Source: Desulfosarcina sp. BuS5
Lineage (GTDB): Bacteria; Desulfobacterota; Desulfobacteria; Desulfobacterales; BuS5
DNA: 64,000 nt
Assembly: GCF_028752835.1 (NCBI RefSeq)
Contig: NZ_CP087952.1
Location: 3,718,501-3,782,500, forward strand
Reading direction: 5' to 3'
Under the pieces are notes generated by a model. It did not search any database and was not told where the DNA came from. It was given only the letters and a program-made list of their open reading frames with translations. A program made the translations under genes and the position numbers. Positions within the stretch are counted from its first letter, which is position 1, and the number at the start of each line of letters is the position of its first letter. Shown here in pieces: positions 1 to 64,000 of the stretch.

Positions 1-719
1 GTCTGCCGATAGCTGATCTGGCCGGCGGTTTTTTTTGCGCCATGGGAGTAGTGGTTGCGCTCTATGAGAAGCAGAAGTCGGGCAAAGGTTCAAAAGTGGA
101 AGTCAGCTTGATTGACTCTACCATGTCTCTCATGTCCAATCATTTTCAGAACTACTTTTTATCCGGTAAGCCGCCGCAGCCCCAGGGGAAAAGGCATCCT
201 AATGTCATAATAGGAGCATTTGCGACTAAAGACGGTTATATAACCCTTGGTCCTTCATGGCCCGGACTTGCCACCGCAATAGATAAGGAGTGGCTCTTGA
301 CGGATCCGCGGTTTGACACAAATAATAAGAGGAATGAAAACAAGAATGAGCTTGAGAAAATTATTGAAGAGACTCTTCTTGAAAAAAATACAGAAGAATG
401 GCTGGAGTTATTCGATAAGCACGATATAGTCGGAGGGCCGATATATACCCTCGACCAGGTTTTGGAGGATCCCCAGGTTGTTCACAATAAAAATGTTATC
501 CACATGGATCATCCTGTTTGCGGGCCGATGCGGGCGATCGCAAGCCCAATACGTATAAAGGATCAGATAACAGGCGATCATCTGCCGCCCGCTACTTACA
601 ATCAGCATGGGAATGAAGTTTTAAAGGACATTTTGGGATATTCCGATGAAAAGATAGCTGCGCTCGAGAAAGATGCGGAAGAGCAGGCTATGAAAACGGA
701 AAAACGTGCAAATATATAA
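1..719 (+). CDS. CaiB/BaiF-family CoA-transferase, C-terminal part
   Basis: The frame is open from base 3, so the gene begins before the window. About 239 residues are present, roughly the last 60 % of a ~400-residue family member. The first visible stretch (DLAGGFFCAMGVVVALYE) and the following SGKGSKVEVSLID match the conserved core of class III CoA-transferases, which move CoA between carboxylic acids through an aspartyl-CoA intermediate. The catalytic Asp lies upstream and is not visible. The gene ends 22 bases before the MeaB-like gene and heads the B12-mutase cluster, so it probably activates the pathway acid as a CoA thioester. A second member of the family lies at 61853. The family is certain; the substrate is not known. 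Confidence 0.85.
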   Translation, partial: LPIADLAGGFFCAMGVVVALYEKQKSGKGSKVEVSLIDSTMSLMSNHFQNYFLSGKPPQPQGKRHPNVIIGAFATKDGYITLGPSWPGLATAIDKEWLLTDPRFDTNNKRNENKNELEKIIEETLLEKNTEEWLELFDKHDIVGGPIYTLDQVLEDPQVVHNKNVIHMDHPVCGPMRAIASPIRIKDQITGDHLPPATYNQHGNEVLKDILGYSDEKIAALEKDAEEQAMKTEKRANI

Positions 720-741
720 ATAGTTAGGAGATTTATTTCTG

Positions 742-1707
742 ATGAAAAAATTAAGTGCGGCTGAAATGGTGGAAAGAGTAGTTACGGGAGACCGCCGGAT
801 AGCAGCCCGTACTATCACTCTGGTTGAAAATGAGATGGACGAGCACCATGAAATCATGAAACTTATCTATCCCCATTCAGGGCAGGCACGTATTATAGGC
901 GTAACCGGTGTGGGAGGCGCAGGCAAGAGTACCCTAACCAACCATATTGTAAGAAAGCTGAGGGGACAGGACAAAAAAGTAGGGGTTATTGTTGTTGATC
1001 CGAGCAGCCCCTTTTCAGGTGGAGCCTTGCTGGGTGACAGGATCAGGATGCAGAGCCACACCCTCGATCCAGGCGTATTTATCAGGAGTATGGCCTCCAG
1101 GGGGTACCTGGGAGGTTTGTCCAAGGGCACTTATGATGTAATTCGCATTATGGAGGCCATGGGCATGGATGTTGTAATAGTCGAAACACTCGGCGCAGGC
1201 CAGGATGAGATTGATCTTATCCATATAGCCGGCACCTGTTTGCTGGTCCATACGCCCAATATGGGAGATGATATTCAGGCCATGAAAGCCGGAATAATGG
1301 AGATTGCGGATATCAATGTTTTGAATAAAGCTGACCAAGAAGGCGCCGATACCAGTTTCAGACAATTGAGGAACTCCATATCCGCCGCGGGTTTTGAAGC
1401 GGGGGCCTGGGTGCCGAAAGTTATAGCAACCGTTTCCATGGCCGCCAAACTTGAGGATCTTAAGGGTATTGATGAACTCATGGATACCATAGCGGAGCAT
1501 GATGCACATTTGCATGCCGGTAATCATATTGATCGAGTCAGATTCGCGCGGGTGGAACAGGAACTGGGTGTTGTATTCAAGGAAAAGATGGAGAGGAAGA
1601 TTTATAATGAGCTGAAAAGCACCGGAAAGAAGAAAGAGTACATCAACAGCATTATTGAAGGAGCTACTAATCCGTATTCCGTTTCAGATGAGGTTTTAAA
1701 TTTTTAA
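742..1707 (+). CDS. MeaB/ArgK-type GTPase, chaperone for B12-dependent mutase
   Basis: 321 residues, about the family length. A Walker A motif (GVGGAGKST, residues 56-64), VVDPSSPFSGGALLGDR, VETLGAGQDE (usually VETVGVGQSE) and NKAD (195-198) identify a MeaB G protein. Family members gate loading of adenosylcobalamin into acyl-CoA mutases and protect them from inactivation. The start ATG has a TAGGAG ribosome site. The next gene is a mutase large subunit, so this GTPase most likely serves that mutase or the second one at 8660. The Leu-Gly-Ala change in the switch region is unusual and may reflect adaptation to a divergent mutase; that last point is inference. Confidence 0.92.
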   Translation: MKKLSAAEMVERVVTGDRRIAARTITLVENEMDEHHEIMKLIYPHSGQARIIGVTGVGGAGKSTLTNHIVRKLRGQDKKVGVIVVDPSSPFSGGALLGDRIRMQSHTLDPGVFIRSMASRGYLGGLSKGTYDVIRIMEAMGMDVVIVETLGAGQDEIDLIHIAGTCLLVHTPNMGDDIQAMKAGIMEIADINVLNKADQEGADTSFRQLRNSISAAGFEAGAWVPKVIATVSMAAKLEDLKGIDELMDTIAEHDAHLHAGNHIDRVRFARVEQELGVVFKEKMERKIYNELKSTGKKKEYINSIIEGATNPYSVSDEVLNF

Positions 1708-1796
1708 TTTCGGTCATTTCAGGATATGAGGTATGAGTATTGAGAATAAAGATGCGATCTGGTTTTCCTCATCACTCACTATTCAACACGCAACTC

Positions 1797-1924
1797 TATA
1801 GATTTTTAGATAATTACCTGATTTTAAAATTTGGCACAAGGCCGGATGTGGTAGGGGTTCAAAATTTTGAACCCCTACTTCGATGACCGATAACGCAGTG
1901 AAATTATTTATGTGGAAATCTATA
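1797..1924. repeat. 128-bp palindromic element, copy A
   Basis: Ends are inverted repeats (TATAGATTTTTAGATAATT on the left, the complement of AATTATTTATGTGGAAATCT on the right). A perfect 28-bp palindrome sits in the centre at 1851-1878. Near-identical copies lie at 7019, 37374 and 46237, and related ones at 54917 and 56552. It has no coding capacity. It lies between the MeaB-like and mutase genes. It looks like a non-autonomous MITE or REP-type element. Confidence 0.85.
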
Positions 1925-1997
1925 AGTGACCGAAGATAAAACCAACCCCTAATTCTCTTGTTTGTTATGACAGGGTTTCAGGCGTAAAGGAGAGACC

Positions 1998-3689
1998 ATG
2001 AGTTCAAAACTGTTTAATCAAGACTCTATTAAAAAGTGTGACGATGCAAGGGACCGGTGGAAACAAAAGGTCTCTGAATTCGAAAAAAAAACGAATAATG
2101 ATGAAGAGCATAAGACTCTTTCCGGCATTCCGGTGGAGCCGATGTATACTCCGGAACATGTGGCTGATATGGATTATATTGATGATCTAGGTTTTCCGGG
2201 GGAAGCCCCTTTTGTGCGCGGAGTTCATCCGACCATGTACAGGGGGCGCACTTGGACCATGAGGCAATTGGCCGGTTTCGGTACTCCCGAGCATAGCAAT
2301 GAAAGATACAAGCTGCTGCTGAAAGAAGGCGCAACCGGAATAAACGGAATTTTTGATTATCCTACACTTCGGGGATACGATTCTACAGACCCCATGGCGC
2401 GGGCCGACTGCGGCCGCGGCGGCGTGGCGATAGACACCCTGGAAGACATGGAGACTCTTTTTGACGGCATCCCGCTGGAGAAGGTTAGCAGTTCCCTGGT
2501 TACCTGCCAGCCGATCTGCAACATCACGATTCAGTCGATGTACTTTGCCAATGCCAGGAATCGGGGAGTGCCGCTTAATAATCTCATCGGAACAAGCCAG
2601 AACGATTTTCTGATGGAAACCTGTATGGCAACTGCTCCCGGAGTTTCGCCGCCGAGTTTTGCCTTTAAGTTAAGCTGTGATGCGATTGAGTTTTGCGCAA
2701 AATATGCCAAGCGCTGGAATCCGGTCAGTTTTGCGGGGTATAACTACAGGGAAACAGGATGTACTGCTCCCCAGGAAGTAGCCTTTGTTATTTCCAATGC
2801 CCTGGCCTGTGCGGAAGAGATGATTAAAAGAGGACTCGATATTGATGATTTTGCTTCCAGGTTAAGCTTCTTTATGAGCGGCCACAACGATTTTTTTGAA
2901 GAGATTGCCAAATATCGCGCTGCCAGGCGGGTATGGGCCAAGATAATGAAGGAGAGATACAACCCCAAGAATCCACGTTCAATGGCGTTCAGATTCCATG
3001 TGCAGACAGCAGGCGTAGCTCTTACGGCACAGCAGCCGCTGAATAATATTGCACGTTCCGCCTACCATGCCATGGCTGCAGTTCTGGGAGGAGCCCAGTC
3101 TGTGCACGTGGACGGATATGATGAAGGGCTCTGTATTCCTACTGAATTGTCGTCTATTACAGCTCTGCGGGTTAATCAGATTCTCCAGCTCGAAACAGGA
3201 GTGACCAGAACTATAGATCCCCTGGGGGGATCATACTTTGTGGAGAGCCTTACCAACCAGCTTGAAGAACAGATAATGAAAATTATATACGATGTTGACC
3301 TGGCCGGCGGAATAGTCAAGGCAACTGAAACAGGCAGGATTCATAGAAATATTTCGGATGCAGCCTATGAATATCAGCAGAATATTGAAACCGGGAAGAT
3401 GTCGGTTGTTGGAGTAAATTGCAATGTAATTGAAAATGAAGTGCTCCCTATCGAACTTTTTGAATTGCCTGAAACAGTTTCCGTTCAGGAGAAAAAACTA
3501 AATAAAATAAAGAAAGAACGGAGCGCTGCCGCAGTTCAAAAGGCCCTGGATGCCATATCACGATGTTGCGATGAGGAGAATAACCTTATGGAAGTGATAG
3601 TTGAATTTGTTCAGGCCAATATCACCGAGGGAGAGATAACCAAGAAACTCAGGGAGAAATACGGAATATGGGACCCGCCACTCTTTTAA
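1998..3689 (+). CDS. B12-dependent acyl-CoA mutase, large subunit, divergent active site
   Basis: 563 residues with the TIM-barrel domain only; the B12-binding domain is on the separate gene at 3890, as in isobutyryl- and 2-hydroxyisobutyryl-CoA mutases. The start follows AAAGGAG. Family landmarks are clear (TWTMRQLAGFGT, GYDS, GVAID, TSQNDFL, HVQTAG, TRTIDPLGGSYFVE). Aligned by eye to methylmalonyl-CoA mutase, three substrate residues differ. Tyr89 is Leu91. Arg207 is Lys224. The active-site His244, kept in known mutases of this family, is Asn249 (AGYNYRETG instead of SGYHxxEAG). The residue that is Asp in 2-hydroxyisobutyryl-CoA mutase is Ile118. It is therefore neither a typical methylmalonyl- nor a hydroxyisobutyryl-CoA mutase, and the substrate is open. 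Confidence 0.9.
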   Translation: MSSKLFNQDSIKKCDDARDRWKQKVSEFEKKTNNDEEHKTLSGIPVEPMYTPEHVADMDYIDDLGFPGEAPFVRGVHPTMYRGRTWTMRQLAGFGTPEHSNERYKLLLKEGATGINGIFDYPTLRGYDSTDPMARADCGRGGVAIDTLEDMETLFDGIPLEKVSSSLVTCQPICNITIQSMYFANARNRGVPLNNLIGTSQNDFLMETCMATAPGVSPPSFAFKLSCDAIEFCAKYAKRWNPVSFAGYNYRETGCTAPQEVAFVISNALACAEEMIKRGLDIDDFASRLSFFMSGHNDFFEEIAKYRAARRVWAKIMKERYNPKNPRSMAFRFHVQTAGVALTAQQPLNNIARSAYHAMAAVLGGAQSVHVDGYDEGLCIPTELSSITALRVNQILQLETGVTRTIDPLGGSYFVESLTNQLEEQIMKIIYDVDLAGGIVKATETGRIHRNISDAAYEYQQNIETGKMSVVGVNCNVIENEVLPIELFELPETVSVQEKKLNKIKKERSAAAVQKALDAISRCCDEENNLMEVIVEFVQANITEGEITKKLREKYGIWDPPLF

Positions 3690-3889
3690 TAAACAACACC
3701 TTATGTTTTTTAAAATAATATTAAAGGAACTTTCAAAAAATAATTTACCCATCCGGCTTGCCCTTTTGCCCGTCTTCTACGTTGCAATAGCCCTTGCTAT
3801 GCACCTGCCATCACGCCTTGAAGACGAACAAAAGTTCTGCACGATATAGGTATATTATTTTTTTCCAGTTCCCTAAGGAGATTCGGAAT

Positions 3890-4282
3890 ATGAAAAAAGC
3901 AGTTAAGGTTATTATAGCGCGTCTTGGCATGGATGCACACTGGCGGGGAAGTGTGGTTGTTGCCCGTGCCATACGTGATGCCGGGAACGAGGTGGTCTAT
4001 ATGGGCAATCAGATGCCGGATGCAATTGTCGAAACAGCAATACAGGAGGATGCTGATGTAATCGGTTTAAGTTCCCTGTCCGGCAATCATCTGATTCTGG
4101 CCCCTGAAGTGGTCAAACTGTTGCAAGAAAATGATTTGAAAGATACGATTGTTATGGTTGGCGGCACTATTCCGCCGGATGACGTCCCCAAACTGAAAAA
4201 AATGGGGGTTGCAGAGGTCTTTGGGCCGGGGTCATCTCTGAAAGATATTGTGAATTTTGTCAGGAAGGCCGGCAAGACTTAA
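3890..4282 (+). CDS. B12-binding small subunit of the divergent acyl-CoA mutase
   Basis: 130 residues. The cobalamin motif is present: DAHWRG (DxHxxG), GLSSLSG (SxL) and VGGTIP (GG), so His can ligate cobalt from below. The ATG at 3890 follows CTAAGGAG; an upstream in-frame extension from 3794 has no ribosome site and no homology. The gene lies 200 bases behind the large-subunit gene. Its sequence differs clearly from the other small subunit (11526), with WRG instead of DRG, so each large subunit probably has its own partner. The 3690-3889 spacer holds only a 48-codon open frame (3703-3849) without a ribosome site. Confidence 0.92.
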   Translation: MKKAVKVIIARLGMDAHWRGSVVVARAIRDAGNEVVYMGNQMPDAIVETAIQEDADVIGLSSLSGNHLILAPEVVKLLQENDLKDTIVMVGGTIPPDDVPKLKKMGVAEVFGPGSSLKDIVNFVRKAGKT

Positions 4283-4351
4283 ATTAAAGTAAAATTTTTA
4301 AATAACAGACCGGGAAACTATTAATATTTTTTTCAGGAAGGAGCAGGTAAA

Positions 4352-5794
4352 ATGAGAGGAATTACAGCTTACGGAATCTATATGCCATATAATCGGCTTA
4401 AACGTGAAACCATTTTCAAGGCTATGATGTGGTTTAATCCCGGAACGGCAGGTATTGCAAAAGGGGAAAAGGCTGTGGCCAATTTTGATGAAGACAGTTT
4501 GACACTGGCTGTTGCCGCCGGCATGGACTGCTTTACCGATATTGAGAGGGAAAAGATAAACAGTTTATATCTTGCTTCCACAACTTTTCCTAATCTGGAG
4601 AGGGCCAATTCATCTATCGCCGCGGGAGCGCTCAATTTGTCTCCCAGTACCAGAACTGCGGATTTCTCCGGCTGCCTCAAGTCAGGCACAACTGCTTTGA
4701 TAGCGGCTTTAGGGGGGTCGAACGAAGATACTACAATGGTTTGCGCTTCCGACATGCGTCTTGCCAAGGCGGGCGGAATACATGAACAACTGCTGGGAGA
4801 CGGGGCCGCCGCTTTGGTGGTGGGCAGTAAAGGCGTTATCGCATCCCTTGTTGGTTCTTATTCGGTCTCATATGATTTTGCGGATCATAGAAGGATTACT
4901 GGAGATAAGTATATTCGAACCTGGGAAGAACGATGGATCAGGGAAGAAGGTTACACCAAGATACTGCCTGAAGCCATTAACGGGGTCCTGAATAAATGCG
5001 GACTCAAGATGGATGATATCTCCAAGGTGATCTATCCTCCGATAGGTATTAAAGATCATATTGGTCTGGCCAAAAAATTAGGTGTAGATTATGAAAAAGT
5101 TCAGGCACCTTTGCTGAATGAGGTGGGCAATACAGGCTCTGCCCATTCTTTGCTTCTTCTGGCGGGAGCTCTGGATAAAGCCAAACCGGGCGATAAAATT
5201 CTGGTGGCAAGCATCGGCAGCGGAAGCGATGCATTAATTTTGGAAATTACGGATGAGATAACAAAAATAAAATCAAGAAACAAATTACAGAAAAATCTTG
5301 ATTATAAAACAGAGCTTGAGTCTTATACTCAATATCTTTCTTTCAAGGGGATGCTCGACAAGGAAATCGGAATACGCGGGGAAGAGGTTGCTCCTACCAG
5401 CCAGTCACTTCTGTGGAGAGAACAGAATGCAATTATAAAACTGGTTGGGTCTAAATGCAGGGAATGCGGCACACCTCAGTTTCCACGCGAGTCTGTTTGC
5501 GTTAATCCTGGCTGCGGGGCAGTGGAAAAGATGGAAGACTACTCATTTTCGGACAAGGTTGCCAAGCTTTTTACCTATACTGCCGATCATCTGGCTTTTA
5601 CAGAATCTCCTCCGGGACTTTACGGTATCGTCGATTTTGAAGGAGGAGGAAGATACTGGTTTGATATCACTGACTGCAAGATGGATGATCTTAAGGTGGG
5701 ACAGTCTTTGCAAATGACTTTCAGAAGAAAATATCTTGATCAGGCACGTGGTCTTTCCGGTTATTTCTGGAAAGCAACGCCCTTTAAAGGATAA
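4352..5794 (+). CDS. HMG-CoA synthase-like protein fused to a DUF35 zinc-ribbon/OB-fold domain
   Basis: 480 residues. Residues 1-310 resemble archaeal-type HMG-CoA synthase with nucleophile Cys108 (DFSGCLKSGTTA) and NEVGNTGSAHS. The expected catalytic His motif (HxPNxK) is replaced by VIYPPIGIKD. Residues ~350-480 form a DUF35 module: a zinc ribbon (KCRECG, then CVNPGCG) and an OB fold (AKLFTYTADH, GIVDFEGGG). In archaea, thiolase, HMG-CoA synthase and DUF35 form one complex; in BbsAB and in steroid side-chain aldolases DUF35 pairs with a thiolase fold. Here it is fused and followed 26 bases later by a thiolase gene, which suggests a channelling complex that makes or breaks a C-C bond. Ribosome site GAAGGAG. 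The exact reaction is inference. Confidence 0.85.
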   Translation: MRGITAYGIYMPYNRLKRETIFKAMMWFNPGTAGIAKGEKAVANFDEDSLTLAVAAGMDCFTDIEREKINSLYLASTTFPNLERANSSIAAGALNLSPSTRTADFSGCLKSGTTALIAALGGSNEDTTMVCASDMRLAKAGGIHEQLLGDGAAALVVGSKGVIASLVGSYSVSYDFADHRRITGDKYIRTWEERWIREEGYTKILPEAINGVLNKCGLKMDDISKVIYPPIGIKDHIGLAKKLGVDYEKVQAPLLNEVGNTGSAHSLLLLAGALDKAKPGDKILVASIGSGSDALILEITDEITKIKSRNKLQKNLDYKTELESYTQYLSFKGMLDKEIGIRGEEVAPTSQSLLWREQNAIIKLVGSKCRECGTPQFPRESVCVNPGCGAVEKMEDYSFSDKVAKLFTYTADHLAFTESPPGLYGIVDFEGGGRYWFDITDCKMDDLKVGQSLQMTFRRKYLDQARGLSGYFWKATPFKG

Positions 5795-5820
5795 TCATTT
5801 GAAGATAAGGAGTAATAGAA

Positions 5821-7023
5821 ATGGCTGAAGGTATTAAAAATAAAGTTGCAATTATTGGTATGGGATGTACCAAATTTGGAGAGCATTTTGGCAGAAGCCA
5901 TGAATCTCTGGCTTCCGAGGCTTTTCAAGAAGCAATTGAAGATGCAGGCATAGAAAAGAAGGATATTGGCGCAGCCTGGTTTTCAAGCTGCTTTGACGAG
6001 GTTAACGTGGGCAAAAGCGCCATTCCCCTGGCCGGCGCTTTGAAATTACCATTTATTCCCATAACCAGGGTAGAAAATTTCTGCGCCAGTGGAACCGAAG
6101 CAATCCGGGCGGCAAGTTATGCGGTTGCTTCCGGAGCGTGCGATATCGCCTTGGCTCTGGGCGTGGAAAAATTAAAGGATATCGGCTATGGGGGTTTGCC
6201 TGATTTCAGTCAGTTGCGGGGCATTTATAATCGCCAGGTATTTCCCAATGTTACGGCACCTGGACTATTCGCCATGTTGGCTACCAAGTATTTTGACCGG
6301 TACGGACTTTCTCCGGAAGAGGGGAAAAGAACTCTGGCCAAAATATCGGCCAAAAGCCATGCCAACGGAGCTATGACTCCCAAGGCGCATTTGAGAAGGA
6401 AAGTCGATGTGGAGACAATCATGAATGCTCCTATGATTGCCTGGCCCTTAGGTCTTTTCGATTGCTGCGGGGTAACGGAAGGTGCTGCCGCTGCTATTGT
6501 TGTCAGAGCCGAAGACGCGAAAAAATTTCGTCCCGACCCGCTTTATTCCAAGGCCCAGCAGATCGCTGTCAGCCCGGAAGAAGAATATCGCTTTAATCAG
6601 TGGGACGGAACCCATGTAGAAACAACCTATCGCTGCGGCGTGAGAGCATATGAAGAGGCGGGAGTAAAAAATCCCAGGGGAGAGATAAGCATGATGGAAG
6701 TTCATGATTGTTTTTCTATTACAGAGCTGGTTATATATGAGGACCTGCAGATATCTCCCAGGGGCAAGGCCAAAGATGATGTTGATGCCGGTTTTTATAA
6801 TCTGGACGGCCAGATTCCGTGCCAAACTGACGGCGGGCTGAAAAGTTTCGGGCATCCGATCGGCGCTTCCGGCATCAGAATGACCTATGAAGTTTATAAA
6901 CAGCTTCAGGGTAAAGCCGGAGAACGTCAAATTAAAAATCCGAGACTTGGGCTTACACAGAATCTCGGAGGCTTTCCTCCTAACTGTGTTATCGGCGTAA
7001 CTATCTGGGGTAACGAACTATAG
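5821..7023 (+). CDS. SCP2-type thiolase / acetyl-CoA acetyltransferase-like
   Basis: 400 residues, the usual thiolase length. Nucleophile Cys88 (ENFCASGTEA), VHDCFSITEL and KSFGHPIGASG with the second catalytic His are visible, as in the SCP2/archaeal branch that works with DUF35 proteins. The DUF35-bearing partner ends 26 bases upstream and the ribosome site is AAGGAG, so co-translation is likely. Expected role: thiolytic or retro-Claisen cleavage, or condensation, of a pathway 3-oxoacyl-CoA. The TAG stop (7021-7023) is formed by the terminal repeat of the 128-bp element inserted directly at the gene end, so the original C-terminus may have differed by a few residues. Confidence 0.9.
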   Translation: MAEGIKNKVAIIGMGCTKFGEHFGRSHESLASEAFQEAIEDAGIEKKDIGAAWFSSCFDEVNVGKSAIPLAGALKLPFIPITRVENFCASGTEAIRAASYAVASGACDIALALGVEKLKDIGYGGLPDFSQLRGIYNRQVFPNVTAPGLFAMLATKYFDRYGLSPEEGKRTLAKISAKSHANGAMTPKAHLRRKVDVETIMNAPMIAWPLGLFDCCGVTEGAAAAIVVRAEDAKKFRPDPLYSKAQQIAVSPEEEYRFNQWDGTHVETTYRCGVRAYEEAGVKNPRGEISMMEVHDCFSITELVIYEDLQISPRGKAKDDVDAGFYNLDGQIPCQTDGGLKSFGHPIGASGIRMTYEVYKQLQGKAGERQIKNPRLGLTQNLGGFPPNCVIGVTIWGNEL

Positions 7024-7146
7024 ATTGTCACATAAATAATTTTACTGCGCTATCGGTCGTCGGAGTAGGGGGCCAAGATTTTGAACCCCTACCCCCGCTG
7101 GCCTTGTGCCAAATTTTAAAATTAGGTTATTATCTGACAATCTATA
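7019..7146. repeat. 128-bp palindromic element, copy B
   Basis: Inverse orientation to copy A, with TATA...GATTGTCACATAAATAAT at the left and GACAATCTATA at the right; central palindrome 7065-7092 with three mismatched bases. The left end overlaps the last codon and stop of the thiolase gene. Confidence 0.85.
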
Positions 7147-7159
7147 TAAAGTGGTGGGT

Positions 7160-7253
7160 AAGGAATGGGGACGAAATAAATTCCACAAGTAGGCATAAAG
7201 ATGGCCTGAAGATGTGATGCATAGTTGGGGAAGTTATTTCGTCCTCGTTCCTT
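7160..7253. repeat. REP-like inverted repeat upstream of the MmgE/PrpD gene
   Basis: Arms of about 20 bases (AAGGAATGGGGACGAAATAA at 7160-7179, imperfect complement at 7234-7253) enclose a 54-base spacer. The motif GGAACGGGGACGAA recurs in the leader at 18084-18117. The right arm ends 3 bases before the GGAAGGAG ribosome site of the next gene, so folding could affect its translation. The element looks like REP sequences mobilised by Y1 transposases; this assignment rests on motif memory only. Confidence 0.6.
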
Positions 7254-7267
7254 GGAAGGAGAATCCG

Positions 7268-8608
7268 ATGCCAACCAGAAAACTATCGGAATTTGTATGT
7301 AATACTTCATATAATGATATACCTGCGGATGTTATAGAGCACAGCAAACTCGTTTTTCTCGATTGGCTGGGAGTAACCCTGGCAGGCTCCAGGAAGAAGA
7401 TGGGCTCCGTCATGGCGGATATGATTACTGAACTTGACGGAGAAAACGGCCCGCAACAGGCTACAATTATCGGCAAAGGAATTAAGACGGATATGCTTAA
7501 GGCTGCTCTGGCTAACGGATCAATGTCCCATGTGCTCGATATGGACGATTACCACGGACCGACTCTTAGTCATCCTACAGTTGCTTTTTTGCCTGCTGTT
7601 TTAGCAGTTGTCGAATATAAAAAATTAAGCGGCCAAAATCTTGTTACAGCTTTGATTATCGCTTTTGATATAATGGTCCGGGTCGGATACGGAGCTAAAA
7701 GACTTCATTATGACCGGGGCTGGCACGCAACTTCCACGCTCGGTAAATTCGGCGCTGCAGCCGGTGCCGGCAAGCTTCTTAATCTTGATGTTGAAACACT
7801 TGGCAATGCATTCGGAATAGCAGGAACCACTGCCGGCGGCCTCAGGCTGGTTTTTGGAAATATGGGAAAATCATTTCACGCCGGAAAAGCCTCCATGGAT
7901 GGGGTCCTGGCAGCTATTCTGGCTCAAAAAGGTTTTGAGTGTTCCCAGAATATTCTTGAGGGTAAACACGGCTTTATGGATCTTTTTTCTGACGAGCCGG
8001 ATATGGATAAGATGGTGGACAAACTAGGAGAATTTTTTCATCTACCCACCATTAGTTTTAAACCTTATGCTTCATGCGGCGCAACACATTCAACCATCGA
8101 TTTAATGAAGGAGATCCGCCGGAGGGAAAACATAAATATCGAAGATGTTGCGGAGATACTATTGGACGTCACCAAAATAGCAGGTGACGCTTCCGGAGAG
8201 ATTGATCCCAAAAGCGGGCTGGAAGGCAAGTTCAGTGTATATTTCTGCGCTGCCCTGGCTCTATCCGACGGAGAAGCCGGGATAGATAAATTTACGGATG
8301 AAAAGGTTAATAATCCCCAGCTTGTTACTTTACGTAAAAAAGTTAAACTTAATATTATCCCTGATTTGGAATTAGATTTTCGCGCCAAAGCTTTAGTGAA
8401 AATGAAAGACGGCGCTGAATACCGGGCCGAGACGGATGCCCCTAAGGGGAGTCCCTTAAATCCGATTTCATATATAGAGCTTGGGGAAAAATTTAAGGAT
8501 TTGGCAATCAATGTTATTCCGGTTCAAAATGTTGATAAATTGATAGATTTGGTTAAAAATCTTGATAAGCTGCAGGATGTTACAGAACTCCTGGAGCTTT
8601 GTCATTAA
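7268..8608 (+). CDS. MmgE/PrpD-family protein (2-methylcitrate dehydratase-like)
   Basis: 446 residues, the usual size. ATG 7268 is chosen over an upstream in-frame ATG (7214) because GGAAGGAG precedes it and the family N-terminus starts here (SEFVCNTSYNDIPADVIEHSK). Conserved parts include MDDYHGPTLSHPTVAFLPA, RGWHATSTLGKFGAAAGAGKLL, GKSFHAGKASMDGVLAA and KPYASCGATHSTID. Family members dehydrate 2-methylcitrate, decarboxylate cis-aconitate or epimerise related acids. No citrate-synthase-like gene is nearby, so a classical methylcitrate role is not indicated. The position between thiolase and the second mutase suggests it acts on a pathway hydroxy- or unsaturated acid. Confidence 0.88.
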   Translation: MPTRKLSEFVCNTSYNDIPADVIEHSKLVFLDWLGVTLAGSRKKMGSVMADMITELDGENGPQQATIIGKGIKTDMLKAALANGSMSHVLDMDDYHGPTLSHPTVAFLPAVLAVVEYKKLSGQNLVTALIIAFDIMVRVGYGAKRLHYDRGWHATSTLGKFGAAAGAGKLLNLDVETLGNAFGIAGTTAGGLRLVFGNMGKSFHAGKASMDGVLAAILAQKGFECSQNILEGKHGFMDLFSDEPDMDKMVDKLGEFFHLPTISFKPYASCGATHSTIDLMKEIRRRENINIEDVAEILLDVTKIAGDASGEIDPKSGLEGKFSVYFCAALALSDGEAGIDKFTDEKVNNPQLVTLRKKVKLNIIPDLELDFRAKALVKMKDGAEYRAETDAPKGSPLNPISYIELGEKFKDLAINVIPVQNVDKLIDLVKNLDKLQDVTELLELCH

Positions 8609-8659
8609 TCTATTACACACGACCGGAGAATGCCGGCGGCAAAAACAGGGGGGAGAAGA

Positions 8660-10321
8660 ATGACTGTTTTGGAAGATATTGCAAAGGAAAAGGAAAGATG
8701 GAAAAGAGAGCTCCTTAACAAGAAGCCCTATAAAAAGGATGTTAAACCGATAATTGAAGGGGTGGATGAAAATGTTGAGGTGCTTTTTACACCTGCTGAT
8801 ATTCAGCATATCGATTATAATAAGGATATAGGGTTCCCTGGTGAGTATCCATTTACCCGTGGGGCTTATCCCTCCATGTATCGCGGAAGATTGTGGACCA
8901 TGCGGCAGTATGCCGGATGTGATTCGGCAGATGAATCTAATGCTCGTTACAAATATCTAATTGAGCAGGGTAATATGGGTTTGAGCGTCGCTTTTGATCT
9001 GCCGACCCAGATGGGGTATGATTCTGATAATGAAGATATCAAGGAAGAGATTGGAAGAGTAGGCGTTGCTATAAGTTCTTTAAAAGATATGGAGATTCTT
9101 TTTGACGGGATAGATCTGGGAAAAGTTACCACATCTTTTACGATTAACGGCATTGCGCCTATAATTCTCGCGATGTATGTTGCTGCCGCAGAAAAGCAGG
9201 GAGTCCCGCGGGAAAAGGTCGGAGGGACCGTCCAGAATGATATCCTGAAGGAATATGTTGCCAGGGGAACATATATTTTTCCGCCCAAACCTTCAGTCAG
9301 GTTAATTGCCGACAGCATCGTCTTTTGTATGAAAGAGGTGCCCAGGTTCAATGCCATCAGTATTTCAGGAGGCCATTACAGGAGCGGGGGCGCAAGCCTG
9401 ATCCAGGAACTTGCCTTTATGATGCTCAATGGAATAGAGTATATTCAGACTATAGTCGACCGCGGCATTGATGTTGATGATTTTGCTCCCAGGCTGAGTT
9501 ATCTTGTGGTCAACCATGTGAATCTCTTTGAAGAAGTAGCAAAACACCGGGCCGCCAGAAAACTTTGGGCCAGCATAATGAAGGAGAGGTTCGGCGCCAA
9601 GGATCCTAAATCCATGATGTTCAGAGTCTTTTCGGCCGGATGCGGCGATGAATTGACACACGCGGAGCCGGAAAATAATATCATACGTCTGACTTTGATG
9701 ACCCTGGGAGGTGTTCTGGGGGGCGTTCAGTCCTATTTTACACCTGCATATGATGAGGCTTACGCTATTCCCACAGAGAAAACAGCTCTTTTAGGTCTTA
9801 GAACCCAGCAGATTATCGCCCATGAATCCGGAGTAGCAAATACCGTAGACCCATTGGCCGGTTCGTATTATATTGAATGGCTGACCGACCTTATAGAAAA
9901 AGAGACTAGGAAATATATGGTGGAACTGGAGAGCAAGGGTACTGTTATAGAATTGATTGAAAAAGGTTATATTCAGAGTGAGATGGCCCGGGTAGCATAC
10001 GATACGACCAAGGCCAAAATGAGCGGAGAACATATTGTTGTTGGTGTAAACAAGTTTGCAATGGAAGGTGACATTGAAGAAATCCAGATACACCAGGCGA
10101 ATGAAGAAGCGGTGGAACGTCAAATTGCCAGGGTAAAACAGTTAAAAAAAGAACGAGACAATGTGAAGGTAGGGGAGACTCTTAAAATTTTAAAGGTTGC
10201 GGCCGAAGGCACGGATAATATGATGCCTTTACTGATCAATGCGGTCAAGGCTTATGCAACGGTTGAGGAGATAGTCGCAACACTCAAAAATGTATTTGGT
10301 GAGTTTGTTGAACCAGTATAA
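8660..10321 (+). CDS. Methylmalonyl-CoA-type mutase, large subunit
   Basis: 553 residues from ATG 8660, which has a GGGGGGAG ribosome site; an in-frame ATG at 8630 lacks proper spacing. It is a stand-alone catalytic barrel with the B12 domain encoded separately. It keeps the residues that bind the substrate carboxylate in methylmalonyl-CoA mutase: Tyr84 (TMRQYAG) and Arg214 (PSVRLI), plus active-site His239 (ISISGGHY). Isobutyryl-CoA mutases carry Phe and Gln at the first two places. A carboxylated acyl-CoA substrate (methyl-, ethyl- or alkylmalonyl, or alkylsuccinyl-CoA) is therefore expected. It shares the operon with a second, divergent mutase (1998), so two different rearrangements are encoded together. 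Confidence 0.92.
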   Translation: MTVLEDIAKEKERWKRELLNKKPYKKDVKPIIEGVDENVEVLFTPADIQHIDYNKDIGFPGEYPFTRGAYPSMYRGRLWTMRQYAGCDSADESNARYKYLIEQGNMGLSVAFDLPTQMGYDSDNEDIKEEIGRVGVAISSLKDMEILFDGIDLGKVTTSFTINGIAPIILAMYVAAAEKQGVPREKVGGTVQNDILKEYVARGTYIFPPKPSVRLIADSIVFCMKEVPRFNAISISGGHYRSGGASLIQELAFMMLNGIEYIQTIVDRGIDVDDFAPRLSYLVVNHVNLFEEVAKHRAARKLWASIMKERFGAKDPKSMMFRVFSAGCGDELTHAEPENNIIRLTLMTLGGVLGGVQSYFTPAYDEAYAIPTEKTALLGLRTQQIIAHESGVANTVDPLAGSYYIEWLTDLIEKETRKYMVELESKGTVIELIEKGYIQSEMARVAYDTTKAKMSGEHIVVGVNKFAMEGDIEEIQIHQANEEAVERQIARVKQLKKERDNVKVGETLKILKVAAEGTDNMMPLLINAVKAYATVEEIVATLKNVFGEFVEPV

Positions 10322-10350
10322 GGTTTCGACCTTTTTAATAAAAAAGCAAA

Positions 10351-10768
10351 AAAGAATATAGCTTGATTCAAGGAGTGAAAATTATGGGACAACGAAAAAT
10401 CAGGGTATTGCTTGCCAAACCTGGGCTGGACGGTCATGATCGCGGGGCCAAGTTTATTTCAAGGGCGTTAAGAGATGCCGGCATGGAAGTGATCTATACC
10501 GGTTTGCACCAGAAAATACCGAATATTGTAGCTACCGCTATGGATGAAGATGTTGACGTTGTAGGCCTGAGCATACTATCCGGCAGTCACCTGGCTCTAA
10601 CTAAAAAATATATAAATCTGAGCAAAGAAAAAAGACTGGATGATCAGTTGCTTCTTGTCGGCGGCACTATCCCCGGGGTTGATGTCCGGAAGTTAAAGGA
10701 TATGGGCGCTGACGCAGTCTTTGGGGTCGAGACCAATATCGATGTTATTGTTGATTTTATCAATAACA
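10351..10768. repeat. 418-bp direct repeat, copy 1 (mutase small-subunit gene and leader)
   Basis: Identical to 11493-11910 except one base (A at 10633, G at 11775). It begins 33 bases before the small-subunit ATG and covers the first 128 codons. Beyond both borders the sequences differ completely. The 724 bases between the copies carry an AT-rich toxin-antitoxin pair. Confidence 0.95.
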
Positions 10769-10893
10769 TAGATTTTCTATTCTTCGATGTTATTCAAGTG
10801 CTTTTTAATTCATTTTTGGAATGGATTAATCAACTTTACATCTATATTTTTAAAATCTTCAACATTTCTTGTTACAAGATCAAGACCTTCTGA
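10384..10893 (+). CDS. B12-binding mutase small subunit, copy 1 with replaced C-terminus
   Basis: Start ATG 10384 behind CAAGGAG. Residues 1-128 equal the intact copy at 11526 apart from Arg84 (Gly there), including DGHDRG, GLSILSGSH and VGGTIPG of the cobalamin fold. At codon 129 the natural end is lost and the frame runs 41 codons into DNA antisense to the PIN toxin gene, giving a hydrophobic tail (FLFFDVIQVLFNSF). Total 169 residues instead of 133. Nearly the whole Rossmann domain is kept, so it might still bind B12, but the tail could hinder folding or pairing. Probably a by-product of the insertion event. Confidence 0.8.
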   Translation: MGQRKIRVLLAKPGLDGHDRGAKFISRALRDAGMEVIYTGLHQKIPNIVATAMDEDVDVVGLSILSGSHLALTKKYINLSKEKRLDDQLLLVGGTIPGVDVRKLKDMGADAVFGVETNIDVIVDFINNIDFLFFDVIQVLFNSFLEWINQLYIYIFKIFNISCYKIKTF

Positions 10894-11184
10894 AATTGCA
10901 GTGGCAGCGATAATTGCATCAGGTAATTTTATTTTGCTTTTTTTTCTAATGTTAATTGTCGTATCAGCTATTTCCTGATCAATATAAATAACTCCAAATA
11001 TTCCCAGTAACTCCCTAATATATTTTTCTTCATTCAGACTTTCAAATGCATATCCAAGAATTTCCATGTATGTAATTATTGAAATATATAAATCATCTAA
11101 CGCATCAAAAAAATTCAGGGGAAGATCCTGCTTTGAAAGATAAATGATAATATTACTATCGATCAGAGCTTTCTTACCATTCAT
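10810..11184 (-). CDS. PIN-domain (VapC-like) toxin
   Basis: 124 residues from ATG 11184, preceded by AAAAAGGA. PIN-fold acidic residues are in place: LIDSNIIIYL, TYMEILGY, KLPDAIIAATA and LVTRNVEDF. Such proteins are Mg-dependent ribonucleases held inactive by the neighbouring antitoxin. The start lies 11 bases inside the end of the upstream antitoxin gene, the usual TA overlap. It sits between the two direct-repeat copies and is richer in A+T than its neighbours, which supports recent acquisition. RNA target unknown. Confidence 0.88.
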   Translation of the reverse strand: MNGKKALIDSNIIIYLSKQDLPLNFFDALDDLYISIITYMEILGYAFESLNEEKYIRELLGIFGVIYIDQEIADTTINIRKKSKIKLPDAIIAATAISEGLDLVTRNVEDFKNIDVKLINPFQK

Positions 11185-11404
11185 CTCTAATTCCTTTTTG
11201 CCATGCTGATGGGTCTGAAATTGATTTGAATGGTCGTACACTTTTGTATTTTTCTGTTAGGAGTTTGATTTCATTTTTTATGTTTTTTATTGATTTTTTT
11301 TCAGACTTATGCCGGAGTTGTTTCTGAATTGATTCCCATTCTGAAATTGAAATTATTACAGAAACCGGAACGCCTGATTTATCAGTGATGTATTGGCAAT
11401 CCAT
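11174..11404 (-). CDS. Antitoxin of the PIN-toxin module (Phd/YefM- or DUF-like)
   Basis: 76 residues from the ATG at 11404 (AAAGGA, 8-base spacing; an ATG 9 bases upstream overlaps the ribosome site). The N-terminal part YITDKSGVPVSVIISISEWE resembles the Phd/YefM pattern of 'GxPVaVliS..ewE'. A charged helical middle and a C-terminal FKSISDPSAWQKGIRDEW would wrap the toxin. It overlaps the toxin start by 11 bases. The family assignment rests on pattern and position and is moderately sure. Confidence 0.75.
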   Translation of the reverse strand: MDCQYITDKSGVPVSVIISISEWESIQKQLRHKSEKKSIKNIKNEIKLLTEKYKSVRPFKSISDPSAWQKGIRDEW

Positions 11405-11492
11405 GACAAGCATCCTTTTATATTAGGTTAATAATGATTTTGAGTTTATTAACTTTTAAATGTTTATCAGTATGATTATATTTTTTCAACAC

Positions 11493-11910
11493 AAAGAATA
11501 TAGCTTGATTCAAGGAGTGAAAATTATGGGACAACGAAAAATCAGGGTATTGCTTGCCAAACCTGGGCTGGACGGTCATGATCGCGGGGCCAAGTTTATT
11601 TCAAGGGCGTTAAGAGATGCCGGCATGGAAGTGATCTATACCGGTTTGCACCAGAAAATACCGAATATTGTAGCTACCGCTATGGATGAAGATGTTGACG
11701 TTGTAGGCCTGAGCATACTATCCGGCAGTCACCTGGCTCTAACTAAAAAATATATAAATCTGAGCAAAGAAAAAGGACTGGATGATCAGTTGCTTCTTGT
11801 CGGCGGCACTATCCCCGGGGTTGATGTCCGGAAGTTAAAGGATATGGGCGCTGACGCAGTCTTTGGGGTCGAGACCAATATCGATGTTATTGTTGATTTT
11901 ATCAATAACA
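11493..11910. repeat. 418-bp direct repeat, copy 2
   Basis: Second copy of the small-subunit gene segment, with the intact gene end following it. See copy 1 at 10351 for the single base difference at 11775. Confidence 0.95.
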
Positions 11911-11927
11911 ATGTCCAGGTAGGCTGA
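11526..11927 (+). CDS. B12-binding small subunit of the methylmalonyl-type mutase, intact copy
   Basis: 133 residues, the usual size of a stand-alone B12 subunit. Motifs: DGHDRG for cobalt ligation, GLSILSGSH and VGGTIPG. Ribosome site CAAGGAG. It is the natural partner of the large subunit at 8660, but is now 1.2 kb away behind the TA module, with the truncated twin next to the large subunit. The gene ends NNVQVG. A perfect 12-bp hairpin follows 26 bases downstream. Confidence 0.93.
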   Translation: MGQRKIRVLLAKPGLDGHDRGAKFISRALRDAGMEVIYTGLHQKIPNIVATAMDEDVDVVGLSILSGSHLALTKKYINLSKEKGLDDQLLLVGGTIPGVDVRKLKDMGADAVFGVETNIDVIVDFINNNVQVG

Positions 11928-11953
11928 TTACAGGGTTAATCTTTTGTTTCTCC

Positions 11954-11981
11954 AGGTTCCCGGGCTTCTGCCCGGGAACCT
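11954..11981. terminator. Perfect hairpin between convergent mutase and gdhA genes
   Basis: A 12-bp GC-rich stem (AGGTTCCCGGGC and complement) closes a TTCT tetraloop. No T-run follows on either strand, so it may act as an mRNA 3' stabiliser rather than an intrinsic terminator. It lies between genes that converge. Confidence 0.6.
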
Positions 11982-12031
11982 CCACAATCTGAGCGCCGAT
12001 TAATCACGAACCTGATTAGTTACTGTTTTTT

Positions 12032-13381
12032 TTATACAAGCCCTTGATCCAGCATTGCATTCACTACTTTAACAAAACCTGCAATGTTAGCGCCTACCAT
12101 GTAATTGCCGGGAGCGCCGTATTCCTCAGATGCATCTACACAACTTTGATGAATACTTTTCATGATTATCTTGAGGCGGTTGTCCACCTCTTCCTTGGGC
12201 CAGCTTATACGCATGCTGTTCTGTGCCATTTCAAGACCTGATACGGCTACCCCTCCGGCGTTGGCTGCTTTACCCGGAGCATAAAGAAGCTTGTTTTCAA
12301 CAAAAATATCAATAGCTTCCGGCGTTGAAGGCATGTTAGCGCCCTCAGCAACAAGTTTTACTCCATTATTTACCAAGTTATTAGCATCCTTTTCATTGAT
12401 CTCATTTTGTGTCGCACTGGGGAAGGCGCAGTCCGCTTTATGATCCCACAATGGATTGTGGTCAAGAGAAGTATCCACTTCCGTATAAACCGCTCCGGAA
12501 TATTTTTCAATGTACTCTTTGATTCTGCCGCGCCTGATGTTTTTTAAGCGCATAACAAAGTCAAGCTTGTCCTTATCAATGCCTTCTTCATCAAAAATAT
12601 ATCCTGTGGAATCAGAAAGGGTTACCACTTTACCGCCTAGTTCATTTATCTTTTCCACAGTATATTGGGCAACATTCCCGGAGCCTGAAACAAGGCAGGA
12701 TTTGCCTTCAAAATTGTCATATTTGGTGGACAACATTTCAGCTGCAAAATAGACGCATCCATATCCGGTTGCCTCTGGACGAATCAAGCTCCCGCCCCAT
12801 GCCAGAGCCTTGCCGGTCAAAACACCAGTGAATTCATTCCGTAATTTCTTGTACATGCCAAAAAGAAAACCGATCTCCCTGGCCCCTATTCCAATATCGC
12901 CGGCCGGAATATCCGTATTGGGACCGATATGTCGAAAAAGTTCTAACATGAAACTTTGACAAAATCGCATCACTTCATTATCGGATTTTCCCTTGGGATC
13001 AAAGTCTGAACCTCCCTTACCTCCTCCCATCGGCAAGGTGGTCAGGGCGTTTTTAAAGACCTGCTCAAAAGCCAAAAATTTGAGAATGCTCAGGGTTACT
13101 GATGGATGAAAACGCAATCCGCCTTTATATGGCCCAATAGCGCTGTTCATTTCTATCCTGAAACCACGATTTACCTGTACCTGCCCCTGATCATCCATCC
13201 ACGGGACACGAAACATAATTAACCTTTCAGGTTCCACGATTCTCTCCAGAATAGCAGCCTGACGAAATTCAGGATTTCTATCCAAAACAGGCTGAACCGT
13301 TTCCAATACTTCAGTTACAGCCTGATGAAATTCTTTCTGATCCGGATCCTTGGATTTTACCACATCTAAAATGTTTGTCAC
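12032..13381 (-). CDS. gdhA: NADP-type glutamate dehydrogenase
   Basis: 449 residues, typical of the hexameric ~450-residue class. The start is the GTG at 13381, because AGGAGG stands 7 bases before it and the family N-terminus begins there; upstream codons have no homology. Seen motifs: PYKGGLRFHPSV, the glutamate/lysine pocket PMGGGKGGSDFDPKG, PAGDIGIGAREIGFLFG, the Rossmann entry SGSGNVAQY, and AEGANMPST. It converts 2-oxoglutarate and ammonium to glutamate or the reverse. It is last in a minus-strand run behind the receiver/PEP-synthase hybrid and the glutamate synthase-like gene. A diverged fragment of another gdhA lies at 19563. Confidence 0.96.
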   Translation of the reverse strand: MTNILDVVKSKDPDQKEFHQAVTEVLETVQPVLDRNPEFRQAAILERIVEPERLIMFRVPWMDDQGQVQVNRGFRIEMNSAIGPYKGGLRFHPSVTLSILKFLAFEQVFKNALTTLPMGGGKGGSDFDPKGKSDNEVMRFCQSFMLELFRHIGPNTDIPAGDIGIGAREIGFLFGMYKKLRNEFTGVLTGKALAWGGSLIRPEATGYGCVYFAAEMLSTKYDNFEGKSCLVSGSGNVAQYTVEKINELGGKVVTLSDSTGYIFDEEGIDKDKLDFVMRLKNIRRGRIKEYIEKYSGAVYTEVDTSLDHNPLWDHKADCAFPSATQNEINEKDANNLVNNGVKLVAEGANMPSTPEAIDIFVENKLLYAPGKAANAGGVAVSGLEMAQNSMRISWPKEEVDNRLKIIMKSIHQSCVDASEEYGAPGNYMVGANIAGFVKVVNAMLDQGLV

Positions 13382-13474
13382 TGTTAACCTCCTGTTAATT
13401 AATAATATGCCGTCTGACAAATTTAAATTTACGTCTTTATCAAACGCGTAACACACAAAAACTTGATATTTTTA

Positions 13475-16441
13475 TCAAGTCGCAATAATTACGCATTGAG
13501 ACTTCCTGCCATCGATTTTTAAAACCATAGGTTTTTCCAGCCTTACATGACGAAGAAAAGTTGTTTCCGTTATGCTGGACAAGGAATCAAGCCATTTCCA
13601 ATCAAGAGAATCTTCCGAACCTTCGGTAACAGTAATATAAGGTATGCCCAGAGAAGTAATGTTCTGAAAAAAATGAGACCCTTGTGAAGGATCAGCCTGT
13701 AATTGTTCATTCCTGATTTCAATAATAGCACTAACACCTGAAATATTCCGCCACTGGACAGGGATACCAAGCCATCTGTCCGCAGAACCCCATCTTCCTG
13801 GTCCAATGAGAAGGTATGGACGTTTTACCTTCAACAAATCGGCATTTATACGGTTTATCTCATCCACCATTTTAACTGTTTTCTGCAGCTTAAAATCATC
13901 AGGTTTGACATAAACAATATCTGCGATCTGATTATTTTTCCCACTGCCCAGGGCTTGGGAAGAAATACAAAAGGCATTTTCATAATCTTCCCGGGTTATC
14001 GGCACTCCATACCGATTTTCATCAGCCACCATAGGTCGCATCTGAAGAAAGAAAAAATTACTCTTTTCCCCTTTAGTTGGACTTAAATTAGCAGCAAACT
14101 CAATTTCAACTGGAGTTCCCATGCTTTTACGCCCCAGCTCCAAAAAATCGCACAACAGTTCAGGCAAAGGGATCAATTTATATTTCAATACCGAGGCAAA
14201 CGTTAAAATCTTGGGACCCGGCATATACCCCGTATCCCTTATACGATGTTCGTCCGGAATATACGTACCTGCAAGGGATTTAACCGGAAATTCGTCTGCA
14301 GCTTCATCCACTTCTCTTTTTTCCAGGTTGGAATAATTGTCAAAATCAAGCTCTTTAAAATTATTTTTAATCTTTAAGGCATAAAAAAACCTCTGGGCAT
14401 TTGACAGGATATCATCAACGGTGGAAAACTGGGGTAATATGGCCGGATATTTAGGTGAGAAGCGCAGAGTTTTCTCCCCTTCCACTACTGTTTTACCAAA
14501 ACCCAAAGCAAGATGTACAATTCCATCTTCGGGTTTCATATAGGAAACCGGATAAAAATTATGGGACTGTGCAACCCCTGAAATGTCCGGATAAAAATAG
14601 TCTCCGTACTCGGTTCCGGCAATCTGTTCAATAACAACAGCCATTGCCTCTTCCTGGGTTTTATTGATTGTATTTTTTGCAAATGCCTTGGGGCCTTCAA
14701 AATAGGTAGATGCATATACAAGTTTTATGGCCCTTACGAGATGGTGAAGCCTTTTAGAGAGGTCGGGATGATTGTTTGGAATCATGTACGTCTGATAAAG
14801 ACCTGCATAAGGGTGAAATTGCGCATCTTCAAGGAGACTTGAAGAACGGACGGAAAGAGGGTATAGAACCTGAGATAGGAACGTTTCAAGTTGTTTGTTC
14901 AACCATTCAGGCAATTTCGCCTTTAAAAAACCTTCAGCTACTTCCTGGTCGGAAAAACCATCGTTTGCAAAGCCTTGAAGTCTATTTTGAAATACGAACA
15001 ATTCAAAGCAGTCAGTACCGATGACCAAGGTTTTTGGAATAAGGATATTAAATTCAGGGTATTTCTCATATATATCCTGATTATCCTCAAGAAGAGCTGA
15101 CATAAATGCCAATCCTCTTCCTTTACCGCCCAGGGAACCCTCGCCAATTTTCACGAAATCCCGAACATATGGATCAAAATGATCCGGGTCATACTTGGCA
15201 ATAATCCCTTTTTGACGCAATTTACGTAATCGACGAATACTAGAGACAATATATTGTCTCAAGTCTTCAGTATTGCTAAAGTCATCAGACTTAACATCAC
15301 GAAATTTGGAACCTAGGGCGATCTCTGAACGGGCAATCATCCAGTTGGAAAAATGATTTCGCTTTGCATGATACAATAGGGATTCATCCGATATTTGAGC
15401 TACTTTTCCTTGAAGCTGAAGAAGATTAGTGGCCCTGTCGATCTCTGCACCAGTCTGTGTGCGAAAGACAAAATCTCCAAATCCCAATTTGGTCAGAAAA
15501 AAATTATGTATTTCTGCCAGAAGATTTGGAGAGTTTTTATCCAGAAATACTGCCGGTATCTCAGTCGCCTTTGCCATGTTTTCCGGTTCAGCGCTAAGGA
15601 GGAGTAAAGGAAGATCAGGAAGATCCTGTCTTATCAGGGATAACAACCGGGCACCTGCGTCGGCCACTATTTTACCGTCCTTGGGGATGCGGGTGTCCGA
15701 TATTACGCCGAATACAAAGTCGCGAAATTTTTGGTAGAGATCCAAGGCCTCTTCATAATTTTCGGCCAGCAGTATTTTTGGCCTGGCACGCATGGTGAGC
15801 AGACGGTGTTCTTCGTTAAGCCCCACCTCCATAACAGCCTGCGTCTGAGTGACGATCTCTTTATAAATCAGCGGCAGAAAAGACGAATAATAAACTGGGG
15901 AATCTTCAACCAATATCAATACCCTGACATTTGCTTTACTGGTATCATGCGCAACGGTCAGGTGATCTTCCATATTTTTTACCAATGCCAGAAGCAGGTT
16001 GGAATTTCCGGACCAAATATATATTTTGTCAACCCCACTGCAATCTTTATTTTCAGGAAGGGGATAAATACCTCTTGGGCTGTGGGCAAGAAGGATTACG
16101 GGAAGACCAGGTTTGATTTTTTTGATTTCCAGGCCCAAAGAAAAGGCGTCCATTTCATCAAGATGCGGCATGGTTATGACCATGTCGAATTTTTTTTTTT
16201 TCAGGAGATCTAAAGCTTCATTGGCAGACGACTTCCGGGTGAACCTAGGTGGCTGGCTAAGATTTAACCCTTTATATTCATTCATAATCCTTGATGCAAG
16301 CCTGCCGTCCTCTTCCATAATAAACGCATCATAAAGACTGGAAACCAGCAGGATCTCTCTGACCTTGATAGTCATCAATTCATGAAACACTTTAAAGCGT
16401 GCATGAAATTCACTGGCAAAGAGATTATCAATTGAAAGCAT
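13475..16441 (-). CDS. Receiver-like / PEP-pyruvate-binding (PEP synthase N-domain) hybrid protein
   Basis: 988 residues from ATG 16441 (AGGGTAT ribosome site; an earlier ATG 13 codons upstream has none). Residues ~30-165 and ~190-345 look like two receiver domains (FDMVITMPHLDEMDAF; LILVEDSP, SDTRIPKDGK). Residues ~440-900 are a PPDK/PEP-synthase ATP-binding domain (GEGSLGGKGRGLAFM, VRSSSLLEDAQFHPYAGLYQT, GTEYGDYFYPDISGVAQS, FLQMRPM). The phosphohistidine and PEP-forming domains are absent, so it cannot be a complete PEP synthase. A phosphotransfer or regulatory role is more likely. It stands between the glutamate synthase-like gene and gdhA. Confidence 0.8.
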   Translation of the reverse strand: MLSIDNLFASEFHARFKVFHELMTIKVREILLVSSLYDAFIMEEDGRLASRIMNEYKGLNLSQPPRFTRKSSANEALDLLKKKKFDMVITMPHLDEMDAFSLGLEIKKIKPGLPVILLAHSPRGIYPLPENKDCSGVDKIYIWSGNSNLLLALVKNMEDHLTVAHDTSKANVRVLILVEDSPVYYSSFLPLIYKEIVTQTQAVMEVGLNEEHRLLTMRARPKILLAENYEEALDLYQKFRDFVFGVISDTRIPKDGKIVADAGARLLSLIRQDLPDLPLLLLSAEPENMAKATEIPAVFLDKNSPNLLAEIHNFFLTKLGFGDFVFRTQTGAEIDRATNLLQLQGKVAQISDESLLYHAKRNHFSNWMIARSEIALGSKFRDVKSDDFSNTEDLRQYIVSSIRRLRKLRQKGIIAKYDPDHFDPYVRDFVKIGEGSLGGKGRGLAFMSALLEDNQDIYEKYPEFNILIPKTLVIGTDCFELFVFQNRLQGFANDGFSDQEVAEGFLKAKLPEWLNKQLETFLSQVLYPLSVRSSSLLEDAQFHPYAGLYQTYMIPNNHPDLSKRLHHLVRAIKLVYASTYFEGPKAFAKNTINKTQEEAMAVVIEQIAGTEYGDYFYPDISGVAQSHNFYPVSYMKPEDGIVHLALGFGKTVVEGEKTLRFSPKYPAILPQFSTVDDILSNAQRFFYALKIKNNFKELDFDNYSNLEKREVDEAADEFPVKSLAGTYIPDEHRIRDTGYMPGPKILTFASVLKYKLIPLPELLCDFLELGRKSMGTPVEIEFAANLSPTKGEKSNFFFLQMRPMVADENRYGVPITREDYENAFCISSQALGSGKNNQIADIVYVKPDDFKLQKTVKMVDEINRINADLLKVKRPYLLIGPGRWGSADRWLGIPVQWRNISGVSAIIEIRNEQLQADPSQGSHFFQNITSLGIPYITVTEGSEDSLDWKWLDSLSSITETTFLRHVRLEKPMVLKIDGRKSQCVIIAT

Positions 16442-16469
16442 ATTGCATACCCTATTGTAATGGAAGTTA

Positions 16470-18053
16470 TCAAGAATCAATTATACCGAGTGCTTCTTCC
16501 CTATACGCATCCATAACATATGGAATATCCGTAATTTTGGCACATTCCTCAGTCAAAGAGAATATGTCCTTTCTGCTGATATATTGGACTTCCCAATTTC
16601 TGGAACCAGCCATAATCTGCTGCAATCCCACCTTTGTTTTATCCGTAACATTGAATATACCAACGGCACCAAGAGGGAAACTGTCTGCTTCGGCACCGTA
16701 CTTTTCCTTTAAAACTTCATAGTTCATGAAAATTTCTTCCTTTGTCGAGCCAAATCTTGAAACTGTCCCAGGCAGACCTCCATCTTCGCCCCGTAGCCAT
16801 TTTTCAGAATTTTTACCAACCATGCCTGGGATCATCAACGCACGCCCCATGCATACGGCCTTACAATATGGGCTGCCCAAGGCTAATGCTTTGAACACAT
16901 GATCTTCAGAAGAAAATCCGCCTGCAAAGGCAATGTCCGGAACCCATTTTCCTCTCTGTGCCAAGCGCTCACACAGTTCATAAGTCATAGAATGGAGATA
17001 GATAGATGGTATGCCCCACTCGGACATCATTCGCCATGGGCTCATGCCGGTGCCTCCAGGTGCGCCATCTATGGTCAACAGATCAATTTTTGTATCGCTG
17101 GACCAGCGGATTGCCATTGCCAATTTTCTCATGGGATATGCCCCGGTCTTTAAGGTTACGCGCTTGGCACCAATGCCTCGCACTCTTTCAACCTCTTTCA
17201 TAAAGCCTTCCTGATTAATAAACCCAAGGCGGGAATGACGTTCGAATTGCTTCAGCGGTCCGGCCTTAAAGGCTGCCTGGAAAGCAGGGTTTTCAGGGTC
17301 AGGGGTTACGATATAGCCCCGTTGTTTCAGTTCAATTGCCCGCTCCAGAGAGCTCACCTTTATCTCGCCACCAATACACTTGGCACCTTGGCCCCATTTC
17401 AATTCAATGGTCTCCACTCCGAGTTTGTCTATTACATACTTAGCAACGCCGTTTCGAGTGTCTTCCATATTCATCTGAACGGTGATATCGCCATAACCTT
17501 CATGATAGCGTCGATATTCCTTGACACGACGGTCCATTTCAGGAGACTTTTTTATCTTTCCCTTGCTGTTCAGTTCCAGTTCAGTATCAATACCACACAC
17601 ATTTTCGCCACATACTAATGTAATGCCACTTATTGCGGCCCCAATTGTAAAATGTTTCCAATTCTTTCGAGCGATATCAGTACTGCCCAGTGCCCCGGTA
17701 AACATGGGCACCTTTAGTTTGACTTTTTCAGTAACGCCATAGGACGTTTCCGTATTAACAGTGGGAAAAGTGGCCTGATCAGGATCCGGCTCTACACCTT
17801 TAGCACCCAGGGCATACCCCATAATATTTAGATATGAGTAGTCAACGGGATAGTCTTTGTCGGCACCGGCAGTAACGCTCCCAAAAGGTTCCGGATACAA
17901 AAGTTCTCTGCCACGAAAAGTGGCTCGAAACATATCGCAGTTTCCTTTGCACCCGTCAATGCATTTGCTGCATATGCCGGACTGGGGAGCAACGTCTCGA
18001 GAACGGTTTTTGGTTTGAAGGGCGTCATTTGCATTTGGTTTTTGTAAATTCAT
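16470..18053 (-). CDS. FMN-binding glutamate synthase-like protein
   Basis: 527 residues. A Cys-rich N-terminus (CSKCIDGCKGNCDMF) suggests a small Fe-S or metal site. The rest is the GltB synthase barrel of the stand-alone family: GALGSTDIARKNWKH, ELKWGQGAKCIGGE, VTLKTGAYPM, TIDGAPGGTGMSPW and AFAGGFSSEDHVFKALALG. No glutamine amidotransferase domain is present, so the ammonia source or partner must be separate. Ribosome site ATAGGAGG. The long leader upstream holds hairpins and a terminator and follows a GAF-ANTAR regulator gene, which points to control by antitermination. Joint role with gdhA in glutamate supply is inference. Confidence 0.88.
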   Translation of the reverse strand: MNLQKPNANDALQTKNRSRDVAPQSGICSKCIDGCKGNCDMFRATFRGRELLYPEPFGSVTAGADKDYPVDYSYLNIMGYALGAKGVEPDPDQATFPTVNTETSYGVTEKVKLKVPMFTGALGSTDIARKNWKHFTIGAAISGITLVCGENVCGIDTELELNSKGKIKKSPEMDRRVKEYRRYHEGYGDITVQMNMEDTRNGVAKYVIDKLGVETIELKWGQGAKCIGGEIKVSSLERAIELKQRGYIVTPDPENPAFQAAFKAGPLKQFERHSRLGFINQEGFMKEVERVRGIGAKRVTLKTGAYPMRKLAMAIRWSSDTKIDLLTIDGAPGGTGMSPWRMMSEWGIPSIYLHSMTYELCERLAQRGKWVPDIAFAGGFSSEDHVFKALALGSPYCKAVCMGRALMIPGMVGKNSEKWLRGEDGGLPGTVSRFGSTKEEIFMNYEVLKEKYGAEADSFPLGAVGIFNVTDKTKVGLQQIMAGSRNWEVQYISRKDIFSLTEECAKITDIPYVMDAYREEALGIIDS

Positions 18054-18083
18054 TGTTATCAGCCTCCTATTTTTATTGTTTAG

Positions 18084-18117
18084 GAACGGGAAAAAAAATT
18101 TCGTCCCCGTTTCTTAG
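18084..18117. repeat. REP-like inverted repeat in the glutamate synthase leader
   Basis: GGAACGGG and TCCCCGTTTC pair around an A/T-rich loop, and the sequence carries the same TTTCGTCCCCGTT core seen at 7160-7253. It lies 30-65 bases before the start codon on the minus strand, downstream of the leader terminator, so its transcript hairpin could influence translation. Confidence 0.5.
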
Positions 18118-18124
18118 TAAAAAC

Positions 18125-18179
18125 AGGCGCAAAAAAAAGCGCCTATTCCCATTGAAGGGAAACAAGACGCCTTTGTCTT
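18125..18179 (-). promoter_or_regulatory. Candidate ANTAR-responsive leader: hexaloop hairpin, second hairpin and terminator
   Basis: Read on the minus strand: a 5-bp hairpin AAGAC/GTCTT with six-base loop AAAGGC (18164-18179). Its loop has A at position 1 and G at 4, as in ANTAR target loops. A TTCCC/GGGAA hairpin with a six-base loop follows (18146-18161). Then comes AGGCGC, eight T, GCGCCT and a GTTTTT run (18125-18144), a terminator-like end. AGGCG of the first hairpin can also pair with the CGCCT half of the terminator. The gene just upstream encodes a GAF-ANTAR protein. A canonical second hexaloop was not found, so the call is tentative. Confidence 0.45.
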
Positions 18180-18524
18180 TTTTATATAACTGCGTTTACA
18201 ATTTCACTTAACTATTCAACACATCTACACGCCATTGTGCAAATTAAACATTAGCTAAGACAAAACTTTTATATATAAAGGGTATTGCAAAGTAAAAAAA
18301 CTTTTATAATAAAATCAATTAGTTAACCCAGAAAAACCCCATTTTTCCATTATGGCGTAACTACTTGTTTTAACTACCGATAATAACAATCTTTGCAACA
18401 CCCTTATATAGTTAAAATAAAAATTTTGTCAAGCTTTTTATTGCAAAGCGGGAAATCCTTCTGCGTCCCTTGGAACGTAAAAATAGTTTACACTTATTTT
18501 TTAACCTGCTCCAATTCTGATAGT

Positions 18525-18632
18525 CTCGTAAAAAGTTGAAAAATCAATTTGCCTTTACAATATATTAGGCATAGTAGAGGCTAATAACACTATATGTTGC
18601 AGCCAAAATAAAAAGTTGGGACTTTTTACGAG
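18525..18632. repeat. Inverted repeat with CTCGTAAAAAGT ends behind the GAF-ANTAR gene
   Basis: CTCGTAAAAAGT at 18525-18536 and its exact complement at 18621-18632 flank an 84-base spacer. The right arm includes the TAA stop (18626-18628) of the GAF-ANTAR gene. It is a third family of palindromic elements found at gene ends here. Confidence 0.65.
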
Positions 18633-19345
18633 TTCATCAATTCTGCGGAAAGAAGAATTGCCTCAGCTACTTGCCGCATGGATTTACGCGAGTCCATGCT
18701 ATGCCTTTGCAACCAACGGTATGCTTCGTCTCCTTTTATTTTTCGTTTGTGCATAAGAATATCTTTGGCTCGTTCCACAAGCTTGCGTGTCTCCAACTCT
18801 TCCTGAATCACCTTGGTCTTTACCATCAGTTCCGTATTCATAATCGCAATAGCTGCCTGATTCGCCACTGCAGTAATTAAATTGATCTCTGCCTGACTAA
18901 ATTTATGGGTTTCAACTGTAAAGCAATTGAGCACCCCAATGACCTTATCCTCTTTGACTTCCAACGGGATGCTAAGCATGGAAACCAGTCCTAATTTTCT
19001 AGCCATCTCTTTTTCTTTAAACCGTGGCTCTTTTAGGACATCCGGAACAACAAGGGGCTGATTGTGGGTCGCAACAAAGCCAACAACACCTTCTACTTGA
19101 TTAAGAGAGCGATTTTTCACATATTCCGGTTCAATGGCTTGAGTCGCCTTGAGATGTATTTTTTTGGGATACACGCTTTTATCCACAAGCCACAGAGAAC
19201 AGATTTCAAAACCAGTAACTTTAGCAGTAACCATCACAATTAATTTGAGAATATCTTCCAGATACTTGTCGGAAGTTATTGCACGGCTGATGTCCGTGAT
19301 AGCCTTAATATATTTATCGTATGTATCCGGTTTTATTTTTTCCAT
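18626..19345 (-). CDS. GAF-ANTAR transcription antitermination regulator
   Basis: 239 residues. A GAF sensor occupies residues ~20-170 (CSLWLVDKS, VPDVLKEPRF, SMLSIPLEVKEDKVIGVLNCFT). A connecting helix and a C-terminal ANTAR domain follow (~180-239: ELETRKLVERAKDILM, EAYRWLQRHSMDSRKSMRQVAEAIL). ANTAR domains bind paired hexaloop RNA hairpins and prevent termination, often in nitrogen-related operons (NasR, AmiR, EutV). The downstream gene is the glutamate synthase-like gene, with candidate hairpins in its leader, so it is the likely target. There is no receiver domain, so activation is probably by ligand binding to GAF. The ligand is unknown. Confidence 0.9.
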   Translation of the reverse strand: MEKIKPDTYDKYIKAITDISRAITSDKYLEDILKLIVMVTAKVTGFEICSLWLVDKSVYPKKIHLKATQAIEPEYVKNRSLNQVEGVVGFVATHNQPLVVPDVLKEPRFKEKEMARKLGLVSMLSIPLEVKEDKVIGVLNCFTVETHKFSQAEINLITAVANQAAIAIMNTELMVKTKVIQEELETRKLVERAKDILMHKRKIKGDEAYRWLQRHSMDSRKSMRQVAEAILLSAELMNS

Positions 19346-19473
19346 TTTAAAACACTAAAAAGACACAAAAAAATAATTGTTCCAATTATAGTTCGTCGCA
19401 CATGATTTGATACTTTTTTATCTTTATTAATAATAAGATGGTATCAATTCACTTGCTACGAGCCATAGATAAT

Positions 19474-19697
<224 letters not shown>

Positions 19698-19858
19698 TAA
19701 TATGGGGTATCCATTTGGCTCAACTTAACTTGGACTAACTTGTTGTAATTAAAAGGGTTTTGTCTTATTTTTAAAAATTAAACAGAAATCACAAAATATC
19801 ACAAGTTATCAAATAGTTAAACGTTATTTGGTTGAGTTAAGTGGATATCCCAGATAAT

Positions 19859-19895
19859 AAAAAAGGAAGGCAATTATCATTGCCTTCCTTTTTTA
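19859..19895. terminator. Bidirectional intrinsic terminator after ETF:quinone oxidoreductase
   Basis: AAAAAGGAAGGCAAT, loop TATC, ATTGCCTTCCTTTTT: a strong stem with a T-run on either strand. It lies directly behind the minus-strand oxidoreductase gene. Confidence 0.85.
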
Positions 19896-19897
19896 TT

Positions 19898-21586
19898 TTA
19901 CACTATCGAATAACCGGGTCCTCCTCCACCTTCCGGGCATGTCCATGTAATATTTTTAAAAGGATCTTTAATCTCACATGTTTTGCAATGAAGACAATTG
20001 GAGGGGTTAAGTTTTAGTTGTATTTTATTGGAAGTCTCGTCTTTTTTTATTTCATAAACTTCTCCGGGGCAGAAGCGGGTGCAGGGACTTCTATATAGTT
20101 GATAACACTGGGTGGAACATATATCGAGGTCATGAATTATAAGATGGCAGGGCTGATCTTCCTCGTGCTGGGTTCCTGAGAGATATACTCCGGTCAACTT
20201 GTCAATATGGAGTTTCCCGTCAACCTCCTCTTTGGTTCTGTTGTCGATCATCTCAGCCTGTTTTGAAGTCAGCTTCTTAAGGGTTGAGCTGTCTGGTTCA
20301 ATTTTCAACGGGTCTTTAATTCCCCTGCCGCCGGTAACATATTGAGCGCCAAGGTGTATAGCCATGGGAATTATTTTTTTAGCCATGGCCTGGGTAAAAT
20401 TACGGGCTTCATAAAGCTCATCCCTGATCCAGCTCTCCTCAAAGCTTGCATCGTATGATGCCAGGGTATTGCGGGTAAAATCGTTTTTCTCCACAGCGCT
20501 GATGATTGCCTCCGCGGCCAGCATGCCGGATTTCATAGCAGTATGAACACCCTTTAATCTCTGGATGTTCAGCATGGAAGCGGAGTCGCCCACAAAAAGG
20601 GCGCCATCAACTGAGAGTTGGGGTATGGTGTAGAGGCCGCCGGCGGAAAGAGTTTTAGCTCCCTGCTGCAATACTTTTCCATCTTTGATTATATCCGCAA
20701 TAAGCGGATGTTTCTTATACTGCAGGAAGGCTTCATACGGTTCCAAAGCCGGATCTTCATAGTCAAGGCCAATAACCAGGCCAAGGGAAATCATATTATC
20801 CTTCATTTTATAGAGAAAGCTTCCGCCTTTGGTGTTTAAACCAAGAGGATAGCCAAAAGAATGCACAACAGTGGTATCGGAAGCCATAAAAGGGCTATCT
20901 TCCGGAAGCTCAATCACCTCTTTAATGGCTGTCTCGAAAACCTGGGGCATCTTTCCGTTAAAAATCCCCATTTTTTGCCCGACATTTCTTATCAGGCTCC
21001 CCTTAGGGCCTTCACCAAGAACGGTGGCCTTTGCAATCAGGTCAATGCCCTGCTCAAAGTTCGGTTTATGTTTTCCGTCCTTGTTAACACCATTGTCGCC
21101 TGTGGCTACACCTAAAACGCGGGTATGACCTGGATCGTATAACACCTCTGTTCCGGGAAATCCGGGAAAGATATTAACACCCATACCTTCCGCAATTTCT
21201 CCCAGCCAGGCAGTAAATTTTGAAAGGCTGATTATAAAATATCCCTCATTATTCATACCCTCATTATTCATATATTTAGGCATAAAGGGCATACAGAAAC
21301 TGCTCGTCGGAGTAAGATAGTAGAAGCTGTCTTTGCACTCGGCAGATTCTATCGGACATCCTTTTTCAATATAATCAGGCATCAGTTCTTTTAATGCCAC
21401 AGGATCCAGAATAGCGCCGCTAAGGGAGTGGGAGCCGATGGTAGAACCTTTTTCAATAATACAAACCTCAAGTTCCAGCCCTTTTTTCCGGGCCATGTTC
21501 ATAAGATGAATAGCGCCGGCCAGGTTGGCAGGGCCGCCGCCAACAAAAAGGACGTCAAACTCCATCCTGTCTCTTGAATCAGTCAT
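19898..21586 (-). CDS. Electron-transfer flavoprotein:ubiquinone oxidoreductase
   Basis: 562 residues, the size of ETF-QO. An FAD Rossmann motif lies at the N-terminus (FVGGGPANLAGAIHL), with HSLSGAILDP and a second FAD motif (LFVGDSASMLNIQRLKGVHTAM). The C-terminal [4Fe-4S] cysteines are in CPGEVYE and NCLHCKTCEIKDP. It passes electrons from reduced ETF into the membrane quinone pool. It is followed by etfA/etfB on the same strand, and together they re-oxidise acyl-CoA dehydrogenases. A 15-base tandem duplication near 21244-21272 encodes MNNEG twice, an odd small insertion. Confidence 0.95.
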   Translation of the reverse strand: MTDSRDRMEFDVLFVGGGPANLAGAIHLMNMARKKGLELEVCIIEKGSTIGSHSLSGAILDPVALKELMPDYIEKGCPIESAECKDSFYYLTPTSSFCMPFMPKYMNNEGMNNEGYFIISLSKFTAWLGEIAEGMGVNIFPGFPGTEVLYDPGHTRVLGVATGDNGVNKDGKHKPNFEQGIDLIAKATVLGEGPKGSLIRNVGQKMGIFNGKMPQVFETAIKEVIELPEDSPFMASDTTVVHSFGYPLGLNTKGGSFLYKMKDNMISLGLVIGLDYEDPALEPYEAFLQYKKHPLIADIIKDGKVLQQGAKTLSAGGLYTIPQLSVDGALFVGDSASMLNIQRLKGVHTAMKSGMLAAEAIISAVEKNDFTRNTLASYDASFEESWIRDELYEARNFTQAMAKKIIPMAIHLGAQYVTGGRGIKDPLKIEPDSSTLKKLTSKQAEMIDNRTKEEVDGKLHIDKLTGVYLSGTQHEEDQPCHLIIHDLDICSTQCYQLYRSPCTRFCPGEVYEIKKDETSNKIQLKLNPSNCLHCKTCEIKDPFKNITWTCPEGGGGPGYSIV

Positions 21587-21713
21587 AATCTTAATTTTTA
21601 TCCCTGTTAAACCGGAAGTGGCGGATCAATAACTCAGCACCCCGATGTAATAATAATTTTAATTATCAGAATTATAACTATCTGATAGGTAAAAAAATGA
21701 TTAGCAATCAATT

Positions 21714-21813
21714 TTTTTTGGTGGATTCGCTTCGCTTAATCCACCCTACAAACTACCAACTTTTATATAAAAATTGTAGGGTGGATTAAGGAGCGTAGCG
21801 ACGAATCCACCAA
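21714..21813. repeat. Long inverted repeat (GGTGGATTCGC type) between ETF-QO and etfA
   Basis: TTTGGTGGATTCGCTTCGCT, AATCCACCCTACAA and their complement (TTGTAGGGTGGATTAA ... GACGAATCCACCAAA) enclose a short A/T spacer. The arms are about 35 bases and nearly perfect. This palindrome type is widespread in bacterial intergenic DNA. No coding role. Confidence 0.8.
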
Positions 21814-21855
21814 AGTTAACAATATCAAACAGTTATTCAGTTTGTAAATTTCTGA

Positions 21856-22827
21856 TTATAGATTTTTAGATAATTTTTTTACTTCTTCAGTTATCGCTGG
21901 AACTACCTCGACAAGATCTCCAACTATCCCTATATCTGATTCGGAAAAAATCGGAGCTTCAGAATCCTTGTTGATTGCCACAATATTTTTGGATGTGGAC
22001 ATACCGGCCACATGCTGGATGGCGCCTGAGATTCCGCAAGCTATGTAGAGGCTCGGAGATACTATTTTGCCGGTCTGTCCAACCTGGTCACTGTGCGGAC
22101 GCCAGCCTTCGTCAACGGCAAACCTGGAAGCACCGACAGCGCCGCCCAGAGCAGAGGCAAGATCTTCAATTGCGGTAAAATCACCACTTGTTCCATGTCC
22201 GCCGGAAATAATAATGTCAGCTTCGGTTAATTCGATTTTATCACCTTCTTCAATAAGTTTTTCAACAACCGATGTTTTAACCTCACCAACCCGGACATCA
22301 ACCTTGTCCACTGTTACGGCTTTTTCTGATTCTTCAATCGTCATAACATTCGGTCTGATAGCTGCTATTTTAGGGGTTCCCTCTATTTCTATATCAGCCA
22401 GTATTTTGCCACCGTACATGGGGCGGGTAAAGACCAGTTTGTCGCCATCCTGTTTAATGTTGATACATTCCATAACAAGACCGGCATCGAGTCTGGCGGC
22501 CAGCCTGGCGGCAAGATCCTTGCCGTGGATCGATGCTCCCAGGATAATCAATGCGGGATCTTTGGATTCTATTATATTGGCTGAAACATTAGTATATGCA
22601 TCTGTATTATAATCTGCCAGGGCAGAATCATCGGCTGCCAGAATACTATCTGCGCCGTATTTTCTAAGTGCTCCTGCAATATTTTCAATGCCGGAACCTA
22701 GAACTACAGCCGTCAGGTCAGTATTCATACTATCTGCAAGGCGTCTCCCCTCGCTTACAGCATCGAAGGCTACCTTTCGGAAAGCTCCGTTACGTTGTTC
22801 AGCTAAAACTAATATTCCTTGTGCCAT
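21856..22827 (-). CDS. etfA: Electron transfer flavoprotein alpha subunit
   Basis: 323 residues. The C-terminal FAD domain motif is intact: [46 protein letters not shown] and [19 protein letters not shown]. Upstream by 15 bases lies etfB. It accepts electrons from acyl-CoA dehydrogenases together with EtfB and passes them to the ETF:quinone oxidoreductase encoded downstream. The last six codons (KLSKNL) and the stop are made by 19 bases (21857-21875) identical to the end of the 128-bp repeat, so its C-terminus seems to have been rewritten by a past element insertion. Confidence 0.96.
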
Positions 22828-22842
22828 ATTAATCTCCTTGTA

Positions 22843-23631
22843 TTATATGATCTTTAAATCATCATGAAGCATTTTAACAAGCGTTGCTGCCTGATCCGAT
22901 GCGGAATCGCCGGCTATCATTGTTACACCGCTTCTTTCAGGCGGAAGGTTCAGGGCAATAATTTTGACCTTGCGATTTGATTCGCCCACAGCGCCGGGAT
23001 CAACGTCAAGATCTGCAAGAGTTTTAGTCTCCATCGGTTTCTTTTTGGCTTTCATTATACCGGGGAGAGTTGCATATCTTGGCTCATTAAGTCCACGTTG
23101 AGTGGTTAAAAGAACCGGCAAGGCAGCCTCAACTACTTCGGTTGCGCCTTCTACGACTCGGTGGCATTTTATTTTTCCGTCGGAGATTTCTTCCTTTACC
23201 ACTTGTGAAATCTGGGGAATACTTAAATATTCGGCTACTGCTGCTCCTACTTGAAAATTGTCCTGATCGACAGCGCGCTGGCCTGCAATAATAAGATCAT
23301 AAGGTATGTCCTTGAGCGCCGCCGCAAGAATCTTTGCAGTGGCCAGTGAATCACTCCCCTCGGCTTGCGGGTCATCAATATGAACCGCTTTATCGGCTCC
23401 CATTGCCAGAGCTGTTTGTATTGTTTTTACTGACTTTTTTGGTCCCATCGACAGGATTGTAACGGAACCGCTTTGGGCATCCCTGATTTGCAGAGCCTCT
23501 TCCACCGCCAGCTCATCATAAGGGTTCATGACCCATTTAATAGTATCGGTTTTGATGGAAACACCATCCCCTGCGATCTGGATAAGCGATTCGGTATCCG
23601 GTACCTGTTTGACAAGAACAAGAATATCCAT
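22843..23631 (-). CDS. etfB: Electron transfer flavoprotein beta subunit
   Basis: 262 residues with the ETF-beta pattern: KWVMNPYDELAVEEALQIRD, MGADKAVHIDD, IIAGQRAVDQDNFQVGAAVAEYLSIPQIS and a C-terminal INLPPERSGV-like segment. It binds AMP and forms the heterodimer with EtfA. It is first in the etfB-etfA pair, with a consensus-like promoter 75-105 bases upstream. The broad placement near CoA-ester pathways fits a general acyl-CoA oxidation role. Confidence 0.96.
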   Translation of the reverse strand: MDILVLVKQVPDTESLIQIAGDGVSIKTDTIKWVMNPYDELAVEEALQIRDAQSGSVTILSMGPKKSVKTIQTALAMGADKAVHIDDPQAEGSDSLATAKILAAALKDIPYDLIIAGQRAVDQDNFQVGAAVAEYLSIPQISQVVKEEISDGKIKCHRVVEGATEVVEAALPVLLTTQRGLNEPRYATLPGIMKAKKKPMETKTLADLDVDPGAVGESNRKVKIIALNLPPERSGVTMIAGDSASDQAATLVKMLHDDLKII

Positions 23632-23705
23632 ATTACATTCCTTTCTTATAATCTATAGTTTTTTACAACGTATTTTCATTATGAAGTTATTTTAAAAAAA
23701 ACTAT

Positions 23706-23735
23706 AATATACATATATTTAAGTCTGTTTGTCAA
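23706..23735 (-). promoter_or_regulatory. Sigma-70-type promoter of etfB
   Basis: On the minus strand TTGACA (23735-23730), an 18-base spacer, then TATATT (23711-23706). It lies about 75 bases before the etfB start. Confidence 0.6.
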
Positions 23736-23948
23736 GTAATCACATCGGAGTTTTAGGGGGCAGAATAATTTACAAAATTTTTAAACAGGTAGAGGATGAA
23801 AAAAGTTTTTTAGATTCCATTGAGTCCTGGCTTAGAAATGCTATGGGTGTTTGAGCCTGATGCAGGGATTGACTAAAAAGACTGTTTTCGTCGGGCGTTA
23901 TTTGTGTGAGCATTCATAAAATAATGCGGTTTTATTAGTATAACCCTG

Positions 23949-24016
23949 ATAAGTGGACCGTGAGCTCCGCTGCGCTACGCACACGGTCCACTTATCGCGG
24001 CTCAACAGCCGCGATG
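23949..24016. repeat. Two adjoining palindromes
   Basis: ATAAGTGGACCGTG and its exact complement flank 19 bases. Right behind it is a 7-bp hairpin, CGCGGCT-CAAC-AGCCGCG. GC content is much above the surroundings, typical of REP-type repeats. Confidence 0.7.
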
Positions 24017-24378
24017 GGCATAAAAAACTAAAGTATTTAATAAGAATGCCGATACTAATATGGATCCCATAGTAGGTCGGCTGAAGGTTGTGACCGATAA
24101 TGCAGTGAAATTATTTATAATCGACATTTCGCACCTAAACAATATGTTTTTTGAATTAACAATACTATATATTGTGTCTTGGTTTAAGGTTTATATCAAT
24201 ATATAGATATGTTAAACATTAGCACTTTTTTGTTAGAAAAGTTCATTAATTAGTTTGTACTTTATATAGTGAAATTATCAGTCAACATCACAATATATTG
24301 TGCTTTTAAAGGTGCGGAATGTAAGTTATAAGGAATTCAATTATTTCTCAAGCATATGGTTAAAACTTCTCAAAACAG

Positions 24379-24408
24379 TTGACTGATTATACGATTTTAC
24401 AGTATAAA
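24379..24408 (+). promoter_or_regulatory. Sigma-70-type promoter of dtd
   Basis: TTGACT, 18 bases, TATAAA, ending 66 bases before the dtd start. Confidence 0.55.
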
Positions 24409-24473
24409 ATTAAAGTTTTAAGTGACGAAGCTTTGATTTTTGGAATTATTTTCAGCGTTATGAATATTTTGTT

Positions 24474-24968
24474 ATGCGTGCAGTGATTCAAAGGGTAAAA
24501 GAGAGTGCTGTAAAGGTGAAGGGTGAATTTGTTGCCCGGATCGGAAAGGGGCTTTTAGTTCTTCTTGGCGTAGCGAAAAGTGATGTGGAGTCTGATGCTG
24601 ATTATCTGGCGGAGAAGATTGTTAATTTGAGAATCTTTGAAGATGAAAAAGACAAGATGAACAGGTCACTGATAGAAACAAGCGGCAGTATGCTGGTTGT
24701 TTCACAGTTTACTCTTCTGGGCGATTGCAAAAAAGGACGGCGACCATCGTTTATCAATGCTGCCGGACCGGAAAGGGCTAATACTCTTTATGAATATTTT
24801 GTTGAGCATGTCAGTCGAAAAGGTGTTAAGGTCAAAACCGGCCGTTTCGGGGCTATGATGGATGTCCATCTAATAAACGATGGGCCTGTGACCTTGACCA
24901 TTGATAGTAAAATCAATGCTATCGAAAGAGGTGTAATATATGGAAGAAAAAAAGATCCTGTTTATTGA
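24474..24968 (+). CDS. dtd: D-aminoacyl-tRNA deacylase
   Basis: 164 residues, slightly longer than the usual ~145 because of a C-terminal tail that overlaps the next gene by 29 bases. Family signatures: MRAVIQRV at the start, [17 protein letters not shown] and the [10 protein letters not shown] motif (NxGPVT). It removes D-amino acids wrongly attached to tRNA. It is probably co-transcribed with the receiver protein behind it. No functional link between the two is evident. Confidence 0.95.
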
Positions 24969-25332
24969 CGATGATAAAGCACAAAGGGGGATCATTAATG
25001 ATATAATCAAAAAACTTGGATATACGGTTGAGACTGTCGGTAGCTCTGAAGAAGCAATACGAGTACTGGCTAAGAATAAATATCCACTTATCATAACTGA
25101 TTTAAAGATGCCCGGAATAGACGGAATGGAGTTGTGTAAACGTATAAGGGAGATAGGTTCCGAATCTGTAATTTATGCATTGTCAGGGCATGTTGCCGAA
25201 TTTGATCCTGAACTGTTTGAAGAGATCGGGTTTGACGGTCATCTATGCAAACCTGTAAATATCAAGGTGCTCAAACTGGCGATAGAGGGCGCTTTTGAAC
25301 AGCTGTGCAGCAGCATGCGCGAGGCGGAGTAA
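24940..25332 (+). CDS. Single-domain response regulator (CheY-like receiver)
   Basis: 130 residues, only a receiver. Acidic pocket IDDD, phospho-acceptor Asp in [21 protein letters not shown] for the Ser/Thr switch and CKPVN with the conserved Lys are all present, so it should be phosphorylated. There is no output domain. The start overlaps dtd by 29 bases. Its kinase cannot be named from the sequence; the neighbours are a glycosyltransferase and phosphofructokinase. Confidence 0.92.
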
Positions 25333-25360
25333 ATTTATTGTTGTGAAGAAGGGGCGGGTC

Positions 25361-26623
25361 ATGGGAAATGAAACAAAGATAAAAAATGTCGGGTTTATTT
25401 CTGTTCGGCTGGCGGGCACGGACGGCGTGTCTCTTGAAGCTGCGAAATGGGCGGATGTTTTTGAAAAAGAAGGCTTGACCTGTTATTATTTTGCCGGCGA
25501 GATTGATCGCCCCGCAGAGAGATCCTATTTACTCGATGAGGCTCACTTTAACCATCCGGATATCAGGGATATTTTTACCAACTGTTTCGGAACAAGCATA
25601 AGGGGACGTTTTCTAACACAGAAAATCCAGAGGCTTAAAAGTTTAATAAAAGATCATCTTTACAAGTTTATTGAGAAATTCGATATAGATATCCTGGTTC
25701 CGCAAAATGCACTCACCATACCGTTGAATGTTCCACTCGGTCTGGCCGTCACAGAGCTGATTGCAGAAATAGGAATACACACCATAGCGCATCACCATGA
25801 TTTTTTCTGGGAGCGAACGCGGTTTTTAACAAGCGCAATTCAGGATTATTTGAATATGGCATTCCCTCCACCCTTGCCTTCTATAAAGCATGTTGTGATA
25901 AACTCATCTGCAGATAAGCAATTAGGCCTTAGGATGGGCATATCATCAACTATTATACCCAATGTAATGGATTTTGAAACCCCCCCCCCGCCTGTTGATG
26001 ATTATGCTTCTGATGTCAGGCATGCCCTCGGGATTGAACCTGATGAGCTTTTTATTCTCCAGCCCACAAGGGTGGTGGAGAGAAAAGGTATAGAACATGC
26101 CGTAGAGCTGGTACACAGGCTGAATATAAAAGCCAAATTGGTTATTTCCCATGCTTCCGGTGATGAAGGGCATGAGTATGAAGTCAGGATCAGGGAATAT
26201 TCAAATATGCTGGGTGTTAATACGCTTTTTGTTTCAGACATTATTAATGAACAAAGAGGACGCACCGCATCGGGTAAAAAAATTTACACTCTGGATGATA
26301 TCTACCCCCATGCTGATCTTATTACATACCCATCAAATTTTGAAGGTTTCGGTAACGCTTTTCTTGAGGCTATATACTTTAAAAAACCGATTGTAGTAAA
26401 TAATTATTCAATCTACGCTTCGGATATTAAACCAAGGGGGTTTTCAGTAGTTGAGATAGACGGATTCGTAACCGACGACTCTATCAAACAAACCAGGAAT
26501 ATTCTAAATGATAAAGAACTCACCAGGAAAATGGTGGAACATAATTATAAAATTGCTACACGTTATTTTTCCTACTCTGTTTTGCAGGGTAAGCTTAAGC
26601 ATTTACTATCCGAATATATGTGA
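25361..26623 (+). CDS. Glycosyltransferase, GT4-like
   Basis: 420 residues from ATG 25361; an earlier in-frame start at 25295 would overlap the receiver gene and lies outside homology. The N-terminal fold starts VGFISVRLAGTDGVSLEAAKWADVFE. The C-terminal nucleotide-sugar domain has LQPTRVVERKGIEHAVELVHRL, YPSNFEGFGNAFLEAIYFKKPIVVNNY, typical of GT-B retaining enzymes. It ends 8 bases before the phosphofructokinase start, so both are translated together. That coupling hints at sugar or compatible-solute metabolism. The acceptor and sugar are unknown. Confidence 0.85.
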   Translation: MGNETKIKNVGFISVRLAGTDGVSLEAAKWADVFEKEGLTCYYFAGEIDRPAERSYLLDEAHFNHPDIRDIFTNCFGTSIRGRFLTQKIQRLKSLIKDHLYKFIEKFDIDILVPQNALTIPLNVPLGLAVTELIAEIGIHTIAHHHDFFWERTRFLTSAIQDYLNMAFPPPLPSIKHVVINSSADKQLGLRMGISSTIIPNVMDFETPPPPVDDYASDVRHALGIEPDELFILQPTRVVERKGIEHAVELVHRLNIKAKLVISHASGDEGHEYEVRIREYSNMLGVNTLFVSDIINEQRGRTASGKKIYTLDDIYPHADLITYPSNFEGFGNAFLEAIYFKKPIVVNNYSIYASDIKPRGFSVVEIDGFVTDDSIKQTRNILNDKELTRKMVEHNYKIATRYFSYSVLQGKLKHLLSEYM

Positions 26624-26631
26624 GGTGTAAA

Positions 26632-27954
26632 ATGTTTGATGATTCACTGGATACAACTATACAGATCCTCGGCGAGGCAAAAATTGAATCTCCAATTCTT
26701 AAATCCGCGGATATAAAAGCGGATATGAATTTTATATCCGACGATGAAAAAATTGTAATCGATGTATTCCGGAATAATCTAAGCCGGATGATACTGGAAG
26801 GGAAGGAACCGCCTTCATTTGAAATAGCCGGCCAGAGAGAAAAGATTTATTTTGACCCGAGTAAACTCAAGTGCGCCATCGTAACCTGCGGGGGACTGTG
26901 CCCCGGTCTGAACGATGTAATCCGTTCAATAGTTCTGGGATTGTTTTACAGGTATGGAGTAAAAAATATTTATGGTATAAAGTACGGTCTCCAGGGTTTT
27001 ATACCGGAATACGGGCACGATGTAATTGAACTGAATCCTGACTTTGTATCCAATATTCTTGATATGGGCGGTTCTATACTCGGTTCGTCACGGGGGCCGC
27101 AGGATATTGGTGCGATTGTTGATTGTCTTGAGAGGATGAATATAGGCATCCTGTTTACCATTGGCGGTGACGGAACTCTTGTTGCCGCCTCCAGGATTAC
27201 AGATGAAATATCCGACAGGGGTCTCAAGATCGGCGTTATAGGAGTTCCCAAGACAATTGATAATGATATGCATCTGATATCAAAAACTTTCGGTTTTGAT
27301 ACGGCGGTAGATGTTGCAACCATGGCTATCAGAAGCGCGCATAATGAAGCTGCAAGCTATCCCAACGGAATAGGGCTGATCAAACTTATGGGCCGTCATT
27401 CCGGTTTTATTGCGGGTACTGCAACTCTGGCACAGCAGGATGTTAATTTTGCCCTGGTTCCGGAAGTCGATTTTGATATTGAGGGTCCGAATGGTCTTTT
27501 GCATTCTCTTGAGGAGCGGTTGAGAGCGAGAAAACATGCCGTGATTGTTGTGGCTGAGGGGGCCGGGCAAAAATATTTTGAGAATATAGAGGACGAACAT
27601 GATGAGTCCGGTAATGTCAGATTAAAAGATATAGGCCTGTTTTTAAAAGATAAAATTTCTTCATATTTTGCGTCAAAAAATATGGAAATTGCGCTAAAAT
27701 ATATTGATCCAAGCTATATGATAAGGAGCCTTCCGGCTAACCCGAACGACAGTGTATTCTGCGGTTTTTTGGGGCACGGAGCAGTTCACGCCGGCATGGC
27801 GGGAAAAACCAGGCTTATTCTAAGCTATTGGAATGCGCATCTTGTGCATGTGCCTATGAGTCTCTCCATGGGAAAGCGGAAACAGATTATTCCCCATGGG
27901 AAATTATGGCGCACGGTTCTGGAATCGACAGGCCAGGGCACTTTAAAGAACTAG
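26632..27954 (+). CDS. 6-phosphofructokinase, long ATP-type
   Basis: 440 residues from ATG 26632 (GAGGTG ribosome site; the GTG at 26620 is upstream of it). Core motifs: TCGGLCPGLNDVIR, GSSRGPQD, TIGGDGTL, PKTIDND and MGRHSGFIA. PKTIDND is shared with the PPi-dependent branch, but GGDGT rather than GGDDT argues for ATP as donor, as in plant- and trypanosome-like enzymes. It catalyses fructose-6-phosphate phosphorylation. The glycosyltransferase gene directly upstream is unusual company. It ends with a 4-base overlap on the convergent methyltransferase gene. Confidence 0.9.
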   Translation: MFDDSLDTTIQILGEAKIESPILKSADIKADMNFISDDEKIVIDVFRNNLSRMILEGKEPPSFEIAGQREKIYFDPSKLKCAIVTCGGLCPGLNDVIRSIVLGLFYRYGVKNIYGIKYGLQGFIPEYGHDVIELNPDFVSNILDMGGSILGSSRGPQDIGAIVDCLERMNIGILFTIGGDGTLVAASRITDEISDRGLKIGVIGVPKTIDNDMHLISKTFGFDTAVDVATMAIRSAHNEAASYPNGIGLIKLMGRHSGFIAGTATLAQQDVNFALVPEVDFDIEGPNGLLHSLEERLRARKHAVIVVAEGAGQKYFENIEDEHDESGNVRLKDIGLFLKDKISSYFASKNMEIALKYIDPSYMIRSLPANPNDSVFCGFLGHGAVHAGMAGKTRLILSYWNAHLVHVPMSLSMGKRKQIIPHGKLWRTVLESTGQGTLKN

Positions 27955-28703
27955 TATTTTTTCCTTTTTCCGTACCATTCTATTTGCCTGCATATTCCCC
28001 GGATAATGCTGACTTCCCCGGCGCGGAGTGGAAGACGGTTAAAAAAATAACGGAGCTTGTTCATCCAGTAGTCGGGATTTTCAGTATTGATATAGCTGAT
28101 TTTTATTAAAATATCTTTAAGATGAGCATACATGCCTTCCAGTTCATGCCTGTTGGCAAACCGGGGAGTAAAATCTTTCTTTTCCACGCAGGCGTAAGTA
28201 AAAATTTCATAGCAGATAATCATCACTGCCTGGGCCAGGTTAAGGGAAGAGAAGTCTGACGTTGGTATATTGACCAGTAAATGGCAGTTCCTTATATCCT
28301 CGTTCGATAGACCTCTGTCTTCGGGGCCGAAAAGGATCGCTATGAGGTTATCTGCGGAAATAGGTGCAAGCTTTTCCGCCAGCATAGAAGGAGAATTGAT
28401 CATTCGTCGCTGGCCTCCAAGACGTGCTGTTGTCCCCGCAACATAAGTAAAATCGGCTAGAGCTCGGCTTAATGTTTGATGGATTTCTATATTTTCAATA
28501 ATATCGGATGCGGTATGTGTGGCAAGTTTGCGGACTTTGTCAATGTCGTAATTTTCAGGATCCACAACAAGCAGCCGCTTGATGCCCATGTTGCAGAGCG
28601 CCCGGGCAGCGGCCCCGATATTTTCCGGATAGCGGGGCTTATGCAGAACTATGGCAATGTTGTTCAGGTTGATGCTGTTTAGATTTTTTTGGCCGGAATT
28701 CAT
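27951..28703 (-). CDS. TrmJ-like SpoU-family RNA 2'-O-methyltransferase
   Basis: 250 residues. SPOUT signature blocks are present: [30 protein letters not shown] and [16 protein letters not shown], which form the knotted SAM site. The match is best with TrmJ (tRNA position 32 ribose methylation), including the C-terminal helical part. The start overlaps the stop of ndk by 4 bases, so the two are translationally coupled. Exact RNA target is inferred from the family. Confidence 0.88.
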
Positions 28704-29125
28704 CCGTTTATTTCAAAGCTGTTAAAAAAATAACCAATTTCAAAAGCAGCTGATTCGAGTGAATCTGATCCATGCACAACATTTTTTTCAATATCTGTTG
28801 CAAAATCTTTTCTTATAGTCCCTTCCGCAGCTTCTTTGTAATTTGTAGCGCCCATCAGTTTCCTGTATTTTGCGATTACATCTTCACCCTCCAGAACCAT
28901 AACCACAGCCGGTCCCGATGACATGAAATCTGTAAGGCTGTTAAAAAATGGACGTTTTTTATGGACGGCATAAAAACCCTGGGCCTCTTTTATGCTCATA
29001 TGTATCATCTTCATGGCAATAATGTTGATACTATTTTCTTCAAGGCGCTTTACAACCTGGCCGATCAATTTCCGGGAAACTCCGTCCGGCTTGATGATTG
29101 ATAGTGATTGTTCTTTTTTGTTCAT
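28700..29125 (-). CDS. ndk: Nucleoside diphosphate kinase
   Basis: 141 residues, normal for Ndk. [16 protein letters not shown] at the start, [14 protein letters not shown] and the phospho-histidine site NVVHGSDS (the canonical NAVHGSDS with V) are present. It balances nucleoside triphosphate pools. The ribosome site is GGAGG. It is first in a two-gene unit with the TrmJ-like gene. Confidence 0.97.
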
Positions 29126-29269
29126 ATAAACCTCCGTAAATTAATAATTCACGCTGAATACCAAATAGAAACGATCAAGTCAACGTGGCTTTGATTTTGT
29201 GTGAGAGTAATTGCATGTGTGATTTGCTTGGAATGGCACAGGTTTAAAGTTGCTGGTTTTACTTGTAAG

Positions 29270-29731
29270 TTATGACTTTTTTTTTTGTTTATCCTGGCTG
29301 GACGAAATATCAAGAAATGATTTTAAAGACGATAGGCCTGTCATTGACCGTTGAGTAATATCTGTTATGTCGACTCCTAAAGTAAACCATTTTTTAAACT
29401 GATTATCAAAACTTGCCTTATAATTTAAGAAAGTTTGAATAGCCTGCTGCAAGTATACCTCAAAAAATTCAACCAGCAGATTGTCTCCATACTTAATAAA
29501 CAGATAAAGAAGGGGAACAGGCAATAAGGTATTGTTTTTTTTAGCCTCTTCCATTACAATCTGGGTGAGAACATAAGCAGTGACATCCTCTTTTGTTTTG
29601 GCATCAACGACTTTTATGTCCCGGCCTTTTTTAACCATAACGGCGACTTGCTCCAGGGTGACATATTTGCTCTCTTCCGTGTTGTACAGCCGTCTGTTTG
29701 CATATTTTTTTAAAAACACTGTTTCATTCAT
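29270..29731 (-). CDS. phaR: PhaR-type polyhydroxyalkanoate regulator
   Basis: 153 residues. The N-terminal PHB/PHA DNA-binding domain is clear: KKYANRRLYNTEESKYVTLEQVA, GRDIKVVDAKTKEDVT and LTQIVMEEA. The C-terminal accumulation domain (QAIQTFLNYKASFDNQF) follows, with a Lys-rich end. In characterised species PhaR represses phasin genes and leaves DNA when PHA granules form. It is divergent from the phasin genes at 30139 with a 407-base spacer holding their promoter, so direct control is likely. Confidence 0.93.
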   Translation of the reverse strand: MNETVFLKKYANRRLYNTEESKYVTLEQVAVMVKKGRDIKVVDAKTKEDVTAYVLTQIVMEEAKKNNTLLPVPLLYLFIKYGDNLLVEFFEVYLQQAIQTFLNYKASFDNQFKKWFTLGVDITDITQRSMTGLSSLKSFLDISSSQDKQKKKS

Positions 29732-30138
29732 TATGTTATTTCCGCGATATCATGGTTGTGAGGATTTTATGTTATGCCGCAAAAAAAAATATTATATATT
29801 AATTCCCAAATTTTTAGATAATATAATAATAGCTTGAAAACAAGAGAAAATTTAAAAAATATAATTAAATATTATTAAATATAAAACAGCAAAAAGAATT
29901 GTGCGGCGCAACATTTTTTTTCTTGACAATCCAGGTGAATGATTTATTATGGAAATATGGAAATAAATTTGCAGGAGTAATATACTTCGGACGGTTATAA
30001 ATTGCGTTTTTTCGGTGAACAATGAACAACAAGAGCAACGCAGATATTGATGTTCATGGCCATTAAAAAATTGTGAAATATGGCCTTTTTAGGTATAATT
30101 TTGGCTAAATAATAATCAAGGAAAAGGGAGGAAAAACC
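29732..30138 (+). other. Regulatory gap between phaR and the first phasin gene
   Basis: 407 bases with the shared TGC-GCA motif and promoter P1 (29902-29950), a second promoter-like pair (TTGTGA 30071-30076, 17 bases, TATAAT 30094-30099) and a weak hairpin GGCCAT/ATGGCC followed by five T (30058-30090). The untranslated leader from P1 would be about 180 bases. A 14-codon frame at 30021 lacks a ribosome site and is not called. Confidence 0.6.
29902..29950 (+). promoter_or_regulatory. Phasin promoter P1 with candidate PhaR operator
   Basis: TGCGGCGCAACA (29902-29913), a T-run, then TTGACA (29923-29928), 16 bases, TATTAT (29945-29950). The same arrangement (TGCAGCGCA, T-run, TTGACAATCCA) occurs on the minus strand before the phasin-like gene at 38638. 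PhaR proteins are known to bind TGC-rich palindromes, so the motif is a good operator candidate. Confidence 0.65.
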
Positions 30139-30414
30139 ATGATGGAAGTTGCGGATATGGCAAAACAGATGATTGATTATCAAAAATCTACTTTTAACAA
30201 TGTTTTTAATGCCATGAATATGCTACAAGAACAGTCTGAAAAAATGACAATGGCGTTTTTAGAACAGAGCCCTGCTATTCCTAAGACGGGGAAAAAGTCT
30301 GTTCAGGAATGGAGCCAGGCGGTTAAAAAAGGGCGTGAAGATTTTAAAAAAGTCCTTGATGACAACTTTAGCAAAATGGAAACTCTTTTTTCAGATGCAG
30401 GCCCAAAAGCATAA
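30139..30414 (+). CDS. Phasin-like PHA granule protein 1
   Basis: 91 residues, helical and amphipathic. It has the family pattern of this locus: K-x-F-NNxFNAMNMLQEQSEKM, then K-W-SQAVKKGREDFKKVLDDNFSKME. Such proteins coat PHA granules and limit coalescence. Ribosome site GGGAGG. It lies 21 bases before a paralogue. Short compared with classical ~180-residue phasins. It relates by the same two blocks to the genes at 30436, 37514 and 38009. Confidence 0.8.
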   Translation: MMEVADMAKQMIDYQKSTFNNVFNAMNMLQEQSEKMTMAFLEQSPAIPKTGKKSVQEWSQAVKKGREDFKKVLDDNFSKMETLFSDAGPKA

Positions 30415-30435
30415 AATTTACTTGGAGGGATAAGA

Positions 30436-30699
30436 ATGGATCAGTCAATTTTCATTAAACAGTTTATAGACTTTAACAAGACTACTTTTAACAACATGCT
30501 CAATGCCATCGATTTGTTCCAGCAGCAGTCGGAGGGGATGACAGCCTCGTTACTGGACCAGGCGCCCTGGGTTCCTGATGAAGGGAAAAAGGCTATTAAA
30601 GACTGGATTAATTCAGTTAAAAAAGGTCGTGAAGATTTTAAAAAAATCGTTGATGACAACTTTAGCAAAGTTGAAGATTTTTTGAAGGGGTCAGATTAG
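30436..30699 (+). CDS. Phasin-like PHA granule protein 2
   Basis: 87 residues. It shares FIDFNKTTFNNMLNAIDLFQQQSE and the near-identical KKGREDFKKIVDDNFSKVEDF with its upstream neighbour, so the two arose by tandem duplication. Ribosome site TGGAGGG. A strong terminator follows at 30778, making a two-gene transcript. Confidence 0.8.
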   Translation: MDQSIFIKQFIDFNKTTFNNMLNAIDLFQQQSEGMTASLLDQAPWVPDEGKKAIKDWINSVKKGREDFKKIVDDNFSKVEDFLKGSD

Positions 30700-30777
30700 G
30701 TAGTTTTACTCAGAAACAGACATTTATTTGGTAACGTCTATCTATTCCCATTAATCCTGTTTTATTGTTGTTCCTGC

Positions 30778-30819
30778 AAAAAGCTCCCGCACTTCGCTCT
30801 GCGGATGAGGGAGCTTTTT
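30778..30819 (+). terminator. Intrinsic terminator after the phasin pair
   Basis: AAAAAGCTCCC and GGGAGCTTTTT enclose a 20-base loop; a T-run ends it. It separates the highly expressed phasin genes from the synthase genes. Confidence 0.8.
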
Positions 30820-30856
30820 ATGGGTTGGTCGATCGCAATAAAACCAAAAGGCGTAT

Positions 30857-32434
30857 ATGAGCAGATATGATGGGGACTATAAAATTTTTAGTATGCTGGA
30901 GCAATTATTTTTATTGTTGCAGAAATATAACAAAATAGAGCGGGCAGCAACGGATAATGTAAAAATCTCGTTTAGCTACTGGGGTGGTGTTAATAAGTAT
31001 TTAGAAGCATTTGCCAGCCCTTTCCGGACCGCTTTAAATGCATTTAATGCCCTGGAAGCGGAAAAGCTGGTTCAACTCCCGCCCTGGGAGAGTTTCAGGG
31101 ACTATGCCAAGCTTCTTCAGTTTAGCTTGCAGATAGCGGAAAAAGGGCTTTCCGGCAGTACTAAAGCTGTGCAGGAGTATCATCTGAAAAAGTTTGATGA
31201 GGCTTGCCAAGCATGGTTCAATACAATTCTGGATAAAGACGGTGAAGATATCGCATCTTTTTCCGCCAGGCAATTAAAACTCCTTAATCATCTGGTTTAT
31301 ACCTACCCCGAGGCAATAAAAAATATTGGACAGGAATACGGTATCCACCTTGAGGGCGGAGGATATAAAATAGAAGCGGAGACGGACCGCTTTTATCTCT
31401 ACCAGGTTCTTCCCCTGGATCCGAAGGTTAAAGTCAGAAAAAACGGAAAGCCGATTATTATTATTCCTCCGTATGTTTTAGGACCCAATATTCTTGCTTT
31501 TCTGCCCCGGGAACGAAAGAGTTATATACACGCCTTTGCCGATCAGGGTATCCCCACTTATCTAAGGTTCACCAAGGATATCGATACGACCCCGTCTGTT
31601 CAGATCATGACCGGTGAAAACGATGCGCTGGATACGCAGATGTTTTGCAGGAAACTGATATCCAAACATGGAAAAGCGGTTACTCTGAATGGTTACTGCC
31701 AGGGTGGTTTTATCGCTGCCGTTGATGTCCTTTCAGGAAAACTTGACGGGCTGGTCGATGCCCTCATAACCTGCAATAGCCCGATGGACGGCACCAGAAG
31801 CGTTTCTTTGGTCGAATACCTGCAGCATCTGCCAAAGCGGTTCAGGGATTTGGGCTATGCCGTCAGGACTTTGCCAAGCGGTAATCAGGTTGTGGATGGT
31901 GAAGTAATGAGCTGGGTATACAAGTTGAAAAGTATGGAAGTAGAGGCGCCCCTCGTTACCTTTTATCGAGATCTGGCAATGTTTGACAGGGCAAACGGAA
32001 CTGATCTGCCAATTAACAAAACCGGCGTGGCCATTAATCACTGGCTGATTTATGACCGCAACGATTTTCCGGTTGAAATTACAAAAATGAGCTTTAACTC
32101 TTACACAATCCCGGTAGCCGGGGATGGAACCCTTCCTGTTAAACTTTTTGGGAAAAAGCTGAATTTTAAGCGCATAAAGGAAAAAGGGATAAAATTTCTT
32201 ATCTGCTGTGGCGATAAAGATGATCTGGTGGATATGCCCTCAGCTTTGGCTCCGCTTGACTATATCGATGCTGAGGTAACGGTCTTTCCAAAGGGGCATG
32301 CTGCAATCGCCACGTCATGGTCCAAGCCTGATTCCAAGTGTGCCCTGCATACCTGTTTTGGCGAGAATTGCCGTGGACCTGTGCGTTACCAACTCGATTT
32401 AGAAAAAGAACTGGACGAAAAATCTGATGGATAA
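30857..32434 (+). CDS. PHA-synthase-like alpha/beta hydrolase, long form
   Basis: 525 residues. A ~180-residue helical N-terminal part precedes the alpha/beta core. The synthase-type lipase box with Cys is present (LNGYCQGGF, Cys281), with a likely Asp455 (CGDKDDLVD) and His481 (FPKGHAAIA). This is the Cys-Asp-His arrangement of PhaC. The rest is remote from class I and class III PhaC, and a C-terminal Cys cluster (CALHTCFGENC, residues 495-505) is unusual. It overlaps the next gene by 8 bases and lies in line with phaE and a class III phaC. It may be a second synthase, a depolymerase or a transferase that uses PHA. Confidence 0.7.
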   Translation: MSRYDGDYKIFSMLEQLFLLLQKYNKIERAATDNVKISFSYWGGVNKYLEAFASPFRTALNAFNALEAEKLVQLPPWESFRDYAKLLQFSLQIAEKGLSGSTKAVQEYHLKKFDEACQAWFNTILDKDGEDIASFSARQLKLLNHLVYTYPEAIKNIGQEYGIHLEGGGYKIEAETDRFYLYQVLPLDPKVKVRKNGKPIIIIPPYVLGPNILAFLPRERKSYIHAFADQGIPTYLRFTKDIDTTPSVQIMTGENDALDTQMFCRKLISKHGKAVTLNGYCQGGFIAAVDVLSGKLDGLVDALITCNSPMDGTRSVSLVEYLQHLPKRFRDLGYAVRTLPSGNQVVDGEVMSWVYKLKSMEVEAPLVTFYRDLAMFDRANGTDLPINKTGVAINHWLIYDRNDFPVEITKMSFNSYTIPVAGDGTLPVKLFGKKLNFKRIKEKGIKFLICCGDKDDLVDMPSALAPLDYIDAEVTVFPKGHAAIATSWSKPDSKCALHTCFGENCRGPVRYQLDLEKELDEKSDG

Positions 32435-32936
32435 ACATTTTTTAGAATTTATAGGTAATTGTTTCATCAGCGCCGCCAAGGGCCAAAAACATATGGAAGA
32501 TATGGAAAGAGGGATGAGCCGGGGCTTGAACGATTTTGGCGATCTGTTTGAAATGTTTAAAAAGTTTTATGGGTTAGAGCGACTGAAAGATAAGCCTCCG
32601 GATTACCCTGAAACCCGGGAAAAATTTATTAAAGATTTTAAAAAATTATTTAGTGATTATCTTAGTTTTTTCAGTACGGCATCCTTTGAAGAGCATCTTT
32701 CCCTTGTCAATAAATACGAAGCGCTTAAAAAGAAGGCCGACGAGCAGGAAAAAACTATAAAAAGGCTGCAGAGCCGGAGCGGTGAGAGTTTAACCGGGCA
32801 GGAAAAAATAGCTGAAAACCTTCAATCCCTCATCAATGATCAAACAGATCAGTTCCAAAAAATGATGGATAGTTTTGGGCAATTTGCAAAAAGCAGCGCA
32901 AAAATATCAGCAAGCCGGAGAAAAAATCATGACTGA
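32427..32936 (+). CDS. Small helical protein of the PHA synthase operon, PhaE-like
   Basis: 169 residues, no membrane segment. It is predicted all-helical with coiled-coil stretches (EALKKKADEQEKTIKRLQS; LINDQTDQFQKMMDSFGQFAK). It overlaps the gene before by 8 bases and the next by 8, so it is coupled to both. Placement between a PHA-synthase-like gene and phaE suggests a subunit or partner of the long synthase, analogous to PhaE for PhaC. No clear family was recognised. Confidence 0.65.
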   Translation: MDKHFLEFIGNCFISAAKGQKHMEDMERGMSRGLNDFGDLFEMFKKFYGLERLKDKPPDYPETREKFIKDFKKLFSDYLSFFSTASFEEHLSLVNKYEALKKKADEQEKTIKRLQSRSGESLTGQEKIAENLQSLINDQTDQFQKMMDSFGQFAKSSAKISASRRKNHD

Positions 32937-33825
32937 TACGGGCAATAAAGACCCAGGGGCAAAGTTTTCAGAGTGGTTAAACAGCGCAAACGAGTTCTGG
33001 GGATCTATGGGCAAAATATGGCAGGATTCCCTGCAAACAGGCTGTGCTTCGGCCACGCAAGATAAGAGTGATAATGGCGGCAACCAAAAAGGATGGGAAT
33101 CGGCGTTTAGGATGTGGCGCTTGTTTGCATCTGTCCTGGCCGAGCCCTCATTTGCAGGCACATTTTTGAAAGGAATCAATGCCATGCCTGATACCTTCTT
33201 AAAGGTCGCCGGCACAGGGCTGACAGGTTTTTTACAGTTTTATCAGCAATGGCAGGAAAAAGCAGGCCGGATGGGAAAAAACACCAAAGCATACAGTTTT
33301 GATCACCTTGACCAGGAAATGTTTACGGCCTGGAAGGAGTTGTATGAACAAGAAATCAGGCAGTTTCTGAAAATTCCCCAGTTTGGATTGCTCCGTGGTT
33401 ACCAGGAAAGGTTTATGGAGGGTTTAGATGATTTTAACATTTTTCAATCTTCAATGGGTGAATTTATTCATCTTCTCAGCCTGCCTATAGAAAAATCATT
33501 TAATGTATTACAGCAACAACTTGAAGAACTGGAAAAAAACGGTGAATTTCCTTCGGATCCGCATGAAATTTACAGACTATGGGTTAAAATACTTGAAGGG
33601 CATTTTATGACACTTTTCAAGTCCTCGGAATATGGCGAGTCTTTAGCGCGTGCCCTGAAAGACATGGGATTGTTCATTTCAGCCAAAGACAATTTTTTAC
33701 ACGATGTCCTGCAATCTCTTCCTATTCCTACCAACAAGGATATGGATGAACTTTACAAAGATTTGTATCTGCTAAAAAAGAAAGTAAAAGAATTGGATAA
33801 GAAATTCGCAGCAGGCAGTAAATAA
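32929..33825 (+). CDS. phaE: Class III PHA synthase subunit PhaE
   Basis: 298 residues from ATG 32929 (CCGGAG ribosome site); the longer frame from 32875 lies inside the previous gene. The PhaE pattern is visible: FSEWLNSANEFWGSMGKIW near the start, and a C-terminal SLPIPTNKDMDELYKDLYLLKKKVKELDKKF coiled coil typical of the PhaE end. PhaE forms the active complex with short PhaC proteins. It is followed 32 bases later by phaC, and the set defines a class III synthase. Confidence 0.85.
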   Translation: MTDTGNKDPGAKFSEWLNSANEFWGSMGKIWQDSLQTGCASATQDKSDNGGNQKGWESAFRMWRLFASVLAEPSFAGTFLKGINAMPDTFLKVAGTGLTGFLQFYQQWQEKAGRMGKNTKAYSFDHLDQEMFTAWKELYEQEIRQFLKIPQFGLLRGYQERFMEGLDDFNIFQSSMGEFIHLLSLPIEKSFNVLQQQLEELEKNGEFPSDPHEIYRLWVKILEGHFMTLFKSSEYGESLARALKDMGLFISAKDNFLHDVLQSLPIPTNKDMDELYKDLYLLKKKVKELDKKFAAGSK

Positions 33826-33857
33826 ATAATAAGATTTTTGAAAATGGAGGCATCATT

Positions 33858-35033
33858 TTGGAAGCGCCGCGAATTCCTGTAGACCTGATTTTATCTAAAC
33901 TTGCAGAAGATACGGAAAAGTTTCATGAACGTGTAAAAAAAGGTTCTGATGTTTTATTGGATAAGCTCGATACCCAAATAGCCACCACGCCCTATGATAT
34001 TGAGTACGAAGAAGACCGGGTTAAACTAAAACATTACAGGCCTGTAACCGAATCATCGCTTAAAACCCCGCTGCTTATTGTTTATGCCCTTATTAACAGG
34101 GAGACCATGCTCGACCTTCAGCCCGGCAGAAGCGTTGTGCAATCATTTTTAGAGAAGGGGATCGACGTATATATGGTCGACTGGGGTTATCCTACCCGCA
34201 AAGACAAGTTTATTACCATCGATGATCATGTCAACGGTTACATGGACAACATTGCCGATTATATTCTTAAAAAACATAAGGTTAAAAAAATTAATCTTAT
34301 GGGGATTTGCATGGGAGGATCCTTTTGCGTTATGTATTCCGCCCTGCATCCCGGTAAGGTAAGGAATCTGATTACCACAGTTACACCGACAAATTTTGAG
34401 ACTGATCAGGGGTTGCTGCATATCTGGATGAAACATATAGACGTAGATTCTCTTGTGGACACTTTCGGCAATATGCCGGGAGATATGATGAATTTTGGTT
34501 TTTTGATTCTAAATCCGGCCCGACTTATGATCGACAAATATGTCGGATTGCTGGAGAACATTGGCGACAAGACCTTTGTGGAAAATTTTGTCCGGATGGA
34601 AAAGTGGATTTTCGACAGTCCTGATGTCGCGGGTGAAACTTTCCGGCAGTTTGTTGTAGACTGTTATCAAAAGAATCTATTGATCCAAAGCAAAATGATG
34701 CTCGGAGACCAACGGGTGAACCTGAAAAAAATTACCATGCCGCTTTTAAATATTTATGGCAGATATGATCACCTGGTCCCTCCTGCTGCATGCGATCTCC
34801 TCTCTAGTAAGGTGGGAAGCAAAGATGTTCAGGATGATTGCCTTGAGACAGGGCATATCGGAATATATGTAAGTTCCAGGGTTCAGAACAAATTGGTCCC
34901 CAGGATTGTAAAATGGCTGGAAGAAAGGGACACAATTAAAAAAACAAAACGAAAAAAGGCTGCAACAAAAACAGCAAAAAAAGCTGAAGAAAAAGTTGTC
35001 TTTAAACGAAAAATTAAGGGTGCGGCCGTTTAG
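33858..35033 (+). CDS. phaC: Class III PHA synthase catalytic subunit with basic Lys/Ala tail
   Basis: 391 residues. Start is TTG at 33858 with TGGAGG 7 bases before it. Catalytic Cys151 (GICMGG), Asp304 (GRYDHLVPP) and His333 (ETGHIGIYVS) match Cys149, Asp302 and His331 of the Allochromatium enzyme. VYALINRETMLDLQPGRS and VDWGYP are further class III marks. It polymerises (R)-3-hydroxyacyl-CoA on the granule. Beyond residue 360 a tail rich in Lys and Ala (KKTKRKKAATKTAKKAEEK) is present, absent from ordinary ~355-residue PhaC. It looks like the basic tail of PhaF or AlgP, which bind DNA. Granule-to-nucleoid tethering is inference. Confidence 0.93.
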   Translation: MEAPRIPVDLILSKLAEDTEKFHERVKKGSDVLLDKLDTQIATTPYDIEYEEDRVKLKHYRPVTESSLKTPLLIVYALINRETMLDLQPGRSVVQSFLEKGIDVYMVDWGYPTRKDKFITIDDHVNGYMDNIADYILKKHKVKKINLMGICMGGSFCVMYSALHPGKVRNLITTVTPTNFETDQGLLHIWMKHIDVDSLVDTFGNMPGDMMNFGFLILNPARLMIDKYVGLLENIGDKTFVENFVRMEKWIFDSPDVAGETFRQFVVDCYQKNLLIQSKMMLGDQRVNLKKITMPLLNIYGRYDHLVPPAACDLLSSKVGSKDVQDDCLETGHIGIYVSSRVQNKLVPRIVKWLEERDTIKKTKRKKAATKTAKKAEEKVVFKRKIKGAAV

Positions 35034-35067
35034 TTAAAATAATTATTTTCTAGAAGGAGAACTGCAC

Positions 35068-36114
35068 ATGATAAGAAAACAAAGTTTTTTTCAATCATTC
35101 TGTAAAATTTGCAGGGTATTAGGAACCAGCGCCGACGTTAATGAAATTTTGGATCTTCTAATTCAAAACGTGATTGACACAATGGATGGCAAGGCGGCCT
35201 GCATTTTTTTGGCGGATGAAGAAAAGGATATATTTGTGCCGGCTGCAGAAAAAGGCCTGTCGAAAAACTACTACCACACAAGGCCGAAGCACGCCAGGAA
35301 GATGGTTGAGGATATCCTGAAAGGAGGTCATATTTTTATTTATGACGCCACATCCGACCCGCTGGCGGGAGACTGCGAATCAAAAAAAGCCGAAGGCATC
35401 GCCTCCATCCTGGTTGTTCCGGTCATGGTCAAGGATAAAGCCATAGGTATCTTAAGCCTCTATACTTCAACTCCGAGAAATTTTACCAGCGATGAGATCG
35501 AATTCCTGTCAGCGGTTGCTGAACAGGGAGGAATGGCCCTGGAACATGCCAGGCTGCTGGAACAGATCAGGGAGAACAACAAGCTTTTTTTCAGTATCTC
35601 GTCAAAGATCAATTCTTCCCTTGATGTGAAAAAGGTCCTTAATATCTTCGCTTCCGAGATTGCACATTTTTTCGACTTAAAGGCCTTGACAATACGTCTT
35701 CTCAGCGAAGATAAAAAAGGTCTGCAGCTTGTGACCAGTTATGGATTGAGCACTAAATATTTAAACAAGGGTGCGATAAGCATGGGAAGAAATATCAACA
35801 AAGTCTTGGATGGTAATATAATAAACGTTAAAGACGCCCTTTCTGATCAAAGAATTCAATACAAAAAGGAAAAACAGGAAGAAGAGATTGCATCTATGCT
35901 TTACGCCCCTATCAGGGCCGGTGAAAAGATTATCGGCGTGATGACCCTGTACAGCGGAACCATACGTGAATTTACTGAAGATGAGATAACCATGGTGAAT
36001 GCTCTTGCGCTTCAGGGGGGGCTTGCAATTCAGAATGCGTCATTACATCTGGCGCTCAAGGATGAGATGAAAGGTCTTAAGGATGATATCTGGAGCCATC
36101 GCATGTGGTTTTAA
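35068..36114 (+). CDS. Tandem GAF-domain sensor protein
   Basis: 348 residues. Two GAF domains: ~20-165 (AACIFLADEEKDIFVPAAEKG, ILVVPVMVKDKAIGILSLYTS) and ~185-330 (LTIRLLSEDKKGLQL, MLYAPIRAGEKIIGVMTLYSG). There is no kinase, cyclase or DNA-binding output. It may deliver a signal through protein contacts. Ribosome site GAAGGAG, 34 bases behind phaC, so possibly part of the PHA operon. Ligand unknown. Confidence 0.85.
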   Translation: MIRKQSFFQSFCKICRVLGTSADVNEILDLLIQNVIDTMDGKAACIFLADEEKDIFVPAAEKGLSKNYYHTRPKHARKMVEDILKGGHIFIYDATSDPLAGDCESKKAEGIASILVVPVMVKDKAIGILSLYTSTPRNFTSDEIEFLSAVAEQGGMALEHARLLEQIRENNKLFFSISSKINSSLDVKKVLNIFASEIAHFFDLKALTIRLLSEDKKGLQLVTSYGLSTKYLNKGAISMGRNINKVLDGNIINVKDALSDQRIQYKKEKQEEEIASMLYAPIRAGEKIIGVMTLYSGTIREFTEDEITMVNALALQGGLAIQNASLHLALKDEMKGLKDDIWSHRMWF

Positions 36115-36120
36115 CAGGTA

Positions 36121-36627
36121 TTAAATTACATTTCCCACCAGGATTCGTTTTATATTTGCTTTTGTGGTACCGTCAGGCAGCGCGTTTAGATATCTATAGC
36201 AATTATGGCATAAACAAACACAGTCATCTTCTTTGCAGATTTCCCGGGAAGGCTTATTAGCTCCACATAAATCGCACGAGCAGGTAATTTTATAGATTTT
36301 GTCGGCAAAAACTATGTGACTTTTGTACAGATACTCGATCCCTATCCCGTAGCGTAAAGCGCCTTGTTTTTGTGTTTTCCTGCGCCATCTTACATTTGCT
36401 TTGTAAGCCTTATACGCTTCCGGGCCTGGCTCGTCAGGTAAATAATTGACCATCTCGATGTAAATATCCGTCCCGGGTTTTAAGTCCCGGGCTATCTCGA
36501 AATACATGCCGTTTTGGCTGTAATTAAACATTTTGGCATCAATGTAATTATCAGTTTTATAATCTGCATACAGGATGTGAGCCTTATAATTATTGCGCGA
36601 ATAATTTCTTTTTGCATATGGAAACAT
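36121..36627 (-). CDS. PilZ-like protein with C-terminal Cys-rich zinc site
   Basis: 168 residues. Residues ~5-100 look like a PilZ domain: KRNYSRNNYKAHILYAD (RxxxR region), NYSQNGMYFEI (DxSxxG equivalent, with N for D), and WRRKT with YGIGIEYL. PilZ binds cyclic di-GMP, though the weak RxxxR motif makes binding uncertain. Residues ~110-150 add CSCDLCG, CKEDDCVCLCHNCY, eight cysteines likely to bind zinc. The fusion is not one I recognise. It converges on the GAF gene with 6 bases between them. Confidence 0.7.
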   Translation of the reverse strand: MFPYAKRNYSRNNYKAHILYADYKTDNYIDAKMFNYSQNGMYFEIARDLKPGTDIYIEMVNYLPDEPGPEAYKAYKANVRWRRKTQKQGALRYGIGIEYLYKSHIVFADKIYKITCSCDLCGANKPSREICKEDDCVCLCHNCYRYLNALPDGTTKANIKRILVGNVI

Positions 36628-36740
36628 TTTTCCACCTCCTTGTATTCAAAGTATTCAAAGAAGACCGATATGTTTGCATAATGCGGGCCCCCTATGATTG
36701 TTTTCAAGGGCTGGAATAAAGCACATTGCGCAAAAAAGTT

Positions 36741-36935
36741 TTACGCAGCCTTGTAATCAAAACGGGGCTGATCGCCTATGATTTCCTCCAGGTTAAAATC
36801 TTGATCCTTTTTCTGGCAAACGTCATACCACTTGCAATCTAATTCTTCACAGTTGCTTTCCATAGTGTTGAAACAGGCAGCATGACCTTCGGTACGTTGA
36901 AAATTTCTAATTACGGCATCAAGATAGTTAGCCAT
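36741..36935 (-). CDS. Small conserved-looking cysteine protein
   Basis: 64 residues, no family recognised. A good ribosome site (AAAAAGGAGA) stands before ATGGCTAAC. It contains AACFNTMESNCEELDCKWYDVC with four cysteines, which may hold a metal or disulfides, and an acidic end. It lies upstream of the PilZ-like gene on the same strand, 113 bases apart, so they may share a transcript. Confidence 0.55.
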   Translation of the reverse strand: MANYLDAVIRNFQRTEGHAACFNTMESNCEELDCKWYDVCQKKDQDFNLEEIIGDQPRFDYKAA

Positions 36936-37513
36936 ATCCCCTTCTCCTTTTTTGTTGAAATATCGATAAGTTAAAAAAGTACAAAATGATCTTTTAAATT
37001 TCTGAGAGAGTTTTTTTCTGACGGGTTTCAGGTTGTTTGTTTTATCAATTTTAGTGTTGCTTAAAACATCCCTGTGTTATGTCTTTATGAGGATATTGTT
37101 AAAAAATTGTTAATTTTTAGCTTGACGTCTATCTGCAATAAGCTAATTTTTTAATTAAATTTTTTGAGCTACCATGTAAATAGAGTAACGGCTTTATTTT
37201 AATGGGGGGAAATACTTATGATATATGAAATTGTCCCATGCGCTTTATGTTGTTTGGGTTTGTGAATTGTGGATTGTCAAAATACTGCGAAAGAGCTTTG
37301 CCACCAAAGAAGGAGGAGGGTATCTCAGCAGGTGATAGTGTATTTGGTTGAAAAGGTATTGAAGTAGGCTCAGTATAGACCGCCACATAAATAATTTCAC
37401 TGCGTTATCGGTCGTCGGAGTAGGGGTTCAAAATTTTGAACCCCTACCCCCTCTGGCCTCGTGCTAAATTTTAAAATCGGGTTATTATCTGACAATTTAT
37501 ATATGTCTTGAAA
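36936..37513. other. 578-base gap with the 128-bp element copy C
   Basis: Mostly A/T-rich. An open stretch from 37219 (MIYEIVPCALCCLGL, TGA, then 39 more codons) has a GGGGGG-type ribosome site; it may be a broken small gene but is not supported enough to call. Copy C fills 37374-37501. Confidence 0.5.
37374..37501. repeat. 128-bp palindromic element, copy C
   Basis: Same orientation as copy B, with a perfect central palindrome at 37420-37447. It ends 12 bases behind the stop of the minus-strand phasin-like gene. Confidence 0.85.
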
Positions 37514-37870
37514 CTATTTTTTGGTTACGTTTTCTTTTTCCGCCGCATTTTTGGGCGCGGGTTTTTTTTCCGTCGTATTTTTAGTTACGTTCTCTTTTTC
37601 TTTCACAGGCTCCGCAAAAAACTCCTCAGCCTTTTTGAAATTTTCTTCAACGGCCTTTTTGAAATCCCTGCATCCCTTCTGGTATACTTTGACATATTCA
37701 TCCACGAATTTTCTACCCTCTCCCGGCATCATCCATATGCCCTGCCCCATGGGCGACATATTTGCCATTTTTTCCATCTGCTCCTGGAGCATTGTCATGG
37801 CATTAAAGGCATTATTAAATATGGTTTTGTTAAAGTTGATTATCTGTTTTAGCATTGTAGCCTGTTCCAT
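37514..37870 (-). CDS. Phasin-like PHA granule protein 3
   Basis: 118 residues. It shares INFNKTIFNNAFNAMTMLQEQMEKM and YQKGCRDFKKAVEENFKKAEEFF with the other phasins here. A low-complexity tail repeats KENVTKN and EKKPAPKNA, probably a flexible granule-exposed arm. Ribosome site AAGGAG. It lies 138 bases downstream of phasin 4 on the same strand and is probably co-transcribed. Confidence 0.8.
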   Translation of the reverse strand: MEQATMLKQIINFNKTIFNNAFNAMTMLQEQMEKMANMSPMGQGIWMMPGEGRKFVDEYVKVYQKGCRDFKKAVEENFKKAEEFFAEPVKEKENVTKNTTEKKPAPKNAAEKENVTKK

Positions 37871-38008
37871 TTTTTCTCCTTAATCTTTTAAGTGGTTTCT
37901 CTATCCCGGGAGGTTGTCTCCAGGATACATTTATATTGCCTACCGGTTTATAAATCCTGTAAAGATATGGCTGGCTGCGAACCAGTTAAATCGGCTGTTC
38001 CGGCTGTT

Positions 38009-38638
38009 TTATGACTGGTGGACTGGTGCTTTCACCACCTTTTCAGGGGGCGCAGATAAGGGGTTAAGTTTCATGGGTAGTGCTGCAATAACTTCGCTGG
38101 CCCTGGTTATGTCTTCCTGGAGGCCATCCATTTTTTTTTCTAACTGGTCTACGGCCTTTTTGATCTTTTCGAGTGAAGAAGCGGCGGGCATTCCTTTTTC
38201 GATCTGATTGAGAGCTTTCTTCAGGGGTTCGAGATCTTCCTTTGCCGTTAAGGTCTTTTTTTTCAAGATGCTGTTCACTACCTCTTGCGGCCAGTTCCGT
38301 TTTTCAAGAGCAGCAAGTCTTGACCCCATAGCCCCGATATCCTCATGAACCTGGGTTATTTTTTGCTCCATTGCCTTGTCGGCCCCTTCACTCTCAAAAT
38401 CCATTTTTTCAAAATTTTTATCAACGGCCTTTTTAAAGTCACTACATCCTGTTTTGTACGACTCCAACCATCCATCCATCATTTTTCTCCCTTCCTCAGG
38501 AATAGGGAAGATCCGTCCCAACGATGTATTGAATATTTTTTCTGTCTGTTCTTGCAACATCGCTATTGCATTGAAGCTTTTGTCAAATGCACTCCTGTTA
38601 AAGCCGATAAACTGTTTTGTCAATTTTGCAGTATCCAT
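38009..38638 (-). CDS. Phasin-like PHA granule protein 4, with coiled-coil extension
   Basis: 209 residues. Residues 1-80 repeat the local phasin pattern (FIGFNRSAFDKSFNAIAMLQEQTEK; YKTGCSDFKKAVDKNFEKM). Residues ~85-190 form long coiled-coil helices (EQKITQVHEDIGAMGSRLAALEKR; LEKIKKAVDQLEKKMDGLQEDI) like the oligomerisation part of larger phasins. Ribosome site GGGAGGG. It is driven by a consensus promoter at 38693-38720 with the PhaR-type motif. Confidence 0.82.
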   Translation of the reverse strand: MDTAKLTKQFIGFNRSAFDKSFNAIAMLQEQTEKIFNTSLGRIFPIPEEGRKMMDGWLESYKTGCSDFKKAVDKNFEKMDFESEGADKAMEQKITQVHEDIGAMGSRLAALEKRNWPQEVVNSILKKKTLTAKEDLEPLKKALNQIEKGMPAASSLEKIKKAVDQLEKKMDGLQEDITRASEVIAALPMKLNPLSAPPEKVVKAPVHQS

Positions 38639-38692
38639 GTTATATGTCCCTCCCTTAGGAAATAATAGATTATATTAATCAAGGATGGTAAA

Positions 38693-38740
38693 ATTATAAA
38701 GTTTTCTCATGGATTGTCAAGGAAAAAATGATGCGCTGCA
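38693..38740 (-). promoter_or_regulatory. Consensus promoter and PhaR-type motif of phasin 4
   Basis: Minus strand: TGCAGCGCA (38740-38732), a T-run, TTGACA (38720-38715), 16 bases, TATAAT (38698-38693). It matches the layout at 29902-29950, including TTGACAATCCA, and so suggests co-regulation of both phasin loci. Confidence 0.7.
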
Positions 38741-38981
38741 ACAAATAAAATATGCAGATTGCAATTAGGATAGTAGCTTGATTTTATAAGATAATTATCT
38801 ATTTTTATAAGTATTTATTTTTATCATAATAATAAAGGAGGATATACTATGGTGATTTATTGTGCAATATAACATAATAAAAATCAGTGGAGAGTTCTCA
38901 GTGGAGAGTTCAGGATTGCAAAAAAAGTTTTTTTTGAAAAATATGGCAATACTTGGAATGCATACAAAATATTTCTTGAAA

Positions 38982-39031
38982 GGGGGGATTTAATGGAAGG
39001 ATCCCCCTTTTTTTTTAAAAAAAAGGGGGGG
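38982..39031. terminator. Terminator-like hairpins behind the PHA depolymerase gene
   Basis: GGGGGAT/ATCCCCC with a long T-run (plus strand) adjoins a CCCCCTTTTTTTT / AAAAAAAAGGGGG palindrome. It lies between the depolymerase end and the phasin promoter and can stop transcripts from both sides. Confidence 0.55.
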
Positions 39032-39037
39032 GTGTTA

Positions 39038-40444
39038 TTATTCGACATCAGAGTTGTTGAGGATAAAATCTACAATCCTGGTATAATATTCCTTCAGGAT
39101 TTTGCGGGATCTAAAAAGACCCATGTGGCCTCCATCGGATATGAGATCGAGTTTGTCATCCTTCGGAAGGGAATTTATATATTTCAAGTGGCCGGTCGCT
39201 TGAAGGGGAGGTGCGACCTCATCCCTTGAACCTCCAAGTGCCCATATGGGAACATTGGCCGGATAGTCTTTGATGCCGATCTTTTTTTCTCCGATCACCA
39301 GCTCGCCCCTGATCAGTTCATTGCGGATAAAGATCTTGTTAAAAGTATCGCGTATAAAGCCGGCAGGACTGTGGTGCGCATAATTATACCATTGATAAAA
39401 AGATTTTTGGCGCTCGGCGCGGGTTTCGTTACCCTCTTGCAGGTCGGACATAAAAGTATCCAGGTTTTTAATATGCTGATCTATCCCCATTGCATAAAAG
39501 GCGAGTACTTGCAGTCTGCCGTCATAACATTCTCTTCCTGCGCCTTTCTTGCCTTCTGCTACTGTATGGCCTAAAAAGCGTATCATCATATCGATATAGT
39601 TTTTCCCGGCCAGGCGGGCAAAATCGCTCAAAAATCCCTTTTCTCCCTCTGTGTCCATGGGTGATCCTGCCGATCCGAATGTTTTCGCAAGGTTGGGGTT
39701 CAGGATCAAGGTGGCCATAAGGAGGGGCCCCGGTTGGCAGATACCCACTAGGTGAGGAGGAGATCCTGTCAGGCCTTTCAGGTGTTCGAGTATGCTTTTG
39801 TACTGCTCCACCTGTCCATCAAAATTTTCATAATGCCTTTTGCCGTTTACATGAAGCGGTATATCATCGGCACATTTTTGCTCTGCAATGGCCATGCGGG
39901 TGATTCCATGATCTCGCATGTAAAGGGCGACCCGTTCGGCGATATTGGAATGGTGCCCTGCCCGGGGGGCAAAAATTACCCCGTAGTTCCGGATTTTATG
40001 TTTTGTGTTCAATGAGATATCTATGAGCCTGATGCTTGGCAAGTCCAGGATTATGTCCGTGTCGCCATATTCAACCTTCCAGTCTTGATCAGGCGGTGTG
40101 TCGGTAAAGAGCTTGATAAATTCCAGCTCTGCCCGTCGTTTTTGCTGGAACCCACGCAGACTATCCAGCATGTTTTTTTGGGTAAGAGATAAAAAATTAT
40201 CCGCTCCGGCAGAGCACATATCAACGACCTTATTGCCTGATCCATTGAGCTGGGGAAGAGCAAAGGGCATAACATTTTTCATCAGCCCGTAAGCCAATCG
40301 GTATGTATCCCTGAGGTTTTCAAAACCCATGAAACAAGATTGAATTGCCGCCCCAGACAGGTTGGCGCTGGTTTGAAGCGGAATTTTGATAGCCTCTAGT
40401 GTGTTAAGGGCCTGGGGAAATAATGTCATAAAAGAATCCGGCAT
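39038..40444 (-). CDS. phaZ: Intracellular PHA depolymerase
   Basis: 468 residues from ATG 40444 (AAAGGA ribosome site; a GTG six codons earlier overlaps it). The catalytic box is Cys-type, HLVGICQPGP, as in intracellular PhaZ of Ralstonia, where CQ(P) holds the nucleophile. GSAGSPMDTEG, ALGGSRDEVAPP (Asp) and SDGGHMGLF (His) complete the triad. It mobilises stored polymer to 3-hydroxyacids. Its placement next to phasins and the 3-hydroxybutyrate dehydrogenase-like gene supports a 3-hydroxybutyrate polymer. Confidence 0.88.
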   Translation of the reverse strand: MPDSFMTLFPQALNTLEAIKIPLQTSANLSGAAIQSCFMGFENLRDTYRLAYGLMKNVMPFALPQLNGSGNKVVDMCSAGADNFLSLTQKNMLDSLRGFQQKRRAELEFIKLFTDTPPDQDWKVEYGDTDIILDLPSIRLIDISLNTKHKIRNYGVIFAPRAGHHSNIAERVALYMRDHGITRMAIAEQKCADDIPLHVNGKRHYENFDGQVEQYKSILEHLKGLTGSPPHLVGICQPGPLLMATLILNPNLAKTFGSAGSPMDTEGEKGFLSDFARLAGKNYIDMMIRFLGHTVAEGKKGAGRECYDGRLQVLAFYAMGIDQHIKNLDTFMSDLQEGNETRAERQKSFYQWYNYAHHSPAGFIRDTFNKIFIRNELIRGELVIGEKKIGIKDYPANVPIWALGGSRDEVAPPLQATGHLKYINSLPKDDKLDLISDGGHMGLFRSRKILKEYYTRIVDFILNNSDVE

Positions 40445-41379
40445 GATTTTTTTCCTTTCCACTTAAATGTACAGAAGAATAGAAATCTGTATCACTCAAG
40501 GGTTTAAAATTCATATTAAGTATTTGTCTTACAGCATTTACTCCATCAATTAATTGCTTTAGAGCAAAATCTTTTGACAGCTTAATATCTTTAAGTCAAC
40601 AATTTTACAAGCAATTTTTATGCCGGAAAGACTATTTGCAGTAATGAACTGCTGTAGCGTGCTGGATAGCTTTTGCCTATAACTATTTGATTTTTCTAAT
40701 AAAATTATCGTATGAGGCAATGCGGTTTTTCGAATACATATGTAGAATATATTTTTTTGTCCCATTCTTTTTAGAAGGATATTTGTTTAATTCTTTTAGG
40801 AAGATATTTTCATGATATGGGGTATTTTTTTATATATCCTGGTCTGTTAATTCGAAAGATGCATTTGCATAATGCCTGTGAGACTTCTTTAAAATGTTCT
40901 ATTTATTCGGCTGATGCATAAGTGTTTTATTTATTCGGCTGAGACATTGAGAAGCGGCTGTTGTTGTGAAGATCCATTTTTCATACGCAAAACCTGTTGC
41001 CGGAGCAATGGGGAAAATGCTAAAAATATGACCGGAGCTAATATATATCTTATTAATATATACCTTATTGTAGACCGGTACAAAAAAATATACAGATTCG
41101 GGGCATCTTTCAAATTTAGTTTACATTTACTTTGTATAAAAAATTATATTTCACCGCGGAGAACGCAGAGTTCGCTGAGATATTACATTAAAAATTAAGC
41201 AGTTTCTCAGCGCTTTTTGCGTACTCTGCGGTGAAAATACCGGTTCTAATATGAAGAAAAGTGTTAACTACTTTTTATGGTTTGTGAGGGATGTCAGATT
41301 CGGGCCTTGAGTTTGCCTGGATACATATTGTATACAAGGATATCTGTCACCCAAAATATCAACAGGAAGGAGAAGAAAA
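40445..41379. other. 935-base gap between phaZ and the SDR gene
   Basis: No supported gene. It contains an imperfect 28-base tandem repeat (about 40895-40942, TGTTYTATTTATTCGGCTGA twice) and the inverted repeat at 41146-41237. The frames at 40559-40765 and 40931-41113 lack ribosome sites and homology. Confidence 0.6.
41146..41237. repeat. REP-type inverted repeat (TTTCACCGCGGAG type)
   Basis: TTTCACCGCGGAGAACGCAG and TTCGCTGAGA pair imperfectly with TCTCAGCGC and CTCTGCGGTGAAA across an A/T spacer. The type is common in intergenic DNA of many environmental bacteria. Confidence 0.7.
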
Positions 41380-42234
41380 ATGGATATTAGAGAACCGGAA
41401 ATCAAAAAAGATGAAATTCTTTTTTTAGAGGACGATAATTTCAACATCGGGAATGTCTGTATTGTCACCGGCGCTGCCGGCGGGATTGGAAAGGCCGCGG
41501 CCGTGGCTGCGGCAGCCAACAATCTTATGACAGTCGGGCTTGACATTGATGAAGAGGGGGGGCGTAAGACACAGGAAATGGCCAGGGAGATGGGGGGACG
41601 GATGATCTTCCGTAAAACCGACCTTTGTTCCGATAAAGATTTGGAAGATGCCGTTGAAGAGGCTGCGGGATTGGGGAGCATCAAATATGTAGCCAACATA
41701 GCAGGGATACAGCATATAGACTCAATTGACAATTTTCCTATGGAAAAATACGATTACATGATGAGACTGATGCTGCGGGCCCCATTTTTTCTATCCAGGC
41801 TGACTATTCCCCATATGAAAAAGAGTAGTGATGGAACAGGAGCCATAGGAAATATGGCCTCTGTGCATGCTCATATATGTACACTTAACAAATCCGTATA
41901 TAATATAACCAAATTCGGGTTGCGCGCTTTGACCCAGTCCATTGCCGCAGAAGGGGATGGAAAGATTCGTTCCTTTTCTATAAGCACCGGTTTTATAAAG
42001 ACAGCCCTGGCCCTGAAACAGATTCCGGCCCAGGCCGAGCAGCGCGGCATTACCCAGGATGAAGTGGTGCAGGATGTAATGATGGGGAATTCCCGTGTCA
42101 AAGAAATGATGGCTCCCATAGATGTCGGCAATTTATTTCTCATGGGTTTTTCGCGCTTTGCGAGGTACCTTGTTGGCGGAGACCTGCTTTTTGACGGCGG
42201 GATGGTATTGACTTACGCGCAAAAAAGCAGCTAG
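41380..42234 (+). CDS. Short-chain dehydrogenase, 3-hydroxybutyrate dehydrogenase-like
   Basis: 284 residues with ~25 extra at the N-terminus. Nucleotide motif TGAAGGIG (30-37), NIAGI, catalytic Ser161 (ASVHAH), Tyr174 and Lys178 (YNITK). The ASVH and KFGLRALTQS parts resemble 3-hydroxybutyrate dehydrogenases; an Asp after the second strand (GLDIDEE) favours NAD. It probably oxidises the depolymerase product to acetoacetate. Ribosome site GGAAGGAG. It is followed by a DUF2889-like gene 26 bases on. Confidence 0.8.
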   Translation: MDIREPEIKKDEILFLEDDNFNIGNVCIVTGAAGGIGKAAAVAAAANNLMTVGLDIDEEGGRKTQEMAREMGGRMIFRKTDLCSDKDLEDAVEEAAGLGSIKYVANIAGIQHIDSIDNFPMEKYDYMMRLMLRAPFFLSRLTIPHMKKSSDGTGAIGNMASVHAHICTLNKSVYNITKFGLRALTQSIAAEGDGKIRSFSISTGFIKTALALKQIPAQAEQRGITQDEVVQDVMMGNSRVKEMMAPIDVGNLFLMGFSRFARYLVGGDLLFDGGMVLTYAQKSS

Positions 42235-42260
42235 ATTTGCCCTTTGGGAAAGCTTCAATA

Positions 42261-42749
42261 ATGAATAATATATTAAGCTATAAAAGAAACAGATCAACCT
42301 GTGTCGAACAGATGGATGATTATACAATGAAATCCTATTGCCGGTTTCAGGATACATTTACTGAAGCATATGTTGAAATCATGGTCTGCCTGCCTGATCT
42401 TGAAATTACCGGCGCCACAGGAGAGTTTACACGCAGTTTGCGAAATGAATGCCTGATTGATATAAATGAATCCTTAAAAAGAGTTATCGGCGTCAGAATC
42501 GGTTCCGGCATGTTAAAGATACTAAAGGGACTTATGGGCGCTAAAACAGATTGCCGGGAATTGATATTCATGGTGGAGGAGTGCTGTCATGGTATTATAC
42601 TGGCATTTACCAAAAAGAAATTATTGTTTTCTCCGAAAGATGAAAAGGAAAAGCACGAATATTATGCTAATATGGTAAAAGAGAATATCAGAATGTATAA
42701 CCGCTGCGCTGCCTTCGCGCCGGGCAGTTCTTTTGTGGATAAGACCTGA
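42261..42749 (+). CDS. DUF2889-like protein
   Basis: 162 residues from ATG 42261. CVEQMDDYTMKSYCRFQDTFTEAYVEIMVCLPDLEITGATGEF, then VIGVRIGSGMLKILKGLMGAKTDC and LIFMVEECC follow the pattern of DUF2889 (metal-site Cys/His at the end of the second block). The function of the family is unknown. The neighbouring gene carries the same domain fused to PHP, so the two are related partners. Confidence 0.65.
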   Translation: MNNILSYKRNRSTCVEQMDDYTMKSYCRFQDTFTEAYVEIMVCLPDLEITGATGEFTRSLRNECLIDINESLKRVIGVRIGSGMLKILKGLMGAKTDCRELIFMVEECCHGIILAFTKKKLLFSPKDEKEKHEYYANMVKENIRMYNRCAAFAPGSSFVDKT

Positions 42750-42773
42750 TCATTTTTCAGGAGCCGGTAAATT

Positions 42774-43850
42774 ATGTTGAAATACTCTCGTAACAAGCTA
42801 ATCAGCGTGGTCAGGGAAGATCATGATACGCTCAGTGTTCACGGCATTCTCGATGACGATATATACAGCCTTGAGTTGAATATTACAGTAAGAATATCCG
42901 ATCTTCAAATTATTACCATAAATGGCAAATGGAACAGATGGACTACCCCCGAGTGTCACCGGGCTGAAAATCTACTTAATGAAGCTGTTGGCTTCCGTGT
43001 GGAAAAGGGGTTCACAGGTAAAATACATAAGGTCATAGGACGTAAAGCTTGCCGACATTTTGCAAACCTCCTGATTGAATGCTGTTTTTCTGCTAAAGAG
43101 GCCGCGTTAATTGCCGATATGGATGATAACGCCGGGCGGAAACAGGAAAAGGCTGTTGATGAGTCAGTCAAGTCAGTCAAGTCAGTCATAGCTGCAGGTC
43201 CGGACATATCATCAAAAGGCTTTATTATAGATTTGCATGTGCATACCAGTCCAGCATCGCCATGCAGTTCTGCTGATGTAAATCTGCTGATTGAAGAGGC
43301 TAAAAGGATAGGCCTGGATGGTATCTGTCTGACTGATCATAATTTTGTCTGGGAGCCTGCTGAAGTTGAAGAGTTACGTCAAAGGCATGATTTTCTGGTC
43401 CTTGCCGGTAATGAGATAACAACGGATCAGGGGGATATGCTGGTATTTGGGCTAAGCCGGGATATCAAAGGTATTATCAGACTTAAAGATCTCAGGGACG
43501 AGGTGGACCGAGCCGGAGGTTTTTTAATTGCGGCCCATCCTTTCAGGGGATTTTTGACTTTTGGTATCGGCGAGCTCGGCTTGTCAGCAGAAAAGGCTAT
43601 GCAAAGGCCTCTTTTTAAATATGTTGATGCGCTTGAGGTAATGAACGGTAAAGTGACCGAAAAAGAGAACCTGTTTGCCGCAGAAGTTGCTCACGGCCTG
43701 GGTCTACCGGCAACAGGAGGCAGCGATGCCCATGAGGTTTCAGAAACAGGCCTCTATGCAACTAGGTTCTTGGAAAAGATCAAGGGTGAGAGAGATCTTA
43801 TAACTGCCTTAAAAAGTGGCAAATATATGTCGGTGGAATATCGAAAATAA
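42774..43850 (+). CDS. DUF2889-like domain fused to a PHP-family phosphoesterase
   Basis: 358 residues. Residues ~1-115 repeat the DUF2889-like pattern of the gene before (ISDLQIITINGKWNRWTTPEC, AVGFRVEKGFTGKIHKVIGRKACRHFANLLIECC). A linker with three 9-base repeats (ESVKSVKSV, 43162-43188) leads to a PHP domain at ~150-355. Its metal ligands are clear: DLHVHTSPASPCS, LTDHNFVW, GNEITT, AAHPFRG and GGSDAHE. PHP proteins hydrolyse phosphoesters. Ribosome site CAGGAG. Substrate unknown. Confidence 0.8.
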   Translation: MLKYSRNKLISVVREDHDTLSVHGILDDDIYSLELNITVRISDLQIITINGKWNRWTTPECHRAENLLNEAVGFRVEKGFTGKIHKVIGRKACRHFANLLIECCFSAKEAALIADMDDNAGRKQEKAVDESVKSVKSVIAAGPDISSKGFIIDLHVHTSPASPCSSADVNLLIEEAKRIGLDGICLTDHNFVWEPAEVEELRQRHDFLVLAGNEITTDQGDMLVFGLSRDIKGIIRLKDLRDEVDRAGGFLIAAHPFRGFLTFGIGELGLSAEKAMQRPLFKYVDALEVMNGKVTEKENLFAAEVAHGLGLPATGGSDAHEVSETGLYATRFLEKIKGERDLITALKSGKYMSVEYRK

Positions 43851-44017
43851 GTATAGATTTCCATAGTCTTGGGGAAAATTTTTGCATTGCCGGCAATCAT
43901 GTTGACAATTTCGTCAATAGCATCAATACAGTTGTCGTTCAATTAAAATTCGAAGCCCCTATGGTACTTTATCGAGAAAGTTTATGAAAAATTGGCATAA
44001 CCACAGGAGAGAAGAAC

Positions 44018-45358
44018 ATGAAGAATCAAGAATTAGATCCCCGCTTGCCGCTTGTCCAGGATGCAGACCTTGATGGCAAGGTTGTCCTGGTACGTGTTGA
44101 TCATAATGTTGTCAAGAATGGGGTAATCCATGATCCCTACCGTATTGATGCCACACTCGGCACCTTATACAATATAGTGGAGCGAGGCGGGAGGCTTATA
44201 ATCATGAGCCATGTGGGCCGGCCGAAGAACAAAAAGACCGGAAAAATACAAGTGGGGGACGATACTTCTGTTCAGCCCATTGTGGAATATCTTGAACATA
44301 AACTTTATACGAAGTTCTCCATCCCTCAATTCCCTGTGGATCATGAAGCAGGTATCAGGGAGATCGACACTTCCATAAACTGGCATATTCGTGATCTGCT
44401 GGCTCACAGGATCGGGGGAATTTATCTCCCCAATACGCGCTGGTTTGATGGGGAAGAGGCCCAAAATGAAAGGCGGGAACGATTTACCGTCCAACTGGCC
44501 GGTTTGGCCAATGTTTTTGTTAATGACGCTTTTGGTTCCTGGCAGCCACACGCCACCACTTGCGATATGACCAGGTATCTTCCCAGCTTTGCCGGTTTTC
44601 TAATGCAAAGAGAACTAATCAACCTGAGATATGTCCTGAAACCGGAGCGCCCCTTTTTGGCCGTTGTGGCAGGAGCCAAGTATGACACAAAAATCGATCC
44701 TCTCAAACAGATTTATAAGCAGGTTGACAACCTGTTGTTGGGTGGAGTTATATATAATACTTTTTTATGCGCCAAATATGATGTCAAGATTGCCGGAGTG
44801 AGTGAGTCGGATATTAAGGCCGCCAAAGAGCTGGTACTCCAGGATGAAAAAGCAGGGAAGGTGGTGGAACTCCCATATTTGATAGAATCGGATACTCTTG
44901 AGGGACGAGTGGAGGGAGCCTTTCGGACCCGTTGCATCAAAGACTTTAAGTCTGGAGATGAGTACGGTTATTTTCTCGACATCGCCCCTGAATCATTTGA
45001 TGTCCCGGGCGTGTCGGATGTCATCAGTTCGGCCAGGACCATTTTCGTTAATGCCGTAATGGGGTTTACTCCTCATTTTTTCGAGGGTTCCGAGAAACTG
45101 GACCGCACCATTGACCTGAATCTCCATGCCAAGAAACTCTATGGCGGCGGTGATACCCTTCAAGAGTTTAAGAACCTCAGCCCAGGCCTCTATTTGGCCG
45201 CCATGGATAATGCCCAGTACTATTTTTTCACAGGAGGCGGCACGGTGCTGAAAGCTATTGAGGAGGGAACTCCTTATGGTATCCCACCGGTCAAAGCCTT
45301 AATACAAAATGGCGGAAAACATCCGGGTAAGAGATTGGGCTCGTCAATTATTTTATAG
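44018..45358 (+). CDS. pgk: Phosphoglycerate kinase, divergent
   Basis: 446 residues, longer than the usual ~395. LVRVDHNVV (canonical RVDFNVP, with His29 for Phe), RIDATLGTLYNIVERGGRLIIMSHVGRP, VFVNDAFGSWQPHAT and VAGAKYDTKI (usual GGAKVSDKI) are present. AVMGF and GGGDT near the end bind nucleotide. The reaction is 1,3-bisphosphoglycerate + ADP to 3-phosphoglycerate + ATP. Extra segments (around residues 70-110) and several substitutions set it apart, so it may be a secondary or differently tuned copy. Ribosome site AGGAGAG. Confidence 0.85.
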   Translation: MKNQELDPRLPLVQDADLDGKVVLVRVDHNVVKNGVIHDPYRIDATLGTLYNIVERGGRLIIMSHVGRPKNKKTGKIQVGDDTSVQPIVEYLEHKLYTKFSIPQFPVDHEAGIREIDTSINWHIRDLLAHRIGGIYLPNTRWFDGEEAQNERRERFTVQLAGLANVFVNDAFGSWQPHATTCDMTRYLPSFAGFLMQRELINLRYVLKPERPFLAVVAGAKYDTKIDPLKQIYKQVDNLLLGGVIYNTFLCAKYDVKIAGVSESDIKAAKELVLQDEKAGKVVELPYLIESDTLEGRVEGAFRTRCIKDFKSGDEYGYFLDIAPESFDVPGVSDVISSARTIFVNAVMGFTPHFFEGSEKLDRTIDLNLHAKKLYGGGDTLQEFKNLSPGLYLAAMDNAQYYFFTGGGTVLKAIEEGTPYGIPPVKALIQNGGKHPGKRLGSSIIL

Positions 45359-45385
45359 CTTTATTTTTTTTCTTTCTTGCTATAA

Positions 45386-45425
45386 TCTATAAATTTCCAG
45401 ATGAATTAATTTCATAAAAATATAG
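45386..45425. repeat. Truncated end of a 128-bp element
   Basis: CTATAAATTTCCAGATGAAT and the next bases follow the left end of copy F for about 38 bases, then stop. It sits just before the crotonase gene. Confidence 0.45.
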
Positions 45426-45455
45426 CAAAACTCGATTTTTATAAGGAACAGATTA

Positions 45456-46223
45456 ATGACTGATAAAAAATTAATAGAATTAGAATATAACGAAAACATA
45501 GCTGTTCTGCGGTTTAACCGACCTGGGGTTCATAATTCCGTAAATGAACAGGTGATGGAAGAATGGGAAAAACATCTTGATACAATTGAAGCGGATCATA
45601 AAATTCGCGCAATAATTATTACCGGCGCAGGCTCAAGGACATTCAGTGCGGGCGGGGATTTACGTTATTTTGAATCTCTGAAAACCTATGATGCATGCTT
45701 CGCTATGTCCAAAAGGATGCAGGCGATCCTGGAAAGGTTGATTTACGGTAAAAGGGTTGTAATTGGAGCTGTGAACGGTCAGGCTCTTGGTGGAGGTTGT
45801 GAAATCTTAACCGCCTGTCATTTCCGTATAGCCGCTTCTCATGCTACTTTTGGTTTGCGTCAGGCGCCTAATGGTTTAATTACAGGCTGGGGCGGAGGAA
45901 AACGCCTCTTTAAACTAATAGGCAAGTCTGCTTCTCTTAAACTGCTGCTTACGGGTGAAACCATAGATGTATCCGAGGCCATACGTATCGGCCTTATAGA
46001 TAAGTCGGTTGAGCCTGATGCTTTGATGCGGTCAGCCATTGATATGGCAGACAGGATCAATAAAAATGCGCAGGTATCTGTTGAGGTTTTTTTGAAACTG
46101 GCTGAAAAGCTGGAATTTGATGATCGTAAAACAGTAGTTAAATATGAGACTGAATCTTTTGCCGAGTTATTAATGGGTGACTACTTCCGTGATGCTGTAA
46201 AGAAATTTATACACGTTAACTGA
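45456..46223 (+). CDS. Enoyl-CoA hydratase/isomerase family protein 1
   Basis: 255 residues, the usual crotonase length. Oxyanion and CoA motifs: FSAGGDLRYFESL and NGQALGGGCEILTACHFRIA with the first acidic residue (Glu144 type). At the second position, where hydratases have Glu164, the sequence reads RQAPNGLITGWGGGKRL without Glu. It may therefore be an isomerase, decarboxylase or thioesterase-like member rather than a true hydratase. Ribosome site AAGGAAC. It follows pgk by 97 bases. Confidence 0.85.
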   Translation: MTDKKLIELEYNENIAVLRFNRPGVHNSVNEQVMEEWEKHLDTIEADHKIRAIIITGAGSRTFSAGGDLRYFESLKTYDACFAMSKRMQAILERLIYGKRVVIGAVNGQALGGGCEILTACHFRIAASHATFGLRQAPNGLITGWGGGKRLFKLIGKSASLKLLLTGETIDVSEAIRIGLIDKSVEPDALMRSAIDMADRINKNAQVSVEVFLKLAEKLEFDDRKTVVKYETESFAELLMGDYFRDAVKKFIHVN

Positions 46224-46236
46224 TAATCCTGGAATC

Positions 46237-46364
46237 TATATTTTCACACAAATAATTTCACTGCTTTATCGGTCGTCGAAGGTAGGGGTTCAAGATTTTG
46301 AACCCCTACCTCCCTATGGCCTTGTGCAAAATTTTAAAATCGGGTCAGTACACGACAATCTATA
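46237..46364. repeat. 128-bp palindromic element, copy D
   Basis: Same orientation as copies B and C, central palindrome 46282-46309 with one mismatch pair. It begins 13 bases after the crotonase stop and ends right before the start of the YkgJ-like gene, so it may have displaced that gene's ribosome site. Confidence 0.85.
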
Positions 46365-46365
46365 T

Positions 46366-47091
46366 ATGGGCAAATATCTTATGGATAAAGATAACAGATT
46401 AGTATTATTAAATAAAATTTATAAACTCTATGATGATTTTATAGAAAGCATCGATGTTGCGTGTGAAAAATTCTGCTCAGTCTGCTGTACATGCAATGTA
46501 ACCATAACAAGCCTGGAAAGCTATAATATCCTTTTTAATTTACCTGCGGCCAAAAAAAAAATACTAAAGCTCAAATTTGCTGCAGAATATGGATCAAAGC
46601 GTTTTATACCACTGACAACCACCAACAGGCTTGCTGTTTTGTGTGCGCAGGATAAGGATATACCGGATGAAGATGTAGACTCTGCCTGGGGCAATTGTTC
46701 CTTGCTGACGGATAAAGCCTGCCCTATATATGATAAAAGACCTTTCGGGTGCAGATCTTTTGTTTCCAAACATAATTGTACTCTCAAGGGTTATGCGGAA
46801 ATGGATCCATTTGTTATTTCAGTGAATACTCTTTTTTTACAATTTATTGAACATATCGATTGCGATGGCTATTCAGGAAATATTATGGATGTCATGCTCT
46901 CTTTTGAAGCACAGGAAAAAAATTGGCGGAATAAAAAGATATCCGGCGCACCAGGCAACGGGCTTATTAAAAATAATCCTATTAACGTTCTTATGGTGCC
47001 GCCTGAACATAGACTCAAGGTTATGCCCATGCTTGCGGAATTAAAAAAGATTAGTATTCAAGCTGATAATCAATCGGAGGAATCTATATGA
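46366..47091 (+). CDS. YkgJ-type zinc/iron-cluster cysteine protein
   Basis: 241 residues from ATG 46366 (another ATG at 46381 is equally possible; neither has a clear ribosome site). The cysteine pattern FCSVCCTCNV, GNCSLL, ACPIYDKRPFGCRSF is the YkgJ/UPF0153 signature, thought to bind a metal. It overlaps the glutaredoxin gene by 4 bases, which hints at a redox or metal-handling link. The 128-bp element copy D lies directly upstream. Confidence 0.8.
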   Translation: MGKYLMDKDNRLVLLNKIYKLYDDFIESIDVACEKFCSVCCTCNVTITSLESYNILFNLPAAKKKILKLKFAAEYGSKRFIPLTTTNRLAVLCAQDKDIPDEDVDSAWGNCSLLTDKACPIYDKRPFGCRSFVSKHNCTLKGYAEMDPFVISVNTLFLQFIEHIDCDGYSGNIMDVMLSFEAQEKNWRNKKISGAPGNGLIKNNPINVLMVPPEHRLKVMPMLAELKKISIQADNQSEESI

Positions 47092-47354
47092 AAAAGGTAA
47101 TCATCTATTCAACATTAATCTGCCCTTACTGCATAAAAGCCAAGCAGCTTCTAGAATCAAAAAACGTTGATTATCAGGAAGTGCGTATAGATAAACATCC
47201 CGAACTTGTCGCCGATGCAGTCAAAAAAAGCGGCGGCCAAAAAACAGTTCCACAGATATTTATCGATGATTATCATGTGGGAGGCTGCGATGACCTCTAT
47301 GCGCTTGACAAAGAGGGACGGCTCGATTCATTGCTGGGCATTACTTCCCCTTAA
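47088..47354 (+). CDS. grxC: Glutaredoxin 3
   Basis: 88 residues, the monothiol/dithiol glutaredoxin size. Active site CPYC (YSTLICPYCIKAKQLL), then TVPQIFIDDYHVGGCDDL, the GSH-binding TVP and GG-D motifs. It reduces disulfides with glutathione or an equivalent thiol. The start overlaps the YkgJ-like gene by 4 bases; ribosome site GGAGG. Its end overlaps the convergent crotonase gene by 14 bases. Confidence 0.95.
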   Translation: MKKVIIYSTLICPYCIKAKQLLESKNVDYQEVRIDKHPELVADAVKKSGGQKTVPQIFIDDYHVGGCDDLYALDKEGRLDSLLGITSP

Positions 47355-48129
47355 ATTCAGGCTTTCGTGATTCCTTTAAGGCGGATAAAGCCTCTTTAAA
47401 GTCTGCGGAACTGAACATGGCCGCCTGTGCAAAAGTATTGGCTTCCCATTCTGTATATAGGCTTGATTCCATCCCTCTTCGCAGACCGTCCTTAATTGCC
47501 GATAAGGCCAGGGGTGCGCTTTCGGCAAGCTCTTGAGCCAGTGCGTCGGCCTCTTCCTCCAGTTTTGCGGCCGGAACACATTTGTTGGCCAGACCGATAC
47601 GTTCGGCCTCCTTGCCGTCCACAGGTGTTCCCAGCATGAACATTTCGGTAGCCTTGGAGAGACCGATCAACCTGGGAAGCAGAAACATGCCACCCAGGGG
47701 TGAAAGCAGGCCTAGTTTAACCCAGACTTCTTTAAACACGGCTTTTTCCGAAACAATTCTGAAATCGCATGCCACGGCCACTTCGCAGCCTGCGCCCACT
47801 GCCGGTCCTCCAACAACAGCAATTGTAGGTTTGGGACTAAGCTTGATGGCTTTTACCGCGCCTGCAAAATACTTGTAAAGGCGGGTTTTGATTTCTCCCG
47901 GGGTTATCCTGGTTAATGAATCCAGGAAGGCATAACTCCCCCCTGCAGAAAAACCTTTTCCTTTTCCTGCAAACATAATGACGCGGATCTCGGGATCATC
48001 CTCCAGATCCTTCATCGCTGCGATGACCTCTTTTAAAACATCCGGTGTCAAAGGGTTGAAATGTTCCGGATCGTTGAATATAATTTTGCCTATTTTATCC
48101 TTTTTTACTACTATAATATGTTGCGGCAT
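47341..48129 (-). CDS. Enoyl-CoA hydratase/isomerase family protein 2
   Basis: 262 residues. GFSAGGSYAFLDSL, VGGPAVGAGCEVAVACDFRIVSEKAVFKEVWVKLGLLSPLGGMFLLPRLIG is the crotonase core. The first acidic site keeps Glu (GCEVA), the second is in KEVWVKLG. The GG for oxyanion binding is present. It differs from the crotonase at 45456, so it is not a recent duplicate. Role within acyl-CoA metabolism, exact substrate unknown. Confidence 0.87.
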   Translation of the reverse strand: MPQHIIVVKKDKIGKIIFNDPEHFNPLTPDVLKEVIAAMKDLEDDPEIRVIMFAGKGKGFSAGGSYAFLDSLTRITPGEIKTRLYKYFAGAVKAIKLSPKPTIAVVGGPAVGAGCEVAVACDFRIVSEKAVFKEVWVKLGLLSPLGGMFLLPRLIGLSKATEMFMLGTPVDGKEAERIGLANKCVPAAKLEEEADALAQELAESAPLALSAIKDGLRRGMESSLYTEWEANTFAQAAMFSSADFKEALSALKESRKPEFKGK

Positions 48130-48290
48130 TTGTCCTCTTTTTCAAAATTCAATAATGTGAAAACGATCGCCCGCCTATTGTTGACAATTCCATAAAATAT
48201 GATACCCATCATTATAATAATTCGATTTTTTTTTCAAGCTGTTAGCAAAAAAAAGGGGGGGGCGTCCCAAAAATTGAGAGCATCTTTACT

Positions 48291-49943
48291 ATGTTTAAGA
48301 TATCAATAAGTGGTTTAAAAAAAATACTCCCTGTAATTGTATTTTGTTTATTTGTATCCGGATCTTATATCTGCTGGAATATTCATAACAATTACAAACA
48401 TGAACTGATCCTGGGATACACGAAATCTTTCGCTGAACAGATCCGTATACGCATTGAAGATATGATGCAAACAAATATGGCAGCAATGGAATTTTTTGGG
48501 AACAGGTGGGTAGAAAGGAGTCCTGTAGATTTCAGCCGGGAGCGTTTTATACAATTTGCCGGAGCGTTTTATAAGCATTCCACAGGCTTTTCCATAATCA
48601 GCATGTTTGATCATAAGGGTGTTATGCAGTGGATTTATCCAAAAAATGATACTTCAGGCAACGCCGGCAATCAACTAATATTACTGTTTCAAGATTATGA
48701 GCAAAATTTTTTTGACAAAATGGGTAAAAAATCGGAATTACTGGTTACTCCCTGCAAAGCATTTGATAAAAAAAATTTTGCTTTCGAGGCTTCCCGGCCA
48801 TTGATCCATAATGGAGCAGGAATAGGATATCTTAATTTTGTCTTTGATGTTTCCCTTCTAATGGAGAATTGTAAAGCTAACGCTCTTTTTAATGATTTTT
48901 ATATCGCTCTTTATGAGGGGAAACAGCTTATTTACACAAACATGCAAAAAGATGGTGCGGATCATCATGAAAATGCTGTGCATTTTATTCGAGATGTTAA
49001 TTTTCCGGGTAAAACATGGCAATTGTTTGTTGAACCTAAAACATATGTTTGTTCAACACCTGTTCCAACAAATTTTCTGTTTTTAATTCTTGTTTTGACG
49101 GTATCTGCAGCAATATCATTTATGTTGTATTTATTGATGCAGCGGATCGAAATGTATCAGGCGGCAACTAATAATCTCATTCAGAAAGCCGGTAAAAGAA
49201 AAAAAGTTGAAGAGACTCTGAAGCTAAATGAAGAAAAACTGGAATCTTTAGTTGATGAACTTGAGGGTAAAAACAAAGAACTTGAAGCTTTTGCCTTTAT
49301 GGTCTTCCATGATCTGAAAACTTCGATTTTCACAATAAAAGGTTTTACAGATGCGCTTAGGGAAGATTTCGGCGATCTGCTTTCTGAAAAAAGCGGGCAA
49401 TATATTGGATACATTGATAATGCCGCTGAAAAAATGATTCTATTGATTAATGATCTCTTAAAACTTTCGCGCGTCGGGCGACTGATTGGGCGAAAGGAAA
49501 ATTTTAAATTTGAATCGGTTGTAAATGAAGCCCTGCAGGAGATTATGCCGAGGATTGCGGATAGAGATATAGAGATAAAGATACAGGAGCGCCTGCCGGA
49601 TGTTTTTGGTGACAAAAAGAGGCTGGTCCAGATGCTGGAGAATCTGTTAAGCAATGCGGTTAAGTATATAGGAAAAGAAAACCCGGCGCCATGCATCGAA
49701 ATAGGGGCGGAGCAGCAAAGGGGGGAGAATGTTTTTTTTGTAAGGGATAATGGTGTTGGAATAGAAAAGAAGTTTTTTGCAATAATTTTTCAGGTCTTCA
49801 AACGTCTTCCTTCTACGAAAAAACTCGCGGGAGGTTCAGGCATCGGCCTGGCGATTGTAAAACGGATAGTCGAACTTCACGGTGGTCGAATATGGGTATC
49901 ATCAGAAACAGGTAAGGGAACAACATTTTTTTTCACACTATAG
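48291..49943 (+). CDS. Membrane-bound sensor histidine kinase
   Basis: 550 residues. One transmembrane helix near residues 10-30, an extracytoplasmic sensor (~31-260), a second helix (FLFLILVLTVSAAISFMLYLL, ~263-285), and a coiled coil. HisKA has FHDLKTSIFTIKGFTDAL (phospho-His). HATPase has LLSNAVKYIG, DNGVGIE and GGSGIGLAIVKRIVELHGG. The TAG stop (49941-49943) lies inside a remnant of the 128-bp element. The gene heads the two-component cluster with 50229 and 52063. Signal unknown. Confidence 0.92.
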   Translation: MFKISISGLKKILPVIVFCLFVSGSYICWNIHNNYKHELILGYTKSFAEQIRIRIEDMMQTNMAAMEFFGNRWVERSPVDFSRERFIQFAGAFYKHSTGFSIISMFDHKGVMQWIYPKNDTSGNAGNQLILLFQDYEQNFFDKMGKKSELLVTPCKAFDKKNFAFEASRPLIHNGAGIGYLNFVFDVSLLMENCKANALFNDFYIALYEGKQLIYTNMQKDGADHHENAVHFIRDVNFPGKTWQLFVEPKTYVCSTPVPTNFLFLILVLTVSAAISFMLYLLMQRIEMYQAATNNLIQKAGKRKKVEETLKLNEEKLESLVDELEGKNKELEAFAFMVFHDLKTSIFTIKGFTDALREDFGDLLSEKSGQYIGYIDNAAEKMILLINDLLKLSRVGRLIGRKENFKFESVVNEALQEIMPRIADRDIEIKIQERLPDVFGDKKRLVQMLENLLSNAVKYIGKENPAPCIEIGAEQQRGENVFFVRDNGVGIEKKFFAIIFQVFKRLPSTKKLAGGSGIGLAIVKRIVELHGGRIWVSSETGKGTTFFFTL

Positions 49944-50200
49944 ATTTCCATGTAAATAGCGCCTGAATGAAAAGCTGAAATTGCCATATTTCCGGTAGGT
50001 TAAGGATGTTTCCCAAATCGAAGTTTTTGAGCCATTAGCTGTTAGCTTTTAAAATTAAACAGATAGTTCCTTGAGCCAATAGCTAACGGCTAAATGCTAA
50101 CAGCTTTTCGAAAATTTTCGTTTTTTGAATAATGTTTAAATATCCGAAATAGTATCTGTTTTTAGTTTTCGTTCAGGCGCTAAATAATTTCGCTGCGTTA
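49939..50200. mobile_element. 215-bp-type element (copy 1) nested in a 128-bp element remnant
   Basis: TATAGATTTCCATGTAAATA (49939-49958) is the end of a 128-bp element. It is broken by 49959-50180, a palindromic element with GCGCCTGAATGAAAA ends. TAAATAATTTCGCTGCGTTA (50181-50200) then resumes the 128-bp element. TAAATA occurs on both sides (49953-49958, 50181-50186), as expected of a target-site duplication. Internal inverted repeats around GCCATTAGCTGTTAGC and CTAACAGC are present. No coding capacity. Confidence 0.7.
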
Positions 50201-50228
50201 GAAAACAGGAGCCCGCAAGGGGAATATT

Positions 50229-52070
50229 ATGAAAGGCTTGAATGTCGTAATAATTGAAGACGAAAGGTCTCATTTTGACCTCATGAAACGTACCCTGGGG
50301 ACTTATTTTCAAGATATCTCCGTGTATCATTTTGAAGAGGCCGGAGCATTTCTTGAAAGTTTCGATGAAATAAAACCGGATATCATAATAACCGATTTCA
50401 TAATGCCCGATATGGATGGGATTGAATTACTCGAGATTTTAAATAATGATGGGAGTGATATCCCGGTTATCATGATGACCGGGCAAGGGGATGAAACCGT
50501 TGCTGTACGGGCAATGAAACTGGGTGTAAAAGATTATCTTGTCAAATCCGACAATTTTTTTAACCTTCTTCCCAGTATAGTTGAAAGGGTTGCCATAGAA
50601 CAGAATTTTACAAAAAAGCTGCAGAAATCCGAAAGACGATTCATTGATCTGGCTGCCAGCACATCCGGCTGGATATGGGAAATGGACAAGCTGGGCAGAT
50701 ACATATATTCAAGCCAGGGGGTTGAAAAAATTATAGGATATCGCATAAATGAGGTGATCGGAAGGAATTTTTACGACTTTTTTTCTGATAATGAGCGGGA
50801 AATCTTAAAAGAGTCAAGCCTTAAAATGATGGCTGAAAAAACGATAATTTCGGGTCTTGAAAATCGTCTCGTTCACAAGGACGGGCATGAAGTCATTGTT
50901 GAGATACGCGGTATCCCTTTTTTTGACGATGCCGGCAAAGGGCTTGGTTATCGTGGTGTAAGTCATGATATCAGTGCGCGCAAGTTTGCAGAAATAGCTT
51001 TGCATGAAAGTGAAGAAAAATTTAAAACAATTTTTGAGGAATCACCGATAGGCATTATGCTTTTCGACGCCCAGGGCAGGCTGGTCGTTGCAAACCGGTC
51101 ATATTTAGATATATTCGGTATTTCTGATCTTTCCCTGGTAAAAGATATGGACCTGTTTGACAGCCCGAATCTTTCTGATGAAGCCATGGCTGAGCTACAT
51201 AAAAACGGGGTATTAAGGCGTGAAATGCTATACGACTTTGAGAAATTAAGAAAGCGCAAACATTTTAAAAGAAAAAAATCAGGGCGTATCTATATTGACA
51301 TTCTTCTTACCCTGCTGGGAGATAAAGGGAAAGATTCATTTAAAGGATATATGGTACAAATTCAGGACATTACAAAACGTAAGTGCGCCGAGGCATCTAT
51401 GCGTAAACTCTCCCAGAAGCTGGTCAGCGCCCAGGAAGAGGAGCGACAGCTTATCTCCAGTGATCTCCATGACAATCTGGCCCAGGACCTGTCTACATTG
51501 AAGATCGGTCTTGAAACGCTTTTTTATGACTGGCCTGATGCGCCTGATCTGCTGCTGCAAAAGGCGTCGGATTTATCAGGCATGGTTAATAAAGCCATAA
51601 CACAAATCAGGGAGATAGCTTATGGACTGCGACCGCCCGGCCTTGATCAGTTGGGGCTGGCACAGACGATTCGCCAATACTGCGACGAATTTTATAAAAA
51701 AAACAGGATCAAGGTCGATTTTTTTTCCGCGGGCATGGAAGGATTAGCTCTTGATTTCGGTATTAAGATTTCACTTTATCGTTTTGCAAAGGAAGTTTTA
51801 AATAATATAAAAAAACATGCCGACGCCAATTATGTCAAAGTTCGTCTGGTTGCTTCGTATCCAAATATAATTCTACGTATCAAAGACAATGGAAAGGGTT
51901 TTAATGTGCGGGAAAGGCTGGTTGAAGCCAGAAGTGAAAAAAGGATAGGCATCTGGAGTATGGAGGAGCGCGTCGGTTTTCTTAATGGCAGGATGGAGGT
52001 AGAATCCAAACCTTTTCAAGGGACGCAAATCGTTATAGAAATTCCTTTAGAGGAACATGAAAATGGCTGA
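50229..52070 (+). CDS. Receiver-PAS-PAS sensor kinase, NarL-partner type
   Basis: 613 residues, no membrane segment. Receiver ~5-120 (IIEDERSH, IITDFIMPDMDG, VKSD), PAS 1 ~130-255 (WIWEMDKLGRYIYSSQGVEKIIGY), PAS 2 ~265-385 and a HisKA_3 helix (SSDLHDNLAQDLSTLKIGLETL, phospho-His). HATPase follows at ~505-610 (FAKEVLNNIKKHA, DNGKGFN). It is fed by a receiver and passes phosphate to a LuxR-type regulator, whose gene overlaps its end by 8 bases. It probably relays from the membrane kinase upstream. Confidence 0.93.
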   Translation: MKGLNVVIIEDERSHFDLMKRTLGTYFQDISVYHFEEAGAFLESFDEIKPDIIITDFIMPDMDGIELLEILNNDGSDIPVIMMTGQGDETVAVRAMKLGVKDYLVKSDNFFNLLPSIVERVAIEQNFTKKLQKSERRFIDLAASTSGWIWEMDKLGRYIYSSQGVEKIIGYRINEVIGRNFYDFFSDNEREILKESSLKMMAEKTIISGLENRLVHKDGHEVIVEIRGIPFFDDAGKGLGYRGVSHDISARKFAEIALHESEEKFKTIFEESPIGIMLFDAQGRLVVANRSYLDIFGISDLSLVKDMDLFDSPNLSDEAMAELHKNGVLRREMLYDFEKLRKRKHFKRKKSGRIYIDILLTLLGDKGKDSFKGYMVQIQDITKRKCAEASMRKLSQKLVSAQEEERQLISSDLHDNLAQDLSTLKIGLETLFYDWPDAPDLLLQKASDLSGMVNKAITQIREIAYGLRPPGLDQLGLAQTIRQYCDEFYKKNRIKVDFFSAGMEGLALDFGIKISLYRFAKEVLNNIKKHADANYVKVRLVASYPNIILRIKDNGKGFNVRERLVEARSEKRIGIWSMEERVGFLNGRMEVESKPFQGTQIVIEIPLEEHENG

Positions 52071-52740
52071 AAAAAAAACCGTAATGATTGTAGATGATCA
52101 TCCCCTATTCAGAGAGGGCCTTAAATCAATTTTATCCCGGCATTCCAAATTTGAAATTATAGCTGAGGCTCAAAATGGTTTAGAAGGAATAAGGTATGCC
52201 AAAAAAATGAAACCCGAACTTGTTATTATGGATCTCTCCCTCCCGGATAAATCCGGGATTGAAATTACCCGTGAAATAATGGCAAAACTTCCCGGAACAT
52301 GCATAATGATACTCAGCATGCATTCTAAAATCGATTATATCACAGAAGCATTCAAGGCCGGCGCAAAAGGATATCTTGTAAAAGAGTCGGCTGCGGAAAA
52401 ACTGGTTGAAGGCCTTGATACCATCTCAAAGAATGAGTATTTTCTGGATACCTCGATTTCTTCCCAGGTGATCAGAAACCTTATTGCATCAGAAGATAAA
52501 GAAACTAAAATTACAGATGCCGGTTATGGCAGCCTGACCCCTCGTGAACAGGAGGTAATGCGGTGTGTGGCAGAAGGGCTATCGAGTAAGGTAATCGCCG
52601 AAAAACTTTTCATAAGTCCGAAAACAGTAGAAAATCACAGGACCAATATTATGAATAAACTGGATATCCACAGCACTCTGGAACTTGTACGTTATGCGGC
52701 AAGGCTGGGGCTGATCGATGTGGAAATCTGGAAAGGATAA
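52063..52740 (+). CDS. NarL/FixJ-family response regulator
   Basis: 225 residues from ATG 52063, with GAGGAAC spaced properly; the ATG two codons earlier is too close. Receiver: IVDDHPLFREGL, phospho-Asp in VIMDLSLPDKSG, SMHSK, VKES with Lys. The C-terminal LuxR HTH is complete (LTPREQEVMRCVAEGLSSKVIAEKL, SPKTVENHRTNIMNKL). It is translationally coupled to its kinase at 50229. Target genes are unknown. The regulator at 53888 is a divergent paralogue. Confidence 0.94.
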   Translation: MAEKKTVMIVDDHPLFREGLKSILSRHSKFEIIAEAQNGLEGIRYAKKMKPELVIMDLSLPDKSGIEITREIMAKLPGTCIMILSMHSKIDYITEAFKAGAKGYLVKESAAEKLVEGLDTISKNEYFLDTSISSQVIRNLIASEDKETKITDAGYGSLTPREQEVMRCVAEGLSSKVIAEKLFISPKTVENHRTNIMNKLDIHSTLELVRYAARLGLIDVEIWKG

Positions 52741-53133
52741 AATACATTCACAGATCCCCTAATGACACCCTCCCGCTTATAGGGAGATTTCCCTACTAAA
52801 ATGAACCATCCTATCTATTTACACTCCTTGCAAAATAAGAGAAAGTAATTTTGAAGTAAATTTGCGGATAATTAGAATTGCCTGAACGAAAAGCTGAAAT
52901 TGCCATATTTCCGGTAGGTTAAGGATATTTTCCAAATCGAAGTTTTTGAGCCATTAGCTTTTAAAATCAAACAGATAGTTCCTTGAGCCAATAGCTAACG
53001 GCTAAATGCTAACAGCTTTTCAAAAATCTTCGTTTCTTGAATAATGTTTAATTATCCGAAATAGTATCTGTTTTTAGTTTTTGTTCATGCACTAGTTAAA
53101 TGCATCATCAAAATAATAGGAGGGAAATACAAA
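52741..53133. other. 393-base gap containing the 215-bp element, copy 2
   Basis: The element fills 52880-53090. The remaining bases show no promoter that stands out. Confidence 0.6.
52880..53090. repeat. 215-bp palindromic element, copy 2
   Basis: Same orientation as copy 1 (49959-50180) with about 95 % identity by eye and a 10-base deletion (GTTAGCTTTT lost once). Ends are GCCTGAACGAAAA and TTTTTGTTCATGC. No clear target duplication. Confidence 0.85.
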
Positions 53134-53439
53134 ATGGCATCAAATTTTAAATTTTCCATTTACAGAAATAGTGAAAATATTCATATAAAACTTTTTGGTG
53201 ATTTTGACGGCACATCTGCCTTTGAACTTATAAATTTTTTAAAGGAAAGCACCGAGGCTGTATCAAAAATTTTTGTACACACAAGCTGCCTGAAGCGGAT
53301 ACTTCCATTAGGCCGGGATGTATTCCTTAGCAATCTTGACTTCTTGAGAGGGGATTCTCCTTTGCTTTTGCTTACCGGGGATGAGGCTTCAGGACTGGTA
53401 CCGAGAAACAACAAACATATTCAAGCCTTGTCTTGTTAA
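53134..53439 (+). CDS. Small STAS-like domain protein
   Basis: 101 residues. The pattern NIHIKLFGDFDGTSAFELINFLKES...KIFVHTSCLKRILPLG...FLSNL resembles a STAS / anti-sigma antagonist fold, but the phospho-Ser motif is not clear. Ribosome site AGGAGGG. It lies within the two-component cluster, so it may be a partner of those regulators. Family assignment is weak. Confidence 0.55.
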   Translation: MASNFKFSIYRNSENIHIKLFGDFDGTSAFELINFLKESTEAVSKIFVHTSCLKRILPLGRDVFLSNLDFLRGDSPLLLLTGDEASGLVPRNNKHIQALSC

Positions 53440-53560
53440 GTTTGGTCTTGTTGATTGTAATAAATTAAGCTCAAAATCATCCCTACTTTTATAAAGGGGG
53501 TAAGATCTGTAATAACATTAAGGTAACACTTGTTTTATTGCAGATCTTAAGGAATAAATT

Positions 53561-53830
53561 ATGGAAGAGCCTGAAGCAGTCATGCTAGAGAAATTGGCAA
53601 AAAAAGGGCTGAAATTCAAAGCCATTCCGACGTATATCAGGAATCTTGAAACTGCCATTAGGGAAGATCCCTATATCAATCTTAAAACATTAAATATACG
53701 ACTCAATGTGCTGGGCTGGAATGAATTTGAACTCGATTATTGTACAGTTCAATTAATCAAAGCATCTTTGGAATCAGGCTCCGGGCATAAATACTTTTTG
53801 CCAAATTTATCTCGTGAGAAACCTCAATAA
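53561..53830 (+). CDS. Small hypothetical protein of the two-component cluster
   Basis: 89 residues, no family recognised. Helical, with IPTYIRNLETAIREDPYINLKTLNIRLNVLGWNEFELDYCTVQL. Ribosome site AAGGAA. It lies between the STAS-like gene and a LuxR-type regulator gene. No signal peptide or membrane segment. Confidence 0.6.
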   Translation: MEEPEAVMLEKLAKKGLKFKAIPTYIRNLETAIREDPYINLKTLNIRLNVLGWNEFELDYCTVQLIKASLESGSGHKYFLPNLSREKPQ

Positions 53831-53887
53831 CTTCTTTAAATTCCAGAAAATTGTTTTTCTTTCAGGTCAATCTGGAAGGGATGAGTA

Positions 53888-54598
53888 ATGGATGTAAGGA
53901 AAACAGTTCTTATTATTGATAATCAGTCTGCCTTTAGAAATAATTTAAAATCGTTTTTGTCGGGTAACCCGGAATTTGATCTGGTTGGAGAGGCGACAAA
54001 CAGTTCTGAAGGAAACATGAAAGCGGAAGAGCTAAGCCCTGATATAGTGCTCACGGACTGGGATTTGCCTGATCAGAGCGGCATATACCTTATAGAGCAA
54101 CTATATACCGGCTTTAAGGATATTCGCAGTGTAATGCTGTGTAATTACAGCAGGTACAATTATATAACCACAGCATTTAAAGCTGGAGCAACAGGATATC
54201 TGCTAAAAGACTCACTTTCCGGCCAACTTGCCAAATGCTTAAAAGCTGTTTCAATGGGGGAGTATTTTCTTGACGGATCTCTTTCTCATCAACTGGTAAA
54301 AAGTGTCTTGATATCAGACCAAGAAAATTACGGATTGGAAAGGAGAAACTATGACAAGCTTTCCCGAATTGAACAACATATTCTGCGTCATCTGGCAGAA
54401 AAAAAATCCATTAAAGAAATCGCGGTAAAACATGCTGTAATTCCCGAGACTGTCGAAAATTACAGAATGAATATTATGAAAAAACTTAATATTGGTAGTA
54501 ATGCCGGGTTATTGAGATACGCTGCCTGGATAGGGATTGTGGATATAGAAAAAGTTTTAAAAAACCAGAATTCCCAGGGAGGATGTAAATCCAGCTAA
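53888..54598 (+). CDS. Degenerate NarL-type response regulator
   Basis: 236 residues. The receiver keeps the phospho-Asp region (IVLTDWDLPDQSG) and Lys (LLKDS), but the acidic pocket is IIDNQS instead of DDH and the switch reads VMLCNYS. The HTH part (YDKLSRIEQHILRHLAEKKSIKEIAVKH, IPETVENYRMNIMKKLNI) has lost several LuxR consensus residues (LTPREQEV is LSRIEQHI). It aligns along its length to the regulator at 52063, so it is a diverged duplicate with probably altered control. Confidence 0.85.
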   Translation: MDVRKTVLIIDNQSAFRNNLKSFLSGNPEFDLVGEATNSSEGNMKAEELSPDIVLTDWDLPDQSGIYLIEQLYTGFKDIRSVMLCNYSRYNYITTAFKAGATGYLLKDSLSGQLAKCLKAVSMGEYFLDGSLSHQLVKSVLISDQENYGLERRNYDKLSRIEQHILRHLAEKKSIKEIAVKHAVIPETVENYRMNIMKKLNIGSNAGLLRYAAWIGIVDIEKVLKNQNSQGGCKSS

Positions 54599-55036
54599 AT
54601 CAATTAATAGAGTGGGATATTTCAACAACTGGGATGAATATACGAATCCAACCACTTTGTTAATACGGTTCTGCCTTTTTTAGAGAACTTGTGAACGGAG
54701 AACACTCTTTTGTGGCAGAGCATGTCAGGCAAGAGCTATCCAACAAGTTTAAGGCAGGCAAGTTTAAGGCACAGGATGTGCTTTCGGAATTTTAAATGTT
54801 CCTGATCCGTCCTATAACCCTTCTGTCGATAATGCCCTGTCACGCGGTACAACCCTGATTAATACCACAGAATAAAGCACCTATAGCAAGTCCTGTTTTT
54901 AATGTACGGCATTTTATATAGATTTTCAGAGAATTAATTTCACCAGGATATAGGTAAAAAACTGGGGGAGGCGCACTGGTAGTTCGTCGACTTAAGTTTT
55001 TGATCGATAACGCAGTGAAATTATTTATACGGAAAT
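54599..55036. other. 438-base gap with a gene remnant and element copy E
   Basis: Bases 54681-54795 read in one frame ELVNGEHSFVAEHVRQELS, then NKFKAGKFKAQDVLSEF and stop. The next frame continues as LNVPDPSYNPSVDNALSRG to TAA at 54877. It looks like the end of a frameshifted gene of unknown family. The 128-bp element copy E begins at 54917. Confidence 0.45.
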
Positions 55037-55041
55037 CTATA
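54917..55041. repeat. 128-bp palindromic element, copy E (125 bp, second subtype)
   Basis: TATAGATTTTCAGAGAATTA at the left and ATTATTTATACGGAAATCTATA at the right. The interior shares CTGGGGGAGG and GATAACGCAGTGAAAT with copy F and lacks the long central palindrome of copies A-D. Its right end forms the stop codon of the CBS gene on the minus strand. Confidence 0.8.
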
Positions 55042-55591
55042 ATTTACAGGCCTTGATTCTCTTGCAAACTTCTTTAAATACATCTGTCGATCGAAGAATA
55101 CCTATAATCGCTTTCTCTTTTGTAACAAGGAGAGACTGACGCGAGCCTATAATCAACTGATGGACAGCCTCATTTATCGGGGCGTCCTGGTCAACATATT
55201 CTCCCTCGGTAAGCGTATACATAAACTGTTTAACTTTAATATTGGTCGCTTTTCGGCAGATCTCATTCAAAGGTTTGTTCCAGAGATTAAACTCTTTTAA
55301 CATGTTACTTATAAATTTTGGGTTAAAGCCGAAACGGCTCATTGCGCGAGAATCATCCATCTGATTATATTTAGGTTCCAATGCTCTGATGATGTCCAAC
55401 TGACTGACCTTGCCTACTACTTTTCCATCTTTACCGGAAACAAGAACAGCCCTGCGATGAGTTTTTATTCCGTCATGGGTGTCAAAAGCCTCCTCCAAAG
55501 CTTGAACAGCATCAAACAAAGAATCATCCTCTGAAACGCTGACAAACCCGGTAAGCGGCACCATCAGATCCTTTACAGTAATGTTTTTCAT
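55037..55591 (-). CDS. CBS-domain-pair protein
   Basis: 184 residues. Two CBS motifs: VKDLMVPLTGFVSVSEDDSLFDAVQALEEAF ... RRAVLVSGKDGKVVGKVSQLDIIRAL, and IKVKQFMYTLTEGEYVDQDAPINEAVHQLI ... SLLVTKEKAIIGILRSTDVFKEV. CBS pairs bind adenosine nucleotides and regulate partners. Ribosome site GAGAGGAGG. The stop (TAG at 55039-55037) is part of the terminal repeat of element copy E, so the C-terminus may have been altered by the insertion. Confidence 0.88.
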   Translation of the reverse strand: MKNITVKDLMVPLTGFVSVSEDDSLFDAVQALEEAFDTHDGIKTHRRAVLVSGKDGKVVGKVSQLDIIRALEPKYNQMDDSRAMSRFGFNPKFISNMLKEFNLWNKPLNEICRKATNIKVKQFMYTLTEGEYVDQDAPINEAVHQLIIGSRQSLLVTKEKAIIGILRSTDVFKEVCKRIKACKL

Positions 55592-56030
55592 AATAACCTC
55601 CTCTCAAGATTTAAAAATTTGTAAGAAGCCCTTATTCCCAGGAGCATACCTTTTGATATGAAGAGGTTATAATAAAATTAGAAAGCATACAATAAAATTT
55701 TATCAAAAAAATCGTAAGATGCAGGAAATAGATGCAGCCCTTTGGGCCGGTTCGAGATATATACCCGTATCATGGGCAAAATAACCCATAAAATGAATTT
55801 TTTTCTCTATTGACAACACACCTCAATTATATGAATATAATTTACAACTTTTTAATCCTAATTATACTCACTTGTTACACAATGCCATTTGGTATATAAA
55901 ATATTCGGGCTTATTTGTTGAAGGTTTGCGATTTTTAATATTCTTTTTTAATATCCTTGGGGGGGAGCAAACCTACTGGAAATAATTAATTATATCAATT
56001 GAAATAATTAATAAAAAAAGGAGGTCGATT
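55592..56030. other. 439-base A/T-rich gap before the dodecin gene
   Basis: No gene seen. TTGACA at 55810-55815 and TATAAT at 55836-55841 are 20 bases apart, too far for a good promoter. GGGGGG at 55959-55964 is unexplained. Confidence 0.5.
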
Positions 56031-56243
56031 ATGAGTAACAGCGTTTATAAAATAATTGAGGTTGTGGGAACCAGCGATGTTTCCTTTGGAGATGCCGCAA
56101 AGGCTGCAGTGGAAACAGCAGCTAAATCACTTAAGGATTTGAGAGTTGCCGAAGTTAAAGAACTGGATATGAAGATTGAAAATGGAAAGGTTGTGGCCTA
56201 CCGGGCCAAAGTCAGCCTTTCATTTAAATATGTAGCGGACTAA
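56031..56243 (+). CDS. Dodecin flavoprotein
   Basis: 70 residues, the normal dodecin size. VYKIIEVVGTSDVSFGDAAKAAVETAAKSLKDLRVAEVKELDMKIENGKVVAYRAKVSLSFKY is the dodecin fold; the flavin-stacking position around residue 45-47 is shifted from the archaeal Trp and was not fixed by eye. Dodecins store or buffer flavins as 12-mers. Ribosome site AGGAGG. The gene stands alone. Confidence 0.92.
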   Translation: MSNSVYKIIEVVGTSDVSFGDAAKAAVETAAKSLKDLRVAEVKELDMKIENGKVVAYRAKVSLSFKYVAD

Positions 56244-56305
56244 AATTACGCTATGAAAAGCCTGATGATTGTTTACTTTTACCAGGTTTTGCGTAATTGT
56301 TTTAT

Positions 56306-56365
56306 CCCCCCCTCTACCCCCCTCTACCCCCCTCTACCCCCCTCTACCCCCCTCTACCCCCCTCT
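56306..56365. repeat. Tandem 10-bp repeat CCCCCCTCTA, about six units
   Basis: Six perfect or near-perfect units. The minus strand reads TAGAGGGGGG in series, giving at least five runs of six G, suitable for G-quadruplex formation. It lies 63 bases after the dodecin stop. Such pure units are prone to length change. Confidence 0.95.
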
Positions 56366-56551
56366 TTTTTGCTTATATGTTGTTTTTTGAATAACTTTCA
56401 AATCTCTCTTTTTGATGCAATTGCCCTATTTAAGCAATTGACATGCAAGCTGCTTTTTGAGATAAATATTAGTTTAATAATATTTTTTTAGTAAAATTTA
56501 TTTTAAAATGATTTTTTAAAATGATTTTTTGTATGAAGTAAAATTTTTATC

Positions 56552-56677
56552 TATAGATTTTCAGGTAATTAATTTCACAAGGATATAGGGGGAAAATCTG
56601 GGGGAGGTCTATTGGTAGTGCGTTGACCGAAGGCTTTGCCGGATAACGCAGTGAAATTATTTATGTGGAAATCTATC
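56552..56677. repeat. 128-bp palindromic element, copy F (126 bp, second subtype)
   Basis: TATAGATTTTCAGGTAATTA left and ATTATTTATGTGGAAATCTAT right, with interior as in copy E. It ends 8 bases before the AGGAGGA ribosome site of the transporter gene. Confidence 0.82.
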
Positions 56678-56696
56678 ACAAACAGGAGGATTTTTG

Positions 56697-58313
56697 ATGA
56701 GCCATGATTCAGGTCATGACCTAGAAAAAAGCGGGGAAAAAAGCGGGATTTTAGCAAACAAACTCTTTTGGATCGCCATAGGAGCGGCACTCTTCATTAT
56801 TGTAGGTTTTATTATTCCTGTTCCGGAAAGTATATTAAAGCTTATGAAGGAGGAGGGCTTTGGCCAAAAAATGATAGACTTGGGCATAGCAGATGATATG
56901 TGGCATGCAGCGTGGAAGACCAAACTTGTACTCGCCATGATTCCCATGGCAATAATTTACTTTGCAACTGAAGCCATGCCTATTGGCCTGGTTGGTATTT
57001 TAATGCCTGTTCTTGCATACTTTTTCCATTTGATGCCCACCAAGGATATAGGCAAAACATTTGCCGGCGATGCTCCCCTGTTTTTGCTGGGTGTTTTGGC
57101 AATGGGCGTCACCGTCATTGATGTGGGCCTGCATAAAAGACTTGCAACGTGGATATTAGGCTGGACAAAAGGCTTTGCGCTTCCGATTATCGTTTTATGC
57201 GTTTCCATGTCCGTAATCGGGGCTTTTATCTCGGCCCATGCCATGGCTGCATTTATGGCGCCGGTTATGGCCGCGGTCTATATGGGAGCAGTCGCCGCCA
57301 AGAGTAAAAACGATATAATTGAACACGATCCCGCCCTTGCCAAGCTTTTGCTTTTATCATTATGTTTTGCACTGAATGTCGGTGGTGTCGGGTCTCCTGC
57401 GGCAGGAGGCAGGAATGTCATTATGATGGGTTTCTGGGCGGATTATAATGTCCCCATGAGTTTCGGCAGGTGGATGATGTATGGACTGCCCCTCTCCCCT
57501 TTTCTAGGATTAGCTGTGGCTTTATATATGATGTTTATTTTCAGAAAGGTAGAGACCAAAGATTTAACTCCAGGACTTACGGCAATTAAGGAAGAGACCG
57601 AAAGAATGGGAGCTATGAGTTATAAGGAAAAAGTATCATTGGGAATGATGCTGCTGATTCTGTTGCTCTGGATATTCGGAGGACACGGTCTGGGACTTGG
57701 AGGGCCGGCCTTACTGGCTCTTTTAATTCCGGTCCTTTTCAAGGTTTGCGAATGGAAAAAAATACTCGACGGGATATCATGGGATGCCTGGTTTATGTAT
57801 TGCGGCGCCTTGACTCTCGGAGCTCTTTTGAAAGAGTCCGGAGCAGCTCTTTGGCTCGCTCAAATATTTCTCGATACTATGGCCAGGGCGGGTATTACAG
57901 GAGGTATCGGATTATGGACAGGTATGAGTTTCTTCTCTGGCCTTGTAACCAACTTTATGTCTGATGCCGGGACAACTGCATTACTAGGCCCCATTGCGAT
58001 TCCCATGGGGATTATGAGCGGCGTACAGGGAGAACCTTGGGCCATAGGACTTTCCACCGCCTTCGCCACCTCTTTTGCCCATTTCCTGATTGTCGGCACT
58101 CCGAACAACGCAATCGTATACGGGCTTGGTGTTTATCCTGATACCGGGGAAAAAATGATAGAGCCGATGGACTTTGTAAAATATGGATTTGTATTATGGC
58201 TCATATCATTGGCTATCACCTGGGTATTAGGCTTTATGCTGGTGTTCAACTTTTTCGGATTCCCGGAGGGGATAACCGAAACAGCAAAAGCCGTGCTTCA
58301 GGCATCACAGTAA
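56697..58313 (+). CDS. Divalent-anion:Na+ symporter (DASS/SLC13) family transporter
   Basis: 538 residues from ATG 56697 (AGGAGGA, 7 bases). Around 12 hydrophobic segments. DASS marks: AIIYFATEAMPIGLVGILMPVLAYF near the start, LLLSLCFALNVGGVGSPAAGGRNVIMMGFW and LVTNFMSDAGTTALLGPIAIPMG and FAHFLIVGTPNNAIVYGLGV, the paired substrate/Na+ hairpins (SNT-like is NVGG/TPNN here). Substrates are usually sulfate, dicarboxylates or tricarboxylates. In a sulfate reducer sulfate or C4-dicarboxylate is plausible. A 1-kDa soluble N-terminus (SHDSGHDLEKSG) is His/Asp rich. Confidence 0.9.
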   Translation: MSHDSGHDLEKSGEKSGILANKLFWIAIGAALFIIVGFIIPVPESILKLMKEEGFGQKMIDLGIADDMWHAAWKTKLVLAMIPMAIIYFATEAMPIGLVGILMPVLAYFFHLMPTKDIGKTFAGDAPLFLLGVLAMGVTVIDVGLHKRLATWILGWTKGFALPIIVLCVSMSVIGAFISAHAMAAFMAPVMAAVYMGAVAAKSKNDIIEHDPALAKLLLLSLCFALNVGGVGSPAAGGRNVIMMGFWADYNVPMSFGRWMMYGLPLSPFLGLAVALYMMFIFRKVETKDLTPGLTAIKEETERMGAMSYKEKVSLGMMLLILLLWIFGGHGLGLGGPALLALLIPVLFKVCEWKKILDGISWDAWFMYCGALTLGALLKESGAALWLAQIFLDTMARAGITGGIGLWTGMSFFSGLVTNFMSDAGTTALLGPIAIPMGIMSGVQGEPWAIGLSTAFATSFAHFLIVGTPNNAIVYGLGVYPDTGEKMIEPMDFVKYGFVLWLISLAITWVLGFMLVFNFFGFPEGITETAKAVLQASQ

Positions 58314-58364
58314 GCTTTTAGTGATAAGGTTACAAGGATAGATTGAATATTAACCAAAAAAAAC

Positions 58365-58393
58365 TTGACTAAATTTTGATTGTTCAATATAAA
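58365..58393 (+). promoter_or_regulatory. Promoter of tRNA-Phe
   Basis: TTGACT, 17 bases, TATAAA, ending 13 bases before the tRNA. Spacing to the 5' end is as expected for a tRNA leader. Confidence 0.6.
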
Positions 58394-58406
58394 AAATTTT
58401 TGTTAC

Positions 58407-58479
<73 letters not shown>

Positions 58480-58490
58480 CTCGTATAAAT

Positions 58491-58530
58491 AAAAAAGGGT
58501 ATTAAGTGTTGACTTAATACCCTTTTTTTA
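58491..58530. terminator. Intrinsic terminator after tRNA-Phe
   Basis: AAAAAAGGGTATTAAG and CTTAATACCCTTTTTTT around a TGTTGA loop. Confidence 0.88.
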
Positions 58531-58629
58531 TTTGATAAATAGTTTTAGCCTAAATTGAAGTTGTATATTTTTTTAAATCATCATATATCTTTTTATCTCA
58601 GACTTATATACAATACAGTAATTACCCAT

Positions 58630-60576
58630 ATGAAATCTATCCATATAAAATCTATCCATATTATTATCCTGGTCATAATTTTGTCATTTTATTCATGTGT
58701 TTCCAAACGTATTATTCCAAGTGTAAGGCTTGAACCGGATGAATCATTGTTTATGAAAGCCGAAAAGCTGTTTGAAAAAAAATACTATGGTCAAGCAATT
58801 GATAAATATCAGGAATACCTTGAACGCTTTCCTGACAAAGAAATGGCTCCGGCCGCTTTAATGAAAATTGGAACGATCGAGGCTATCCTGGAGCATTATC
58901 CCGAATCTATCAACAGTTACGCACGCCTGATTAAAGAATACCCAGAAAGTATATTTGTCGACGACGCCATGGTTGCATCTCTGCGGGCCTACTACAGGGA
59001 AGGCAAATATCAGGAAGTTATAGATTTTGCAGACCAAATCTTGAAAAAAACCGTTTCAAAAGAGCATATTCTAAATATATATATAACTCTTGGAGATACT
59101 TATATTGCTCAAGAGAACCCTGTGGTCGCTGTTTACTATTATACTTTAGCATATGGAAAGGCTGATGCTTTAACAAAAGAGAGTATCCTTGTTAAGCTGA
59201 AAGAAGGCGTCAAACCACTGAGATACACAGATATCGAGATGGTTCTTGAACTTATTGACGACAAACATTTAGAAGGCCTTGTCTTATATCTTATGGGCAT
59301 GGCCAAAACAGAAGAAGAATACTATGATGATGCTAAAAGAATTTTATCCGAATTTATTGATAAATTCCCTGATCATGAAAAGGCCGGCATGGCGTCAGAA
59401 CAGTTAAAAAAACTGGAAAGCCTTTCTGTTTATGAGCACCATACCATTGGCTGCCTTTTACCTTTGAGCGGTGATTATAAAGTATATGGGAACAGGGCAT
59501 TGCATGGTATCGAGCTGGCTTTGAACAAGTTCATAGCCCAAAATACGAATCAGGATACAAAAAAATTAATCAAAATAATTATTAAAGATACCGGTTCAAC
59601 CCCTGATAAAGCCATATCTGCGATAGAGGAGTTGTATCAGGAAGGTGTTGCTGCTATAATCGGCCCGATTTTTTCTGTGGAAGCGGCAGCCATAGAAGCT
59701 CAGAATAAAGGCATTCCTATTATAATTATAACGCAAAAGGATAATATAACCGAAACCGGAGACTTTGTTTTTAGAAATTTTTTTACACCGCAAATGCAGG
59801 TTAAAGCGATTGTATCGTTTGCTGTTGAAAAACTTGGAGTAGATCGTTTTGCGATTCTTTATCCTGATGAAAAATATGGAAAAACCTTTATGAACCTTTT
59901 TTGGGATGAAGTAATTGCTTCCGGAGGGGTTGTTACCGGCCTTGAATCTTACAGCCCGGATAAGACTGACTTCAGCGCTCCGATCAAAAAACTTGTGGGG
60001 CTCTACTATGAGATTCCCGAGGATCTTTTAAAAGAAAAAGGTAAAGATAAGCTAATTGATGACGATAATATCCTTGATACAGATAAAAAACCAGAGCCCA
60101 TAATAGATTTTGATGCTCTTTTCATTCCGGACGGGCCTAAAAGGGCTGGTCTTATTATGCCCCAATTAGCTTATAATGATATTGAAGATGTATATATTTT
60201 CGGCACAAACCTATGGCATTCAGACCGATTGATTGAAATGGCACATAAATATGTGCAGGATACGGTTATGCCGGATGTTTTTTTTGCAGGAAGTTCATCT
60301 GAAGATGTGCAGGATTTTGTCAAGCGCTTTAAGGATTCATTTAAAAAAGAGCCCGGTTTTATTGAGGCAGTAGCATATGATACCGCCATGATACTTTTCA
60401 GCATCATAAGTCGAAGCGATGTCTCTTTTCGCAGTACGGTTAAAAACGAATTAACCCGTATGGCCGGTTTTGAAGGAATAACAGGTCATACAAGGTTTAC
60501 CAAAAACGGCGATGTTGAAAAAAAATTATACCTTCTGAATATCAAGGGTAAAAAATTTATTGAGATAAGGCGATAA
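58630..60576 (+). CDS. Lipoprotein with TPR-like repeats and LppC/periplasmic-binding domain
   Basis: 648 residues from ATG 58630. The signal peptide (MKSIHIKSIHIIILVIILSFYSC) ends in a Cys that may be lipidated; the lipobox is atypical (FYSC). The first residues repeat by a 15-base tandem duplication. Residues ~40-280 are TPR-like (AEKLFEKKYYGQAIDKYQEYLERFPDK). Residues ~285-648 are a type I periplasmic-binding fold (IGCLLPLSGDYKVYGNRALHGIELALN, AIIGPIFSVEA, AYDTAMILFSII), as in LppC/LpoA activators of penicillin-binding proteins. It lies before kdsD, in an envelope-related setting. Confidence 0.82.
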   Translation: MKSIHIKSIHIIILVIILSFYSCVSKRIIPSVRLEPDESLFMKAEKLFEKKYYGQAIDKYQEYLERFPDKEMAPAALMKIGTIEAILEHYPESINSYARLIKEYPESIFVDDAMVASLRAYYREGKYQEVIDFADQILKKTVSKEHILNIYITLGDTYIAQENPVVAVYYYTLAYGKADALTKESILVKLKEGVKPLRYTDIEMVLELIDDKHLEGLVLYLMGMAKTEEEYYDDAKRILSEFIDKFPDHEKAGMASEQLKKLESLSVYEHHTIGCLLPLSGDYKVYGNRALHGIELALNKFIAQNTNQDTKKLIKIIIKDTGSTPDKAISAIEELYQEGVAAIIGPIFSVEAAAIEAQNKGIPIIIITQKDNITETGDFVFRNFFTPQMQVKAIVSFAVEKLGVDRFAILYPDEKYGKTFMNLFWDEVIASGGVVTGLESYSPDKTDFSAPIKKLVGLYYEIPEDLLKEKGKDKLIDDDNILDTDKKPEPIIDFDALFIPDGPKRAGLIMPQLAYNDIEDVYIFGTNLWHSDRLIEMAHKYVQDTVMPDVFFAGSSSEDVQDFVKRFKDSFKKEPGFIEAVAYDTAMILFSIISRSDVSFRSTVKNELTRMAGFEGITGHTRFTKNGDVEKKLYLLNIKGKKFIEIRR

Positions 60577-60587
60577 GAATTTGGATA

Positions 60588-61562
60588 ATGATTATTAAAC
60601 AGGCAATGGAAGTACTTAAATTAGAGGCAGAAGGGATATTAGGCTTAATCGACAAAATCGATGAAGGTTTTGCCAAAATGGTAGAACTGATTTGTAATTC
60701 AAAAGGTCGTCTTATAATTGGCGGTATAGGCAAATCCGGTATTGTCGGCAGAAAAATAGTGGCCACCTTGAACAGCACCGGAACAAGGTCACTTTTTTTA
60801 CACCCGGTTGAAGCCATGCACGGAGATCTCGGAATGGTAAGCAGGAACGATATTTTTCTTGCTCTTTCCAACAGTGGAGAAACAGACGAACTTAACATTC
60901 TGCTTCCAAGTATACGAAGCATAGGCTGCCCGATTATTGCTTTGACAGGCAACATCAGGTCCACTTTGGCAAAGCAGAGTGACATAATTGTTGATGTCGG
61001 GGTTGATAAAGAGGCTTGCCCGCTTGGTCTTGCTCCCACTTCCAGCACAACAGCCTTGCTGGCCATGGGAGATGCGCTTGCCGTAGTTTTGATTAATAAA
61101 AAGCATTTTAAACAGAGTGATTTTAAAAAGATCCATCCCGGAGGAGCTCTAGGCCAAAGGCTTTCGGCAATGGTGAAGGATATCATGCTCATCGGCGGCT
61201 TCGTACCGCTTGTATCCGATTCCGCTTCTTTGAGGGAAGCAATTGAAGAGATAAACCGTCGTGGTTTAGGGACTGTTCTTGTTGGTAATGATAAAAACAG
61301 ACTTGCAGGCATTATAACGGATGGTGATTTAAGACGCCTTTTGGCAGATCAAAGGCCTGTAGATGATCTCACAGTCAGTGAAGTAATGACCAAAAAGCCT
61401 CGCGCAGTCAGCCCCGAATCTCCTGTTTATGATGCCCTGAATATTATGGAGAGTTTCCAGATCACCATTTTGCCGGTTACCGATTCATCCGGCAGGATAG
61501 AAGGTATACTCCATTTGCATGATATATTGGGTAAGGGGGAATTCAAATTTAACGGGAAATAA
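60588..61562 (+). CDS. kdsD: Arabinose-5-phosphate isomerase, KdsD/KpsF/GutQ family
   Basis: 324 residues. The SIS domain is at ~35-180 (GGIGKSGIVGRKIVATLNSTGTRSLFLHPVEAMHGDLGM, SNSGETDEL, TSSTTALLAMGDALA). Two CBS motifs follow (FVPLVSDSASLREAIEEINRRGLGTVLVG; VMTKKPRAVSPESPVYDALNIMES). It makes D-arabinose 5-phosphate for KDO and lipopolysaccharide. It lies 11 bases after the lipoprotein gene; the two are probably one transcript. Confidence 0.94.
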   Translation: MIIKQAMEVLKLEAEGILGLIDKIDEGFAKMVELICNSKGRLIIGGIGKSGIVGRKIVATLNSTGTRSLFLHPVEAMHGDLGMVSRNDIFLALSNSGETDELNILLPSIRSIGCPIIALTGNIRSTLAKQSDIIVDVGVDKEACPLGLAPTSSTTALLAMGDALAVVLINKKHFKQSDFKKIHPGGALGQRLSAMVKDIMLIGGFVPLVSDSASLREAIEEINRRGLGTVLVGNDKNRLAGIITDGDLRRLLADQRPVDDLTVSEVMTKKPRAVSPESPVYDALNIMESFQITILPVTDSSGRIEGILHLHDILGKGEFKFNGK

Positions 61563-61610
61563 AAAGGCGATTTTAAAATATTTAATTTTGAAGCTGCTTC
61601 TAACTATTGT

Positions 61611-61820
61611 TTGAACGAAAACTAAAAATAGATATTATTTTGGATATTTAAACATTATTCAAGAAAAGAAGATTTCCGAAAAGCTGTTAACATTTAGCCG
61701 TTAGCTATTGGCTCAAAGAACTATCCGTTTGATTTTAAAAGCTAATGGCTCAAAAATTTCGATTTGGGAAACATCCTTAATTTACCGGAAATATGGCAAT
61801 TTTAGCTTTTTCGTTCAGGC
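61611..61820. repeat. 215-bp palindromic element, copy 3 (inverted)
   Basis: Opposite orientation to copies 1 and 2: TTGAACGAAAACT left and TTTTTCGTTCAGGC right. It lies 48 bases behind kdsD and just before the second CoA-transferase gene. Confidence 0.85.
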
Positions 61821-61852
61821 ATCTAATGAATAGACTTTGGAGGTTTTTTTAT

Positions 61853-63064
61853 ATGATAAGACCATTGGAAGGAATCAGAGTAATTGAATGCGCTACATTT
61901 CATGCCGGGCCTGGAGCTTCTGCAATTATGGGAGATCTTGGCGCTGAAATAATCAAGATAGAGCAGCCCGGTTCGGGCGATCCTATAAGATCTCTGAAGA
62001 AAATTGGAAAAATACCTTTTGGCCTGCCGGGCGGAAGAAATATTTTCTGCGAAGGCGCTAACAGGAATAAAAAGTCTGTTACCGTTGACCTTATGACAGA
62101 AAAAGGACAGGCTATTGTTCACAGGTTAGCAAAAGATGCCGATGTGTTTTTGACTAATTTCAGAAGGCCTGCTCTTGAAAAAATGAATATTACTTATGAT
62201 GTAATCCGGCGGATAAACAAAAATATTATTTATACATCAGTATCCGCTTATGGTCCCAAGGGTCCTGACAGCGATCGGGGCGGATTCGATTACCAGGGCC
62301 AGGCCAGAGCCGGAGTAATGTATTCCATGGGCGAAGAAGGTATGCCGCCCTTAGTCTGTCAGTTCGGTATTCTTGATCAGGCTACGGCATGTAATGCAAG
62401 TCACCAGATTATGGCCGCTCTTCTGGCGCGAGAGCGTTTCGGAATAAGTCAGGAAATCAAGATCTCCATTTTAGGTTCTTCAATGAATCTGATTTACTTT
62501 AATATTCTCACTTCTCTCGTGGGAGGTTTTAACGTTCCGCGGCACAAGCGTTCAGAGGAGCATCCCATGCGGAATCATTACAAGTGCAAAGATGGCAAAT
62601 GGTTTATGATGACTCTCAATCCACCGAACAAACACTGGGAATCTTTATGTCTCGCCCTGGAACATCCTGAGTTTATAAATGACCCACGCTTCAACACCGA
62701 TGAGCAGAAACTTGAGAATGCGGAAGAATTGGTTGCTATTTTTGATAAAATCATTGCTGAGCGAACGCGGGCGGAATGGCTCGATATATTCAACCGGTAT
62801 GATTTTTTTTGTTGCGCAGTAAATACCATGGAAGATCTTGCTGAAGATCCCCAGGTACTGGAAAATAATTATCTAGTAGATTTTGATCACCCTGACATGG
62901 GTAAAATTAAAATTCCCGGGTATCCGGCCTACTTCAGTGAATGTGAAGCGGGTATGGTAAGTGCTGTGCCTGAACTGGGAGAGCATACTGAGCAGGTTCT
63001 CCTTGAACTGGGAGGATATACTTCAGAAGAAATATCAACAATGAAAGATGAAGGAGTTGTATGA
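61853..63064 (+). CDS. CaiB/BaiF-family CoA-transferase, complete
   Basis: 403 residues from ATG 61853 (TGGAGG ribosome site; an upstream frame starting 61793 lies in the repeat). PLEGIRVIECATFHAGPGASAIMGDLGAEIIKIEQPGSGDP is the family N-terminus. Catalytic Asp146 is in RGGFDYQGQ. The C-terminal part matches the fragment at the window start (WLDIFNRYDFFCCAVNTMEDLAEDPQVLENN versus KHDIVGGPIYTLDQVLEDPQVVHNK), so they are paralogues. It transfers CoA between acids. It overlaps or abuts the next gene by one base. Substrate unknown. Confidence 0.93.
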   Translation: MIRPLEGIRVIECATFHAGPGASAIMGDLGAEIIKIEQPGSGDPIRSLKKIGKIPFGLPGGRNIFCEGANRNKKSVTVDLMTEKGQAIVHRLAKDADVFLTNFRRPALEKMNITYDVIRRINKNIIYTSVSAYGPKGPDSDRGGFDYQGQARAGVMYSMGEEGMPPLVCQFGILDQATACNASHQIMAALLARERFGISQEIKISILGSSMNLIYFNILTSLVGGFNVPRHKRSEEHPMRNHYKCKDGKWFMMTLNPPNKHWESLCLALEHPEFINDPRFNTDEQKLENAEELVAIFDKIIAERTRAEWLDIFNRYDFFCCAVNTMEDLAEDPQVLENNYLVDFDHPDMGKIKIPGYPAYFSECEAGMVSAVPELGEHTEQVLLELGGYTSEEISTMKDEGVV

Positions 63065-63065
63065 T

Positions 63066-64000
63066 ATGATAATAGAAAAGCACGAGATACGCCTGTTAAA
63101 GGAATTTTGCGATCTTATGGCCCATACCCGTGCAATACGATTTGTTATTGTTGAGAACATATTCAACAATAACCTTGAATCATCAGACCCCGATGCAATA
63201 AATAACGAAAGGATTAATGTTGAAAAGTTACAGATAACTTCTCTTGAAAATGCACTTTTTTCTCTTGAGAATATTCCTTTTGAAGGGACAAGGCGAATTC
63301 TGTTCCTGGATGCCTCAAAAAAAATAGAGGTAGATCTTGCATATGAAATAGAAGAGCTGAAAAAGGATATTTTCTACCTTAAAAATGGAGAAAAAAAATT
63401 TTTCGGTTATCTTGAAAATATACATTCCGGCTTTACAGAACAGGTGGAAGCTGGGGTAAAAAAACTGGCAGGTCTTGATTTTAACTGTTTCATAACCGAC
63501 CGGGACGGCACCACCAACAATTACTGCGGCATGTACAGATCTTCAATCCAATCTGTTTATAATGCTGTTTTTATTACTCGTTTTGTAAAAAAAAGAACTG
63601 AGAATCCTATTATTATAACTTCCGCGCCACTTAAAGATCCCGGCATAGTCGATGTAAGTGTAAATCCTGAAAATGCAATTATTTATGCCGCCTCAAAGGG
63701 GCGTGAATTTATAGATCTGAACGGATCACGCCGAACTTATCCCATAGAAGAAAACAAACAACAACTTATCAACGAATTGAACAAAAAGCTTTCAGATCTA
63801 TTATCGAATTCAGAGCTGGAAAAATTTACCTTAATAGGCTCCGGGTTGCAGCTTAAATTCGGACAAACAACAATTGCGCGGCAGGATATAAACGGATCGA
63901 TTCCCCAGGATGAATCTGATAAATTTTTAAAACTTGTACAAGGCATTGTTACGGATATCGATCCGGATGGGAACAATTTCAGAATCGAAGATACCGGCCT
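63066..64000 (+). CDS. HAD-superfamily phosphatase, trehalose-phosphatase-like, 3' cut
   Basis: Open from ATG 63066 (GAAGGAG, 9 bases) to the window end, 311 codons without stop. N-terminal ~130 residues are not recognised and are helical. Then FNCFITDRDGTTNNYCGMY gives the DxDGT nucleophile motif of HAD enzymes; PIIITSAPLKDPGIVDVS, ASKGREFIDLNGSRRTYPI and LIGSGLQLKF fit trehalose-6-phosphate phosphatase-like members. Substrate is unknown. It follows the CoA-transferase immediately, probably in one transcript, without an obvious functional link. Confidence 0.75.
   Translation, partial: MIIEKHEIRLLKEFCDLMAHTRAIRFVIVENIFNNNLESSDPDAINNERINVEKLQITSLENALFSLENIPFEGTRRILFLDASKKIEVDLAYEIEELKKDIFYLKNGEKKFFGYLENIHSGFTEQVEAGVKKLAGLDFNCFITDRDGTTNNYCGMYRSSIQSVYNAVFITRFVKKRTENPIIITSAPLKDPGIVDVSVNPENAIIYAASKGREFIDLNGSRRTYPIEENKQQLINELNKKLSDLLSNSELEKFTLIGSGLQLKFGQTTIARQDINGSIPQDESDKFLKLVQGIVTDIDPDGNNFRIEDTG

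Follow-up and report, generated by a model that had tools for sequence, protein, structure and literature searches.

Why does a class III PHA synthase of Desulfosarcina sp. BuS5 run on past its catalytic core into a lysine-rich tail, and what might that tail hold on to? The gene lies in the window, the stretch of 64,000 nucleotides of genomic DNA analysed here, and comprises the following parts.

33858-35033, + strand: open reading frame of the class III synthase PhaC, 391 aa, TTG start with GGAGG just 5' of it
33858..34931, + strand: PhaC synthase core, residues 1-358 (TIGR01836; Cys151-Asp304-His333)
34932..35030, + strand: basic C-terminal tail, 33 residues, net charge +12, predicted disordered (composition; pLDDT <50)
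35009..35013, + strand: poly-A run in which a one-base length difference from the congener decides the last six residues

The class III PhaC model TIGR01836 matches residues 10-357 at 444.2 bits (cut-off 365.3), and C151, D304 and H333, whose catalytic role we take to be as in known PhaCs, are invariant in 34 of 34 aligned sequences. The closest solved structures, by sequence and by fold, are PHA synthases. Judged by the model cut-off, the catalytic triad and an adjacent phaE gene, membership in the class III PHA synthases as the PhaC subunit stands; the protein exceeds the usual end near residue 355, but this length is customary rather than defining. The genome contains one close copy of PhaC, besides two weak matches (1.3e-5 and 6e-4). 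Pfam and NCBIfam profile searches reveal no phasin domain (PF05597 / TIGR01837) in the protein at E 0.01, and no PhaM entry is among its matches in these searches.

Counted from residue 359, the tail contains 14 Lys or Arg, two acidic residues (both Glu) and six Ala. AlphaFold gives residues 361-391 a pLDDT <50 beside a well-predicted core, so that the tail is predicted to be disordered. The preliminary description had recognised a Lys/Ala-rich tail beyond the class III core, which is borne out by the end of the TIGR01836 match at 357, and had given it 28 residues, here corrected to 33. When the last 33 residues are compared across 355 crude ORFs (≥100 aa) from 460,517 bases of the window genome (the window plus 20 stretches), those of PhaC are the most basic (+12; mean 0.9, sd 3.3). 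The tail has no KPAA repeats; it contains one TAKKA and no PAKKA. A congener (G098/L033), 96% identical, carries the same PhaC tail, one A apart in the poly-A run: the congener's protein stops there, and that of the window adds IKGAAV. These last six residues may reflect a real indel or an assembly error. A frameshift in the assembly, which the preliminary description had raised as a possible origin of the whole tail, is ruled out for 27 of the 33 residues because the congener keeps them; six residues at most are affected.

How common such a tail is among related PhaCs, a check proposed at the outset, could be answered from the genome collection. PhaC was detected at 1e-60 in 96 of 291 genomes of the order. 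In the phylum, 47 of 395 genomes have a TIGR01836 match at 1e-60, and 19 loci added from the collection bring the set to 165 non-redundant rows. A tail of at least 20 residues is present in 104 of the 139 complete relatives at ≥55% identity. Eighty of these tails carry a net charge of at least +5, 18 lie between 0 and +4, and six are negative (median +8.5). At 30-55% identity, 18 of 20 complete rows end no more than 7 residues past the core, and the rhizobial and Bosea PhaCs end one residue past it (3/3 fetched). Of 60 family labels, 42 include one or more rows with a basic PhaC tail. Since tails are frequent at ≥55% identity and rare below, the sequences place the basic tail mainly in this branch of the class III synthases, some members of which are without it.

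The tails are rich in Lys, Ala, Ser, Thr and Pro, with 11% hydrophobic residues vs 40% in the core. PAKKA-like motifs appear in 15 of 104 tails, strict PAKKA in none. Beyond close relatives the tails are barely alignable, a sign of rapid turnover, and what is conserved, as far as sequence comparison can tell, is their bulk character rather than their sequence. The proportion of Arg, R/(K+R), tracks core GC (rho 0.44), Arg replacing Lys at higher GC; for net charge density the correlation with core GC is 0.03.

Such fast turnover is also what one would expect if the C-terminus were permissive and the tail a low-complexity extension that is tolerated there and drifts quickly, binding nothing in particular and owing its charge to slippage and purine-rich DNA. 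We regard this explanation as unlikely, although several observations fit it. The tail DNA is equally basic in its other two frames (0.216) and still fairly basic when shuffled (0.135 vs 0.207), so base composition accounts for part of the charge. Over 41 pairs of relatives there is no depletion of charge-changing substitutions (388/904 seen, 385 expected), and a one-base indel suffices to set the last six residues apart from those of the congener. Against drift, a comparison with the translation of the DNA downstream finds the tail to be the more basic of the two in 42 of 50 family labels (0.209 vs 0.091 per residue, Wilcoxon p 1.4e-6). In 15 pairs the tails can be aligned; this subset, picked afterwards, gives a pooled dN/dS of 0.37, and its members show a weak deficit of charge-changing substitutions (69/193 vs 83 expected, p 0.04). 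The gene 3' of phaC provides a control.

35068..36114, + strand: two-GAF-domain protein (PF13185, 109 bits, two stretches)

Homologues of this protein occur in 31 of 40 PhaC neighbourhoods, and their last 33 residues carry a net charge of -4 to +1 in 33 of 33 rows, none of them basic, which likewise speaks against drift.

A further line of evidence comes from the partner subunit, encoded directly upstream.

32875..33825, + strand: PhaE subunit, no basic tail (PF09712, 75.7 bits; TIGR01834, 74.3 bits, below the cut-off of 154.95)

The window PhaE extends 4 aa past residue 312, with a net charge of +1. With one threshold for both subunits (at least 20 residues past the core and a net charge of at least +5), the 148 complete PhaC-PhaE pairs at ≥30% identity divide into 77 with the basic tail on PhaC, 10 with it on PhaE, none with both and 61 with neither. 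Varying threshold and identity over eight settings never yields a pair with both tails (Fisher p between 7e-5 and 0.045). A later set of 30 pairs gives 16, 3, 0 and 11 at the same threshold; two of its three PhaE cases (L297, L307) have coiled-coil-like repeats with a basic end and do not look disordered. With L128_1868 added by hand, the total of 179 pairs comprises 93 on PhaC, 14 on PhaE, none on both and 72 on neither (Fisher 1.9e-5, the rows entering all these Fisher counts being related and hence not independent). When phylogeny is taken into account, a Pagel-type model on a FastTree tree retains the pattern (LR 11.9, p 0.018), which again argues against drift, and the treekit independent-pairs test on 149 rows gives no decision either way. 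The first tree requires 8 gains or losses of the PhaE tail, and 6 of these changes fall on well-supported branches.

Individual loci illustrate the alternation. Genome G125 encodes two nearby synthases, one with a tailed PhaC and a plain PhaE, the other with a bare PhaC and a basic-ended PhaE (L247), and in Bosea, outside the pair counts, a bare PhaC accompanies a PhaE whose final 33 residues carry a charge of +7. A same-genus contrast between G145 and G166 is only suggestive, because these genomes have listed contamination of 6% and 7%. PhaC was found in 3 of 8 genomes of genus g9 and in 1 of 1 of family f45, too few to resolve the swap more finely. Among the 61 pairs of the first 148 in which neither tail reaches the threshold, 22 nevertheless have ≥20 residues past the PhaC core, only less strongly charged. 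Pairs bare on both subunits (PhaC no more than 7 and PhaE no more than 12 residues past the core) number 21 of 148 in the first set, which favours drift, and 7 of 30 in the later one; a clade of 7 rows is without any such tail. That no sampled pair has both tails points to a function of the tail in the synthase complex.

Other proteins of the neighbourhood might carry an equivalent tail, and the genes upstream of phaE are listed here.

29270..29731, - strand: PhaR regulator (PF07879, 97.3 bits; TIGR01848, 101.9 bits, below the cut-off of 109.45)
30139..30414, + strand: short phasin-like ORF (name assigned here), no family match over cut-off, homologues in many PhaC neighbourhoods
30436..30699, + strand: second short phasin-like ORF (name assigned here), no family match over cut-off
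30857..32434, + strand: 525-aa PhaC/PhaZ-like protein, recognised by eye (GYCQGG), no Pfam or NCBIfam match at E 0.01

The 525-aa protein was considered as an alternative carrier. Many of the 40 PhaC neighbourhoods contain a homologue of it, and five of these homologues end in a basic C-terminus (L219, L241, L242, L247 and L250), but four of the five adjoin a basic-tailed PhaC, and so there is no exclusivity. A PhaF-like phasin as the carrier elsewhere was likewise rejected: TIGR01837 matches at 1e-8 in 10 of 291 genomes, never over its cut-off, and the eight loci fetched of 11 matches contain no basic C-terminus. The window genome itself has no PhaF-type phasin over the model cut-off and none at 1e-8.

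Granule proteins with DNA-binding ends are known. PhaM, PhaF and PhaH are described as binding DNA through their C-terminal ends, that of PhaM being histone-like, and for the tails of PhaF and AlgP a role as non-specific nucleoid tethers of granules has been proposed (PMC13052382, PMC9239181, PMC9049629). In PhaM, nucleoid attachment of granules is attributed to four lysines of the PAKKA motifs, and the tethers covered by a 2025 review (PhaM, PhaF, PhaH) appear there as separate proteins. The window PhaC resembles the phasin PhaF of Pseudomonas and AlgP, as they are described, in having a Lys/Ala-rich disordered C-terminal tail on a granule protein, but theirs are long KPAA repeats on a phasin or on AlgP, whereas the window has 33 residues without KPAA on a catalytic subunit that lacks a phasin domain. 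It shares with PhaM of Ralstonia eutropha the C-terminal position of the charge, which in PhaM is reported to link a PhaC-binding protein to DNA through basic PAKKA motifs; unlike here, where the charge is on PhaC or PhaE and the window has the single TAKKA, PhaM is described as a separate PhaC-binding and PhaC-activating protein. PhaH of Caulobacter, a granule protein with a C-terminal DNA-binding part, is reported to be a phasin with a helix-hairpin-helix rather than a synthase.

A further parallel is archaeal. All five haloarchaeal PhaCs fetched (L329, L330, L332-L334) have an HHH_5 domain past the core, so that here too a class III PhaC ends in a putative DNA-binding part, as proposed for the window. 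Theirs is a folded helix-hairpin-helix in an acidic extension (net -6 to -21), whereas the window tail is basic and predicted disordered. The HHH_5 of Haloferax mediterranei PhaC has been linked to PhaH and is said to be absent from bacterial PhaC (2025, PMC12028471). For archaea, then, a DNA-binding part belonging to the synthase itself has already been suggested in print. We found no published report of a basic tail on a bacterial PhaC or PhaE in searches of open-licence papers; a 2004 paper on PhaEC of Desulfococcus multivorans may mention one.

The explanation we favour is that the window protein is a normal class III PHA synthase subunit, a folded core followed by a disordered lysine-rich tail, and that this tail would let the PhaE-PhaC complex hold non-specifically to the nucleoid. 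A nascent granule would then start on the chromosome and stay with it. The protein presumably sits on the granule as a PhaC does, and its disordered basic C-terminus is a feature shared with the AlgP-, PhaF- and PhaM-like tethers; it may work as their tails do, but as part of the synthase. A single tail seems to suffice for each complex, so that either PhaC or PhaE may carry it. The published tethers, together with the lack of a PhaF-type phasin over cut-off and of any match to the polyphosphate kinases PPK1 (PF02503) and PPK2 (PF03976) at 1e-5 in the 97% complete window genome, favour a nucleoid tether. From this analogy we infer DNA as the partner, with tethering and partition at division as the consequences, and give about even chances to a non-specific nucleoid tether built into the synthase, outside the PhaF, PhaM and AlgP families.

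The preliminary description had likewise read the tail as a possible tether held by the synthase itself. Its core idea of a function gains from the spread over 42 of 60 family labels and from the tail never occurring, in the sample, beside a basic PhaE tail, which point to a role for the synthase complex; tethering as such is consistent with PhaM, PhaF, PhaH and AlgP by analogy, and against it stand the lack of KPAA repeats and the 72 of 179 pairs without a basic tail, by threshold, on either subunit. More tentatively, and at somewhat less than even chances, the Desulfobacterota-like synthase may be its own chromosome tether, with one DNA-binding tail that moved repeatedly between PhaC and PhaE, and haloarchaea may have reached the same arrangement with a helix-hairpin-helix. 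If so, a granule would be attached to the chromosome as soon as its first polymer chain forms. A synthase with a built-in tether would account for the placement and sharing of granules in organisms without PhaM, PhaF or PhaH, and the tail would offer a means of adjusting granule number in strains that produce plastic.

The tail could instead act within the synthase, by its charge, on PhaC-PhaE or phasin assembly, solubility or activity rather than by binding DNA. The PhaC core (net -5, pI 6.0) and PhaE (pI 5.9) are both acidic, a basic tail could bridge them, and a location on either subunit fits this explanation equally well. In Haloferax mediterranei, PhaC is reported to need its longer C-terminus for activity (PMC2939530), but the haloarchaeal extension is acidic and contains a different domain, and hence is not the same part. 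The three rhizobial and Bosea PhaCs, and many relatives, moreover end at the core, their activity being assumed. This role is improbable to about the same degree as drift. Least probable of all is that the tail binds a polyanion other than DNA, such as polyphosphate, RNA or the head groups of phospholipids, for which AlgP, with its KPAA-repeat tail, is the precedent, being located on polyphosphate granules with a C-terminus described as needed for their spacing (PMC9239181), and against which, for polyphosphate only, the missing kinase matches count.

Several smaller observations concern the proteins around PhaC. The regions 30139-30699 and 37514-38638 encode a set of four phasin-like proteins that are related to each other (two of some 90 aa, one of 118 aa with a Lys/Glu/Asn-rich tail and one of 209 aa) and match the same ORFs in many loci, with no phasin model over its cut-off. 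The 525-aa GYCQGG protein possibly belongs to an unnamed PHA synthase or depolymerase family. TIGR01834 matches at 1e-6 in 121 of 389 genomes of the class and over its cut-off in 0 of 389, and this cut-off misses the present branch of PhaE. PhaE C-termini are themselves varied: L297 and L307 (G698, G728) have tandem coiled-coil-like repeats, KNTEIKK..SQLSKEIELLKKMYAD, past the core, and the PhaE of L216/L061 (G044) has an AlgP-like KKAPAAKAPA repeat tail, broken by an N run and an apparent assembly frame shift.
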